A stretch of DNA of 44,392 nucleotides, from positions 1 through 44,392 of the IMG/VR virus record IMGVR_UViG_3300035670_000418; one strand, written 5' to 3'. The position numbers and the translations under genes were made by a program. The notes under the pieces are model-generated. The model did not search any database. It saw only the letters and a list, made by a program, of their open reading frames with translations, and was not told the origin of the DNA. This stretch comes from a virus. Numbering within the stretch: the stretch's first letter is position 1; each line of letters starts with the position of its first letter. Below are positions 1-44,392 of the stretch, one piece after another.

Positions 1-602
1 TCAGGCTGCGTGGTCAAGCGGTACATTTGGCTGTACATCGGCGGGGTGAACAAACCGTTCTTACCCTGCAACTTCACCGACTGCATCATGCTGTTCCACT
101 TGCGGCTCTTCTTGAGCTGCGTGGACTTCATGACGATCATCGCCGGCGACGGCGTACCGTCCTCGTCAATCACCATCACGTAGTGGTTGGCAGTGTTCTC
201 GATGTAGTTACCGTTGTCGAGGTAGTCCTTGTTCTCGCCCGGTTCGCGGTGCGTACGGGAGAGGATGTCGGACGTGGCCGGGTAGATGTGAATCGGCGCA
301 CCGGAGCCGCTCCCACGGGGAGCCCACTCGATGTACTGACGCACGTATGCGCACGGAACCACCACAATGCCCTTCTTACCATCGTAGAGCTGACCGGTGA
401 CGCTGTTGTAGATCATGCCGGGGAGTGCCCCGTCGACCTCACCAACTTCCGGTGACGTGTTGGTCAAGAGTCGCAGGAACGGCAGGGCGAAGTCGTCCTG
501 GTTCATTCCGGCAAAACTGCTGCTGGCATCCTCTTCGAATGCCGTGGCAATCGCCAACGCGGTGGATGATTCGTTCTTCTCTGCTAAAGCTGTTTTAGCC
601 AT
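1..602 (-). CDS. Conserved phage replication-module protein, 3' end cut by window edge
   Basis: An open frame runs leftward from an ATG at 602 off the window edge, so about 200 residues are visible and the C-terminus is missing. The start is preceded by an AAAGGA ribosome binding site. The protein begins MAKTALAEKN. It contains phrases such as NQDDFALPFLRLL, DGALPGMIYNSVTG and EWAPRGSGAPIHIYP, which I remember from conserved proteins in the replication regions of aquatic podoviruses. There is no signal peptide or membrane segment. It sits with a helicase and an exonuclease, so a DNA-transaction role, perhaps single-strand binding or annealing, is plausible but inferred only from context. The family recognition is from memory. 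Confidence 0.75.
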   Translation of the reverse strand, partial: MAKTALAEKNESSTALAIATAFEEDASSSFAGMNQDDFALPFLRLLTNTSPEVGEVDGALPGMIYNSVTGQLYDGKKGIVVVPCAYVRQYIEWAPRGSGSGAPIHIYPATSDILSRTHREPGENKDYLDNGNYIENTANHYVMVIDEDGTPSPAMIVMKSTQLKKSRKWNSMMQSVKLQGKNGLFTPPMYSQMYRLTTQP

Positions 603-618
603 GATTCGTGGTCCTTTA

Positions 619-1173
619 TTAAGCTGACTTGATTACGGCCTTTTTACCGATGTACGCGCCGAACAGTTCCGTTGGGAACTCCTCGCCACGTGTCACCCGT
701 TCCTTGACCCAGGCCTTCAGGGTCGAGGCTTCTACTTTCTCGGACTGCTCGGCAGGGAAACCCTGCTGACCAAGCATACCGAGGAGACGGTTGCACAACT
801 CGTCCTCGCCACGCCCGAAGCGCACGCTGACGGTGTTTTTGATGATGTCGTCAAAGCCGTGGTCCCTGAGCCATTGGAAGGCTTCGGCACGTCGGGCTTC
901 GCTGATCGAGGCGCTATAGAAGGGCTTCACGTCGATCGAGCTGCCATCTTCCATACGGAAGGATGACATGCCCATCTCGGTGAGGGCTTCCGGGATAGCT
1001 TCCTCGGTCAGCTTGCGATACTGCTCTTTCAGACCCTTGAGCGTCGTTTCCTCGTCCTCGATTTGTTTCTCGAGTGACTTGGCACGACGGGCTAGGGCTG
1101 CGATACCGGTGATCTGGTCGTCTTGGACGCGCAGCGCATCGGCTTCTTGCTCAAATAAGCTCGTAAGGCTCAT
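619..1173 (-). CDS. Coiled-coil replication-module protein, unknown function
   Basis: This is a 184-aa soluble protein. The ATG at 1173 follows a perfect AAAGGAG ribosome binding site. Residues about 25-60 are heptad-like and highly charged (SLEKQIEDEETTLKGLKEQ), consistent with a coiled coil. The C-terminal half has a pattern (dG-x-x-I-D-V, FQWLRDHGFDDIIK, ASTLKAWVKERV) that I associate with a conserved phage family of unknown function (DUF7173-like, from memory). Its start overlaps the end of the upstream 116-aa gene by 23 bases, so both are probably on one leftward transcript. Position beside helicase, exonuclease and the possible single-strand-binding gene suggests a role in replication or recombination. 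No catalytic motif is evident. Confidence 0.8.
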   Translation of the reverse strand: MSLTSLFEQEADALRVQDDQITGIAALARRAKSLEKQIEDEETTLKGLKEQYRKLTEEAIPEALTEMGMSSFRMEDGSSIDVKPFYSASISEARRAEAFQWLRDHGFDDIIKNTVSVRFGRGEDELCNRLLGMLGQQGFPAEQSEKVEASTLKAWVKERVTRGEEFPTELFGAYIGKKAVIKSA

Positions 1174-1501
1174 CTAGTTCTCCTTTCTTGAAAAGATCAA
1201 CCTCTAACGGGATGTAGCGACGTTCGCGTTTGTCCCACTTGAGGCACTTGAATCGACCGTTGTTCTTGAATGCCGCTACCGCACAACAGATACCTATTGC
1301 AGACGGATCACCGATCAACAACAAATAATCGTTATCGGTGAACTTGTCCAGTTTGCGCTGGATCCGTCGAACGGTCGGAACGACAGAAAACGCAATCTGA
1401 GCGTTAGGCGGCAAAATCGTCTCAATCTGGCCGTAATCCTGGGCACTTGCAATATTGTGTTGCAAGGTCTCAGAAACGACATAAACCTTGGGCACTGACA
1501 T
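1151..1501 (-). CDS. Small conserved phage protein, first gene of the leftward replication operon
   Basis: This is a 116-aa protein beginning MSVPKVYVVSE. I chose the ATG at 1501 because it has a strong AAAGGAG ribosome binding site 6-8 bases upstream; a longer frame to 1555 would start inside the promoter region. The sequence has alternating beta-like segments (YVVSET, QIAFSVV, DYLLLIGDPSAIGICCAVAAF) and a basic RRYIPLEV end, giving the look of a small alpha/beta fold. I recall similar proteins in aquatic podoviruses, always without function. It is the first gene after the divergent promoter region and is followed by the coiled-coil protein with a 23-base overlap. Confidence 0.75.
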   Translation of the reverse strand: MSVPKVYVVSETLQHNIASAQDYGQIETILPPNAQIAFSVVPTVRRIQRKLDKFTDNDYLLLIGDPSAIGICCAVAAFKNNGRFKCLKWDKRERRYIPLEVDLFKKGELDEPYELI

Positions 1502-1526
1502 TTCTCCTTTCTCAAAAACTGTGATC

Positions 1527-1555
1527 AGTGTAGACTCGCGTTTCAGGGATTGCAA
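1527..1555 (-). promoter_or_regulatory. Candidate sigma70-type leftward promoter
   Basis: Reading leftward, TTGCAA (1555-1550) is followed by exactly 17 bases and then TACACT (1532-1527). Each hexamer matches 4 of 6 bases of the sigma70 consensus. Initiation near 1520 would give a leader of about 20 bases that carries the AAAGGAG site and ATG at 1501. The position in the only divergent gap of the window fits an early promoter. The match is moderate, and no transcription data are available. Confidence 0.4.
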
Positions 1556-1559
1556 CCCC
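1546..1559. promoter_or_regulatory. Palindrome overlapping the candidate -35 box
   Basis: GGGATTGCAACCCC pairs with itself in 6 of 7 positions (GGG-N-TTGCAA-N-CCC). It lies in the divergent region between the leftward small-protein operon and the rightward helicase, and its centre is the TTGCAA proposed as the leftward -35 element. That placement would suit an operator for a dimeric regulator. It is a single site, so this is an inference. Confidence 0.3.
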
Positions 1560-1579
1560 TGCTAGAAAGCGAGATCAAC

Positions 1580-3031
1580 ATGAGCCAATTTTTACAGACA
1601 TATCGATTCAAAAACAAGCCGTTTGCGCATCAAGCTGCTTACCTTCAACGCTTTTGGGATCACCAAGTAGCGGCACTGTTCGCCGATATGGGAACTGGTA
1701 AGAGCTTCATGCTCATCAATAATATAGCAATGCTTTACGACCAAGGCCGCATCAATGCTGTCCTGATCGTCGCACCAAAGGGCGTGTACCGCAACTGGGT
1801 AGACACCGAAATACCCAAGCACATGCCAGAGCACGTGGTCTACCGTGTAGCGCTGTGGTCAGCAACGCCACGCAAGGCGGAGCAGCAGGCGCTTGATTCG
1901 ATGTTCGAGATCACCGAAGACCTGAAGATTCTGGTGATGAACATTGAGGCGTTCTCAACGCCACGCGGCACGAAGTTCGCTCAAAGGTTTTTGTTCGTGC
2001 ATAACGCGATGATGGCGATCGACGAGTCGACGACCATCAAAACGCCAAACAGCAAACGAAGCAAAAACACTGAAAAAACAGGCAAAATGGCGAAGTATCG
2101 CCGCATTATGACAGGCTCTCCGGTGACCAAATCACCGATGGACCTGTACCAGCAATGCGCCTTCCTATCCGATGCCTGCCTTGACTCACCTTCGTACTAT
2201 GCGTTCCAGGCACGCTATGCGGTCGTCGTCGAGCGACGCTTGGCGAGCCACAGCTTCAAACAAATCGTCGGCTACCGAAAGCTAGATGAGCTCAAAGAGA
2301 AGCTCGACCGGTTCAGCTTCCGTGTTAAGAAGGAAGAGTGCCTGGACCTTCCAGACAAGTTATACGTCAAGCGTGAGGTCGATCTCACTGACGAGCAGGC
2401 TCGTGCCTATGAGCAGATGAAGGTCATGGCACTGGCGCAGTTTGAGCAGGGAATGATGTCCACAGTTAACGCACTGACGCAGTTGATGCGTTTGCATCAG
2501 ATCACCTGTGGTCACGTGAAGCTCGACAACGGCACGATCATGTCCTTGCCGAACAAGCGCATCGATGAGCTCCTGGCCATCGTCGAAGAGACCGACGGCA
2601 AGATGATCATCTGGGCCACGTACCGGCACGACATTGACGCCATCAAGATCGCACTCCAGAAAGACTACGGCATGGAAAGTGTCGGCACGTACTACGGCGA
2701 TACCGAGGAAGACGAGCGGCAGCGGGTCGTGGCTGAGTTCCAGGACCCCGAGAGCAAACTGCGCTTCTTTGTCGGTAACCCCAGCACCGGCGGCTACGGC
2801 CTGACGCTGACGGCGGCCAACGTGGTCGTGTACTACAGCAATAGCTTTGACCTTGAGAAGCGGTTGCAGTCAGAGGATCGCGCGCACCGTATCGGCCAGA
2901 CCAAAAACGTGACGTACATAGACTTGATCGCCGTCAAGACGATCGACGAGAAGATCGTAAAGGCACTGCGGGATAAGATCGACATCTCGACCCAAGTGCT
3001 CGGAGAGGAGGTAAAGAAATGGTTGATCTGA
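1580..3031 (+). CDS. SNF2-like superfamily 2 DNA helicase/translocase
   Basis: This 483-aa protein (from the ATG at 1580) is a two-lobe SF2 helicase of the SNF2/Rad54-like phage type. ATP binding is shown by the Walker A DMGTGKS at about residues 36-42, the Walker B variant AIDEST at about 147-151, a motif III-like MTGSP, and the motif VI sequence RAHRIGQT at about 434-441, which is typical of SNF2 enzymes. The N-terminal AHQ before Walker A matches the Q-motif region. An in-frame TTG exists at 1550, but it lies against AGGGA with no spacing, so I prefer 1580. The stop overlaps the start of the exonuclease gene by 13 bases, indicating coupled expression. Likely roles are fork remodelling, recombination or replication initiation. 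Confidence 0.9.
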   Translation: MSQFLQTYRFKNKPFAHQAAYLQRFWDHQVAALFADMGTGKSFMLINNIAMLYDQGRINAVLIVAPKGVYRNWVDTEIPKHMPEHVVYRVALWSATPRKAEQQALDSMFEITEDLKILVMNIEAFSTPRGTKFAQRFLFVHNAMMAIDESTTIKTPNSKRSKNTEKTGKMAKYRRIMTGSPVTKSPMDLYQQCAFLSDACLDSPSYYAFQARYAVVVERRLASHSFKQIVGYRKLDELKEKLDRFSFRVKKEECLDLPDKLYVKREVDLTDEQARAYEQMKVMALAQFEQGMMSTVNALTQLMRLHQITCGHVKLDNGTIMSLPNKRIDELLAIVEETDGKMIIWATYRHDIDAIKIALQKDYGMESVGTYYGDTEEDERQRVVAEFQDPESKLRFFVGNPSTGGYGLTLTAANVVVYYSNSFDLEKRLQSEDRAHRIGQTKNVTYIDLIAVKTIDEKIVKALRDKIDISTQVLGEEVKKWLI

Positions 3032-3729
3032 TTCCTATCAAACGCCTGTACCAGTACGAGCGCCTCAAGCGCATCGATAGCCCAGACGGCCGCAAGTACG
3101 TCGACGGCAACGAAAACGCCCTGCCTAGCGTCACGACCGTGCTCTCGGCGACCAAAGACAAGAAGGCCCTTGACGCGTGGGCCGCGAGGGTTGGTGAGGC
3201 AGAAGCGAACCGGATCAAAAATGAAGCGGCCACGGTCGGCACGCACATGCACAACGTCATTGAGCGAATGATCGCGTACCGTGACCTGCCCCGCCCGACC
3301 AACTGGCTCATGGTCAAAGGCTATGAGATGGGTTATCGGCTCGTGAACGAGTACTTCATGAACCTCGAAGAGATCTGGGGCTCAGAAGTACCGCTGTACT
3401 ACCCAGCTAAGTACGCTGGGACGACGGATCTTGTAGGGGTCTACCGTGGCAACCCTGCGATTGTCGACTTCAAGCAGTCGCTGAAGCCGAAGAAGCACGA
3501 GTGGATCCAGGATTACTTTCATCAGCTTGCTGCCTACGCGCTCGCGCACGATGTGGTGCATGGCACCACAATCAAACACGGCTATGTTTTAGTCGCTCTC
3601 CAATCCGGTGGTACTCAGGAGTTCAGTACCACCGGATCAGAATTTGAGCGATACAAGGAAGAGTGGATGAAGCGCGTCGAGTGCTATCACTCGCCCGAGT
3701 GCGAACAGATGGCTAAGTACTTTAGCTAA
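3019..3729 (+). CDS. PD-(D/E)XK exonuclease, RecB/Cas4-like
   Basis: This 236-aa protein carries the marks of the PD-(D/E)XK nuclease superfamily. PSVTTVL at 36-42 is followed by a GTHMHN helix at 74-79 containing the RecB-type histidine, by GTTD with Asp137, by IVDFKQS with Asp150 and Lys152, and by Q169-x3-Y173 (the RecB-family QxxxY element). All catalytic positions appear intact. It overlaps the end of the helicase gene by 13 bases, with a GGAGG ribosome binding site inside that gene. A helicase/nuclease pair of this kind usually processes DNA ends for recombination or degrades host DNA. No Cas4 cysteines are seen, so an iron-sulphur cluster is not supported. Confidence 0.88.
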   Translation: MVDLIPIKRLYQYERLKRIDSPDGRKYVDGNENALPSVTTVLSATKDKKALDAWAARVGEAEANRIKNEAATVGTHMHNVIERMIAYRDLPRPTNWLMVKGYEMGYRLVNEYFMNLEEIWGSEVPLYYPAKYAGTTDLVGVYRGNPAIVDFKQSLKPKKHEWIQDYFHQLAAYALAHDVVHGTTIKHGYVLVALQSGGTQEFSTTGSEFERYKEEWMKRVECYHSPECEQMAKYFS

Positions 3730-3742
3730 GTACCTTAGCTAA
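3712..3742. repeat. 13-base tandem repeat at the junction of convergent genes
   Basis: GCTAAGTACTTTA (3712-3724) is followed directly by GCTAAGTACCTTA (3725-3737) and a third partial copy GCTAA (3738-3742). The repeat covers the stop codon of the rightward exonuclease gene (TAA ending at 3729) and that of the leftward 1344-aa gene (TAG, 3741-3739). Because TTAGCTAA is its own reverse complement, the two copies at 3722-3729 and 3735-3742 can also form an 8-base-pair stem with a 5-base loop. It might end transcription from both sides, though it lacks a GC-rich stem. Confidence 0.6.
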
Positions 3743-6700
3743 CCCATCGCCGGTGGCGGCACCATCGCTGGATTGGAGGCTACGCCTGCCGCTCCGATGA
3801 TGGCGTCGTTCGGGAAGAGCTGCTGCATCATCAACCGGCTCTGCGTCGGAGCCCCCGTTGTTGGAGGCGGACCTCCGGCAGGAGCGCCACCTTGCGTAGC
3901 TGGCGGCTTCGGCATGCCCGGTACGCCACGAGTGGTCGGGGCCGGCGGGACCGGCTTCGGACGCATGGCGTTGTAGACATCCTGTAGCGACTGGAAGTCT
4001 CGCGAAGCAGTCGGTCCCCCCGTCACTGCTTTCGCCTCGGGCGGCTCTTCGTAAGTCGCATAATTCAAGCCGGCGGCCCATAAGTACGAGTGCATCGACT
4101 TTGCCAAGCGGAACTTCTCTTGTTCAGAGAGGTTGCGACGCAGCAGCATCGCCATAAACGCCGGATCTTGTACGGCCTGCTGCATGGTCTTGCGGACCAT
4201 CATCATCGGCATCTTGTCAAAGATTTGACGTATGGCCTTTGAACCGGCTGATGCGGCAATCAGCGAGCCAGTGCCGCCGCCCGAGGCGGTCGTACCAATA
4301 CGCGAACCGACGACGCGCATGGCGAGCTCACCGACAATATCCGCACCCTGTAGGACGTCTTCCAGAGCTCGTTTATTGGCCATCGCATCTTCGATGACCA
4401 TCATCCGATCAGTCAGAGTGCGGATGTTCTTTAACTCCTGCGGGGTCATGATGCCCTGCGTACGCAGGATATCGGCCAGTGCCGGCTGGTCTAACGCAGA
4501 CTTCTTGAAGAACGCGTCACGGAATTTCTGCGGGTCAAGCACCTCTTTGCCGCCCGTTGCCTTGGTGAACGCGTAGTCATAGATGCTTGCTTTCAGCCCC
4601 GCCATGGCATCCGGGCCACCGCGCTGTGCCAAACGCGCGATCTGCGCCATGCTGCGCATCGGCGCGCGGCTGCGCAGAGCATTAGCAATGGCATCTGTTG
4701 GGTTTTCAAAAGCCAAAAGCCTGGAAAACGCCATCTGCTTACGAACAGTACTATTAAGCGCACTGTTCTGTTCGATGACGCCACGGAGCAGGTTTTCGGC
4801 CTGCACGGCATTGGTCAGATCCCCCGTAATACCCATCTGATCGAGCAGGGCCTTGTTCTCTGCTACGAACTTGTTGAGCTGACGAGTGTTGACGCGAAGC
4901 GAGTTGGTTTTCGGGTCAGTAAAGAGTGCTTTGGAGGCCATCAGCCGCAACACGCGGTTCTGAGCGTCCTGGATCGACGCCACGCCAGCGGTCGAAACCT
5001 TCGCAAACTCGCGAAGCATGTCCGCTTCTTTACGGAGTGACTCTGGCATCAGGCCTGGAGCAACCGGACCCGCCTCAGAAGCAGCCTTCGTCAGGCGATC
5101 GCGCATGAAGCCGACGGCGTTCTCGATCTCCTTCATGCGAAGGGCAACGAGATCTGTGCCTACGCCGAAAGCACTATCAACCAATGTCTCTACGGGGTAG
5201 CGAGGCGCTCCCGTACGTGCCGTGCCGAGCATTTCGTTCGCAAACGTACGAGTGAACGTGTCGTTCAGTGCACTAGAGAATTCGCGCGCCTTGTCATACG
5301 CCGGATTGTCGAGTTTCGACAAGTCCTGCAACATTGCATCGGCAAGATACGTATAGAAGCTCGCATCGGAGACTTCGCCACGCGCTCGGGCCTGACGCGC
5401 AAGCGTCAAAAGGTTTGAGCGGTAGTTGATCAGGTCGCCAGGCTTGGTCTTCTCAAGCGCCTTTTTGTCCGGCAGATATCGATAGTGAACAGTACCGGTC
5501 TTGGCGAATTGATCCGTAGCGCGGCCACGTCGATAGAGTTCAATGGCGCTGTTGTTGACGCCAAAGCTCTCCATGATCCGTCGCACATCAGGCGGCACCA
5601 TTGAGTCAACGAGCGCAGGACCGATCTGAGCGACGCGCTCGAGATACGCACGGACAGTGTTTTCGGCAGTGAGCTGCTTGGGCCGTGGCACGAGCTTCTC
5701 GGTCGGACCAGGCAGTTGGTTCTGCGAAACGTAAAAGCCGTCTCTGCCTTCCTTACGGCGCAGTTCGTCGAGCACTCGCGCACGGTTAGCAATCTGATCC
5801 GCCGTCATCGTGGCATCGAAGCCCTCTGCAGACCACGAATCGAGTACTTCGCGCTCGTTAATATAAGGATCTAACGCCGCACGGACTTTCATCGTCCATA
5901 CGCGCTCATCGCCTTGCAGATCGCGTGCGATAGCGTCGTACAACTCCGTGTCGCTGATGGCGTTGTAGTCTTCCTTCATCGGGAAGTAGCCGGCGTCAAA
6001 GACGCGCTGCTTCACCGCATCGATACTGGCAGTGCCACGCTCACCCAAGACGTTGCGCGGGATGTTCTGACGAACAAGGCCCGGAAGCGACTTGTTGGTG
6101 ATGTCGCGAGCAAGAAGCTCACTGTCATTGGCAATACCGCCTGTGTTCTTGATGAACACAGACAACGGAACCGCCTTCATTTTCAACAAACGTGAGACCT
6201 TATCTGGGTTTCTAAGGTCAACGTCGTTAGCGCGCATGCGCTTCAAATCAGGCAGTAATCGATTCGCCCAATCAAGATACGTCTTGTTGACCAACGTATC
6301 AGACGGCTGCACCTGGAGGCGCACCTGCCCTGCCGGCTTCATCGCTTCGCGATCGGCGGCATCCCAGTAATAACGCTCGGCTGTACGAGCGTTTTCCAGC
6401 GCTTTTTCTATTTCGTCGTAGTAAATACGGCCGATCTCGATGCGATTTTGCGGCGTGTCTCTGGTGATCTTTGAGATGCGCTCCGCAGCGCGCACATTAG
6501 CCCGCTCGAGTCGCGCATCAATCGCCGTTGAGAAGAACTTCTCCCGCATCTCCGCCGCGACACGAAGGGCCTCGGGGGATCCAGTATCCTGAAGCGCGGC
6601 GAGCGTTTTGGTAAACGCTTTCAACGCATCCTTGCCTTGCGCTTGGACTGACGTAGAAAAATTAGGATCCAGCGCACTGAGCGCCGATTCAAGCTGCGCT

Positions 6701-7773
6701 AAAGTCAAAGACCCCGTTTTTTGCGCCGCAGTAGGCCCTGTAGCCGCCACACCTGTTTGATCAGGGCGCGGATACGTGACCGCGACCCCAGGAGGCATCT
6801 CCGCCTCGAGTCGCTTGATCAACGCCGGAATATCCTCCCCATTCTCCTCAAGGATTTTGATAATCCGCCGCGTTGCTTCATCGCGTGAACGCTCGCTGCC
6901 GCGCTGTTTTGCGGCTGCACGTGTCTCCGCACTACGCAATGACCAGAGCGAACTGAGTCGTGGGCCTGCGTTTGAGGTCAACGTCGGAATAATAAAAAGA
7001 GGGTTTAGTACCTTGGTCCCGCCCACTGTTTCAGCGACCAGTCGCGTTAGCGGATCCCCCGGATCGTACTCTTCGGCAAGATACGCGCCTGTGCCAGAGC
7101 CGATGCCATACATGGTCTCGCCTGCCAGATAGGACTTCGGCGACTTGCGCGCGAACTCCCCAATGGCCGTGACGTACTTGCCAATCTTGTCTCCGGTGGC
7201 CACGGGCAAGTAGAACGCCGCCGGAGCGAACGCGATTGTACTGCCCAAAGTCCTACCAAACTCAAACGCCGGCGCGAGATCTTGGCTTGTTGCGCCACCG
7301 ATGATGGCATCGGAGAGCTGTTTGCCGCTCAAAAGACCGAAACCAAAGCCCAGGACGCCACCTAGCGCAGGAGGCGCTAAGTTATAGCCCGGAGGCATAA
7401 AGGGGGAGAGTCGCGCGCCGTAAGTGGCACCCTGTATCGCACCGTATATCGCAGGAGCGTCGCTCAACAACGATGAACTTACGCCACGGCTACTTTCTAC
7501 GCCGATTTCTGATAAAGAAGGCGCCTTGTCGGGCGTATGACCGAAGGCCGCAAGATCTTCTTGTGAAAGAAGGTTAGCGGAAACCGGCTCCGTCGGAACA
7601 GACGTATCTTGCTGAGAGATAGGCCGATCACCAATCCGAGTCACCGTGACGTCCGGTGGAGTGTCCCTCGCAATCAACGCCTGCAAATCCTCGTAGGTAA
7701 ACGAGGGCGGCGCAGGCTCTGTCCCAGGCCCTTGGTCCGTCGTCCTTGGAAGCTGCTCTGGAGGTACGGCCAT
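3739..7773 (-). CDS. Very large internal virion / DNA-ejection-type protein
   Basis: This is a 1344-aa protein, the last gene of the long leftward block, with an AAAGGA site before the ATG at 7773. The N-terminus is Pro-rich and disordered-looking. Residues about 110-240 contain Gly/Ala-rich hydrophobic stretches (LGFGFGLLSG, AFAPAAFYLPVA) that could insert into membranes. Most of the remainder is charged and helical. The C-terminal 80 residues are Pro/Gly-rich and include the phrase RLMMQQLFPND, which I remember from other phage virion proteins. Size and position after the nozzle and three other large structural-type genes resemble the inner-core/ejection proteins of podoviruses. No polymerase, peptidase or lysozyme motif was recognised. 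The assignment rests on context. Confidence 0.6.
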   Translation of the reverse strand: MAVPPEQLPRTTDQGPGTEPAPPSFTYEDLQALIARDTPPDVTVTRIGDRPISQQDTSVPTEPVSANLLSQEDLAAFGHTPDKAPSLSEIGVESSRGVSSSLLSDAPAIYGAIQGATYGARLSPFMPPGYNLAPPALGGVLGFGFGLLSGKQLSDAIIGGATSQDLAPAFEFGRTLGSTIAFAPAAFYLPVATGDKIGKYVTAIGEFARKSPKSYLAGETMYGIGSGTGAYLAEEYDPGDPLTRLVAETVGGTKVLNPLFIIPTLTSNAGPRLSSLWSLRSAETRAAAKQRGSERSRDEATRRIIKILEENGEDIPALIKRLEAEMPPGVAVTYPRPDQTGVAATGPTAAQKTGSLTLAQLESALSALDPNFSTSVQAQGKDALKAFTKTLAALQDTGSPEALRVAAEMREKFFSTAIDARLERANVRAAERISKITRDTPQNRIEIGRIYYDEIEKALENARTAERYYWDAADREAMKPAGQVRLQVQPSDTLVNKTYLDWANRLLPDLKRMRANDVDLRNPDKVSRLLKMKAVPLSVFIKNTGGIANDSELLARDITNKSLPGLVRQNIPRNVLGERGTASIDAVKQRVFDAGYFPMKEDYNAISDTELYDAIARDLQGDERVWTMKVRAALDPYINEREVLDSWSAEGFDATMTADQIANRARVLDELRRKEGRDGFYVSQNQLPGPTEKLVPRPKQLTAENTVRAYLERVAQIGPALVDSMVPPDVRRIMESFGVNNSAIELYRRGRATDQFAKTGTVHYRYLPDKKALEKTKPGDLINYRSNLLTLARQARARGEVSDASFYTYLADAMLQDLSKLDNPAYDKAREFSSALNDTFTRTFANEMLGTARTGAPRYPVETLVDSAFGVGTDLVALRMKEIENAVGFMRDRLTKAASEAGPVAPGLMPESLRKEADMLREFAKVSTAGVASIQDAQNRVLRLMASKALFTDPKTNSLRVNTRQLNKFVAENKALLDQMGITGDLTNAVQAENLLRGVIEQNSALNSTVRKQMAFSRLLAFENPTDAIANALRSRAPMRSMAQIARLAQRGGPDAMAGLKASIYDYAFTKATGGKEVLDPQKFRDAFFKKSALDQPALADILRTQGIMTPQELKNIRTLTDRMMVIEDAMANKRALEDVLQGADIVGELAMRVVGSRIGTTASGGGTGSLIAASAGSKAIRQIFDKMPMMMVRKTMQQAVQDPAFMAMLLRRNLSEQEKFRLAKSMHSYLWAAGLNYATYEEPPEAKAVTGGPTASRDFQSLQDVYNAMRPKPVPPAPTTRGVPGMPKPPATQGGAPAGGPPPTTGAPTQSRLMMQQLFPNDAIIGAAGVASNPAMVPPPAMG

Positions 7774-7784
7774 GCTGTTATCCT

Positions 7785-9851
7785 TTACTGCTCGTTCGGG
7801 AGAGCCTTGCGGGTATCAGGCACCCAGGCATTCTGCTTGCGATTAAATACCAAGAATTGCGCTCCGATGGGAAGTCTAAGGTATTCCTCTTGCGTCGAAA
7901 CCACGGGCGGAATGCCCACGATGTCGATAATTGCTTGAACCTCGCGCGCCTTAAGGCGTTGGTCGTTCGAGTCCTTAACATCCAACGTGCGATCGGCCGC
8001 TTTAGTAAGCGCATCGTTTCGGATGCGATACAGCACCTGGCCGAGGCTGATTAGGTTGTTGAGGTAACCGACACGGTTTTCCAAGAATTGCGGTTCGAGG
8101 TTTAGGTATAGGTTAATGTCCTTACGCTCGGCTTCCGCCAATCTGGTGGTCTCGCGAAGTGCAATCGCTACACGAGGCGCGAGCTTTGAGATCGTCGATG
8201 CAGCCTGCTGTTGCGTACGACCGAGCTCGCCTGCAATGTTCGCGGGTATGCGGCGAGCAAGCTCCGAAGTGAGCTTCGGCACAAAGCCGATGCCTTCTTG
8301 CGCCGCTTGCCAAATCGTCGGCTCACCAAACGCACGTTCGCCAGCACTTACTGGCCCTTGGTCCGTGGTCGGTGCAGCTTCAGCCGGCGGAGCGACTTCA
8401 GGGCCCACGACCGCATCCGGTCGAACGGTGCCCGGTCCCGCAGGCACCGTGCCTGGAGTCTGCGGACCCGGACGACGCCCAGACGCATCAAGCGCACGAC
8501 GCGCGGCCAACGCATCCGTCAGGAACGGGAGGTTGTAGCCTGGAATAGTGCGAATTACGTTCTGGCCCTGCTCGTTTTTGTACATCTCCGTCGTCGGGCG
8601 AAGCAGACGAGAAGCCGCGCTCGCAATGAGGTTGTCCTCTTCCGGAGTCGTTTCACCGTCGGCATAGGCCTGCAAGAGTCCAGGAGCATTGATCACGCTC
8701 CAGTCCCACGAACCCTTACCGAACATGCTGCTCGGGCTCTTGCCGGCATTTTTGAGGATGTCGCCAAACGCCTTGCGTTGCGACTCGACGAGCTTGATGT
8801 TGCCCTCGCGAACCTGCTCACGCTCCTTCTCGGCAGCTTGGATAGCCGCCATGCGGATCGCGCGCTTGTTCTTGTCCTCTTCAGCAATAAATTGACCCAC
8901 TGCACCCGGAATCTCCGAGGCAACGGTCGCAAGACGGCTCAGTGTTGAACCGCGCAAAGGGCGGCCCTGCGCGTCGACGTTACCGGCAAGCTGCAAGCCC
9001 TTCTGGCCGAGCATCAACAGCAACTGCGCCTGACGGGATTCTTTGTCCTCGCCAAGCAGGTCGCGATACATCTGCTCGCGCTCCATTGTCGTCGCCTTCA
9101 GATCCGGCATCGCCGCTGTCGGCTGCGTTAGCATCTTCGAATAGCCCGTTTGGGCATATTGAAGAAGCTCTGGCGGCAGGCGCATGCCAAGGGAGGAAGT
9201 GTCCTCGTCTAAGGAAGGTTCTTCGTCATCCGAGGTCACGCCTTCCTCACCGGACCCCTGGTAAAAACGCTGAACGTACCCACCATCCTTCATCTGGATG
9301 GGCGGCATGCCTTCCGGCGGGATCGGCTGACCGTCCGGTCCCATCATGGGACCAGGAGCCATACCGCCTCCGGGAGCAGGACCGGCGGCGGCAAGAAGCG
9401 CGGCCATATCGCCGGGTGGCGGCGCGGCTGCGCCAGGAGGAATTGGCGGAGCGCCCGGAGGCGGAGCTCCCATAGCAGCTCCCGGAGGCGGCGGCATTGG
9501 AGGCTGTGGCCCTTGGACCATGGGCTGTGATTGCGGCAACGCGCCAAGCCCAGCGCCTTGCGCCAGCACTGGCTGGAGCATCGCAAGCACAGACTCGGGG
9601 GTCTCGGCAGCGGCCGGGTACCCCACGAGATCAGCCAATTCTTCGCGACGCGCGTCGATAGAGCGCATATCGCCACGGAGATTGTTCATGAGGATCTCAG
9701 GCGAATCGGGACGGCGATCGAGGACCTCGGCAGCCGAGTTTTCCTCGTCCGCATCCTCCTCCTCGCCCATCTCGTCTTCCATCTCATCGAGGAAGCCCTG
9801 CATGATGCCGACGTTCTCTACGTCGTCCAACATTTCTCTTGCCTTTGCCAT
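7785..9851 (-). CDS. Large acidic/Pro-rich virion protein, probable ejection protein
   Basis: This 688-aa protein starts at an ATG at 9851 after AAGGGG. The first 60 residues are strongly acidic (MEDEMGEEEDADEE). Residues about 95-185 are Pro/Gly/Ala-rich and low complexity. Then comes MKDGGYVQRFYQG, one of several Gly-Gly motifs shared across this genome. The rest is mainly helical, with a charged stretch around AAIQAAEKEREQVREG and a C-terminal domain ending in KALPNEQ. It lies between two other very large genes with short gaps, implying one transcript and likely shared virion location. No enzyme signature is visible. A role as an internal virion protein is inferred from size, composition and neighbours. 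Confidence 0.55.
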   Translation of the reverse strand: MAKAREMLDDVENVGIMQGFLDEMEDEMGEEEDADEENSAAEVLDRRPDSPEILMNNLRGDMRSIDARREELADLVGYPAAAETPESVLAMLQPVLAQGAGLGALPQSQPMVQGPQPPMPPPPGAAMGAPPPGAPPIPPGAAAPPPGDMAALLAAAGPAPGGGMAPGPMMGPDGQPIPPEGMPPIQMKDGGYVQRFYQGSGEEGVTSDDEEPSLDEDTSSLGMRLPPELLQYAQTGYSKMLTQPTAAMPDLKATTMEREQMYRDLLGEDKESRQAQLLLMLGQKGLQLAGNVDAQGRPLRGSTLSRLATVASEIPGAVGQFIAEEDKNKRAIRMAAIQAAEKEREQVREGNIKLVESQRKAFGDILKNAGKSPSSMFGKGSWDWSVINAPGLLQAYADGETTPEEDNLIASAASRLLRPTTEMYKNEQGQNVIRTIPGYNLPFLTDALAARRALDASGRRPGPQTPGTVPAGPGTVRPDAVVGPEVAPPAEAAPTTDQGPVSAGERAFGEPTIWQAAQEGIGFVPKLTSELARRIPANIAGELGRTQQQAASTISKLAPRVAIALRETTRLAEAERKDINLYLNLEPQFLENRVGYLNNLISLGQVLYRIRNDALTKAADRTLDVKDSNDQRLKAREVQAIIDIVGIPPVVSTQEEYLRLPIGAQFLVFNRKQNAWVPDTRKALPNEQ

Positions 9852-9860
9852 ATCGACCCC

Positions 9861-12392
9861 TTAGATGATTCCGGCCTTCTGGGCACCCGCTAGAGTACCT
9901 ACTGCGCCAAGTCCAATGCCCACGGCCTGTTGGAACGGGCTTGCTGATGGAACGCTCGAGACCTGCGTCGACATCTGCGTCGACGGTGCGCCGCGATAAA
10001 TGTCCGACAAGAACCCGATTTGCTGGTACGGAGCATAGATCTGCTGAAGCTGCGTTGCACGCTGCGCATCGATGCCCTGTTGTGCCAGTGCCTGCTGCGC
10101 CTGACCGACGTTGTAGAGCATGTTGATGTCGCTTTGGTTCATGGCCTGCGCCGTCTGGCCCAAAGCCGCCTGTTGCACGCCAAGTTGGCCAAGCTGACCG
10201 CCCAATGCGCCAAGGCCTTGAGCCATGCTTTGACCAATACCGAACTGCTGGCCGGCGAGAGCGCCGATGCCCTGTCCTAGGTTTTGGAACGTGTTCGCCT
10301 GCTGTCCGTAGATGCCTGCGGCCGTCTGTGCCACCTGCCCACGCTGCGCCGCTTGCGACGCCAGTAGGTTGGAGATGTTTTGCTGGATGTTGGCTTCTTG
10401 GCCAGCAAGCGCGCCTGTCTGTGCAGCAAGGTTGCCGTAGTTTTGAGCGGCTTGCTGATAGATGTTCGCGGCCGATTGGCCAAGCTGTGCTTGTTGCACA
10501 CCTAACTGACCAAGGCCTTGGCCTGCAGCGACCTGGTTCTGCGCAAGATTGCCGTAAAGGCCTGCTGCGGCCTGCCCAAGCTGTGCCTGTTGTACGGCCT
10601 GCTGACCGATCGTAGTGCCGGCCTGCATGCCCAGTTGAGCACCAGTAATGCCGTACTGTGATTGTGCCTGCTGGTTCGCCAACGCCGCTTGTTGTGCAAG
10701 CTGGGCGTTTTGCTGTGCCGTGGCCATTTCGGCTTGCTGGTTCGCCAACGCCGCCTGGAGCGCGGCTGATTGGTTCATGCCCTGCGCTTGCAACTGGTTA
10801 GCGGCACTCTGCACGCGCGCCTGTTGATCGGCATTGAGGTTGGCAAGCGCCGTTTGCAATCCGACCTGCGTGCCGAGCTCCTGCACACCTAGCTTGGCAG
10901 CAAGATTCTGCTGGCCTACGTTTAATTCGGCTTGCTGGTTAGCAAGGGCTGCCTGCAACGCCTGTTCCGCAGACATGCCCTGCGCTTGCAACACGGCCGC
11001 TTGGTTTTGAACATTGGCCTGTTGCTGCGAAGACAAGTTGGCCAAAGCGACCTGAAGGCCCGTTTGCGCGCCCAACTGCTGCACACCGAGCGCCGATGCG
11101 AGGTTTTGCTGGCCGACGGTAAGTCCGGCCTGCTGGTTTGCTTGTTGTGCAGCAAGACTCGCCTGCTGTTCGACGTTGAACTGCTGTTGCGCCTGTTGAT
11201 AGGCCTCTTGCAGCCCACGCGCGCGGATATCTGACTGAAGTTGAGCCAGATTACGAGCCGCCTCGGCTTCTACGACACCTTCGCGCTCGCCACCAAAGGC
11301 GCCGGTACGAACGGCCTGTGCCGCACGTCCCTGCCGAGCAATTTGATCCGCACGCTCTGCTTCGCGAAGCTGAATGTCCAAAACACCCTGAACATAGGGT
11401 GACATGTAACGATTTAAGACGTCTCCGCCAGTAACAGAGCCCGTTCTGACCTGTGGCGCGTTAGCTAACTGATAAGCGGACAAACTCGGCGCAAAACCGG
11501 TCTGTGCAGCCGCCATTTGAGGGGCTGTGATCTCTCGTCCAGCAACATCCCGCACCGGACCGCGTTGGAAAAACTCCAAATCGGGACGATAGTTGGTCTG
11601 CGCGGCCTGAATGTCTCTCGCGGATACTTGTTGGGCATTGACGGCCCCAGGACCTGCCATTTGCGCGGCCGTAACGGTCGGAGCCGGCCCAAGTTGCGCT
11701 GCGCGGCCCAACATTGCCTGCGAAGCGGCAAAATCCGCACCCGCAGCGCCCAATGCCAAGCGCTGTGCGCCTGTAAGTCCCGCAATACCCTGTCCAATAG
11801 CGGCAGTAGCAGGCTCCAAATCGGCTTGCGACGAGAGCGCAGCCATGTTTTGGGCCGTGGCCAGTGCTCCAAGGCCCGTTTCAACGTCTTGATATGCCCC
11901 GCCCAGACGAGCAGTGACGTCGGAGGCCGCCGCACGCTTGGCAGCCTCGTCTAAGTAGCCTAAACCAACACCAAGTTGGCCTACACCAGAGGTAATTCCG
12001 GTTCCGGCCAGCGCGGCGTTCTGCATTGCACGCTGTGCATCAGTAAATTGAGCTCGGGTATCCGCTCCACGGAGCACATCGGCCGCTTCAGCGGTCGTTT
12101 GCACGCCAGCGCCGACGCCCTGATTCGCCGCCTGTATATACGGCATGTATGAGCCGACGCCGAGTCCCTCGGCCGCGCCCATCGCCGCCAACTGCGCAGG
12201 CGAAAAGCCGGCTACTTGGTAGCCCGGAAGCTGCTGCGAAAGCGGGGTTGTCGTACCAATGACTTCACCGGTGACAGGATCGCGCTTGACGTTAAACGCC
12301 AAGTCGCGTGCTTGTCTCAAAAGATCAAGCTTATAGGCTTCAATCTCCGGTGATTCGGAGACAATTTGTTGGGTAACTGAAGTTTCTGCCAT
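9861..12392 (-). CDS. Ala/Gln-rich repeat virion protein, probable internal/ejection protein
   Basis: This 843-aa protein is dominated by Ala, Gln, Gly and Leu. After an N-terminal segment come SPYVQGVLDIQ and TGAFGGEREGVV, phrases I remember from abundant marine-phage virion proteins. Two almost perfect 66-residue repeats follow (residues 424-489 and 490-555, each with VGQQNLA, LGVQ and LQAQGM). A looser Gln/Ala/Gly series follows with elements such as QLGQ-A-A-IY. The pattern predicts long amphipathic helices, perhaps a rod or trimeric bundle. The C-terminus GIGLGAVGTLAGAQKAG is hydrophobic and glycine-rich. No catalytic motif is present. Position among the large late genes suggests a DNA-ejection or tail-interior component. 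Confidence 0.6.
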   Translation of the reverse strand: MAETSVTQQIVSESPEIEAYKLDLLRQARDLAFNVKRDPVTGEVIGTTTPLSQQLPGYQVAGFSPAQLAAMGAAEGLGVGSYMPYIQAANQGVGAGVQTTAEAADVLRGADTRAQFTDAQRAMQNAALAGTGITSGVGQLGVGLGYLDEAAKRAAASDVTARLGGAYQDVETGLGALATAQNMAALSSQADLEPATAAIGQGIAGLTGAQRLALGAAGADFAASQAMLGRAAQLGPAPTVTAAQMAGPGAVNAQQVSARDIQAAQTNYRPDLEFFQRGPVRDVAGREITAPQMAAAQTGFAPSLSAYQLANAPQVRTGSVTGGDVLNRYMSPYVQGVLDIQLREAERADQIARQGRAAQAVRTGAFGGEREGVVEAEAARNLAQLQSDIRARGLQEAYQQAQQQFNVEQQASLAAQQANQQAGLTVGQQNLASALGVQQLGAQTGLQVALANLSSQQQANVQNQAAVLQAQGMSAEQALQAALANQQAELNVGQQNLAAKLGVQELGTQVGLQTALANLNADQQARVQSAANQLQAQGMNQSAALQAALANQQAEMATAQQNAQLAQQAALANQQAQSQYGITGAQLGMQAGTTIGQQAVQQAQLGQAAAGLYGNLAQNQVAAGQGLGQLGVQQAQLGQSAANIYQQAAQNYGNLAAQTGALAGQEANIQQNISNLLASQAAQRGQVAQTAAGIYGQQANTFQNLGQGIGALAGQQFGIGQSMAQGLGALGGQLGQLGVQQAALGQTAQAMNQSDINMLYNVGQAQQALAQQGIDAQRATQLQQIYAPYQQIGFLSDIYRGAPSTQMSTQVSSVPSASPFQQAVGIGLGAVGTLAGAQKAGII
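10728..11123 (-). repeat. Two 198-base tandem coding repeats
   Basis: Within the Ala/Gln-rich gene, 11123-10926 and 10925-10728 encode two adjacent 66-residue units. They align without gaps and share VGQQNLA, LGVQ, LANL, LQAQGM and ALANQQAE at identical offsets. This indicates duplication of a 198-base segment. Confidence 0.8.
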
Positions 12393-12398
12393 GGATTC

Positions 12399-14408
12399 TT
12401 ACCCCTTCACCGGTCCGCCTTCGAGCTTTTTCATCAAGGCGTACATGCGTTTTGCGCCCTTGCGGCGGCTACCGCCTCCGGCGTTGCGAACGGCCTTGGC
12501 CGTAAATACAAACTCACCATCCGACAGCATCGCCGGAATAGAGTCAGAAGTGCCCGTGCCAGGACCGTTAATCGGGCCTGTTTTACGGGGGAAATGCGTT
12601 GGCTTTGGGTCGCCGCCCTTGTTCATGTATACCGGTTGCTGCACTGGGGCAGACAAATCAGGAATACCGTAAAGGTCTTCGACGTTGTATGGCTGCGGCA
12701 CGCCCGTCGGCATCATCGTAATGCCGCGCGGGGTGTACACCGGAATGCGTGTTCCGGGAGGCATGCTTGGCGAAGCCGTCGGCACGAACGGATCATACGC
12801 TCGTGGCATGCCTTCAACACGGCCCAACGTACCACCAAAGAGCTGCGGGTTGTCGCGAATAAACTGCGAACCGCCGTAGGCGCGATCAAACAATGGGTTT
12901 TCGTTGACGGGCTCAGTCTTAAAGCCGCCCGTCAATGCGCCAACGCCCACAGCAGTAAGTGCCGCCGGAGCGTAACGACCCAGCGTAGTAGTGGCGTTCG
13001 GGTTGACCAGGAATGCGTCTTTGAACGTCTGGAAAGACGGCATGTTGGCGAATTCGTTCAAACGGCCGCCAATCGTCTGCGCAGGGGTAATCGGTAGCCC
13101 CGTTGCCGCGTCGACAGGGTAGTCATCAGGCAACTTACTGAATGGATTCAGTCGATCAAAGAAGCTCTTACCGGCCACTTGGCCAGAAGCAGCGGTGCCC
13201 ACGGCTCCCGGAGCGCCAGCGGCGACTTGCTGGGCCGCCGGAGCAGTCGTGTAGTCGCTCGGCGGAAGCTCTCCGATGCCACGCTGGATGGGAGCTTGTT
13301 CGGAAGGGGCGGCCTGTGTCGGAGCTTGGCCAGTGGCGCTTTCAACGGGAGTCTGCTCTGGCTTAAATGTAAGCCCGGTCATGGCACCCTGCTGCAAGCC
13401 CATGCGAAGAGCGTCCTGGGTGCTCATGCCAGCCGCCTTACCAAGAGCCGCGCTCGTCACACCCGCACCAATGCCTTGCGCGAGCTTACCGCCCTCGGTG
13501 ACACCGGGGATCTTGCTCGCAAACTTTGCCACGGTCTCAACAGGATTAAAGTTGCCGATTTTACCGCCCGCACCGAAGTACGAGGTCGCGGCGGAGATCA
13601 GGGCATCCTTTACGTTACCGCCCGCACCGAGCGTGGTCGCAGCGGAGGCCGTCGCGGCAGCCGCTGCCGAAGACATTACGCCAATGCCTGCTGGGCCGAG
13701 GACCGTGGCCAATGCAACGGTCGCCACGACACGTACGATCGGATTCTTAAGAAGACTCTTAACTGCCTTTTTAATGCTCTTGAAGAGTTTCTTGAGGAAA
13801 AACTCAGGAAGGCCAGTACGGGGGTTGACCGTGCCAGATCCGCCAAAGGCTTTAAGCAATCGAGCTTCGACCGGCGTAATGTGCGCCAGCATTGTGTCGC
13901 CATTGCGGCCCTGGGAGGCCAGGTACTTGGCCACATCGGCCAACCCGCCTTCAGCCATGGGCATTGGTCCGAGGTCCGCGACCTCTGGTGCCATTTGCAT
14001 AGGCGCTTGAGCGCCAGCCGAACGCATGTCACGGTACTCGTTGAGCACCATGATCGCCATGCCAAGATAGGCCGGATCGTAGGCCTCCGGTAGGTCATCC
14101 TCTTCCATCATGCCCGATTCAATCAAGCGCTGACGGAGCTGTGGATACTCCTGGGGGTTCTGAGACATGTACTCGAGAACATCGAGCAACGAAGCAACTT
14201 CTGCGGCGCTGAGGTCAAGATCCCCCAGCGCGTCTTGAACGGCCCTTTTGACTTCGGCAACTTGTGCAGGCCCGTTTTGGGTCAGCCCCAACGCCGAAAG
14301 CGCGGCATCGTATGAGTCCGCACTAGAAACGAACGGGAGCTGCTGGGGAGGAGCCGGATTTTGCATGTCCTGCCCCGGAGGCAGACCCACGATGCCTTCA
14401 TTTTCCAT
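12399..14408 (-). CDS. Large virion protein with tape-measure-like C-terminal motif
   Basis: I place the start at the ATG at 14408, with AAGGA eight bases upstream, giving 669 aa; the longer frame to 14444 lacks support. Residues about 145-180 hold MAEGGLADVAKYLASQG and a phrase HITPVEARLLKA that I recall from other phages. A basic FFLKKLFKSIKKAVKSLLKN segment is followed by hydrophobic VVATVALATVLGPAGIGV and an Ala-rich stretch, a likely membrane-active region. The C-terminus has GPGTGTSDSIPAMLSDGEFV followed by AVRNAGGG and KRMYALMKKLEGG. In my memory this sequence closes many phage tail tape-measure and internal virion proteins. Together this suggests an ejection or inner-tail protein. Confidence 0.6.
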   Translation of the reverse strand: MENEGIVGLPPGQDMQNPAPPQQLPFVSSADSYDAALSALGLTQNGPAQVAEVKRAVQDALGDLDLSAAEVASLLDVLEYMSQNPQEYPQLRQRLIESGMMEEDDLPEAYDPAYLGMAIMVLNEYRDMRSAGAQAPMQMAPEVADLGPMPMAEGGLADVAKYLASQGRNGDTMLAHITPVEARLLKAFGGSGTVNPRTGLPEFFLKKLFKSIKKAVKSLLKNPIVRVVATVALATVLGPAGIGVMSSAAAAATASAATTLGAGGNVKDALISAATSYFGAGGKIGNFNPVETVAKFASKIPGVTEGGKLAQGIGAGVTSAALGKAAGMSTQDALRMGLQQGAMTGLTFKPEQTPVESATGQAPTQAAPSEQAPIQRGIGELPPSDYTTAPAAQQVAAGAPGAVGTAASGQVAGKSFFDRLNPFSKLPDDYPVDAATGLPITPAQTIGGRLNEFANMPSFQTFKDAFLVNPNATTTLGRYAPAALTAVGVGALTGGFKTEPVNENPLFDRAYGGSQFIRDNPQLFGGTLGRVEGMPRAYDPFVPTASPSMPPGTRIPVYTPRGITMMPTGVPQPYNVEDLYGIPDLSAPVQQPVYMNKGGDPKPTHFPRKTGPINGPGTGTSDSIPAMLSDGEFVFTAKAVRNAGGGSRRKGAKRMYALMKKLEGGPVKG

Positions 14409-14516
14409 AGGTGTCCTTTCCAGTTTGTGCCGAAGACCCAACAAGGGGTCGCGCGCCGGGAAAGGACGCGGATATGGCGCTGATTATGGGCCAAGTTGTC
14501 AAGCGTTGTCCACTTG
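14409..14516 (-). promoter_or_regulatory. 108-base gap with possible weak promoter and hairpin
   Basis: This is one of the longest gaps in the leftward block. Reading leftward, a perfect -35-like TTGACA occurs at 14502-14497, but the best -10-like sequences (ATATCC, or CATAAT at short spacing) are not at 17 bases. Further down, GACCC-CTTGTT-GGGTC forms a 5-base-pair hairpin, followed by AAGGACACCT before the ATG. The gap may hold a secondary promoter for the large virion genes; the evidence is weak. Confidence 0.2.
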
Positions 14517-14849
14517 TCACGAGCGGTCGATCTCTAGGTAAGAGAGGTAGAAGTCGACGTCCGAGACACTAGCCGTCACCTTCAAAACATCCCCTGCAAT
14601 CAGCACACATGGCACACCAGAGAAGATGTCAAGCGTCTGGCTTGTCGGCAATACGTACGACTTCAGGAGTTTGTACGGCGTTGCTCCACCTGCTGGATAA
14701 ACAGCCGCACTGACCGTGGCCGCGTTGGCATTGTCGTTTGTGACTCGCAACGACGAAAGAACCGCGTTGTTGGCGGCCGGTGCCGTGTAGATGGCGCTTT
14801 CGGTAGCAGCACTCGGAGTTAAGTATTGGCGAAGGTATTTGTTTGCCAC
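14517..14849 (-). CDS. Small beta-rich virion protein
   Basis: This 110-aa protein starts at GTG (14849), one base after the upstream stop. It has alternating beta-strand patterns (AIYTAPAANNAVLSSLRVTN, DVLKVTASVSDVDFYLSYLEI), typical of a small beta-sandwich. I recall similar short proteins in tail or virion gene clusters of podoviruses. It is encoded directly after the C1q-like protein and before the large ejection-type genes, so a role as virion decoration or tail accessory is likely. It has no membrane segment, Cys pair or catalytic motif. Confidence 0.65.
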   Translation of the reverse strand: MANKYLRQYLTPSAATESAIYTAPAANNAVLSSLRVTNDNANAATVSAAVYPAGGATPYKLLKSYVLPTSQTLDIFSGVPCVLIAGDVLKVTASVSDVDFYLSYLEIDRS

Positions 14850-14850
14850 G

Positions 14851-15564
14851 TTACACCGCTGAGACGAAGTTAACGGTCATGATGACCGAAGGGATCGCAG
14901 GGCGCGTTGGTGACGTACCCGCAGCGTAGTGCTCTAAGTACACATCAAGGCTATCGGACCACCATGCAATCTGTAGGTAGTTTGCAGAGGGGTCCGTCAC
15001 CGTAAAAATGCCCGTGATTGCAGGCACTATGTGGGCCCAAATCGTCGAGCTCTTACGAACAGGGATATCAAATCGCGTATTGCTCAATGCGTAATTCACG
15101 CCGGTATCTTTGGCCCAAACCTCGAACTCTGCCGCTGTGTTGCCACGGTTAGTCACCTGAAGAGTGAACGTGACTAGGTAACGACCCGAGCAAGGAACAT
15201 AGATCTTGCTGTTATCGACCACCCGAATACCAGAGGACGAGTCAACAGATGAGTACGTCAATAGGTTTTCGCTGGTGATCCCAGCGTTGGACTGATCTGC
15301 GTCAGAGATCAGCATCGCATTCGGCAGGCTGATACCGTTACTGATCTGAAAGCCGCGCACGCCACCAGCAAAGCCCCCGCCTGCGCCAGAACCCGCCGCG
15401 AACCACGAACCGGCTCCCGCTTTGTCGTCACTAACGGTCGGCGTGTAGCTATTATTAAGCTGAAAAATAACCTGTTCGAGCGAACGCACGAGCTGGTTGA
15501 ACTGTTCTGCGCTGTACCCTGCTGTCGCTGCGTTGGGAAGACGGACGTTAAAGATCTTGCTCAT
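14851..15564 (-). CDS. Jelly-roll/C1q-like virion structural protein
   Basis: This 237-aa protein has an ATG at 15564 overlapping the nozzle gene stop by four bases (ATGA). The N-terminal 45 residues (FNVRLPNAATAGYSAEQFNQ, then a helical stretch) look like an assembly or attachment segment. A Gly/Ala-rich linker GSGAGGGFAGG follows. The C-terminal part reads IYVPCSGRYLVTFTLQV and FEVWAKDTGVN, ending in PAIPSVIMTVNFVSAV, a strand pattern typical of C1q/TNF-like beta sandwiches. Translational coupling to the nozzle protein suggests that the two assemble together at the tail tip. Confidence 0.65.
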   Translation of the reverse strand: MSKIFNVRLPNAATAGYSAEQFNQLVRSLEQVIFQLNNSYTPTVSDDKAGAGSWFAAGSGAGGGFAGGVRGFQISNGISLPNAMLISDADQSNAGITSENLLTYSSVDSSSGIRVVDNSKIYVPCSGRYLVTFTLQVTNRGNTAAEFEVWAKDTGVNYALSNTRFDIPVRKSSTIWAHIVPAITGIFTVTDPSANYLQIAWWSDSLDVYLEHYAAGTSPTRPAIPSVIMTVNFVSAV

Positions 15565-17414
15565 CGCAAGCCGTCCGGCTGGATATCGACACGCATCGTG
15601 CCAAAGCGCCAGTTCGTGTCAACATCCGTACTTTCAATCCGCAGACTAATCTGCCGTCCACGCGCCCGAGTATCGACTTTATCCGTCGTAGGAGTGATCA
15701 CATAAGGATCCAGTGAGCTCGGAACCGCAGAGGACTGCGGGTAGGGTCGGAGGAGCAAGTGAACAACCAGATCGCCCTCCTGATTCTTGAAGTCCGGGAT
15801 AAATCGACGCATGTACAGCATCTGATCGCCATCGCCGATATCAAAGTAACCAGACTTAACGTAGGACGTGATGGGCGCGCCATCGGCGTTCTTCCCGTCC
15901 TCTTGGTTGTAAATCCGAGAGCGCCCCGGCGTTAGTCCGTGGATCGTGGTCAACGTCGCTTCGGTCCCGTCCGGGTCATACGTGGTTGCAAGTGGCTTGT
16001 TGAACACACCAAGGTCCAGCCATGCCGTGCGAGGCATCGTGCCCACGGACCATACGTTTTCTAGGTAATTAAGCGTGACAAAGCGATTGATGTAGTCGCT
16101 ATCCGCCGTGCAATACCACCAAGTAACCTCGTTGAACTGTGTATTAATTCCGACATGTACTTTTTCGGCTTGAATAAGGTTGATGTCGTCGTATATGTAG
16201 TCCTGAACAGAACATGCGAGCTTCTTGACGGTACCGTCAAAGACGAAGAACGCGTCCTTGCCCATCCAATACGCCACGCCGTTTACGTCTGCCGACGCAT
16301 GAGGACCAATAAGGCCGCAATTTGCACCCAACTGTTGAAACCCAAACGTATACGGCGGCCCGACGTACTGCATGCTGTGCAAAGCCGTGTCCGTCCAGAT
16401 CAAAATCTGGCCACGCGACCGTAATGCGGAAATAATCTCGTTTCCGTCGGTTAACCGCTGGCCGCCGGCCGTGTTAGTAGCGGTTGCAGCGAATGTATTA
16501 AGGTCTTCTTGGTTCGAAAAGCGCACAAACATGGTGTCCTGCGTGCTTGGGGTGCCGATCGTTGATTCAGTACCAAAACACACCAAGTGCCGGTCTGGGG
16601 TAGACACCAACGCGTACTTGCTTTTGGTCGGAGCGCCAGAAATAGCCGAAGCACGAGTGCTGACACCTGAGTTGGGGTCCCACTCGTAAATTCCCCCGTC
16701 CACTAGCTGCAATATGAGCTTTTCGCCAAAGTTATCGAACTGCCAAACACTAGAGTTTAATGCAAGGGCGGCAGATGCCGGTCGAGGTGTTCCCCATGTA
16801 CTAAGCCCCCACGTGCCGGTGCCCCAACCAAAGTCAAAATAGCTTACATCCGACCCTACCGTGATCTGGTAGGCCGCATCGGCCGTTCCCGCCGCCGTTG
16901 CCGTGCTGGTCGCTGCAACGGGGGATTGAATAACGTACTCCCCCGTACTGATGACCTCGGTGATCTCAAACTCACCGGTCAAACTGGCGTTTGGAATGCC
17001 GCCTGGGTCGCCAGTAACGCTAGAAAGGGTGACGAAATCCCCGACAATACACCCATGTGCCGTGTCGTTGACCACGACACGGGTTTCGGTGTCCACGGTG
17101 TCGAAGGTAACGCCAGTTTCGGTGTCTCGGATAGGGGTGATGTCCGACCAATTACCCCCGTAATAGATGTAAACCTTGCGGTTGGTACCCACCACAAGGT
17201 AAGGAACGCCTTCGAGGTCGTTCCAGGCATACACTTCGCTGGGCATTCCGACCAAATAGACCGGGGAATCCCCAAACTGCGTCCAGCCGCCCATTTTTTC
17301 GGGCAAGCCATACCTAAAACGGATGTAATCGGAGTCGATCCAGCCGCCTTCTGCGCCGTATTCGGTGTTCTGCTTGTCTACACCCGGCTTGAGAAACAGT
17401 CTGAAGTATGCCAT
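15561..17414 (-). CDS. Tail nozzle / DNA-stabilisation protein, P22 gp10-like
   Basis: This 617-aa beta-rich protein begins MAYFRLFLKPGVDKQNTEYG. It contains repeated blade-like segments with WxxG and YVVGTNRKVYIY patterns (EVYAWNDLEG, YLVVGTN, GGIYEWDPNSG, RHLVCFGTES, ILIWTDTALHSMQYVG), as expected of the propeller-like nozzle proteins that close podovirus tails (packaged-DNA stabilisation family, P22 gp10/T7 gp12-type). Length fits that family. It precedes, with a 4-base overlap, a jelly-roll protein that may be its partner. A FGWGTGTWGLSTWG Trp/Gly motif resembles the N-terminus of the 321-aa repeat protein in this genome. Function is assigned by pattern and context. Confidence 0.7.
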   Translation of the reverse strand: MAYFRLFLKPGVDKQNTEYGAEGGWIDSDYIRFRYGLPEKMGGWTQFGDSPVYLVGMPSEVYAWNDLEGVPYLVVGTNRKVYIYYGGNWSDITPIRDTETGVTFDTVDTETRVVVNDTAHGCIVGDFVTLSSVTGDPGGIPNASLTGEFEITEVISTGEYVIQSPVAATSTATAAGTADAAYQITVGSDVSYFDFGWGTGTWGLSTWGTPRPASAALALNSSVWQFDNFGEKLILQLVDGGIYEWDPNSGVSTRASAISGAPTKSKYALVSTPDRHLVCFGTESTIGTPSTQDTMFVRFSNQEDLNTFAATATNTAGGQRLTDGNEIISALRSRGQILIWTDTALHSMQYVGPPYTFGFQQLGANCGLIGPHASADVNGVAYWMGKDAFFVFDGTVKKLACSVQDYIYDDINLIQAEKVHVGINTQFNEVTWWYCTADSDYINRFVTLNYLENVWSVGTMPRTAWLDLGVFNKPLATTYDPDGTEATLTTIHGLTPGRSRIYNQEDGKNADGAPITSYVKSGYFDIGDGDQMLYMRRFIPDFKNQEGDLVVHLLLRPYPQSSAVPSSLDPYVITPTTDKVDTRARGRQISLRIESTDVDTNWRFGTMRVDIQPDGLR

Positions 17415-17423
17415 GGCTGCATA

Positions 17424-17861
17424 TTACTTGATTGGACCGCCGACGAGCCACGCGTCGCACGTGCGATCGCCTGCGCACTTGAAGTGAAAGAGCTCGCAGT
17501 AGCCCAAGTTGGCCGCAGCGGCCACATCCGGAGCGTAGTTTTCGTGTTCCTCGCTTGGATCCTCGATGCCGTTCTCGATACATGTCATCATCTGCGGGGT
17601 TTGGATGAAGGCGGCGCAGTTGCCGCAGCGCGCCTTCTTGGCCTCCCGCACGGTGGTCGCCCAGAGCTCGGCCTTCTTGTCCCAGAACGCACGTGACTCG
17701 GCTTCCGGGTTTAGGGGGCCGTAGCCGTACTCCTTGATGGCGTTGTTGCGATTCTTGAGGTTGATGTGGATATCCATCGTCGCCTCCGGGCAGCCCTTCT
17801 GGCCACGCTCGTACGACTTGCGGATTTCCTGCCCAATCGCATTCTTCTTCACACTAGCCAT
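17424..17861 (-). CDS. Cys-rich protein, possible metal or iron-sulphur binding
   Basis: This is a 145-aa protein with an AGGTGAG site before the ATG at 17861. The N-terminal half is charged and helical. The C-terminal half carries CGNCAAF, MMTCIENG, GYCELFHFKC and RTCDAW, six or seven cysteines in all, which resembles the spacing of small iron-sulphur or zinc proteins. From memory, similar CxxC-GYC-FKC-TCDAW proteins recur in aquatic phage genomes and are sometimes compared to high-potential iron-sulphur proteins. It lies between the small basic proteins of the lysis region and the nozzle gene. Redox or structural role is unknown. Confidence 0.7.
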   Translation of the reverse strand: MASVKKNAIGQEIRKSYERGQKGCPEATMDIHINLKNRNNAIKEYGYGPLNPEAESRAFWDKKAELWATTVREAKKARCGNCAAFIQTPQMMTCIENGIEDPSEEHENYAPDVAAAANLGYCELFHFKCAGDRTCDAWLVGGPIK

Positions 17862-17864
17862 GAC

Positions 17865-18098
17865 TCACCTATACTGAGCGGTCTTGCGAGCAATCGACTT
17901 CGGCTGCTTTACGAACTGCTTCCCTTTAGCTTTGCCTTTACGCTTTGCAGCCGTTGTACGAGCGTATTCTTGAGGGCTGAGACTTTTGATCGCAGCCTCT
18001 GGGAGGTATCGCTCACCAGTTTTGCTAGACGGTTTACCACTTTTCGTCCTCCACTTTTGAGCGGTCCAGTTCTTCAGTGACTGTTGCGGGGCCCTCAT
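17865..18098 (-). CDS. Small basic protein with GKPSSKTGERYLP motif
   Basis: This 77-aa protein is very basic (many Lys and Arg) and Ser/Thr-rich. It contains WTAQKWRTKSGKPSS, TGERYLPEAA and GKQFVKQPKSIARK. From memory, this block also occurs in proteins of phages and large eukaryotic DNA viruses, in places joined to the type of sequence encoded by the nearby 63-aa gene (18492-18683). Its ATG at 18098 overlaps the stop of the two-helix membrane protein gene (ATGA). High positive charge suggests nucleic-acid binding, perhaps packaged in the virion, but no function is known to me. Confidence 0.65.
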   Translation of the reverse strand: MRAPQQSLKNWTAQKWRTKSGKPSSKTGERYLPEAAIKSLSPQEYARTTAAKRKGKAKGKQFVKQPKSIARKTAQYR

Positions 18099-18508
18099 CG
18101 CTTGGCCTGCACAACGTCATCGCCCTTGGTCACGGTCACGTGATCGCCTTCCACGTCCACGCGCATGGGCTGTTCCTTACGATCGAGCTTGTCGAGCTTC
18201 GCAATCAGATCCTTGATCACGCCAAATTCAGGCTTCTCTTCCTTCTCGCTGGCACCGGCGATGCTGGCTAGCATTGAGATAAGGGCCGTGAGCGACGCGC
18301 CAAGAAGGCCCATCACCGCAGCGATCTTCTCGCCATCCAAAGCAAGACTCGACAACACACCGATCACGACGATCGCCGTGATGTACTTCAGGCCGTCCTT
18401 GCCGATGGCTTTTCCGGCCACTTCCTTGGCAGAGGACTTCGCTTCCAAGCGGTTCAGTTCCGCCTGAACCTGTGCCTTGAATAGTTCAAGATCAGTCCCG
18501 GTATCCAC
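18095..18508 (-). CDS. Two-helix membrane protein, possible second holin or lysis regulator
   Basis: This 137-aa protein has an N-terminal coiled-coil-like stretch (FKAQVQAELNRLEAK), then two hydrophobic segments at about residues 41-58 and 62-85 separated by LDGEK, and a charged C-terminal tail with VIKDLIAKLDKL and a beta-like VDVEGDHVTV. The topology resembles small two-transmembrane holins. It sits three genes after the lysozyme and overlaps both neighbours (17 bases upstream, 4 bases downstream). A classic 3TM-type holin is present nearby, so this may be an antiholin, a pinholin-like partner or an unrelated membrane protein. Confidence 0.65.
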   Translation of the reverse strand: MDTGTDLELFKAQVQAELNRLEAKSSAKEVAGKAIGKDGLKYITAIVVIGVLSSLALDGEKIAAVMGLLGASLTALISMLASIAGASEKEEKPEFGVIKDLIAKLDKLDRKEQPMRVDVEGDHVTVTKGDDVVQAKR

Positions 18509-18683
18509 CGCCCTTCTCCTTGTACTTCTTTGCTAATAGCTGTGCCTTGCGCGCGGACCACTGTCCTGCTTTCGTGCCCTGCACCGCCCGAGCCTTGATG
18601 GACTCGAACAACTGCTTGCGCATGCTCGGCTTTGTGTAGTTGCCAGCAGCGTTGACCTTGCTCTTTGCTTTGGCCTTTCTCAT
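18492..18683 (-). CDS. Small basic DUF5872-like protein
   Basis: This is a 63-aa protein from an ATG at 18683, which overlaps the stop of the Zn-ribbon gene (ATGA); the longer frame to 18824 is antisense noise upstream of this overlap. The sequence holds KSKVNAAGNYTKPSMRKQLF, then GQWSARKAQLLAKKYKEKGG, a pattern I remember as DUF5872 from phages and giant viruses. It is strongly basic with no hydrophobic core, suggesting a DNA-binding peptide or virion component. It belongs to a chain of overlapping small genes downstream of the lysozyme. Confidence 0.65.
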   Translation of the reverse strand: MRKAKAKSKVNAAGNYTKPSMRKQLFESIKARAVQGTKAGQWSARKAQLLAKKYKEKGGGYRD

Positions 18684-18895
18684 GGCAACGTGGCTCCGCT
18701 GGCAGCGGGGATGGTTGTCACCTGAATGGATACATGTTGTCGCAGGTTCAACGCCTGCCCACAGTCCGAACAGGTGTCGGCATTGAGTTCCGCCTCGTCC
18801 AGATCGTACCCACAGGCGCCGCAATAGACTTCTATTACGTGCGCGGGTTCGATTAGACCAAGGTCCGTGGTCCGTGGTTCAAGGGACACTTTCAT
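18680..18895 (-). CDS. Small zinc-ribbon protein
   Basis: This 71-aa protein has two CxxC pairs, CGAC and CSDC, spaced by about 15 residues, typical of a zinc ribbon. Its ATG at 18895 overlaps the lysozyme stop by four bases. The N-terminal PRTTDLGLIEP is encoded by a duplicated ACCACGGACC unit that also appears in large virion genes of this window. The metal-binding knuckles suggest protein or nucleic-acid contact. I do not recognise a specific function. Confidence 0.7.
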   Translation of the reverse strand: MKVSLEPRTTDLGLIEPAHVIEVYCGACGYDLDEAELNADTCSDCGQALNLRQHVSIQVTTIPAASGATLP

Positions 18896-19383
18896 TCGCC
18901 CACTCCCGATAGATACAGCGCACGCTCGTCATTACGCCGCTTCACTAATCCAGGCAATACTCTACCACCGGCCTTGGTCCATTTCATGAACTCTTCCGCC
19001 GCCTTGTCAAACTCCCCCCGGTTGGTCTTCATCCGAAGGGAAGAGCGTTGGAGATTGCCGAGGCCCACGTTGAAGGCAAAAGATACGAGAGCATCGAAGA
19101 CTCCCTGACGGCCAACAGCAGCAGGGCAAAGTCGAACCACACCACGCTCAAACCGGCCAAGGTCTTGAGAAAGTATCCGGTCCACCTCGTCCATCGTGAG
19201 AATCCGGTCCCAGCCCTCGGGTATCGGTAGATTCCGGCGCTCCTCATACTTCACCGCCAAGTGAGCAGGATCTATTACGTGACCCACCCCCACGCTCCAG
19301 ATTAACGCCGGACATTGGTACGGGCGGGTTCGGACACCCTCATGGCATTTCACAAGTTTAATAAGATCAGGGCTTACTTTCAT
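18892..19383 (-). CDS. Endolysin, T4/P1-type lysozyme (glycoside hydrolase 24)
   Basis: This 163-aa enzyme would cleave the N-acetylmuramic acid to N-acetylglucosamine bond of peptidoglycan at the end of infection. I use the ATG at 19383; the upstream extension lies inside the homing endonuclease gene. The active-site block is CHEGVRTRPYQCPALIWSVG. Relative to T4 lysozyme's Glu-x8-Asp-x5-Thr, this gives Glu15, Cys24 and Ser30. From memory, P1 Lyz also uses Cys at the middle position. GVGH, FNVGLGN and GLVKRRNDERALY are typical GH24 motifs. There is no N-terminal signal or SAR helix, so release presumably depends on the holin. Length matches T4 lysozyme (164 aa). Confidence 0.85.
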   Translation of the reverse strand: MKVSPDLIKLVKCHEGVRTRPYQCPALIWSVGVGHVIDPAHLAVKYEERRNLPIPEGWDRILTMDEVDRILSQDLGRFERGVVRLCPAAVGRQGVFDALVSFAFNVGLGNLQRSSLRMKTNRGEFDKAAEEFMKWTKAGGRVLPGLVKRRNDERALYLSGVGE

Positions 19384-19915
19384 ATCTGCAATTTTCAAAA
19401 TGCCAGCGGTACATTGCACCATCACCGCCAGTTACCCCACATTTAGGGCAAGCCACTCTTGACCTTAAAACCCCTTTTAGTTTGCTTGGCTTGCCTTTCA
19501 ATGCAGTAGATAATTTTTTTTTGTGACTGTCCGAAAATACAATCTTTTTACCAAACATCGGATTCTTGCTACCAAGTTTGGCAATAGATATGTTTTTACG
19601 GTAAGCCTCTGGCCTTTCCTTGCCTTTTGGGTTTGGAGGGATGCCACCTCCAATACATGTATTCCACCCCATGTTTTCAAATGGACGAAGCATTTTTTCT
19701 AAAAACCGCGCAAGATCTTCATTAAGATCCGACGCAATAACATCAACACATATCTCGTCGCCATACTTTTTAATAGCGTTTGATAAATGATTGCGGCGAG
19801 TCTTTGCAGCATTTTTGTGTTGGTAAAACCTAACAGCAGGGTTTACGCTGATTCCAACGTACCCTTCATCAAGCGCAAGGCTTGATCGTTCCCTAATGTG
19901 GTATACCGCTGTCAC
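19367..19915 (-). CDS. GIY-YIG homing endonuclease with NUMOD3 and zinc-finger-like end
   Basis: This is a free-standing homing endonuclease of about 182 aa. I choose GTG at 19915, which overlaps the holin stop as GTGA and is in frame with a longer ORF from 19945. The GIY-YIG core is AVYHIRERS, then GYVGIS, an Arg/His helix AVRFYQHKN and the catalytic Glu in RFLEKMLRP. NUMOD3-like repeats follow (NISIAKLGSKNPMFGKK, LSTALKGK), then CPKCGVTG with His and Cys further on, a probable zinc finger for DNA contact. The gene is visibly more AT-rich than its neighbours (for example around 19500-19560), a sign of recent transfer. It separates holin from lysozyme and overlaps the lysozyme start by 17 bases. 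Confidence 0.85.
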   Translation of the reverse strand: MTAVYHIRERSSLALDEGYVGISVNPAVRFYQHKNAAKTRRNHLSNAIKKYGDEICVDVIASDLNEDLARFLEKMLRPFENMGWNTCIGGGIPPNPKGKERPEAYRKNISIAKLGSKNPMFGKKIVFSDSHKKKLSTALKGKPSKLKGVLRSRVACPKCGVTGGDGAMYRWHFENCRYESKP

Positions 19916-20397
19916 TTCTTGCCGAATGCTTGGGTACCAAACCAAAAGGCGATAATTGAAGACAGGATCAGCATCTCGTCATCTGAGAATACTTCTGCCA
20001 TCGCAGCGGCAAACGGAACACCCGTGTTGTAGGCGTACCACACACCAGCGATGTTGATGGCTACCAGCTCCAGCACGAAGATGTAGGTCACAACTGGACG
20101 GACGCTGGCGCGGAGGTTAATCATCCATTGGCTTGCGCCTTTGCCAATCTCCATGTCGTGCTGATACAGCGCCACACGCTCTTCGGCTGCGGTCTGCACC
20201 TGGATCTGTTCGAGCTTGATCTCTTCCACGCGCGCCTGCGCGAGAAAGCCCCGTTCGGCAAGGGCCAACTCGCGCTCTTTCTGTGCCGCAACGAGGGCCA
20301 ACTCATGCTTCTTATCCTGTCGATCTTGGAAGATTTGCAGGATTTTGGGCAACCCGCCTGCTAAGAACGACAGGAAGGTCGAGACCATTGTCATCAT
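19912..20397 (-). CDS. Holin, 3TM (gene-transfer-agent type)
   Basis: This 161-aa protein has a hydrophobic N-terminus (residues about 5-22), a long charged helix (about 25-85, RQDKKHELALVAAQKEREL), and two further hydrophobic segments at about 101-122 (VVTYIFVLELVAINIAGV) and 141-158 (MLILSSIIAFWFG). The RASVRP just before helix 2 and FWFGTQAFGK at the end match my memory of the GTA-type 3TM holin family. It would form the membrane lesions that release lysozyme. A GGAG site lies about seven bases before the ATG at 20397. Directly downstream is the homing endonuclease, then the lysozyme. Confidence 0.75.
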   Translation of the reverse strand: MMTMVSTFLSFLAGGLPKILQIFQDRQDKKHELALVAAQKERELALAERGFLAQARVEEIKLEQIQVQTAAEERVALYQHDMEIGKGASQWMINLRASVRPVVTYIFVLELVAINIAGVWYAYNTGVPFAAAMAEVFSDDEMLILSSIIAFWFGTQAFGKK

Positions 20398-20399
20398 AA

Positions 20400-20786
20400 T
20401 CAGACTCCCAGAACAGGTGCCTCAACCCACGACTGCGTGGCTTCATCCCACGAGTACATCTTTGGTGGCTCGCCCGTACCAGCATCAGACGGCATCGGCA
20501 CCGGAGCTTGCCATTGCGCATTAGCATCCAGCACCCATGACGGGTATGGCTGCGGCGCCACAAAAGCGTCAAGAGAAGCATCGTAGGTGTAGCCAACACC
20601 AGCATAGTTCTTGCGGAAGTTACCGTTGTACGAAGTTTGTACCCAGTTACCGCCGAGCAATTTCTGGCAGAACGCCACGCCGATGCTCTCGATCTCGTTG
20701 CCGTTGGCGTCAGACGTATCCTTGTTGTCTACAACGATGACGCGCTTAACGACGTTGTTCTCGTCCAATTCAGCAAAATGTGCCAT
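20400..20786 (-). CDS. Conserved aquatic-phage tail-region protein
   Basis: I set the start at the ATG at 20786, six bases after AGGA, rather than at the in-frame TTG at 20792. The 128-aa product reads MAHFAELDENNVVKRVIVV, then IESIGVAFCQKLLGGNWVQT, SYNGNFRKNYAGVGYTYD and PSWVLD, a highly conserved pattern I remember from many cyanophage and pelagiphage tail-fibre regions. Multiple Trp-containing repeats (PSWVLDAN, QAPVPMPSD, YSWDEATQSWVEAP) at the C-terminus resemble carbohydrate-contact loops. It may be a tail-associated or fibre-assembly protein; function has not been established as far as I know. Confidence 0.7.
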   Translation of the reverse strand: MAHFAELDENNVVKRVIVVDNKDTSDANGNEIESIGVAFCQKLLGGNWVQTSYNGNFRKNYAGVGYTYDASLDAFVAPQPYPSWVLDANAQWQAPVPMPSDAGTGEPPKMYSWDEATQSWVEAPVLGV

Positions 20787-20795
20787 AACCAATCC

Positions 20796-21173
20796 TCAAT
20801 TTGGGCAAAACTCTTTAATCGTCGTATGGGCGCACAACGCCCTAGCCTGTTTATCAGTCCGTACATGGTACGCAGAAATGTGCGAGTAACCTAGTTTGGT
20901 CGCCACCCACACCCTTTTGTGTCCCATGTACACCCGTAGTATCTCTCTCCTCCAACTTTCCTTATCGGGCAGCACCGGATTGGGGTCGGTCTGGTACTGC
21001 TCGTAAGGTGAGTAAACGATGATCGGATGCACCATGCCTCGCTGCTGGATGTCGGCCTTGATGACGGGCATAAAGGCTTCCGGCAGTTTGTGCATGAAGA
21101 TTCCTAAATCCGATAACGCATACTCCGCATAAAACTGTGGAAAATCGTTACGCTGCGCCTTGAGTATTCTCAA
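20796..21173 (-). CDS. ParB/sulfiredoxin-like domain protein
   Basis: This 125-aa protein probably starts at a TTG (21173), overlapping the upstream oxygenase by 26 bases; the next in-frame ATG would cut into the conserved N-terminus. VIKADIQQRGMVHPIIVY followed by YMGHKRVWVATKLGYSHI mirrors the ParB N-terminal fold, where a strand with HP(I/V) precedes a G-H-(R/K)-R nucleotide-binding helix. In this case the motif is GHKR. The protein lacks the DNA-binding helix-turn-helix of partition ParB. It is adjacent to the 2OG oxygenase, and I recall such pairs in cyanophages. Biochemical role (CTP binding, nuclease or other) is unknown. Confidence 0.65.
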   Translation of the reverse strand: MRILKAQRNDFPQFYAEYALSDLGIFMHKLPEAFMPVIKADIQQRGMVHPIIVYSPYEQYQTDPNPVLPDKESWRREILRVYMGHKRVWVATKLGYSHISAYHVRTDKQARALCAHTTIKEFCPN

Positions 21174-21765
21174 GATGCAACGCCGTTAAACTGCTCTCGT
21201 CCCCGACGTATCCCACCGGGAACGTATTGAACGCTAAAGATACTCGATCATCGCCCTGCACGGTTTCCACCATGTGCGTCAGGCTTGACGGAAACAACAT
21301 CAAATCGCCAGCGCCAACCTCAAACCACCACGAATCGCTGTTGTGGAGATTGTAGTTGTCGGTCGGCAGTTTGATCTGCTGATAGCCGTCTTTGTAAAAG
21401 TAAATCTTGTCCCGCTCACGGGCAGCCTTGAGGTACAGCACTCCAGACACAAACGAGTTTGGATGCGCGTGTTTGTGGTGGTACTGACCGGCCTTGGTGT
21501 AGTTCAGCCACGATTGCGTCAAGCGCAGCGTAACGTCGTGTTTCGGCGCGTAGATAGAGCGCAGATACTCGTTGACGCTGGCCTCGGCAAACGCCTTGAG
21601 GCTTGCCATCGTGTCGTGACGCAGTACATAGCGATCATCGCTCGTCGTGTTGCCCATGTTGCTGTGCGTCGGCTGCTCGTCCACAAACGCCATTTCCTCG
21701 GCGGTGTAGTCCCGTCCAAGTTCAAACTTGGCGACAGCCGTAGGAAAGAGGTTGTATGTAATCAC
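21148..21765 (-). CDS. 2-oxoglutarate/Fe(II) dioxygenase
   Basis: This 205-aa protein resembles the putative 2OG-Fe(II) oxygenase family common in cyanophages. The metal-binding region is YHHKHAHPNSFVSGVLYL (His99/His101 area) with GDLMLFPSSLTHMVE supplying a distal His at 164, and DRVSLAFNTF supplying the Arg174/Ser176 pair that binds 2-oxoglutarate. A double-stranded beta helix is predicted from the pattern. Substrate is unknown; proposed roles of phage relatives include nucleic-acid or protein modification. Its ATG overlaps the tail-chaperone-like gene stop by four bases (ATGA). Confidence 0.8.
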   Translation of the reverse strand: MITYNLFPTAVAKFELGRDYTAEEMAFVDEQPTHSNMGNTTSDDRYVLRHDTMASLKAFAEASVNEYLRSIYAPKHDVTLRLTQSWLNYTKAGQYHHKHAHPNSFVSGVLYLKAARERDKIYFYKDGYQQIKLPTDNYNLHNSDSWWFEVGAGDLMLFPSSLTHMVETVQGDDRVSLAFNTFPVGYVGDESSLTALHLENTQGAA

Positions 21766-22010
21766 GCAACCGCCTTTTCAATCTGGGCAACGTAATCGTC
21801 AAACGCAGCCTGCTGCTCGGGCAACAGGATCGTCGGCACCGCGTCCTCAAGTTCCTTGATCTTTTCAATCGTGAACATGATTTCGTCCCACGACGGCTTC
21901 GGTCGCGGATCTTCCCAGCGGGTAATCTCGCGGTTGCTGATCTCCCACTTTGCGCCGGGGCGAAGCAAGTGCATCGCCGTATCAATGCCCATGAGTTGAT
22001 AGGTTTTCAT
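21762..22010 (-). CDS. Small tail-fibre assembly chaperone-like protein
   Basis: This 82-aa protein is encoded directly after the Gly-rich adhesin gene (ATGA overlap). It has AMHLLRPGAKWEIS, RWEDPRPKPSWDEI and a helical, acidic C-terminus. The W-(E/D)-x-P...P-(S/T)-W-(D/E)-E-I pattern resembles short tail-fibre chaperones and accessory proteins that follow fibre genes in cyanophages and pelagiphages (from memory). Gene order, fibre then small protein, fits an assembly helper. It has no signal or membrane region. Confidence 0.55.
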   Translation of the reverse strand: MKTYQLMGIDTAMHLLRPGAKWEISNREITRWEDPRPKPSWDEIMFTIEKIKELEDAVPTILLPEQQAAFDDYVAQIEKAVA

Positions 22011-24412
22011 GTGAAGTTGACCTTGAGAATGACGATACCGGAACCGCCTGCTTTTCCATCAAAACCCGCCGGAGATGCTTGCGTTCCGCCTCCACCACCG
22101 CCACCAGTATTTGCGGTGCCTTCAACAGCGCCTGTTGTAGTTCCAGAAGCCCCAGCACCACCCCCGCCTGTACCGCCTGTACCGCCTGTACCACTTTGTG
22201 CGCCACCGCCACCGCCACCTGCGTAAGTGACAGACGATCCGCTGATAGATGATGCGGTTCCATTGCCTCCAGCGCCGCCATTTGGATTGACTCCATTCCC
22301 TCCTGCTGCTGAAGCACCACCACCGCCGCCGCCGGGCCAATTTGGAGTAGTTGCTGCGGCGTTTCCTCCATTGTTACCTTGCGACGGAGAAGTGCTAGGC
22401 GTATTGCCAGAACCGCCCGGCCCTGAAGTAGATGGCGCATTAACGCCACCGCCGCCGCCAGAACCGCCGTTATTTCCTGTGGTGGAATTGGCAGCACTAC
22501 CACCGCGACCGCCAGCGGTTGAAGTAATGGTGCTAAATACGGAGTCATTTCCGTTTGCGCCTACGGTTCCACCAGCACCTACTGTAATGGTGTAATCACT
22601 ACCGGCAGTAATGCTAAATCCGGTGCCGGTTCTAAATCCGCCGGCTCCACCACCGCCAGATGCGCCGTTGTTACTTCCGGTGCCACCTCCACCACCCCCC
22701 GCAACAACGAGGTAGTCAACGCTTACCGCACCCGCTGGTGCAGTCCACTTCTGCGATGACTTGAAGGTAAAGATCGAGGCAGAGCCGATGTCGTACTTGA
22801 GGATGACAATGCCGGAGCCGCCGTTGCCAGCCACTCCATTTGGCACACCGTATGCGCCGCCACCGCCACCACCTGTGTTAGTGGTTCCCGCAGTTGCAAT
22901 AGCAGGCCCGGTATTTCCACCGGCTCCACCACCGCCAGCGCCGCCAGTTCCGACGGTGTTGCTTCCATCAACGCCACCACCACCGCCGCCAGCATACGTT
23001 ACAGAACCGCCAGATATGGATGAGGCGGTTCCCGCGCCACCGTTACCGGCGTTTGGATTGGTTGCATTGGCTCCAACTGCGCTTGCTCCACCACCACCGC
23101 CAGCAGCGTAGGGAGCAGCATTTGCAGCGCCGTTTCCACCATTGTTTCCTTGAGACGGAGCGGTGCTTGGAGTGTTTCCGGCCGCGCCAGTTTGTGCAGC
23201 GCCAGCGCCACCACCAGAGCCTCCAGTTGATGCTGCGTTCGGCAAATTGCCGTAACCGCCGCCTCTACCACCGCCCGTTGAGGTAATAGTGCTGAACGTA
23301 GTATCAGAACCAGACGATCCGGCTACGTTTGGAGATACTGTTGCGCCTGACCCGCCGCCACCAACGGTGATGGTGTAGTCAGTCCCAGCACTTACAGAAA
23401 AACCTGTGCCGGTTCTAAACCCACCGGCTCCACCACCACCACCGCCGTTTGACCCACCACCGCCGCCACCCGCGACGACAAGGTACTCCACCGCGCTAAC
23501 ACCGCTCGGGCAAGTCCATGTGCCGGTAGAGGTGAACGTGGCTACGACAGACTGTACGGGTACGGTGTACTTGAGGATGACGATGCCGGAACCGCCTGCG
23601 CCGCCATCGCCAGTTCCGCTTGCTTGAGCGCCGCCACCGCCGCCACCGCCTCCGGTATTAGCAGTACCGGCAGAACCAGCCGCGCCGTCGCCACCATTGC
23701 CCCCACCGCCCGTACCGCCGTTTCCAGCGGTTCCGGCAGACAAACAGCCGCCACCACCGCCTCCAGCATACGTTACGGATGAACCAGAAATAGAGGACGC
23801 TGTTCCGTTGCCACCGTTTCCAGCAACGGTGCTTGTGCTATCGCCGCCAACAGCAGACGCACCGCCTCCGCCGCCTGCCGCGCCAATACTGGGCGAATTA
23901 ACGCTACTTCCGCCATTGTTACCTTGAGACGGGGCTGTGCTTGGAGTGTTTCCGGCGCCGCCTGTGCCTGTAGCGCCTCCACCTGTGCCACCACCTCCGC
24001 CGCCGGAGCCGCCCGAGCCTCCATTTTGAGAACTTCCGGGAGTGTCTCCGCGTGCGCCATATCCGCCTCCAGTTGAGGTGATGGTGCTAAATACGGAATC
24101 GTTTCCTTTTGCGCCGTTTGTGTTGGTTGTGCTAGAACTACCAGTACCGCCTGCGCCACCAGCGCCAACCGTTACTGTGTAATTAGTTCCGGCTGTTACA
24201 GATAAACCCGTGCCAGTTCTAAATCCGCCAGCGCCACCGCCACCAGCGTAAGTGCCGCCACCGCCCCCACCACCCGCGACGACAAGGTATTCAACCTCGG
24301 TCACGCCGGTCGGAGCAGTCCAGTTACCCGATGCGGTAAAAATCTTGTACTCGGTAAACGCTCCGCCGCCCGCAACTTTGGCAGCGAGCAGCAAACTCAT
24401 AATGCCGCTCAT
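22007..24412 (-). CDS. Triplicated glycine-rich adhesin / tail fibre protein
   Basis: This 801-aa protein is built of three copies of a glycine-rich domain starting at about residues 20, 288 and 546. Each copy opens with a beta segment W-T-(A/C)-P-x-G followed by (E/D)YLVVAGGGGGG, then AGGFRTGTG and YTITVG. It continues with dense GGGG runs, repeated NTPST-PSQGNNGG, and ends in GSGIVILKY. Glycine-rich polyproline-II sandwiches of this type are known as tips of some phage receptor-binding proteins. A short N-terminal MSGIMSLLLAAKVAGG may attach it to the virion. Neighbouring fibre and chaperone-like genes support a host-recognition role. Confidence 0.75.
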   Translation of the reverse strand: MSGIMSLLLAAKVAGGGAFTEYKIFTASGNWTAPTGVTEVEYLVVAGGGGGGGTYAGGGGAGGFRTGTGLSVTAGTNYTVTVGAGGAGGTGSSSTTNTNGAKGNDSVFSTITSTGGGYGARGDTPGSSQNGGSGGSGGGGGGTGGGATGTGGAGNTPSTAPSQGNNGGSSVNSPSIGAAGGGGGASAVGGDSTSTVAGNGGNGTASSISGSSVTYAGGGGGGCLSAGTAGNGGTGGGGNGGDGAAGSAGTANTGGGGGGGGAQASGTGDGGAGGSGIVILKYTVPVQSVVATFTSTGTWTCPSGVSAVEYLVVAGGGGGGSNGGGGGGAGGFRTGTGFSVSAGTDYTITVGGGGSGATVSPNVAGSSGSDTTFSTITSTGGGRGGGYGNLPNAASTGGSGGGAGAAQTGAAGNTPSTAPSQGNNGGNGAANAAPYAAGGGGGASAVGANATNPNAGNGGAGTASSISGGSVTYAGGGGGGVDGSNTVGTGGAGGGGAGGNTGPAIATAGTTNTGGGGGGAYGVPNGVAGNGGSGIVILKYDIGSASIFTFKSSQKWTAPAGAVSVDYLVVAGGGGGGTGSNNGASGGGGAGGFRTGTGFSITAGSDYTITVGAGGTVGANGNDSVFSTITSTAGGRGGSAANSTTGNNGGSGGGGGVNAPSTSGPGGSGNTPSTSPSQGNNGGNAAATTPNWPGGGGGGASAAGGNGVNPNGGAGGNGTASSISGSSVTYAGGGGGGAQSGTGGTGGTGGGGAGASGTTTGAVEGTANTGGGGGGGTQASPAGFDGKAGGSGIVILKVNFT

Positions 24413-24415
24413 GGC

Positions 24416-25696
24416 TTAACTCACGTTGCCGTTAATAACGCAAACCGTACCTGATAAGAACAGTATTGTCGCCACGCCTCTTGTAGCCAATGACACGCTC
24501 GCCTTGTCCGCATCCGTACCCGCGATATACGCCGTCGTAATCGTGCAGGTAATCGTGATAGCGCCAGAGGTGTTGTTGAAGATAGACACCACATCGCCAG
24601 CCGCAAAAGTTGCGTCTGGGATCGTAATACTGCCACCAGAGCCCACGCCCACAAATTCTCCGATATCGCTAGTTGCCAGCGTGTAGGAGGTTGTTTTGTC
24701 CGAACCGGATTGAGGTACGTTGCGGAAGCCCACTTTGTACCCAGTACCGCCCTCGGCAAATCCAACCGTATCGGCTGCCGGAAAGTAGATACCCGTATTC
24801 GTATCGCCAGTCGTGGTTAATGCAGGCGCTGAGTTGGTTCCTGCCTGAAGCGTGGTGACTCCCGTAGCAGAGAGCGTCGTGAAAGCACCGCTAGATGCGC
24901 TGTTAGCACCGATCGCTGTGCCGTCAATGGCACCGCCGTCAATATCTACCTTTGTGATATTAACTTCGCCAGTGCCGTTTGGCGTCAGGTCAATGTTTCC
25001 GTTGGTATCCGTCGAAGTGATGGCGTTACCGGAGACATTGATATTGTCTACTGCCAGTTCGGTGGAAACCGTCACCTTGCCAGTAGAGTCGGCAACGGTC
25101 ACTGCGGCAGTGCCGTCTTTTGCCTTTATGTTGGTGACTTCAATACTGGTCGTGTCCACCGTCGTGGCGTTAACGGTGGTGATGTTGCCTGTGGTAGCGG
25201 CGACGGTGGTAAACGTACCCGCAGCGGCTGTTCCACCGCCGATAATCACGTTATCGATCGTTCCGCCATTGATGTCCACGTAGTCATCCATGAAGATGAC
25301 ATTCGTGCCATCGACATAGAGATGGGCTTTACGACCGTTCGGGACCGTGATGCCGCTGCCACCAGAAGTCTTGACCGTGATGCTTTGGCTTCCGGTCGTG
25401 TTGTTCTGGACGATGTACTGTTTCTGGATCGTCGGAACGATCAGCTCACGGGTTGTCGAAAGACTGCCCGTTGAGGTCACATTAAGGACCAAGGCTCGCG
25501 CTGCTTGCGCGGCATTCGTGTCGGTATAGGTCAACGTCAGGTTAGCGTCGGAGGCGTAGTTTGGATTGCCGTAGCCGACAATGGCCTGTTCGAGCGCGGT
25601 GCCGAGGTTGGTGTTGGTAATCGTGCCCCAGGTGCCGGAGTTTTCGCCGGTCGCTTGCAGCTCGATCTTCAGGTTTGTTGAATAAGTACTAGCCAT
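24416..25696 (-). CDS. Tail fibre protein
   Basis: This 426-aa protein begins MASTYSTNLKIELQATGENS, then GTWGTITNTNLGTALEQAI. I remember this N-terminal block as the virion-attachment region of many pelagiphage and cyanophage tail fibres. The middle is a Thr/Asn/Gly-rich series of short beta turns (GNITTVNATTVDTTSIEV, ITSTDTNGNIDLTPNGTG), expected of a beta-helical fibre shaft. The region TTGDTNTGIYFPAADTVGFA is another common fibre phrase. It has a strong AAAGGA site before the ATG at 25696 and lies upstream of the glycine-rich adhesin, so the two probably form one host-recognition apparatus. Confidence 0.75.
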   Translation of the reverse strand: MASTYSTNLKIELQATGENSGTWGTITNTNLGTALEQAIVGYGNPNYASDANLTLTYTDTNAAQAARALVLNVTSTGSLSTTRELIVPTIQKQYIVQNNTTGSQSITVKTSGGSGITVPNGRKAHLYVDGTNVIFMDDYVDINGGTIDNVIIGGGTAAAGTFTTVAATTGNITTVNATTVDTTSIEVTNIKAKDGTAAVTVADSTGKVTVSTELAVDNINVSGNAITSTDTNGNIDLTPNGTGEVNITKVDIDGGAIDGTAIGANSASSGAFTTLSATGVTTLQAGTNSAPALTTTGDTNTGIYFPAADTVGFAEGGTGYKVGFRNVPQSGSDKTTSYTLATSDIGEFVGVGSGGSITIPDATFAAGDVVSIFNNTSGAITITCTITTAYIAGTDADKASVSLATRGVATILFLSGTVCVINGNVS

Positions 25697-25708
25697 GGCA
25701 TGCTTCCT

Positions 25709-26674
25709 TTAGGTAACCACCTGTGTCCAGGTCACTGTGTTACCGTCGTTGACTATAATCCAGTTTTGTGTCTGAGAGTCGTCCACATTCTGCCAGTTAG
25801 GCGTTTGATTGTCATTAATCACGCCCCATACCAACACTGTACCGACTTCTGTGGTCGCGGAAACACCTACAAGTGTGACATTGGCATCGGAGGTGGTTGT
25901 GACCGAGCCAATTAGGCCTGTCGCGGAAACGCCTGCAACAGGAACATTTTGTTCAGTGACGACCGTGACATCGCCAAGCGCCGTGGTTCCTTGAACGCCC
26001 GTAAGCGTGACGTTCGCAGAGCCCGTAATGTTAACGGAGCCAACGGCTCCTGTTGCGAAAACGCCGGTGACGAGGACATTGGTGCCAGCAGTGACCGTAA
26101 CAGAGCCGACTTCGCCCGTGCCTGCGACGCCGGTAACCGATACGTTAGCGGCGCCTGTGGCCTGCGCGGTACCGATTGCGCCTGTGGCCTGAACCCCCGT
26201 GACAGAAACATCGGCCCCTGCCGTAACCGTAACGGAACCGACTTGTCCCGTAGCCTCAAGGCCAGAAACAGGGACATTGGCGGTGGCGTCGACAGTGACT
26301 GTGCCGACCGCACCTGTGGCAGAGACGCCCGTAACATCAACACTTGCAGCCCCTGTAGCCGTGGCAGTGCCCACGACCGCAGCCGCCTGAACCCCGGTAA
26401 CAAGAACGTCCGTGCCTTCGGCAACCGTGACGGTGCCGACCGCACCCGTGCCCTCCACCCCAGTGACGGACACATCGAGACCAATACCTATGGTAACGGT
26501 GCCGACCGCACCCGTGCCCGTAGGTAACGACGCAACCGCGTTACCCCACGTGCTATAGCCCCAGGTTACGTCGCTCGACGCATTCCAGCCGTCAAAGGCT
26601 ACGGTGACATTACCGGAGCCCCAGCCGTATTCGCCCCACGCGCCATCGCCCCAGCCGGTAGAGCTACTGGCCAC
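25709..26674 (-). CDS. 22-residue-repeat fibre-like structural protein
   Basis: This 321-aa protein starts at GTG (26674) after AGGG. The N-terminus is Trp/Gly-rich (GWGDGAWGEYGWGSG), followed by ten exact-period 22-residue repeats at residues 68, 90, 112, 134, 156, 178, 200, 222, 244 and 266, each near V-x-V-T-G-V-x-A-T-G-A-V-G-T-V-T-V. The final 45 residues carry NWQNV, QNWIIV and VTWTQV, a C-terminal Trp motif series. Regular alternation suggests a beta-solenoid or fibrous shaft. I recall similar GVSATGAVGTV proteins in marine phages. It is placed between the 145-aa virion protein and the tail fibre. Confidence 0.75.
   Translation of the reverse strand: MASSSTGWGDGAWGEYGWGSGNVTVAFDGWNASSDVTWGYSTWGNAVASLPTGTGAVGTVTIGIGLDVSVTGVEGTGAVGTVTVAEGTDVLVTGVQAAAVVGTATATGAASVDVTGVSATGAVGTVTVDATANVPVSGLEATGQVGSVTVTAGADVSVTGVQATGAIGTAQATGAANVSVTGVAGTGEVGSVTVTAGTNVLVTGVFATGAVGSVNITGSANVTLTGVQGTTALGDVTVVTEQNVPVAGVSATGLIGSVTTTSDANVTLVGVSATTEVGTVLVWGVINDNQTPNWQNVDDSQTQNWIIVNDGNTVTWTQVVT
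25830..26521 (-). repeat. 66-base tandem coding repeats, about 10.5 copies
   Basis: The repeat gene holds ten consecutive 66-base units and a partial preceding unit. The encoded register never slips: V-x-V/L starts occur every 22 residues. Copies are degenerate in nucleotide sequence, indicating age or selection. Confidence 0.8.
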
Positions 26675-26676
26675 TG

Positions 26677-26697
26677 TATTGCCCTAGTTAGGCAATA
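26677..26697 (-). promoter_or_regulatory. Hairpin enclosing stop codon and ribosome binding site
   Basis: Reading leftward, TATTGCC-TAACTAG-GGCAATA forms a 7-base-pair stem and 7-base loop. The loop contains the TAA stop of the 145-aa gene, and the start of the 3' arm contains the AGGG site for the next gene (GTG at 26674). Ribosomes ending the upstream gene would open the stem, so this could couple translation of the two genes. Confidence 0.35.
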
Positions 26698-27125
26698 CGA
26701 ATGATGGCGCTGGTTGAATCGGCCGTCGGGAAGATGATTGTAAACGTGCCGTTGGTCGAGGTTTTTGCTCCACCAAAATCCAGCACACACACCGCAGGGT
26801 CGCCCGCTGCCGTGTCGTTGTAAATCAACGCACCGTAAGCCGTAATCGTCGCGCTAGTGAACGACAGATCAGCAAAGTCCGTAAACGCCGTCGTGCCGCT
26901 CGAGGTCGGCGTGACGTTCGTCAGCGTACCGCCACCAGCCGAGTACGTACCGGAGTTACCGACCTCATTGCTTGACGTGTACGCGGTAGTCGCCGCCGTA
27001 AACGAGGCACTGTTGTCGTACAGCGCGAGCTTAAAGGTGTTGCCCGTGCTTGCGGTGAAGTTGTGCACAGCCTGCATCAGCTCTACCTTAAAGCTGGTGC
27101 ACATAAAGTTGCCTGAAAATGCCAT
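26688..27125 (-). CDS. Conserved beta-rich virion protein
   Basis: This 145-aa protein has a GGAG site before the ATG at 27125. The pattern FMCTSFKVELMQAVHNF, NTFKLALYDNSASF, TTAYTSSNEV, ATITAYGALIYN is one I remember from many phage structural-gene clusters. It looks like a compact beta-sandwich with a short N-terminal helix. It is encoded after the connector-type genes and before fibre genes, so it is most likely a tail or virion surface component. It has no catalytic residues or membrane segment. Confidence 0.65.
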   Translation of the reverse strand: MAFSGNFMCTSFKVELMQAVHNFTASTGNTFKLALYDNSASFTAATTAYTSSNEVGNSGTYSAGGGTLTNVTPTSSGTTAFTDFADLSFTSATITAYGALIYNDTAAGDPAVCVLDFGGAKTSTNGTFTIIFPTADSTSAIIRIA

Positions 27126-27127
27126 CT

Positions 27128-27415
27128 CTATTCTCCTAACAAATGGACCAGCTCTGGATGCCCGGCCTCGCGGAGCTTATTAGCCACCGTGATCCGATCT
27201 TGTTCGACGGCCTCCTTCAAATAAAAGGAAACCACCTGTCTCACGCTTTCTTTGAACGCCAGTGCCTGCTCACGGATGGCCGGGTGAGACCGATCGCCTA
27301 CATAGACGATCTTGTCAGCCGCTCGCTGGGCAAGCTCTTCCGTCGTCCACCCACGAAACTGGGTGGTTTGGACTTGTACCCCCCCAACTAGGACGGGAGA
27401 TGAAACATTAATCAT
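27128..27415 (-). CDS. Small helical phage protein in the connector cluster
   Basis: This 95-aa protein has an ATG that overlaps the adaptor gene stop by four bases. The N-terminus is beta-like (SSPVLVGGVQVQTTQFRGW), then helical (ELAQRAADKIVYVGD, ALAFKESVRQVVSFYLKEAV), ending in GHPELVHLLG. Proteins with the P-(A/x)-IREQA-x-AF pattern recur in podovirus structural clusters in my memory, without function. Coupling to the adaptor gene suggests a small connector or assembly component. Confidence 0.6.
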   Translation of the reverse strand: MINVSSPVLVGGVQVQTTQFRGWTTEELAQRAADKIVYVGDRSHPAIREQALAFKESVRQVVSFYLKEAVEQDRITVANKLREAGHPELVHLLGE

Positions 27416-28068
27416 GGGCCGGGCGACTCCGATTTAAGCGGCAAGCGAATCATACCATCGCGGTACTCGTCGCGTCGGCGGCGTCCCTGCTGCTCGATGC
27501 CCAGGCCCTGTATCGCCTCGCGATACGAGTTTTTGAAGTACTGGAGCATGTTGTCCGGGCCCTTGGTGTAGCTGTAGGCCTGAATGAGACAGGCATAAAG
27601 CAGGGCTTCCGGCGCGTTCGTGCTGATCCACGTCGTCGGATTCGTCGAAGACAGCTGTGTGGGGCGATAGATGTAGCCCAACTCGACCACAAAGTTCGCG
27701 TTCGGGGTCGGGGCGATGTAGAACGTGTTTTGATCCCACACCGAATAGTACTTTGGTGTACCGGTGGTCGCTCCGTTTGGCCAGTATTCCTTCATGAACG
27801 ACGTATCGCGGAAATCCAGGAAGATCTGGTTAGTTCCGGACGTGATCATCATGTACCGATGCGTCAAAATATCACTCGGAGCGGTCAAAAACTTGTTGCC
27901 CGAGGTCATGTTTCCCGACACTTCGAGCTTGAACACGTCTAAGTCGATTTCGCGAAGAATTTGGTTCTCCGCCATCGTAATAAACGTGTTAATCACCGCA
28001 TTGGTGAACACGTTCGCGTTCACCTCGGTGTAGTTACGGATGTTCGTGACTAATTCGTCGTACGTCAT
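27412..28068 (-). CDS. Head-tail adaptor protein
   Basis: This 218-aa protein starts MTYDELVTNIRNYTEVN, with helical AVINTFITMAENQILREIDLD, then beta segments (KFLTAPSDIL, YYSVWDQNTFYIAP, FVVELGYIYRP) and a helical C-terminus (LLYACLIQAYSYTKGPDNM, SYREAIQGLG). Helix, small beta insert and C-terminal helices match the adaptor/tail-tube-A class seen in podoviruses that link portal to nozzle. It is flanked by two ATGA overlaps with the small Cys protein and the 95-aa gene. It probably works with the related protein at 28416-29081. Confidence 0.65.
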   Translation of the reverse strand: MTYDELVTNIRNYTEVNANVFTNAVINTFITMAENQILREIDLDVFKLEVSGNMTSGNKFLTAPSDILTHRYMMITSGTNQIFLDFRDTSFMKEYWPNGATTGTPKYYSVWDQNTFYIAPTPNANFVVELGYIYRPTQLSSTNPTTWISTNAPEALLYACLIQAYSYTKGPDNMLQYFKNSYREAIQGLGIEQQGRRRRDEYRDGMIRLPLKSESPGP

Positions 28069-28415
28069 GATGTAGCCACCGAAACTGACCCCACTACGCC
28101 TTGGGCAATCAAAGCCTGCCCTTCAATGTAAGGACGCATATCGTTCGTATTACGCGCCGTACCGTAGCTTTGGAAAGCAGTAAAGCCCGGAGCGCCAACG
28201 AACACGGATACCGGTTCAATTCTGTCGGGCCGTGGATCGCGCAGAGCGATCGCGTCACCTCGGTAACGCAATGGCTCAAGCTGCGGCTCCTTCGGCTCAT
28301 AATCGTCCGGGCAAACCATATACCCCTGCCAGTTTTTGCGCAGGGTGTTGTAGGCATACCGCTGCCCACAGTAGTCGCACAGCCCGTATGAAAACTTGCC
28401 AGTTGCGTAGGCCAT
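28065..28415 (-). CDS. Small protein with incomplete zinc-knuckle
   Basis: This 116-aa protein begins with MAYATGKFSYGLCDYCGQRY, followed by NTLRKNWQGYMVCPDDYEP. The first CxxC is intact, but the expected second CxxC appears as a single Cys followed by Pro-Asp-Asp, so a four-Cys zinc ribbon is incomplete. The conserved-looking LRYRGDAIALRDPRPDRIEP follows. I recall similar proteins in podovirus structural clusters. Its start immediately follows the upstream adaptor-like gene, and its stop overlaps the next adaptor gene as ATGA, so it is co-translated with two connector proteins. Confidence 0.65.
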   Translation of the reverse strand: MAYATGKFSYGLCDYCGQRYAYNTLRKNWQGYMVCPDDYEPKEPQLEPLRYRGDAIALRDPRPDRIEPVSVFVGAPGFTAFQSYGTARNTNDMRPYIEGQALIAQGVVGSVSVATS

Positions 28416-29081
28416 TTAGACCCCCATGTCCGGGATGAACTGCACACTCGCAGTGTCCCGATCCTCCATGGCCGCACGGTTAAAGTCCTCTTCGTAGATT
28501 GCCTTAAGCGCTGCCGTACGATCCGGAGCAAACTTTAACGAAAGTTGATACGCCAACCCAGAAGCCAAGCACGGTAGGAAGCGGAAGTTGATGTCCGCCT
28601 CGTTCGTGTACACGCCGGCATCTTGGATTCGACGGATCTTGTAGTACACAAAGGTGTACGTCTGATCCGCCGCCGGATAGAAAAAGACTTTGGTCGGGTT
28701 GGCGCGTTGCACATAAAACTGTGCTGGACGCGCTTCCGAAGTCTTATCCGGTACGTTCAAATAGTCTTCGCGGCTGATACGCTCAATGTACACGTCGCTG
28801 TTAATGCCTTGGCTGTTTTGGCGAATGATCGCCTCCAAGACGTTAACGGTATCCGACGGCAGCGTGATCTCATTGACCCCCTGAGTCAGGGTATAAGTAG
28901 CCTGCTCAATGGTCCAAAGATTCAAGCCGCGATTGGCCCAATCCAGAAACAGCAAATTGAGCGAGCGACGTGCGGAGTTGAGCTGATAACCGCTCGTCGG
29001 CCGCATGCCGCAACGCTCAAATGCTTCTTCAACCAAGTCGTCAATCGACAGGTTGAAGTCTGTTGTGCCAGAAGTAGCCAT
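28416..29081 (-). CDS. Second head-tail connector/adaptor-type protein
   Basis: This 221-aa protein has an N-terminal helical region (SIDDLVEEAFERCGM, SARRSLNLLFLDWANRGLNLW), then TLTQGVNEITLPSDTVNVLE, FYVQRANPTKVFFYPA and FVYYKIRRIQDAG, and helical ends (CLASGLAYQLSLKFA, AALKAIYEEDFNRAAMEDR). This arrangement is shared with podovirus adaptor/tail tubular A-like proteins in my memory (head completion role). It abuts the Cys-containing gene directly (stop 28416, next start 28415). Together with the 218-aa adaptor it probably forms the ring below the portal. Confidence 0.65.
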   Translation of the reverse strand: MATSGTTDFNLSIDDLVEEAFERCGMRPTSGYQLNSARRSLNLLFLDWANRGLNLWTIEQATYTLTQGVNEITLPSDTVNVLEAIIRQNSQGINSDVYIERISREDYLNVPDKTSEARPAQFYVQRANPTKVFFYPAADQTYTFVYYKIRRIQDAGVYTNEADINFRFLPCLASGLAYQLSLKFAPDRTAALKAIYEEDFNRAAMEDRDTASVQFIPDMGV

Positions 29082-29084
29082 CGA

Positions 29085-29333
29085 TTAGCCGCAAGACCCG
29101 CCGTAGCGCATCTTTTTGACCTTCTTGACCTTGCCGCCCTTCTTGTAGCCGCGAGCCATGCCGCCGCCCATCATGCCCATGGCCATTGCTTTGTGCTGAT
29201 TGACGTCACCGCCCATTGCCATCATCAAGACCTTACCGGTCTTTTTGCTGGGCTCCGACACCATGCGGTTCTTGGGACCTTTTCCGACAGCGCCACCACC
29301 GCGAACGGCTGCGCCCATTCCACGTCCGGCCAT
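29085..29333 (-). CDS. Short basic Lys-Gly-Gly protein A
   Basis: This 82-aa protein is rich in Gly, Met and Lys. It begins GMGAAVRGGGAVGKGP, a near-copy of the N-terminus of the 107-aa gene at 29754 (CMGVAMRGGGAVRKGM). It ends with ARGYKKGGKVKKVKKMRYGG, a Lys-Gly-Gly motif that recurs in several proteins here. The GAGGGT end of the upstream 54-aa gene acts as ribosome binding site. Such peptides occur in aquatic phage genomes from memory; binding to packaged DNA is a guess based on charge. Confidence 0.7.
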   Translation of the reverse strand: MAGRGMGAAVRGGGAVGKGPKNRMVSEPSKKTGKVLMMAMGGDVNQHKAMAMGMMGGGMARGYKKGGKVKKVKKMRYGGSCG

Positions 29334-29334
29334 G

Positions 29335-29499
29335 TTAGTACCCTCGCATCGCGCGACCGCGCGCGTCTTTACTCTTGCTCTTCATGGCACGTCCTTTTTT
29401 GTCGGACATGCCGCCCTTCTTCATCTTACCGACGCCATCAGCAGCGAAAGAAGGAACCTTCTTACCGCCCTTCATGACCATCTTGAGTTTGCCAGGCAT
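29335..29499 (-). CDS. 54-aa Lys-Gly-Gly basic protein, below usual size cut-off
   Basis: I read this codon by codon: ATG at 29499, TAA at 29337-29335. The protein starts MPGKLKMVMKGGKKVPS, continues GVGKMKKGGMSDKKGRAMKS and ends RAMRGY. An AGGGA site lies seven bases upstream of the ATG. It contains two K-G-G elements and a net strong positive charge. It fills the only gap between the 82-aa genes on either side. The composition suggests a nucleic-acid-binding or condensate-forming peptide; no function is known. Confidence 0.75.
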   Translation of the reverse strand: MPGKLKMVMKGGKKVPSFAADGVGKMKKGGMSDKKGRAMKSKSKDARGRAMRGY

Positions 29500-29501
29500 T
29501 G

Positions 29502-29750
29502 TTAATCCCTCGTAGTACGAATTTCGTCCAGTTTAGCTTCAAGACGATTGAACCGCTGGTCGACATGTGCGACAAACTTCTCGATCCTATCGTCCACTTC
29601 TCTGCGAGTGATGTGATCTCTCGCAATCTCCTCACGGGTCCGGTTGAGCAATATGTTCAGCCGAGCCAGTTCATCAAACTTACCCTTTAGCATGAATCCC
29701 ATCCCGGTCACTATCGCTGACAGGATGATGTTCCAGATCATGATTTCCAT
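29502..29750 (-). CDS. Small membrane-anchored coiled-coil protein
   Basis: This 82-aa protein has a hydrophobic N-terminal helix (IMIWNIILSAIVTGMGFML) and then a long charged helix (ELARLNILLNRTREEIARDH, VDDRIEKFVAHVDQRFNRLE) with heptad spacing, predicted to be a membrane-anchored coiled coil. I remember the motif LNILLNRTREE from short proteins in podovirus genomes; there they are uncharacterised and sometimes listed near lysis or virion genes. There is no lipobox or signal cleavage site, so it is not a typical spanin. Confidence 0.65.
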   Translation of the reverse strand: MEIMIWNIILSAIVTGMGFMLKGKFDELARLNILLNRTREEIARDHITRREVDDRIEKFVAHVDQRFNRLEAKLDEIRTTRD

Positions 29751-29753
29751 CGA

Positions 29754-30077
29754 CTAACACTTCCATCGCCGACGGGCCTGTCGAATCCGACTGTTTGGAT
29801 CCTTGGCCGCTTCTGGGTACATCTTCATCTGACCGGCGGAACGTGCACAAAACGACTTACGTCGCTTTGCCCGAGCAGGGCTCGGATTGGATTCCGTTAC
29901 GGCCGTCTGAAGTTTGCTTCCGGGGTTCGCTTTGCGATAGGCGGCAACACCTTTTTTGGTCATGCCGGCACCTTGCTTCGTCGGGCGGAAATTACCGCTC
30001 TTAACCGAAGTTTTGATGCCCATGCCTTTGCGGACGGCACCGCCGCCACGCATAGCAACGCCCATGCAGCCAGGCAT
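29754..30077 (-). CDS. DUF6321-like small basic protein with Gly-rich leader
   Basis: This 107-aa protein overlaps the upstream stop as TAATG. Residues 1-20 (MPGCMGVAMRGGGAVRKGMG) closely match the leader of the 82-aa protein at 29085. The remainder (SGNFRPTKQGAGMTKKGVA, YRKANPGSKLQTAVTESNPS, KRRKSFCARSAGQMK, PNSRIRQARRRWKC) matches my memory of DUF6321, a basic family in phages and large DNA viruses. Two conserved Cys at FCARS and the C-terminal WKC could pair or bind metal. DNA binding is likely from charge. The fusion of a genome-specific leader to a conserved domain is notable. Confidence 0.7.
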   Translation of the reverse strand: MPGCMGVAMRGGGAVRKGMGIKTSVKSGNFRPTKQGAGMTKKGVAAYRKANPGSKLQTAVTESNPSPARAKRRKSFCARSAGQMKMYPEAAKDPNSRIRQARRRWKC

Positions 30078-30379
30078 TAGGCTGGCGCTCCGCCCACGTA
30101 CAGCACGGTGACACTCAACACCTGCGCATCGGCAAGCGTGACGTACACACCGTCAGTGGCGAGGATTCCGTCATCCGGAATAATCAAGTCGTAAGCCCCA
30201 GCGGCTGCCGGAGTCTTGATATCAAGAATGGTAGTGCCACTGGCTCCGCCCGTCTTGAGCGTAAAACCAGAAGCTGTGCCGGTATTGGTGAAATACACGC
30301 CTTGGACACGCGTACGGCCATTTACCGCGTCGCCAGTGGCGACCACGGTTTTGGCTTTGACGTCACTTGCAAAACTCAT
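30077..30379 (-). CDS. Small beta-rich virion protein
   Basis: This 100-aa protein (ATGA overlap with the upstream coiled-coil gene) reads ASDVKAKTVVATGDAVNGRT, then VQGVYFTNTGTASGFTL and a Gly/Thr-rich beta C-terminus ending LSVTVLYVGGAP. It resembles small virion decoration proteins of podoviruses in pattern and gene position, downstream of the major capsid gene. There is no catalytic motif. Confidence 0.6.
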   Translation of the reverse strand: MSFASDVKAKTVVATGDAVNGRTRVQGVYFTNTGTASGFTLKTGGASGTTILDIKTPAAAGAYDLIIPDDGILATDGVYVTLADAQVLSVTVLYVGGAPA

Positions 30380-30585
30380 AGCCCTGCTTCCTCTATCGGG
30401 ATGGGATCGGGAAGCCCCAGATCAGCAAAGGTCGGAACCTCCTGCTCTGGGGCCTCCAGCCGCTGGATCAAAGAGTTCATGGTATCGATCGAGGCTTGGC
30501 AGGCAATCGCAACTTCATGAGCGTGATTGCGCTGTTTCTCCATCCTGGCGATCTCGCCAAGCAAATACTCTTTGGTGATATCCAT
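30376..30585 (-). CDS. 69-aa coiled-coil protein
   Basis: This uses the ATG at 30585, which overlaps the upstream stop as TAATG; the longer frame to 30762 lies antisense in another register. The 69-aa product MDITKEYLLGEIARMEKQRNH... is helical with heptad spacing in its first 45 residues (AHEVAIACQASIDTMNSLIQ), then an acidic Pro-rich tail (DPIPIEEAG). It may be a small assembly or scaffolding-type helper. I do not recognise a family. Confidence 0.65.
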   Translation of the reverse strand: MDITKEYLLGEIARMEKQRNHAHEVAIACQASIDTMNSLIQRLEAPEQEVPTFADLGLPDPIPIEEAGL

Positions 30586-31160
30586 TAGGCAGCGTTCGAC
30601 ACCATCAAATAATACGCCGTGCCAGACGCGTTCTTGATCGGAATCACGTGCGATACCGCAGCAGCCGACTGAGTAGCGATCATGGCGTTCGGAAGCACCG
30701 CGAACGTCGCGATCGTGCCAGTGCCGCTGTTGGTGCAGCGGATGTACGAAGCATTCGTCCAAGTGCCGCCCGAGGCGAAATCACTGTCGAGTTGGAGCGC
30801 GGCCAACGTGCCACCGGGGTTCGTCGAAGAACCACCGATCGTCACGCGCAGCGCGTTACCCGCGCCCGAGACCGTGCCCGAACCGTTGATCGAAAGAGAA
30901 ATGTGACCACCGTTGACGGTGCCACCAGTGGCAGCGTTAGCAGCCGTGACGCGGGTCAGCCAACGACCAGTCTCGCCCGAGCCGGTGCCGGCAACGGTAA
31001 GACGGCTGTAGCTAAGACGGACGTCGCCGGTCGTAGCAGTGGAAGTAACGTAGGAGCTGGAGACGTTGCCGGCGGTGGTGACCACCACGGGCGAAGTGTC
31101 GGTGCCAGTGACAAAACCGTTTAGGGATTGAACCGGACCACTGAAGGTACTAAGGGCCAT
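30585..31160 (-). CDS. Beta-rich capsid-cluster structural protein
   Basis: This 191-aa protein starts MALSTFSGPVQSLNGFVTGT. It is rich in Gly, Ser, Thr and Ala with alternating beta patterns (VRLSYSRLTVAG, GHISLSINGSGTVSG, YIRCTNSGTGTIATF, YYLMVSNA). The S-x-NGF opening is one I remember from head-decoration or head-fibre proteins near capsid genes. It is the first gene after the capsid terminator and its leader, with an AGGA site before the ATG at 31160. A virion surface role is most likely. Confidence 0.6.
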   Translation of the reverse strand: MALSTFSGPVQSLNGFVTGTDTSPVVVTTAGNVSSSYVTSTATTGDVRLSYSRLTVAGTGSGETGRWLTRVTAANAATGGTVNGGHISLSINGSGTVSGAGNALRVTIGGSSTNPGGTLAALQLDSDFASGGTWTNASYIRCTNSGTGTIATFAVLPNAMIATQSAAAVSHVIPIKNASGTAYYLMVSNAA

Positions 31161-31279
31161 TGAATTGTCCTCACATGCGAGTTCGGTGCGGCTGTCTGCA
31201 TGTCGTCAGCCGGGGAGGCTGTCAGACGCACCGGGTTATCCCCGGAAATTTGACTATACGTGAATAACGTGCATAGAGA
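31161..31279 (-). promoter_or_regulatory. Leader between capsid terminator and next gene
   Basis: In this 119-base leader, reading leftward, TATAGT (31258-31253) matches the -10 consensus in 5 of 6 bases but has no convincing -35 element 17 bases upstream. Two short hairpins follow: CCGGG-GATAA-CCCGG and CAGCC-TCCCC-GGCTG, with a 5-base stem each. Transcription could restart here or be processed. Confidence 0.25.
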
Positions 31280-31301
31280 AAGGGGGCCTTGCGGCCCCCT
31301 T
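31280..31301 (-). terminator. Intrinsic terminator after major capsid gene
   Basis: Reading leftward, AAGGGGGCC-GCAA-GGCCCCCTT is a 9-base-pair GC-rich stem with a GNRA tetraloop, followed by TCTCTAT, a pyrimidine-rich tail. It begins 15 bases after the capsid stop. It fits a rho-independent terminator that would lower read-through and protect the capsid transcript end. Confidence 0.75.
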
Positions 31302-31315
31302 CCGTCTTACTGCGA

Positions 31316-32224
31316 TTAAGCAGCGCCGGGCGATCCGAAGATGCCACGCGGGTCGCTGAAGCCGAAGCTGTAGCGCTCGCGAGCCTTGTACCGCACGTTG
31401 CCGGTATCGAAGTCGCCCTCGAAACCAGTCTTGATGGCAACACGCTGGAACATCTTCATGCCGTTCGGAGCGTCGGTCTTGATGAACCAAGCGTCCGGGT
31501 CGGTCAAGAAGTGGTTCACGGTGTAGCCCTGCGGCACCATGCCCATGTTCTTCACGGCGTTGATGTCGTTATCCGCAGTGCCAACGCGCAGCGTCGACTT
31601 GAGGATACGGTCAGCCGTAAACATGAGTTCCTTCGGGATGATGAGCTTCAAGCCCTGAACAGCGATCTTCAGGCCGCGCTCGTCGATGAACGCAGCGATG
31701 TCGATCAAAGCCTGCTCAAGCGAGGTCTCGCTCAGGTCAGCAGCCGTGGTGAGCTCGTTCTTCAGATCCGGACCCGAGAGGGTCGGATGATCGAGCGCAC
31801 ACAGCGGCTTTCCGTCGCCGCCGATCGAGGTGTCAAACGCGCCGTTGAGCACGCTGGCAGCCTTGATCTGCTTCGTCTGGGCCATCGAACGAGCCAGCGC
31901 CTTGGTGTAACGCGCCGAGAGCTTGTCGTAGAGGTTGTCCTCAACGGCTTCCTCGGTGAGCGAAAACGCCAGAGCGACGGTCTCGTGGGTGTAGCGCGAG
32001 GTGTAGACTTCCTGCGCCTGGTCGTATGCAACGCCAGCGCCTTCCGTCTTCACCGGAGCTTCACCGAAGCCCGACTCCATTACCTCTTCTTCGAACGCAC
32101 GATCCGAGGTCTCCACCGAGTAGATCTCGGCGTGCTCGTTCTCGTAGTTCTTGTACTCAAGGCCGAACAGGGCGTTCAAGCCCGGCTCGAGTTCCTTGAC
32201 TAATTGTGCACGTGAAATAGCCAT
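31316..32224 (-). CDS. Major capsid protein, Mu gpT-like HK97 fold
   Basis: This 302-aa protein begins MAISRAQLVKELEPGLNALF. It contains VYTSRYTHETVALAFSLTEE, then IGGDGKPLCALDHPTLSG, a phrase close to the Mu gpT-type P-LF/L-x-x-x-HP motif, and FIDERGLKIAVQGLKLIIP, ending in YKARERYSFGFSDPRGIFGSPG (the F-G-F-D-P end typical of this class). Length is normal for the family. An AGGGG site precedes the ATG at 32224. Gene order (portal, scaffold, small virion protein, decoration, capsid, terminator) supports the assignment. It would form the icosahedral shell. Confidence 0.85.
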   Translation of the reverse strand: MAISRAQLVKELEPGLNALFGLEYKNYENEHAEIYSVETSDRAFEEEVMESGFGEAPVKTEGAGVAYDQAQEVYTSRYTHETVALAFSLTEEAVEDNLYDKLSARYTKALARSMAQTKQIKAASVLNGAFDTSIGGDGKPLCALDHPTLSGPDLKNELTTAADLSETSLEQALIDIAAFIDERGLKIAVQGLKLIIPKELMFTADRILKSTLRVGTADNDINAVKNMGMVPQGYTVNHFLTDPDAWFIKTDAPNGMKMFQRVAIKTGFEGDFDTGNVRYKARERYSFGFSDPRGIFGSPGAA

Positions 32225-32243
32225 GTCTTTATGCCCCTATAAA

Positions 32244-32822
32244 TCAGGTTACGGCTTTAACGCCAGCGCTGCCGTACAGGTGCTCGTTGATTTTCACAAC
32301 GACCACGGCAAAGTCCCCAAGCGCGTTGCCCGGAACATTCCAGAGGCCAACGATCTTGAGGTTGAGTGCCGCCGTATCAGCGATGGTGGACGAATCCAAT
32401 TCCATCGTCGACAGGCCCGTGGTGGCGCTACCGCCAGTTCCAACGACGTCAGCGTTCTTGCCGATGTCGGCTTGCTCGATGTCCTCGTCCGCCTGGATCA
32501 GGAACAACTGGCTCGGATCGTCAAGCACGTCGGCAATGATCTTGCCTGAAGTGATGTTGACGCTGCCGGGATAGTAGTTCTTCCAAGTCGGCTTGCCCGT
32601 GGTCGGGTCGACATAGAAGCAACCGTTGAAGACGCCCAGCGCCGCAGCGTGCGTAGCCGGAACGAACTTAACGACATAACCGTTCACGATCGTCACCAGG
32701 TCGCCCTGATAGATCGCACCTGATTGGTTGTCCGCAATCTCGTAACCGTACTGCTTCTGGGACCCAGTTGCAGACAGATTGCCGAGAGGACGGAGACCAA
32801 AGGCTTTATCTACGTTTGCCAT
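32244..32822 (-). CDS. Capsid decoration-like protein
   Basis: This 192-aa protein is encoded immediately upstream of the capsid gene. It starts MANVDKAFGLRPLGNLS, followed by YEIADNQSGAIYQGDLVTIV and AALGVFNGCFYVDPTTGKPT, ending YGSAGVKAV. This N-terminal pattern (A-F-G-(L)-R-P) is one I remember from head-decoration proteins adjacent to capsid genes in podoviruses. The pattern is mainly beta with no enzyme residues. It has GAGGAT before the ATG at 32822. It probably binds the outside of the capsid. Confidence 0.7.
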   Translation of the reverse strand: MANVDKAFGLRPLGNLSATGSQKQYGYEIADNQSGAIYQGDLVTIVNGYVVKFVPATHAAALGVFNGCFYVDPTTGKPTWKNYYPGSVNITSGKIIADVLDDPSQLFLIQADEDIEQADIGKNADVVGTGGSATTGLSTMELDSSTIADTAALNLKIVGLWNVPGNALGDFAVVVVKINEHLYGSAGVKAVT

Positions 32823-32843
32823 TTGATTAATCCTCTGAAAAAG

Positions 32844-33323
32844 TTATTCACTGGTTCCTTTGGAACCGCCGAATGAAACACGGGATCTGCGATTCGGTCG
32901 CTCGATGACCATGCTCGAATGAGCATTGCTTTTCATGAGCTCGTTATCAGCAGCCTGCATTTGGTCGCTCGCCTTGCCTCGGTAATGCGCATTGCGCTCT
33001 TCGACCGTCTCCTCAGGGATACGAGCAAGAAGAAGGCCTCCCACGCTGATCACGCCAGCATGTCGACCATCGTCCGACGTTGGAACCGGGAAGTCAGGGT
33101 ACTCGTCCGCACGAACCAGCTCGTACCCCTCACGGAGACGACCTGCGATGTTCGTACGATCTTCTACCCCACCTGCCGAAGCTCGGATCCAGCGGTGCTT
33201 GTAACCTACAGGGGCCGGAGGCGCATCCAAGCGAGAAGGCGGAGCCCATGGCTTACGTCGCGCGGACTTTCCACGAGCATCAGCTTCTCGGGAAGTGCGA
33301 TTAAGGGTTTTAACGTCGCTCAT
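32844..33323 (-). CDS. Conserved capsid-cluster protein of unknown role
   Basis: This 159-aa protein has a basic N-terminus (READARGKSARRKPW), then YKHRWIRASAGGVEDRTNIA, RLREGYELVRADEYPDFPV, GRHAGVISVGGLLLARIPEE and a helical VEERNAHYRGKASDQMQAAD. I remember these phrases as hallmarks of a conserved protein located between scaffold and capsid in aquatic podoviruses. Proposed roles are head completion or minor capsid component, but none is established to my knowledge. It has an AGGAAA site before the ATG at 33323. Confidence 0.7.
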   Translation of the reverse strand: MSDVKTLNRTSREADARGKSARRKPWAPPSRLDAPPAPVGYKHRWIRASAGGVEDRTNIAGRLREGYELVRADEYPDFPVPTSDDGRHAGVISVGGLLLARIPEETVEERNAHYRGKASDQMQAADNELMKSNAHSSMVIERPNRRSRVSFGGSKGTSE

Positions 33324-33329
33324 GTTTCC

Positions 33330-34241
33330 TTACTCCTTCACGTACTTGGCGTATTCCTCAAGGGGAACGCCCAGCTTTTTAGCAATTGCCACTTGACTAG
33401 GGGTCAACTTGACAGTGCGGCGTGCAGAACTATTGATCCCAGTGGATCGAGAAGCAGGGGCAACCGTCTGCACGTTCCGGTTTCTGCTTTGCGTGCCCGA
33501 GCCACCATCCCCAAACTTCTGGGGAAAGGCGTCTCGAATACGTTTGTCAAGTTCATCATAGTACTCGTCAGAGCTGGGGTCAAACCCCTCCACTTGGATC
33601 AACTGACGATGAATGCCCCACGCTGCGTGGGTCATCACGTTGTCTCGGCCGTACCATTTATTACGTTCAGCCCACTCTTCAACACGGGGATCCAACTGCC
33701 GAGGCTGCTGAACGACGGGTTGGGCTGCCTGAGCCGCCTGCTGCTGGGCCGCCGCCTGCTGCTGCGCTACCCAAACTGCTCGCTGCTGGTTCGCCGCGTC
33801 GATCTGGTTCTGCTCATAAGTCAGAGACGCCAAACGCTGCTGGGCCTCGGTCTCGGTATCCACATCGCCCTCTTCACGAGCCTTGCGGATGATTTGCTTG
33901 AGCGCCACGACCTGCGTCTCGACACGGCCCTTGGCCTCGGTCAGACGCTCCTCGTCACTCCGTAGGTACTGATGTTCTAACTGCTGCGCACGGGCCTGTA
34001 CTTGCTTGGCATATTCCAATGCCGCCTGCTCACGGCGCTGCGTCTCGCGCAGGCGCGCGGTCAGCTTGTCGATACGCTTCTTGACGTTATCGCTGTACTG
34101 GTCAAGTTCTTTTTCCTGACCAGGCGCTTCTGCTTTAGGCGGCTCCGGGGTTTCCACAACGGAAGCCTGCCCGTTCTCCTGCACCTCAACGGTAGCGGGG
34201 GTTTCGTCCTCGCCGACGTTAAACTCTAACTGTTCGTTCAT
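33330..34241 (-). CDS. Capsid scaffolding protein
   Basis: This 303-aa protein has an acidic N-terminus (EFNVGEDETPATVEVQENG), then a long helical charged region (KKRIDKLTARLRETQRREQA, LEYAKQVQARAQQLEHQYL) and an AQQQAAAQQQAAQAA tract, as expected of a scaffolding protein that assembles the procapsid then exits. The C-terminus is basic (SSARRTVKLTPSQVAIAKKL), the usual capsid-binding end. It has a GGAGAG site before the ATG at 34241. It lies between the GroES-like gene and the small virion gene, upstream of the capsid gene. Confidence 0.8.
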   Translation of the reverse strand: MNEQLEFNVGEDETPATVEVQENGQASVVETPEPPKAEAPGQEKELDQYSDNVKKRIDKLTARLRETQRREQAALEYAKQVQARAQQLEHQYLRSDEERLTEAKGRVETQVVALKQIIRKAREEGDVDTETEAQQRLASLTYEQNQIDAANQQRAVWVAQQQAAAQQQAAQAAQPVVQQPRQLDPRVEEWAERNKWYGRDNVMTHAAWGIHRQLIQVEGFDPSSDEYYDELDKRIRDAFPQKFGDGGSGTQSRNRNVQTVAPASRSTGINSSARRTVKLTPSQVAIAKKLGVPLEEYAKYVKE

Positions 34242-34253
34242 ACGATCTCTCCG

Positions 34254-34721
34254 TTACCACATGTGAAGGACGTCTTCGGGATCGGCAACCTTGCCGAGCA
34301 CCTCGTCGTCATTGATCAGGCGAATCTCGCCACCGTCGATAGGAATGCGCGCGCCGGCGTAACGGCCGAAGATGATCCAATCACCGACCGCGCACCACGG
34401 GCCGGTTGGGAACTTCGACTCGTCGTTGTAGGCAAGCGGACCTACCTTCAGGACGTAGCCACACACCGTGCTGACCTGCTGCTTACGCTGAGTTTCCTCG
34501 GCAAGCGCGATACCGCCCTTCGTCTTCTCCGCACCACGGTACGGGAGAATGGCAATACGCCAACCGGTCGGTGTTGGAATGCGGTCCAACACGGACTCGT
34601 CCAACTTCTCCGGCTTCAGGCCTTCACTGGTGTACGCATCTTCCAGAGTCGGAACTCTGGTGGCTTCCTCTTCCTGCCACTTCTTTTCCAAAGCGGTCAG
34701 CTCTTTGACTTTCGTGCTCAT
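34254..34721 (-). CDS. GroES-like co-chaperonin
   Basis: This 155-aa protein has a charged N-terminal extension of about 45 residues, then a Cpn10 fold: IPTPTGWRIAILPYRG, a mobile-loop region TKGGIALAEETQRKQQ (with Ile-Ala-Leu in the place of GroES Ile-Val-Leu), STVCGYVLKVGP, GPWCAVGDWIIFGRYAG, GGEIRLINDDEVLGKV. It would bind host GroEL to help fold phage proteins, most obviously the capsid, as T4 gp31 does. The gene lies among head genes, just before scaffold, which supports that role. It has AGGAGA before the ATG at 34721. Confidence 0.85.
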   Translation of the reverse strand: MSTKVKELTALEKKWQEEEATRVPTLEDAYTSEGLKPEKLDESVLDRIPTPTGWRIAILPYRGAEKTKGGIALAEETQRKQQVSTVCGYVLKVGPLAYNDESKFPTGPWCAVGDWIIFGRYAGARIPIDGGEIRLINDDEVLGKVADPEDVLHMW

Positions 34722-34736
34722 AAGTCTCCTGTCAGG

Positions 34737-34928
34737 TTAAAACCGGTCATCCGAATGCTTCTTCAGCAACTCTTTTACGGAATCCTCAACCAGCTTTAAC
34801 CCTTCGAGACGACCCATCATGAAGCGATAACGCTCCATGTCGGCAATGCTGCCGTTAAGGACGATGCCCTCAGAGCTCTCACGGAGCTTTCTGATTTCTC
34901 TCAGTACTGCTTCTGCAAATTCAAGCAT
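34737..34928 (-). CDS. 63-aa helical protein near portal
   Basis: I use the ATG at 34928; the longer frame begins at a GTG pressed against AGGGG. The protein reads MLEFAEAVLREIRKLRESSE, then GSIADMERYRFMMGRLEGLK and VEDSVKELLKKH, helical throughout. I remember the E-AV-x2-IRK...M-x-YR-x-MGRLEG pattern from small proteins next to structural genes in podoviruses. The N-terminal ribosome binding site is weak. It may be a small head-assembly component. It is separated from the upstream small basic gene by a candidate terminator. Confidence 0.6.
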   Translation of the reverse strand: MLEFAEAVLREIRKLRESSEGIVLNGSIADMERYRFMMGRLEGLKLVEDSVKELLKKHSDDRF

Positions 34929-34941
34929 GGTGGGGTTCCAT

Positions 34942-34969
34942 GAAAAGCAAGGGGTTTTGCGCACCCCCT
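34942..34969 (-). terminator. Weak terminator-like hairpin
   Basis: Reading leftward, AGGGG-GTGCGCAAAA-CCCCT forms a 5-base-pair stem with a 10-base loop, followed by TGCTTTT. A perfect 12-base palindrome, TGAAGCGCTTCA (34969-34980), lies directly before it. Together they separate the 82-aa basic gene from the 63-aa gene. The stem is short, so partial termination or none is possible. Confidence 0.35.
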
Positions 34970-34982
34970 GAAGCGCTTCAAC

Positions 34983-35231
34983 TTAGTAAATCTTGACTGG
35001 ACGATTGCCGTCCTTCTTCTTGACGGTTTTGACAGCGCCCATGACGCCGCCTTTGCTCATGTTGCGCGACTTGCCGGCCTTCGCATACGCAATGGCTGCC
35101 GCCTGCTTGGTGGCTTGCTTCACGCTGCTAGGCTTGCTGGTGCCGATCTTGCCCTTCTTTTTGAAGGAGCTGACCATCTCACCAATATTGGAGCTAATCG
35201 TCTTTTGGCTTGAGCCACGTTTGAGCGGCAT
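34983..35231 (-). CDS. Small basic DUF6496-like protein
   Basis: This 82-aa protein (GGAGG site before the ATG at 35231) reads KRGSSQKTISSNIGEMVSSF, then SVKQATKQAAAIAYAKAGKS and ends MSKGGVMGAVKTVKKKDGNR. The K-QA-x-AIA-x-AKAG core resembles DUF6496 in my memory. It carries another K-G-G element. It directly follows the portal gene (stop 35233, start 35231 leftward order: portal then this gene). A small DNA-associated or head-associated peptide is plausible. Confidence 0.65.
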   Translation of the reverse strand: MPLKRGSSQKTISSNIGEMVSSFKKKGKIGTSKPSSVKQATKQAAAIAYAKAGKSRNMSKGGVMGAVKTVKKKDGNRPVKIY

Positions 35232-35232
35232 A

Positions 35233-37551
35233 TCAACCTCCTTGCCGTGCTGCCTGCAATTGCAGGCGTTCTCGATCGATCTGCGTTGACTGTTGCAGCT
35301 TCTGCTGTTCGAGTTGCAGCTTCTGTTCGTTGAATTTCATCTTTGCCTGATCGGCAGCAGCGCGCTGCTCGATCTCCTTTTCCTTGAGCGCGACCAACGG
35401 GTCTGGGCCACCGCCTGCGGTGCCAGCGATCTGGTCCTGCATGACGCGGACTTCCTGCATGTACTGCGAAATCTTGATCGCGATCATGCCTTCCTTCTGG
35501 ATAGCCGACACCATGCGATCCGGATCCGTTCCATACAGCTTGAATAGATCGGCTTCCACGTCTTCCTCGGCCTTCAAGCGCACGTGCTCAAAAATATGCT
35601 GCTGGAGCACCATCGCCGCCATCGGATTGCTTTGAAGGATTGGTGATAAGCCCATCATCAAGTGCGTGGCGATATGCGCATCATGCTGCTGACCAGCAAA
35701 CGCCTTCAATTGCATGCCATTCAACACCGAAGCGTTCTCGGTGGCAGGATCACGCGGCATCTGCGTGTGCTGCGGTAACAAAATACCGTCAATGTCACGT
35801 ACGTTGAGCGCCGCGTACACGCGGTAGTACGCCTCGTACATGTTGTGCATCTGCGGCGCGCCTTGAGCAAGCTGCAACTGCATTTGTGCGAGCTGGATAC
35901 GCTGCGCCGTGCTGAAAATGTTGGGATCGGCAACCGGAAGCACCGACACCATCTTGTTGAAGTCGGCACGCTTGATCTTTCGGCTCGCACCCGGCACTTC
36001 ATACGGGTACTCATCTGGCAGATACTCACCAAAGCCTTCGAACAGCAGCCGGAACTCCATCGACTGCGCGTAGTGCAGACGCTTGTGGATCGCCGACATG
36101 ACCATCGAGCCACGTTCGAGCAATGCGAGCGTCGTTCCGACCTGCGCGTACTGGTTTCCGTCACCAACCTGCATGTCTGCAGTGCTGGATAGACGCTTAC
36201 CGGCGTCAACAAGAAACCCAAGCAGCGCGAATAGCACCTGACTTGGCTCTTTGTACGGCAACGGCAAGAGTGACGACGAAAGTTCCGCACCACCAGCGTC
36301 AATGTCACGCCATTCGCCCGGCTGGATGGGGTCAGAATCGTCCGCGATTCGCGCGCCACGGGCTTTGAAGCCAGCAGGCAAGTTTGCGAGCGTGCCAGCG
36401 TCAATTAATTGACGAAGTGCGGTCGTTGCACCCTTAGAAAGGCCACCAACCAAGTGCACAAAGCCCAAACCGTACGCGCCAGGGCCTTCCACGAGCACGT
36501 AGTGCACGTAATAGTTGCGACGACGCTTCAGTTCATCGTCTTCCTTCCAGTTTCGGCGCACGCCAATGACGCGAAGCGTGTCTTCGGCCAACGTAACGAC
36601 GTACGGAAGCTTAATTTTGGTCGGATTGCCGCTCTCGTCCAGGTCTTCAAAGCCCGGAATGTCCAAATCGACCAGCATTTCCAGCAAAAAGACTTCGCCG
36701 GCGCTGTCTGTCGGCTGAACACCGACCGCTTTGTCGATCGCAGCCTGAATTTGGCTCGGATCCGCCGGTGTCGGCTCCAAGTCAACCGCCACATCAAGGT
36801 ATTCGCCAGCCAAAACACGCTTGCGGAACTCGTTTGAGTCCATCGCAATGCGATGAGTGAGGCGCGGACACTGCGAAATGACGCTCGAACCGTTGTATGG
36901 GATGTAAACATCGTCCGCCAAACACAGTTTGGACACCATTCGGCCCAACTGAGCGTCGTAATAGACCTTCTTGAACGTCGAACCACCGTATCCGGTGTAG
37001 TACAGGAGCTGATCGAACTCCGGTGTGTACTCTTCCATCACCGTGGTGATCTGATAATTCATGAAATCCTGCACGCGCGAGGCCTGCTGGAACTTGTCCA
37101 CGGTCTCTTTGCCCAGGATTTGCGTGCGAACAGGGCCGCCAGCCGGCATTAGCTCACGGAAAGCCTGTGCCTGGAACTGAATGATCGCCTCTTGCAGCAT
37201 CGGATGCGTCGCACCCGAGGCACCACGGAAGGGTTTCGTGCGCTCTTCCATGCGCAAGCCCAGCAGATCCAGCCCCTTGGCGTACATCTGCTCCCAATCC
37301 GAGCGTGATCCCTTGTCGGCCTCGAACATCGAGGACACGTCGATCGCAATACGGGCCAAGGCTTCCGGCTCAATGACCTCGGCCAGGTTCGCATAGAAGT
37401 CCACTTCCTGCGCTTCGGCCTCGCCAATCTCCACTACCGCACTGCCGTCGTCCTCAAGAACGATCTCAATGTCCGGGGCAGCCGCTTCCTCGTCCGCTAC
37501 CACGATGATGTCAGTGGCAGGGGCTTGGTTAATAGCTTTATCAATTGGCAT
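35233..37551 (-). CDS. Portal protein
   Basis: This 772-aa protein begins with an acidic segment (IEIVLEDDGSAVVEIGEAEA), then helical SRSDWEQMYAKGLDLLGLRM, KPFRGASGATHPMLQEA and IQFQAQAFRELMPAGGPVRT, motifs I associate with podovirus portals. TGYGGSTFKKVYYDAQLG and DDVYIPYNGSSVISQCPRLT follow. The C-terminus is a long Gln-rich coiled coil (EQRAAADQAKMKFNEQKLQL, QIDRERLQLQAARQ). Size and position after terminase and before scaffold and capsid fit. It would form the dodecameric ring through which DNA is packaged. It has AGGA before the ATG at 37551. Confidence 0.85.
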   Translation of the reverse strand: MPIDKAINQAPATDIIVVADEEAAAPDIEIVLEDDGSAVVEIGEAEAQEVDFYANLAEVIEPEALARIAIDVSSMFEADKGSRSDWEQMYAKGLDLLGLRMEERTKPFRGASGATHPMLQEAIIQFQAQAFRELMPAGGPVRTQILGKETVDKFQQASRVQDFMNYQITTVMEEYTPEFDQLLYYTGYGGSTFKKVYYDAQLGRMVSKLCLADDVYIPYNGSSVISQCPRLTHRIAMDSNEFRKRVLAGEYLDVAVDLEPTPADPSQIQAAIDKAVGVQPTDSAGEVFLLEMLVDLDIPGFEDLDESGNPTKIKLPYVVTLAEDTLRVIGVRRNWKEDDELKRRRNYYVHYVLVEGPGAYGLGFVHLVGGLSKGATTALRQLIDAGTLANLPAGFKARGARIADDSDPIQPGEWRDIDAGGAELSSSLLPLPYKEPSQVLFALLGFLVDAGKRLSSTADMQVGDGNQYAQVGTTLALLERGSMVMSAIHKRLHYAQSMEFRLLFEGFGEYLPDEYPYEVPGASRKIKRADFNKMVSVLPVADPNIFSTAQRIQLAQMQLQLAQGAPQMHNMYEAYYRVYAALNVRDIDGILLPQHTQMPRDPATENASVLNGMQLKAFAGQQHDAHIATHLMMGLSPILQSNPMAAMVLQQHIFEHVRLKAEEDVEADLFKLYGTDPDRMVSAIQKEGMIAIKISQYMQEVRVMQDQIAGTAGGGPDPLVALKEKEIEQRAAADQAKMKFNEQKLQLEQQKLQQSTQIDRERLQLQAARQGG

Positions 37552-37592
37552 GTTGATATCCTAGTTGATTAGAGTTGTTAAGACAACTCAAG

Positions 37593-39728
37593 TTAATCTT
37601 GGTCGCGGAACAGCCGACGAACAAATTCCATTAACTGCTGGTTGTTCATTCCTTGCGCAAGGTTTTCGACGCCGGGTATGTCCTGCGGAGCCTGCGGCAG
37701 TTGGCCGATGCCCTGCTGCACTGCTGGAGGCTCAGGCCTGCCGATGGGCTGAGGAGCACCTATTCCGGCGCGAAGGCTAGATACCGGCTTAGTCCTGGCG
37801 GCTTCTTTGTATGCCAATGCTCTTGGCGGGAGGTGGTAATCACTTTCCTGAATCGCCGCCACGTCGAGTTTTTTGAACAAGTCAACCAATGCTGGGTCTA
37901 CGTAATTAGTAGATAGCGCCAGCTCTTTATCATCTAGGCTACTAAGCAATGCGTTGCCCGTAGCACGCCCAACACCCTTGACCTGCGTGACTGCTGATCC
38001 CAGACCGGGAATTTCTTTTACCTCTACGGTCGTGACAGGAAGACCTCTTGGATCCCGTAACGAATAGACCTTGATAGTTCCTGCGCGAAAGGCCTTTTTG
38101 TCCTCTGAAGGGTAGTTTCCGTCATCGGCATAGCCCCCTACAGAATGCTTAAGATACGCTCCCTCCAGTTCCGTCGCGTCCGGCTTTTCAAGCCTTCGCC
38201 ACGTGTAGCCTTGAAGAGGACTTCCTTCTGGATAGGAAACTAACGGCGCGCTGACCCCCTCAAGGAACGGCTTGCCATCAACAGGTTTGTTATCGCGAAT
38301 CCGGGACACTAACGCCTTTCGTTCTTTTCGTAGAGCCTGTAGTTTTACAGAACCACGAATAGCGTCTTCGTAACGCATGTTATTGATCTGGTTGACAGGA
38401 AGCGTGGCCAGGTAGTCAACCAAAGACTCTTCATCAAGGACTTTCTTAAGCGCTCCTTGGGGGTTTAAGTCATAAATCGGCTGCTTCTTTTCGATAGCGG
38501 TGCGAAGCTCTTTTGGCAAGAGCCTGGGGTTTGACAGGAGGAGCGCTCTCATGTCATCTGACGTGTTAAACTGACTGCTTAGGATGGGTTCCGTTGGAGA
38601 ACTTCCTGGTTTAACAAAAGCGGGATTTCTATATCCCACGTAATCGATTCGTGGATTTATTTCTTCGGGCCGAAGACGCTCACCCAGTAATCGATCCCTG
38701 GTAACATCCTTTAATCTTTGAAGCTCAGTCTTGGCTTGATCCGAAAGTAGGTTACCGTAGTCGGGATCTCCGATCGTCTCTTGCGCAAGTACCGTACCCC
38801 GCATGCCCGTCATCTCGTCATAGATGGCGTTGATGTCTTGTATGGCTTCCTGGGCGTTTGGGCTTGGATAAAAACGCGATTCCCCCGTCTCTGGGTTTAC
38901 GCGAGTCTTCCCTTCCTTTGCAACATCCGCAAGGTATTTCCGTATGCCGCCAGGCCCCCCAAGTTCTTCGCTGGTCAGCCTGCCTTCACGAATAGCTTTG
39001 TAGATTGGATCGTCCTGCGTACCAAACTGTCTGGTGTAGTAGTTACGAACCTTTGTCTGCAAAAAGTTATTGATAGCCGATAGGTTGGCATCGGGCAGCG
39101 TGGAATGTCTTTTACCCAGTCGTTCCTGGGCTCTTAAAATAGCGCGTGGAACATAGCCTTTAGGCACACGGCCAGTGGTGGTGGCACTTGCGCCAGTTCC
39201 TGTAACTGTAAACGGAACAGGGGGCGCCTGCGGCGCATCGAGCACAATACCTTCGCCTTTCGGCCGAACGATCTGCGAGACCGGACCTGTGCTCGGTACA
39301 CGCGGAAGCGGCGTGAGGTTTTCCGCCAAAAACTTTGTCATGCCAGCGGGACTCGAGACGGCTTCTTTGCCGTACTCGGCCAACGCCTTGGCCGCACTCT
39401 TTGCGGTCTTTACCGGCTCCTTCGCCGCACCTTCAAGTGCCAGCACTGCCGCATCGTACGCAGCAGTGTCATAGGGATCAGCCGTACCACGCAACTCTTC
39501 AGGACTCTTCTGGCGCTGACGCTCCATGAAGCCGCGAAATACTTTGTAGACCTGCTCGGGCATCTGCGCGAGCCCTTCGTACACGTCGACGATGGCCTCG
39601 CCACCGACTTGCGACAAGAACTCCGGATCGTACTGGCGTGGATCGCGCCACGTTCCCGCATTAGGATCAGCCGGCTGCGGCTTACCGCTCGCCGGTCTCG
39701 GGACGATCCTGCTTAGATCCTCGGCCAT
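37593..39728 (-). CDS. Large protein with PcfJ-like domain
   Basis: This 711-aa protein starts at the ATG at 39728 in a TGATG stop/start overlap (GTG at 39731 is equally close to AAAGGAAG). The N-terminal 130 residues are helical. The C-terminal third has WRRLEKPDATELEGAYLKHS, VGGYADDGNY, KVYSLRDPRGLPVTTVEV and VTQVKGVGRATGNA. This closely follows my memory of the PcfJ-like family pattern: E-G-x3-HCVGGY, then I-x-SLRD-x-x-x-P-x-x-T-x-E-V, then QV-x-G. The usual Cys in HCVG is Ser here. The C-terminus is Pro/Gln-rich and helical. Gene position between terminase and portal suggests a virion-associated protein; function unknown. Confidence 0.6.
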   Translation of the reverse strand: MAEDLSRIVPRPASGKPQPADPNAGTWRDPRQYDPEFLSQVGGEAIVDVYEGLAQMPEQVYKVFRGFMERQRQKSPEELRGTADPYDTAAYDAAVLALEGAAKEPVKTAKSAAKALAEYGKEAVSSPAGMTKFLAENLTPLPRVPSTGPVSQIVRPKGEGIVLDAPQAPPVPFTVTGTGASATTTGRVPKGYVPRAILRAQERLGKRHSTLPDANLSAINNFLQTKVRNYYTRQFGTQDDPIYKAIREGRLTSEELGGPGGIRKYLADVAKEGKTRVNPETGESRFYPSPNAQEAIQDINAIYDEMTGMRGTVLAQETIGDPDYGNLLSDQAKTELQRLKDVTRDRLLGERLRPEEINPRIDYVGYRNPAFVKPGSSPTEPILSSQFNTSDDMRALLLSNPRLLPKELRTAIEKKQPIYDLNPQGALKKVLDEESLVDYLATLPVNQINNMRYEDAIRGSVKLQALRKERKALVSRIRDNKPVDGKPFLEGVSAPLVSYPEGSPLQGYTWRRLEKPDATELEGAYLKHSVGGYADDGNYPSEDKKAFRAGTIKVYSLRDPRGLPVTTVEVKEIPGLGSAVTQVKGVGRATGNALLSSLDDKELALSTNYVDPALVDLFKKLDVAAIQESDYHLPPRALAYKEAARTKPVSSLRAGIGAPQPIGRPEPPAVQQGIGQLPQAPQDIPGVENLAQGMNNQQLMEFVRRLFRDQD

Positions 39729-42700
39729 CACTTCTTCCTTTTAGTTTCAGGAGGCAACGTGATGTTAACCGGGCGATCCACTCCCTTGTAGTTGGCGTAC
39801 TTAACAAGCGGGTTGGTTTTATCTGCGACGTCGCCCGTGTAGTCGTATCGATCCTTCACGACCAACGTGCCATCGGGCAACCGCTCGTACACAAACTGCC
39901 CAAGCGTGTTACGCAGATTTCCAGACTCACCGACGTTGAAGTCCGAGTCCAACATCGCCAGCGGCAAGCCCGTCTTCGGATTGCGACGACGGATCTGCTC
40001 GCGGTGATGCGCGTAGTCCACGACTCCCGGCAGCGGCTTACCCGTCTTCTCGCTAAGGACAGGGTTCTTCTCGGCGATAGTGATCAGCTCACGCAGCTTC
40101 GCAAGTTCTTGCGCAGAGAAACTTCCTTCGGTCAACGGTGCGCGCTGTTTCCTAGGATCACGGACGGACTCAGCATACGTACGAACCTGCGCGGGAGCTC
40201 GCTCTAAAAACTGCTGAAGTGCCATTGCTATACCAGGAGCAACCGACTCTCCGCCTTTGGCAAAGCCAGGCACGTCCATGTTCAGACTTTGATCCCCGAG
40301 CCGTTCATCACGGACCATGCCACCACCCTTCGGCATGTTGGTCATGTTATTCAGATAGCTCTGATAACGATTGCCCAACTCCATCGCAGCGACGGAATCC
40401 AACGTCGGACGCGAGCTGCCACCCGGAGCAAGGAGGCCCGGACGAGGGCCCTTGGCCATGAGCTGCGACTGTATAACAGCGTCTTGATACGCATCGGGCA
40501 GATTGTCCGGATTATCCTTCGCCGTCCCGTACAGCCGCTTCAACACGTCCAGCATATCCGGAGTGGTGAAGTATCCCGGCGGTGGCGGCTTGCCGCCGAT
40601 ACTTAGCGTTCTTTGCATTTGGCTAGGGCCTTTGACGCTATCCGGCGTAAAGCCACCGTAGTAACGCGACGCCTCGCCGCCATCAGCAAACCGACGCGCA
40701 AGTAACGGACCAGCACGGTTCAATGTCTCACGCGAGAGGTTCTTGCGAGTGAGATTGCTCAGATCCTCTTTGCGCCCTTTCACCTGCTCCATCAACGCGG
40801 CAAGTTGCTCACTGGCTGACCCTTGGTCCGTGGACCCTGATCCTTTGCCAGCGGCTAACGACTCAAGGCTCATGCTCATCGCCTTACCGCGATCGGTCGC
40901 AGCAGACTTCGTAGTGGTGCGCTTCACGCTACGAGCGTTCGGCGACATACGCACTTCGGTCGTCTCCTGCGCCGGCATGCTCGCGAGCAGCTTCTCAAGC
41001 TCCGCCTTGGCAGAGTCGTCCTTGTCGACTTCACCACCGTCAGCAAAGCGCATGAAGCCACCGCCCGGTGAGAAGATGCGATTGCCCAAGCGATCCGTGT
41101 AATAGCCCAGACCCTCTACTCCGCCCAAGATCCTCGGCGAAAGATTCGGGTTACGCGCCAACACGTCCTGGACCAACGGGCCCTTGTAGTCCTGCATCGG
41201 ATTGATGTTGGAGGGCAACGTGCCGGGGAGCATGGCTCCGGGTACGTTGTCAAAGTACTGCGGCTTGCCCGGCGTGTATGTGACGCCCTCAAATCCCGGC
41301 AGCGGCACCGGCTTCGGCGGAGCGACGTTCGTCGGGCCACCCGTGGTAACTCCCGGCGTTGGCGTAACAACGGGGCCAGTGCCTCCCGTACCCCCGGTGT
41401 ACCCACCAAGGTTCACGCGGCCACGGCTACCACCGAAGAGGTTCTCGTACGCCTTCATCAAATCCGACGGGACCGGAGTGATCTTGCCCGGCGGGGGTGG
41501 CGTTGGAGGCGAGGTTGGAGGCGTGACTGGGCTACCCGGAGGCGGAGGAGCCGGCGGGGGTGGCGGAGGAGGAGCCGGGGGTGGCGGCGGGGGTGGCGGA
41601 GGAGGCACGGTGATCGGCTCGCACTTGCCCGTCACGGTGCTGCGAACGTACCCCTCGGGACACGGACCAAGGTTGATTGGCTGGCAAGGGCCATTCGGCG
41701 TCCTGCGCTCATAGCCGGGAGGACACTCCTGTTGCGCGGGAGGCGTAGGAGGCTGCGGCGGTGGAGGCGGTGGTGGAGGTGGGACTGGTGGCGTGATCGT
41801 AGTCGGCTCGCACTTGCCCGTCACCGTGCTAAAGACATACCCCTCCGGGCATTCCTGGGTCGGAGGCGGAGGTGGGGGAGGCGGCGGAGGCGGAGGTGGC
41901 TCGGGCGGACACTGCACGTCCACAGGAATGATCGACCCGTCCCAGCACACCTTAGTGGGCGGGAGTTTAGGAGGAGGCGGGGGCGTGACAATAGGCTCGC
42001 ACTTACCCGTAACCGAACTATACGCGCTGCCCGGCGGACACTCGGTCGGGCCCATCGGAACGCACTCGCCCGTGTACGGCGAACGCTGATACCCAGGCGG
42101 ACACTCGGTTGAAGTTGGGGGAGGAGGCGGTGGTGGGGGAGGCGGAGGCGGTTTGTCATCCTCCTTGCCGACTCGCACGCAACGACCGAGCTCGTAGTCG
42201 AACTCCATCCCCGGAGGACACTGACGCTCGGTCTCACCAGTCGGTACGCACCGGCCTTGGTCAAAGTTGTAGGTGCTGCCCGGAGGACAGGTCGGCGTCG
42301 CCGGCTTGGTCGTCTCAGGGTTTACGCAAATGCCACGGATCGGGTCGAACACCTCCCCCGCAGGACAGGTCTGATCGGCAATGGTGCCGACGTTTGGGAT
42401 GCTCGTGAAGTCAAAGTTCTGATCAAAGAACGCCGGGTTCACCTTGCCATCCGGCAAGCGCATGTCGAAGAACGGATTGTTCGGATCGCCAGTGAAGTTG
42501 ATCGCCGGCTTGTCTTGGTACCCCGCATCACGGAAGGTCTGCGCAATGGCGTCGAGATCCGCCTGCGTCACGCCTTCAGGCAAGGTGAATGCAGGAGCTT
42601 GGCTCACGGGCGGTGGTTCGTTAAGACCGCGCATCGGCGGAGCGGCCTGCGCCAGGCTTGCCGTGTCGAAGTTCGGATCAAAAATGGGCGGCACCGTTGG

Positions 42701-42976
42701 TGCGTTTGTTACCGGAGCCATGTTCGCGAGGAACTGCTCAAGCGTCACCGGGGTCGACACCTCCGGCTGCACCGGCGTCGTCGCGGCAACGGGGGCAGCA
42801 GTGGCCGGGGTCTGCGCAAGTTGCGCGAGCAGATCCGCCGCCGAACGGTCAATGTACGGCGTGTCCGACGTTAGTTCGGCAACCGGGGTTTCTTCGGCAG
42901 GAGTAACAGGAGCTTCTAGCTCCTCCAGCATTTGCTTGCTTTTGCTCTTGCCCTGGAATGAACGTGGACTAGCCAT
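39728..42976 (-). CDS. Cys-module/polyproline repeat protein
   Basis: This protein of about 1,082 aa (ATG at 42976, AGGGGG site; an in-frame TTG is at 42979) has three parts. Residues 1-200 are Pro/Thr-rich. Then eight modules of CP(P/A/E)G-x8-G-x-C, strictly C-x12-C, plus one variant C-x11-C (CWDGSIIPVDVQC), alternate with tracts of up to about 12 Pro. The last 500 residues contain FADGGEVDKDD, FADGGEASRYYG and FAKGGESVAPG, then a helical C-terminus. Two-Cys modules with polyproline linkers suggest an extended, disulfide-bonded or metal-binding rod. The gene follows terminase and precedes the PcfJ-like gene. I recognise no named family. Confidence 0.65.
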   Translation of the reverse strand: MASPRSFQGKSKSKQMLEELEAPVTPAEETPVAELTSDTPYIDRSAADLLAQLAQTPATAAPVAATTPVQPEVSTPVTLEQFLANMAPVTNAPTVPPIFDPNFDTASLAQAAPPMRGLNEPPPVSQAPAFTLPEGVTQADLDAIAQTFRDAGYQDKPAINFTGDPNNPFFDMRLPDGKVNPAFFDQNFDFTSIPNVGTIADQTCPAGEVFDPIRGICVNPETTKPATPTCPPGSTYNFDQGRCVPTGETERQCPPGMEFDYELGRCVRVGKEDDKPPPPPPPPPPPPTSTECPPGYQRSPYTGECVPMGPTECPPGSAYSSVTGKCEPIVTPPPPPKLPPTKVCWDGSIIPVDVQCPPEPPPPPPPPPPPPPTQECPEGYVFSTVTGKCEPTTITPPVPPPPPPPPPQPPTPPAQQECPPGYERRTPNGPCQPINLGPCPEGYVRSTVTGKCEPITVPPPPPPPPPPAPPPPPPPAPPPPGSPVTPPTSPPTPPPPGKITPVPSDLMKAYENLFGGSRGRVNLGGYTGGTGGTGPVVTPTPGVTTGGPTNVAPPKPVPLPGFEGVTYTPGKPQYFDNVPGAMLPGTLPSNINPMQDYKGPLVQDVLARNPNLSPRILGGVEGLGYYTDRLGNRIFSPGGGFMRFADGGEVDKDDSAKAELEKLLASMPAQETTEVRMSPNARSVKRTTTKSAATDRGKAMSMSLESLAAGKGSGSTDQGSASEQLAALMEQVKGRKEDLSNLTRKNLSRETLNRAGPLLARRFADGGEASRYYGGFTPDSVKGPSQMQRTLSIGGKPPPPGYFTTPDMLDVLKRLYGTAKDNPDNLPDAYQDAVIQSQLMAKGPRPGLLAPGGSSRPTLDSVAAMELGNRYQSYLNNMTNMPKGGGMVRDERLGDQSLNMDVPGFAKGGESVAPGIAMALQQFLERAPAQVRTYAESVRDPRKQRAPLTEGSFSAQELAKLRELITIAEKNPVLSEKTGKPLPGVVDYAHHREQIRRRNPKTGLPLAMLDSDFNVGESGNLRNTLGQFVYERLPDGTLVVKDRYDYTGDVADKTNPLVKYANYKGVDRPVNITLPPETKRKK

Positions 42977-43004
42977 CAAGGCCCCCTGAAGGGTGTATGC
43001 CTTG
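42977..43004 (-). promoter_or_regulatory. Possible stem enclosing ribosome binding site
   Basis: Reading leftward, CAAGGC (43004-42999) can pair with GCCTTG (42982-42977), enclosing CCC-TTCA-GGG and the AGGGGG ribosome binding site just before the ATG at 42976. Translation of the cysteine-module gene could be limited unless this opens. It is a single short structure, so confidence is low. Confidence 0.25.
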
Positions 43005-43016
43005 ACATTCTAGGCT

Positions 43017-44392
43017 TCAATAGTATTCAGGGGCAAGCGCTCGATTTGACGGCTCTCCTACTTCGTCGGTCTGCAAGTTGACGAAGTTGCCTTGACGGAA
43101 ACGCATGATCGCCTGCGTCGTCGAGTCCACCATGTCGTCGTTATCGCCATTGGGAAACGCCGCGCACTCCTCGACAAGCTCCTCCGCCCAATCCGTATCC
43201 GGTGCCCACACGAGCCCCGCTTCGAATACCGGTGCGACAGAGTTCGCGCGACTGACCTTATCCGTACCCGACCTGCGACCACCAGGCGTGTACATGGTCA
43301 CCGGAATGCCAAGCCGCCGCAGCTCCTGCTGCAACGTCACACCGGTCGCCTTCGCCTCGATCAACACGTTGTCCGGATTCCAATGCTTGTACTCGTCTTT
43401 GGCAATGCGCTTCAATTCCGGAAAGTCCCACCGCCCACGCTTGACGTCTAACAGGATAATATTCGGCCCTGAGTCTTGGTCCGGGTAAAACACACCCCAG
43501 GTCGTGATCACCGAGAAGTCGGCCGTCTCCTTTTTGCTGTAGGCGGTGTCATAGCTCTGGATGATGTAGTTCACGATCGGCGGGTCGTCATGCGGCCACA
43601 CGCGCCACCACTCACGCTTGAGGATCGCACCCTCATCGTTCGTCGGCTGCTGCTGGTACATGGCGTTCCACTTCTGTACCGACAGCGACGCCTTAACCGC
43701 CTCCAACTCTTCGAGCTTCCAGAACTCCGGCCACAAGGGCTTTCCGCTAGGCAGGATTGCCGGGAACTCAATCACCTCCCACCGATCCGCCCCGCGACTG
43801 GATTGCGCCTTGAGTAACCGCGCCGTCAGGTCCTTGGTCCCCCAACGGGTCATCACGAGCACAATCGCACCGCCCGGCTGCAAACGGGTACGAGGACCGC
43901 CCTGGTACCAGTCCCACGCGTTCTCCAAAGCCAGATCCGACAACGCATCCTGCTCCGAATGCGGGTCGTCAATGATCAAAATATCCGCACCGCGTCCCGT
44001 CACCGCACCGCCGACACCGACCGCAAAGTAACTCCCGCCGTGGTTCGTGTCCCACCGGCCAGCCGCCTTGCTGTCCTGCTTCAACTGCACCTCGGGAAAC
44101 AGCTCCTTGTACCGGTCCGAGTCCATCAGATCGCGCACCTTACGGCCGAATTTGACGGCTAACTCTGCGGTGTGGGTGGCTTCAAGGGCCTGGGTTCGCG
44201 GATCACGGCCCATCAAGTACGCCGGCAGCAGGTACGAAGCGAACTCCGACTTCGTGTGACGAGGGGGCATGTTCACGATCAGGCGCTTCAAGGTCCCATT
44301 GGCAATGCGATCGAACGCAGAAGCCATGCGCTTGTGGTGTTCACCAAGGATCGCGGACGGCCAGACGTAGCGCACGAAGTCGATGAAGTTAG
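43017..44392 (-). CDS. Terminase large subunit, N-terminus beyond window
   Basis: The frame is open to the right edge (residues NFIDFVRYVWP precede a GTG at 44375 that is unlikely to be the true start), so the N-terminus is missing; 458 residues are visible. LIVNMPPRHTKSE is the Walker A-like ATPase motif, and ADILIIDDPHSEQD is Walker B plus catalytic region. The C-terminal nuclease half shows IIQSYDTAYSKKETADFSVI, with the leading acidic residue, VLIEAKATGVTLQQEL, and PNGDNDDMVDSTTQAI, with clustered Asp. This enzyme cuts and pumps concatemeric DNA into the procapsid. It is the first visible gene of the leftward structural block. Confidence 0.9.
   Translation of the reverse strand, partial: NFIDFVRYVWPSAILGEHHKRMASAFDRIANGTLKRLIVNMPPRHTKSEFASYLLPAYLMGRDPRTQALEATHTAELAVKFGRKVRDLMDSDRYKELFPEVQLKQDSKAAGRWDTNHGGSYFAVGVGGAVTGRGADILIIDDPHSEQDALSDLALENAWDWYQGGPRTRLQPGGAIVLVMTRWGTKDLTARLLKAQSSRGADRWEVIEFPAILPSGKPLWPEFWKLEELEAVKASLSVQKWNAMYQQQPTNDEGAILKREWWRVWPHDDPPIVNYIIQSYDTAYSKKETADFSVITTWGVFYPDQDSGPNIILLDVKRGRWDFPELKRIAKDEYKHWNPDNVLIEAKATGVTLQQELRRLGIPVTMYTPGGRRSGTDKVSRANSVAPVFEAGLVWAPDTDWAEELVEECAAFPNGDNDDMVDSTTQAIMRFRQGNFVNLQTDEVGEPSNRALAPEYY

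Follow-up and report, generated by a model that had tools for sequence, protein, structure and literature searches.

A putatively mobile free-standing GIY-YIG endonuclease gene in the start/stop overlap between phage holin and lysozyme genes

Introduction

In phage T4, SegA–SegG are free-standing GIY-YIG endonucleases that undergo intronless homing, lie between conserved genes and show co-conversion. Five of the 12 free-standing endonuclease ORFs of T4 overlap the upstream ORF without a clear ribosome site, and the cleavage sites of free-standing enzymes lie hundreds or thousands of base pairs away. The HNH nuclease gene mobE has an AUG that overlaps the nrdA stop (UAAUGA), and translational coupling was proposed for it. 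I-TevI has a zinc finger in its linker, and its co-conversion is one-sided, as the enzyme remains attached to one of the product ends (all from the accessible parts of PMC2988022). In phages Shivani and phiR201 a GIY-YIG endonuclease lies between spanin genes about 700 bp apart, and the spanin gene pair overlaps in T5 (accessible part of PMC6139136). Among the phage endonucleases of the T5orf172/IPA-HNH kind, nuclease and DNA-binding halves were swapped between copies (accessible part of PMC10448857).

Here we analyse an endonuclease gene in the lysis cassette of a phage (virus of bacteria). The window is the whole stretch studied, positions 1 to 44,392 (44,392 nt) of IMGVR_UViG_3300035670_000418. 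Like the T4 Seg genes, the gene is of GIY-YIG type, has no intron, lies between conserved genes and appears to move with co-conversion, and it overlaps its upstream neighbour as some free-standing T4 endonuclease ORFs do; unlike the Seg genes, it sits in a start/stop overlap, overlaps both flanks, belongs to a lysis cassette and occurs in uncultured, largely aquatic phages. It shares with mobE a start within the upstream stop, but mobE encodes an HNH nuclease among other genes, and an overlap with the downstream gene, as found here with lysozyme, is not described for mobE in the accessible parts of PMC2988022. As in Shivani and phiR201, a GIY-YIG gene splits an overlapping pair of lysis genes, here holin and lysozyme rather than spanins, and many loci are compared here, whereas the accessible part of PMC6139136 deals with two phages and describes no site survey. 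The predicted catalytic fold is held in common with I-TevI, although I-TevI itself is intron-encoded. Compared with the T5orf172/IPA-HNH enzymes, the C-terminal half of the present family is exchanged along with the adjoining lysozyme start. Neither ‘holin’ nor ‘lysozyme’ occurs in the main text of PMC10448857, and we found no description of an endonuclease between holin and lysozyme in the open-licence literature searched, part of which was accessible as extracts. Judged from sequence and a structure model, the gene is best filed alongside the T4 Seg genes as a putative free-standing GIY-YIG homing endonuclease, with an I-TevI-like catalytic fold. The upstream-stop overlap (mobE) and the splitting of overlapping lysis genes by a GIY-YIG gene (Shivani/phiR201) are not without precedent; the unusual features are how broadly these genes are specialized to one start/stop overlap and that decayed copies are absent from the sample.

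Results

The genes around the junction all lie on the minus strand, with the endonuclease gene exactly between holin and lysozyme (Table 1). A sequence-only reading of this DNA had described this position, a GTG start inside the holin stop, a lysozyme start inside the endonuclease 3′ end and a raised AT content, and each of these was borne out. The gene runs from GTG at 19915–19913 to a TGA ending at 19367, the lysozyme ATG is at 19383–19381, and the GC content is 42.2% against 55.0% in the holin and 56.7% in the lysozyme gene. The upstream gene is presumed to be the holin from its position in the cassette and from its label in the sequence-only reading; a Pfam search with its protein gave no match. 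The longer lysozyme frame, opening at 19425, probably does not begin at the real start, because relatives with an empty junction begin lysozyme at the homologous codon, within the holin stop. Neither an intron nor an intein was seen around the endonuclease, as the flanking genes are uninterrupted and Rfam (gathering threshold) had no match in the window, where a tRNA scan was also negative. Elsewhere in the window, an 801-aa gene (22007–24412, phrog_2295) contains long internal direct repeats, 22087–23518 matching 22855–24322 at 64% DNA identity.

Table 1. Features of the holin–lysozyme junction in the window
Feature	Positions	Strand	Details and basis
Endonuclease gene, GIY-YIG/NUMOD3, free-standing homing type (predicted)	19367–19915	−	182 aa, GTG start; phrog_314 homing endonuclease, E 2.4e-13
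Upstream gene, taken as holin	19912–20397	−	161 aa; phrog_6637 (PHROG without function)
Lysozyme/endolysin	18892–19383	−	163 aa; Pfam Phage_lysozyme, E 2.2e-34; phrog_7 endolysin
GTGA, overlap of holin stop and endonuclease start	19912–19915	−	Same as the empty junction of relatives
17-nt overlap of endonuclease 3′ end and lysozyme start	19367–19383	−	ORF coordinates
Lysozyme 5′ end, putatively co-moved with endonuclease	19325–19383	−	Identical to L006 through lysozyme nt 59
Catalytic GIY-YIG domain, residues 1–88	19652–19915	−	Predicted model; I-TevI 1ln0, Z 10.5
NUMOD3 motif, residues 104–124	19544–19606	−	Pfam PF07460, 21.5 bits, cut-off 20.4
C-terminal CxxC...HxxxC module, residues 156–176	19388–19450	−	Alignment A1 and Cys/His conservation

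The protein had been called GIY-YIG/NUMOD3, which agrees with a NUMOD3 match over the Pfam cut-off, an I-TevI catalytic fold and membership of phrog_314. Its GIY-YIG Pfam score is 19.5 bits, under the cut-off of 22.6; at E≤0.01, 9 of 12 family members match Pfam GIY-YIG. A structure was modelled from a 12-row alignment (A1) with a mean pLDDT of 66.8 overall, the means per ten residues being 70–90 over residues 1–80, 52 over 81–90 and lower beyond; a prediction from the single sequence reached a mean pLDDT of 35.5 and was not used. The best PDB matches of the model were to the I-TevI catalytic domain (Foldseek probability 1.00, E 2.7e-3), and VIA-align superposed 85 residues on 1ln0 with an rmsd of 2.7 and 16% identity over the aligned part. 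We found that Y5, Y19, R29, E73 and N85 were invariant in 72/72 distinct proteins; the tyrosine positions of the domain we take to be catalytic. With its fold and its Tyr/Tyr/Arg/Glu/Asn set, the protein has the features of the GIY-YIG superfamily, and nuclease activity is predicted. Catalytic roles of the Arg, Glu and Asn in GIY-YIG nucleases have been described (accessible parts of PMC2988022). The C-terminal CxxC...HxxxC module was found in 10 of the 11 other rows of A1, its Cys and His columns being conserved in 64–65 of 73 rows, and it matched zinc-finger structures weakly (Z 2.3–3.2) in a part where the model is of low confidence. The module is probably zinc-binding and DNA-recognising.

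Relatives were gathered by scans with lysozyme (best 80 of 341), holin (best 80 of at least 598) and endonuclease (38 loci); some loci share one contig or are near-copies, and counts refer to distinct haplotypes or proteins wherever this is indicated. Among the loci listed with both neighbours (n=182), 116 were empty and 66 occupied. The holin–lysozyme spacings of these 182 listed loci fell into a few classes, after which the types are named (469, 502, 529 and so on). The loci listed comprised 97 distinct junction haplotypes, 63 empty and 34 occupied: GTGA was present in 63/63 empty ones, with the lysozyme start within the holin stop, and the holin side of the occupied ones read ATGA in 19 and GTGA in 15. 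Since empty junctions consist of a 4-nt start/stop overlap, the endonuclease gene is an insertion into that overlap. The comparison with insertion-free relatives that had been proposed thus placed the site exactly at GTGA and overturned the suggestion that the element replaced native spacing, the native state having none. A syntenic 65-kb record (L075), whose TerL is 99% identical in amino acids and whose main shared DNA blocks are 80–94% identical to the window (others 65–76%), has an empty junction.

The same contrast appeared in surveys anchored on the holin. The window-holin scan (best 80 of at least 598) gave 71/80 empty and 9/80 occupied junctions, the latter including the window's own virus. 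Two distant-holin scans (best 80 of at least 592 and best 80 of 387 relatives) gave the empty overlap in 58/80 and 68/80; 11 and 9 loci carried an endonuclease of these types, and the remaining 11 and 3 were contig ends or other arrangements. These sequence comparisons show occupied and empty alleles at one site, as is expected of a homing endonuclease. A holin search of bacterial genomes gave 1 locus among 36 pattern matches, on a 54-kb contig of a MAG titled Candidatus Paceibacterota; its holin stop is TAA with lysozyme directly after, and it is no reliable host pointer.

We then considered the 131 endonuclease loci listed from three single-protein endonuclease queries, all of which were examined. 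In 115/131 the neighbours within 800 nt on the same strand were a P0003-like holin and, after it, a P0002-like lysozyme, showing that the placement is not due to chance; 5/131 had one neighbour and a contig end, and 11/131 had neither. One endonuclease scan (best 80 of 128, down to 43% identity) had 79 loci at the junction, and at the 80th the contig ends after the holin. A neighbour test with some loci's own flanks as queries agreed with the test by window proteins only. The occupants vary, being 158–200 aa long with unlike catalytic halves, and the 532-type has a different C-terminus; the C-terminal module of the 502-type is different too. Exceptions to the two-sided overlap were L278, L283 and L289, in which the endonuclease stop lies about 80 nt before the likely lysozyme start. 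At L329 the ATGA of the holin stop holds the start of an unrelated 217-aa ORF (from 2280) that precedes lysozyme; the junction thus admits other genes too. At L326 and L334 a lipoprotein-like ORF of 53–61 aa starts in the holin stop, which by resemblance we take to be possibly an outer-membrane spanin.

The extent of the inserted block was examined by comparing the window with occupied and empty relatives. Window and L006 share an identity block from 6 nt before the holin end to lysozyme nt 59 with one difference inside, and the block shared with L017 reaches 6 nt into the holin and 98 nt into lysozyme, with 13 differences. Against the near empty loci L104, L097 and L099, identity was 93–96% in the 100 bp at the holin end, fell to 60–61% in the opening 100 bp of lysozyme and was 86–100% in the next three 100-bp windows; this high-low-high pattern indicates an imported block made up of endonuclease and lysozyme start. 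The shared block looks like a one-sided co-conversion tract, against which it counts that the block ends only 6 nt into the holin and would require recombination at very short homology there. The signature AAAGTAAG at lysozyme codons 2–4 was present in 22/34 occupied and 5/63 empty haplotypes among the loci listed, and was lacking in the 502-, 511- and 526-types and in L167/L168. Empty junctions with a lysozyme start typical of occupied alleles were seen at L008, L009, L033, L057 and L071; these five signature-bearing haplotypes are possibly precise losses, never-occupied donors or resistant alleles.

The halves of the endonuclease have also been swapped. Between L017 and L169 the first 380 nt of the gene were 98% identical, the rest 43% and lysozyme nt 4–60 44%, and the reverse was found between L048 and L022 (39%, 76% and 100%, respectively). 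The C-terminal half moves with the adjoining lysozyme start, although physical linkage alone would also give such a block. Lysozyme N-termini in environmental phages can accordingly differ in history from the remainder of the gene.

Movement between unlike viruses was apparent from synonymous differences. The window and L006 endonucleases differ by 0 synonymous and 1 non-synonymous changes in 177 codons, as against a pS of 0.65 in the flanking holin and 0.55 in lysozyme. At the DNA level (>150 nt, E 1e-10) the 34-kb L006 record matches the window only in the cassette and at 18100–18486, and it has no TerL match to the window's, TerL being the one protein compared at protein level and the record possibly a fragment. 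In pairs of other types, endonuclease pS was likewise low against holin and lysozyme, namely for L013–L062 (0.00 versus 0.58/0.62), L124–L128 (0.07 versus 0.64/0.62) and L023–L048 (0.12 versus 0.67/0.53). A recent-transfer pattern was lacking in L013–L024 (endonuclease 0.63, holin 0.67) and between the window and L168 (0.51 and 0.60). From sequence, these data argue for horizontal transfer of the endonuclease with co-conversion of its flanks. A short gene at 18095–18508, just downstream of the lysozyme region, has 72–79% DNA identity with viruses otherwise matching mainly in the lysis cassette, and the exchanged module may extend to it.

A holin tree was built from 95 rows, 30 of them occupied, excluding L001, L002 (whose record is identical to the window across the 22 kb overlap), L082 and L161, and also without loci that have a short holin or lysozyme or a holin identity below 85%. 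Endonuclease presence required 13 gains or losses, 6 of them forced by well-supported (starred) branches, compared with 25.7 changes for shuffled labels, so presence is patchy yet clustered. Within one family (28 loci, 378 pairs), endonuclease and holin identities correlated at depth with r 0.76 (holin–lysozyme 0.90), and the endonuclease was more similar than the holin in 282/378 pairs. The clustered presence and this correlation suggest that part of the descent is vertical within lineages.

We next calculated the Shine–Dalgarno-like pairing of each start with the 16S tail. The holin start had a median of −6.9 kcal/mol (88 loci), whereas the endonuclease start (−2.5, 33 loci) and the empty lysozyme start (−2.5, 60 loci) were near random (median −2.2, lower quartile −3.5); the occupied lysozyme start was slightly better (−3.8, 33 loci), with +0.4 in the window. 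These values fit coupled translation in both occupied and empty states. The earlier proposal that the insertion kept coupling on both sides is supported by the exact empty site, the GTGA and 17-nt overlaps and the weak ribosome sites at both starts. Coupled translation would suggest a reason for insertion right at the overlap and may account for the absence of broken copies.

Of the distinct proteins with 140 aa or more (n=72), none was broken; the single shorter protein (L187) ends at a contig end. Nine unusual junctions, searched for decayed copies with 21 endonuclease queries, gave no match better than E 0.3; junctions of this kind held the L326/L334/L329 ORFs, a holin with a TAA stop, or a different start. 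Endonuclease-based scans are biased to intact genes, a bias of which holin-anchored surveys should be free, and the three such surveys (best 80 each) contained 29 occupied loci with 20 distinct proteins of 158–193 aa, all intact. Omega was mostly 0.06–0.3; of five pairs at 0.34–0.53, four compare chimaeric or unlike types and one rests on just 10 differences. The L011–L023 holin value was excluded because of a truncated holin.

Discussion

Taken from sequence, the gene very probably encodes a free-standing GIY-YIG homing endonuclease and is mobile, occupying the RTGA start/stop overlap between holin and lysozyme. Comparison supports two steps: the gene inserts exactly at RTGA, keeping the holin stop and a lysozyme start while the endonuclease borrows both, and it spreads between divergent viruses together with the lysozyme 5′ end. 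In a co-infected cell the enzyme would then cut the DNA of the other phage, at its still empty junction or in the 5′ region of its lysozyme gene; repair would carry the endonuclease, along with the lysozyme start next to it, into the cut phage; and the new lysozyme start, no longer fitting the enzyme, would be protected. Ribosomes finishing the endonuclease may re-initiate at the overlapping lysozyme start, so that lysozyme would still be made.

The gene might instead be a passenger that does not cut its way into new sites and changes hands when co-infecting phages recombine their lysis cassettes in the ordinary manner, since the cassette is generally mosaic and is common to viruses of otherwise unlike DNA. 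Because the cassette recombines in general, we compared 68 same-length endonuclease pairs with holins at least 15% different with 1445 empty pairs of equal distance. A match within 3% was seen for the lysozyme 3′ part in 8/1445 empty and 0/68 occupied pairs and for the endonuclease in 8/68; a difference of ≤1%, however, was found in 6/68 for the endonuclease and in none of the lysozyme 3′ parts (0/68 and 0/1445). As pairs have members in common and are not independent, this is a contrast and not a probability. Together with the invariant catalytic positions and an omega mostly well below 1, it makes the passenger explanation unlikely. Still less credible is that the frame is a chance one or encodes a non-nuclease protein; the sub-threshold GIY-YIG score of the window protein would fit this, but fold, NUMOD3, phrog_314 and purifying selection speak against it, and we give it next to no weight.

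Domestication, which the sequence-only reading had raised, would make the gene a third lysis gene, an ex-endonuclease that is vertically inherited and retained for a role in the timing of lysis or in lysozyme expression. The near-fixed position in very distant viruses, the lack of broken proteins, the retained coupling and the co-divergence with the holin at depth would all suit such a role. Yet the overlap is empty in most loci of each holin-anchored survey, different architectures occupy one site, and the patchy presence, the jumps between viruses of unlike DNA and the invariant catalytic positions leave domestication unsupported; a lineage-wide, vertically inherited gene is not what was found, and we regard this alternative as quite improbable. 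That reading had also named a fixed ancestral place with neighbour-like composition as an observation that would speak against a homing insertion: the position is indeed nearly fixed, but presence is patchy and the composition differs.

With the mobile homing endonuclease as the preferred reading, a more tentative extension, which we think possible but less likely than not, combines translational hostage-taking with a key and a lock. The endonuclease frame would be the ribosomes' sole route to lysozyme, and the recognition module and the recoded lysozyme start would travel together. As lysozyme has no clear ribosome site, a broken endonuclease would silence it. A frameshift or nonsense mutation would thereby cost the phage its lysis, so that the gene may have no way to decay and would skip the decay phase of the homing cycle. 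The C-terminal recognition module (key) and the recoded lysozyme start (changed lock) would move as a block while catalytic halves are exchanged. The absence of a clear Shine–Dalgarno-like site at lysozyme, 0/72 broken proteins and the L017–L169 and L048–L022 blocks are in favour; against it, low omega points to selection on the encoded protein as well, which would not be expected if just the reading frame were protected, and physical linkage could be enough to produce such a block.

Well over 100 occupied and empty junction loci form a data set for the persistence of a selfish endonuclease without decay, and the same loci show exchange of lysis-gene parts between unlike phages. A further possibility is that co-infecting phages interfere with one another at the lysozyme start; such interference has been reported for an intron endonuclease of phage PhiPA3 (accessible part of PMC11620839).

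Among named phages, 53 of 50,697 records matched the window endonuclease, all at <60% identity, compared with 5 records for the holin and 1164 for lysozyme. In Vibrio PS14A.1 the endonuclease match is placed between unnamed genes. In Methylophilales phage MEP301 (L300, 2974–3555) a putative endonuclease matching the GIY-YIG part of the window's is flanked by two tail genes and overlaps each of them by a single base, a comparable start/stop arrangement in a different place.
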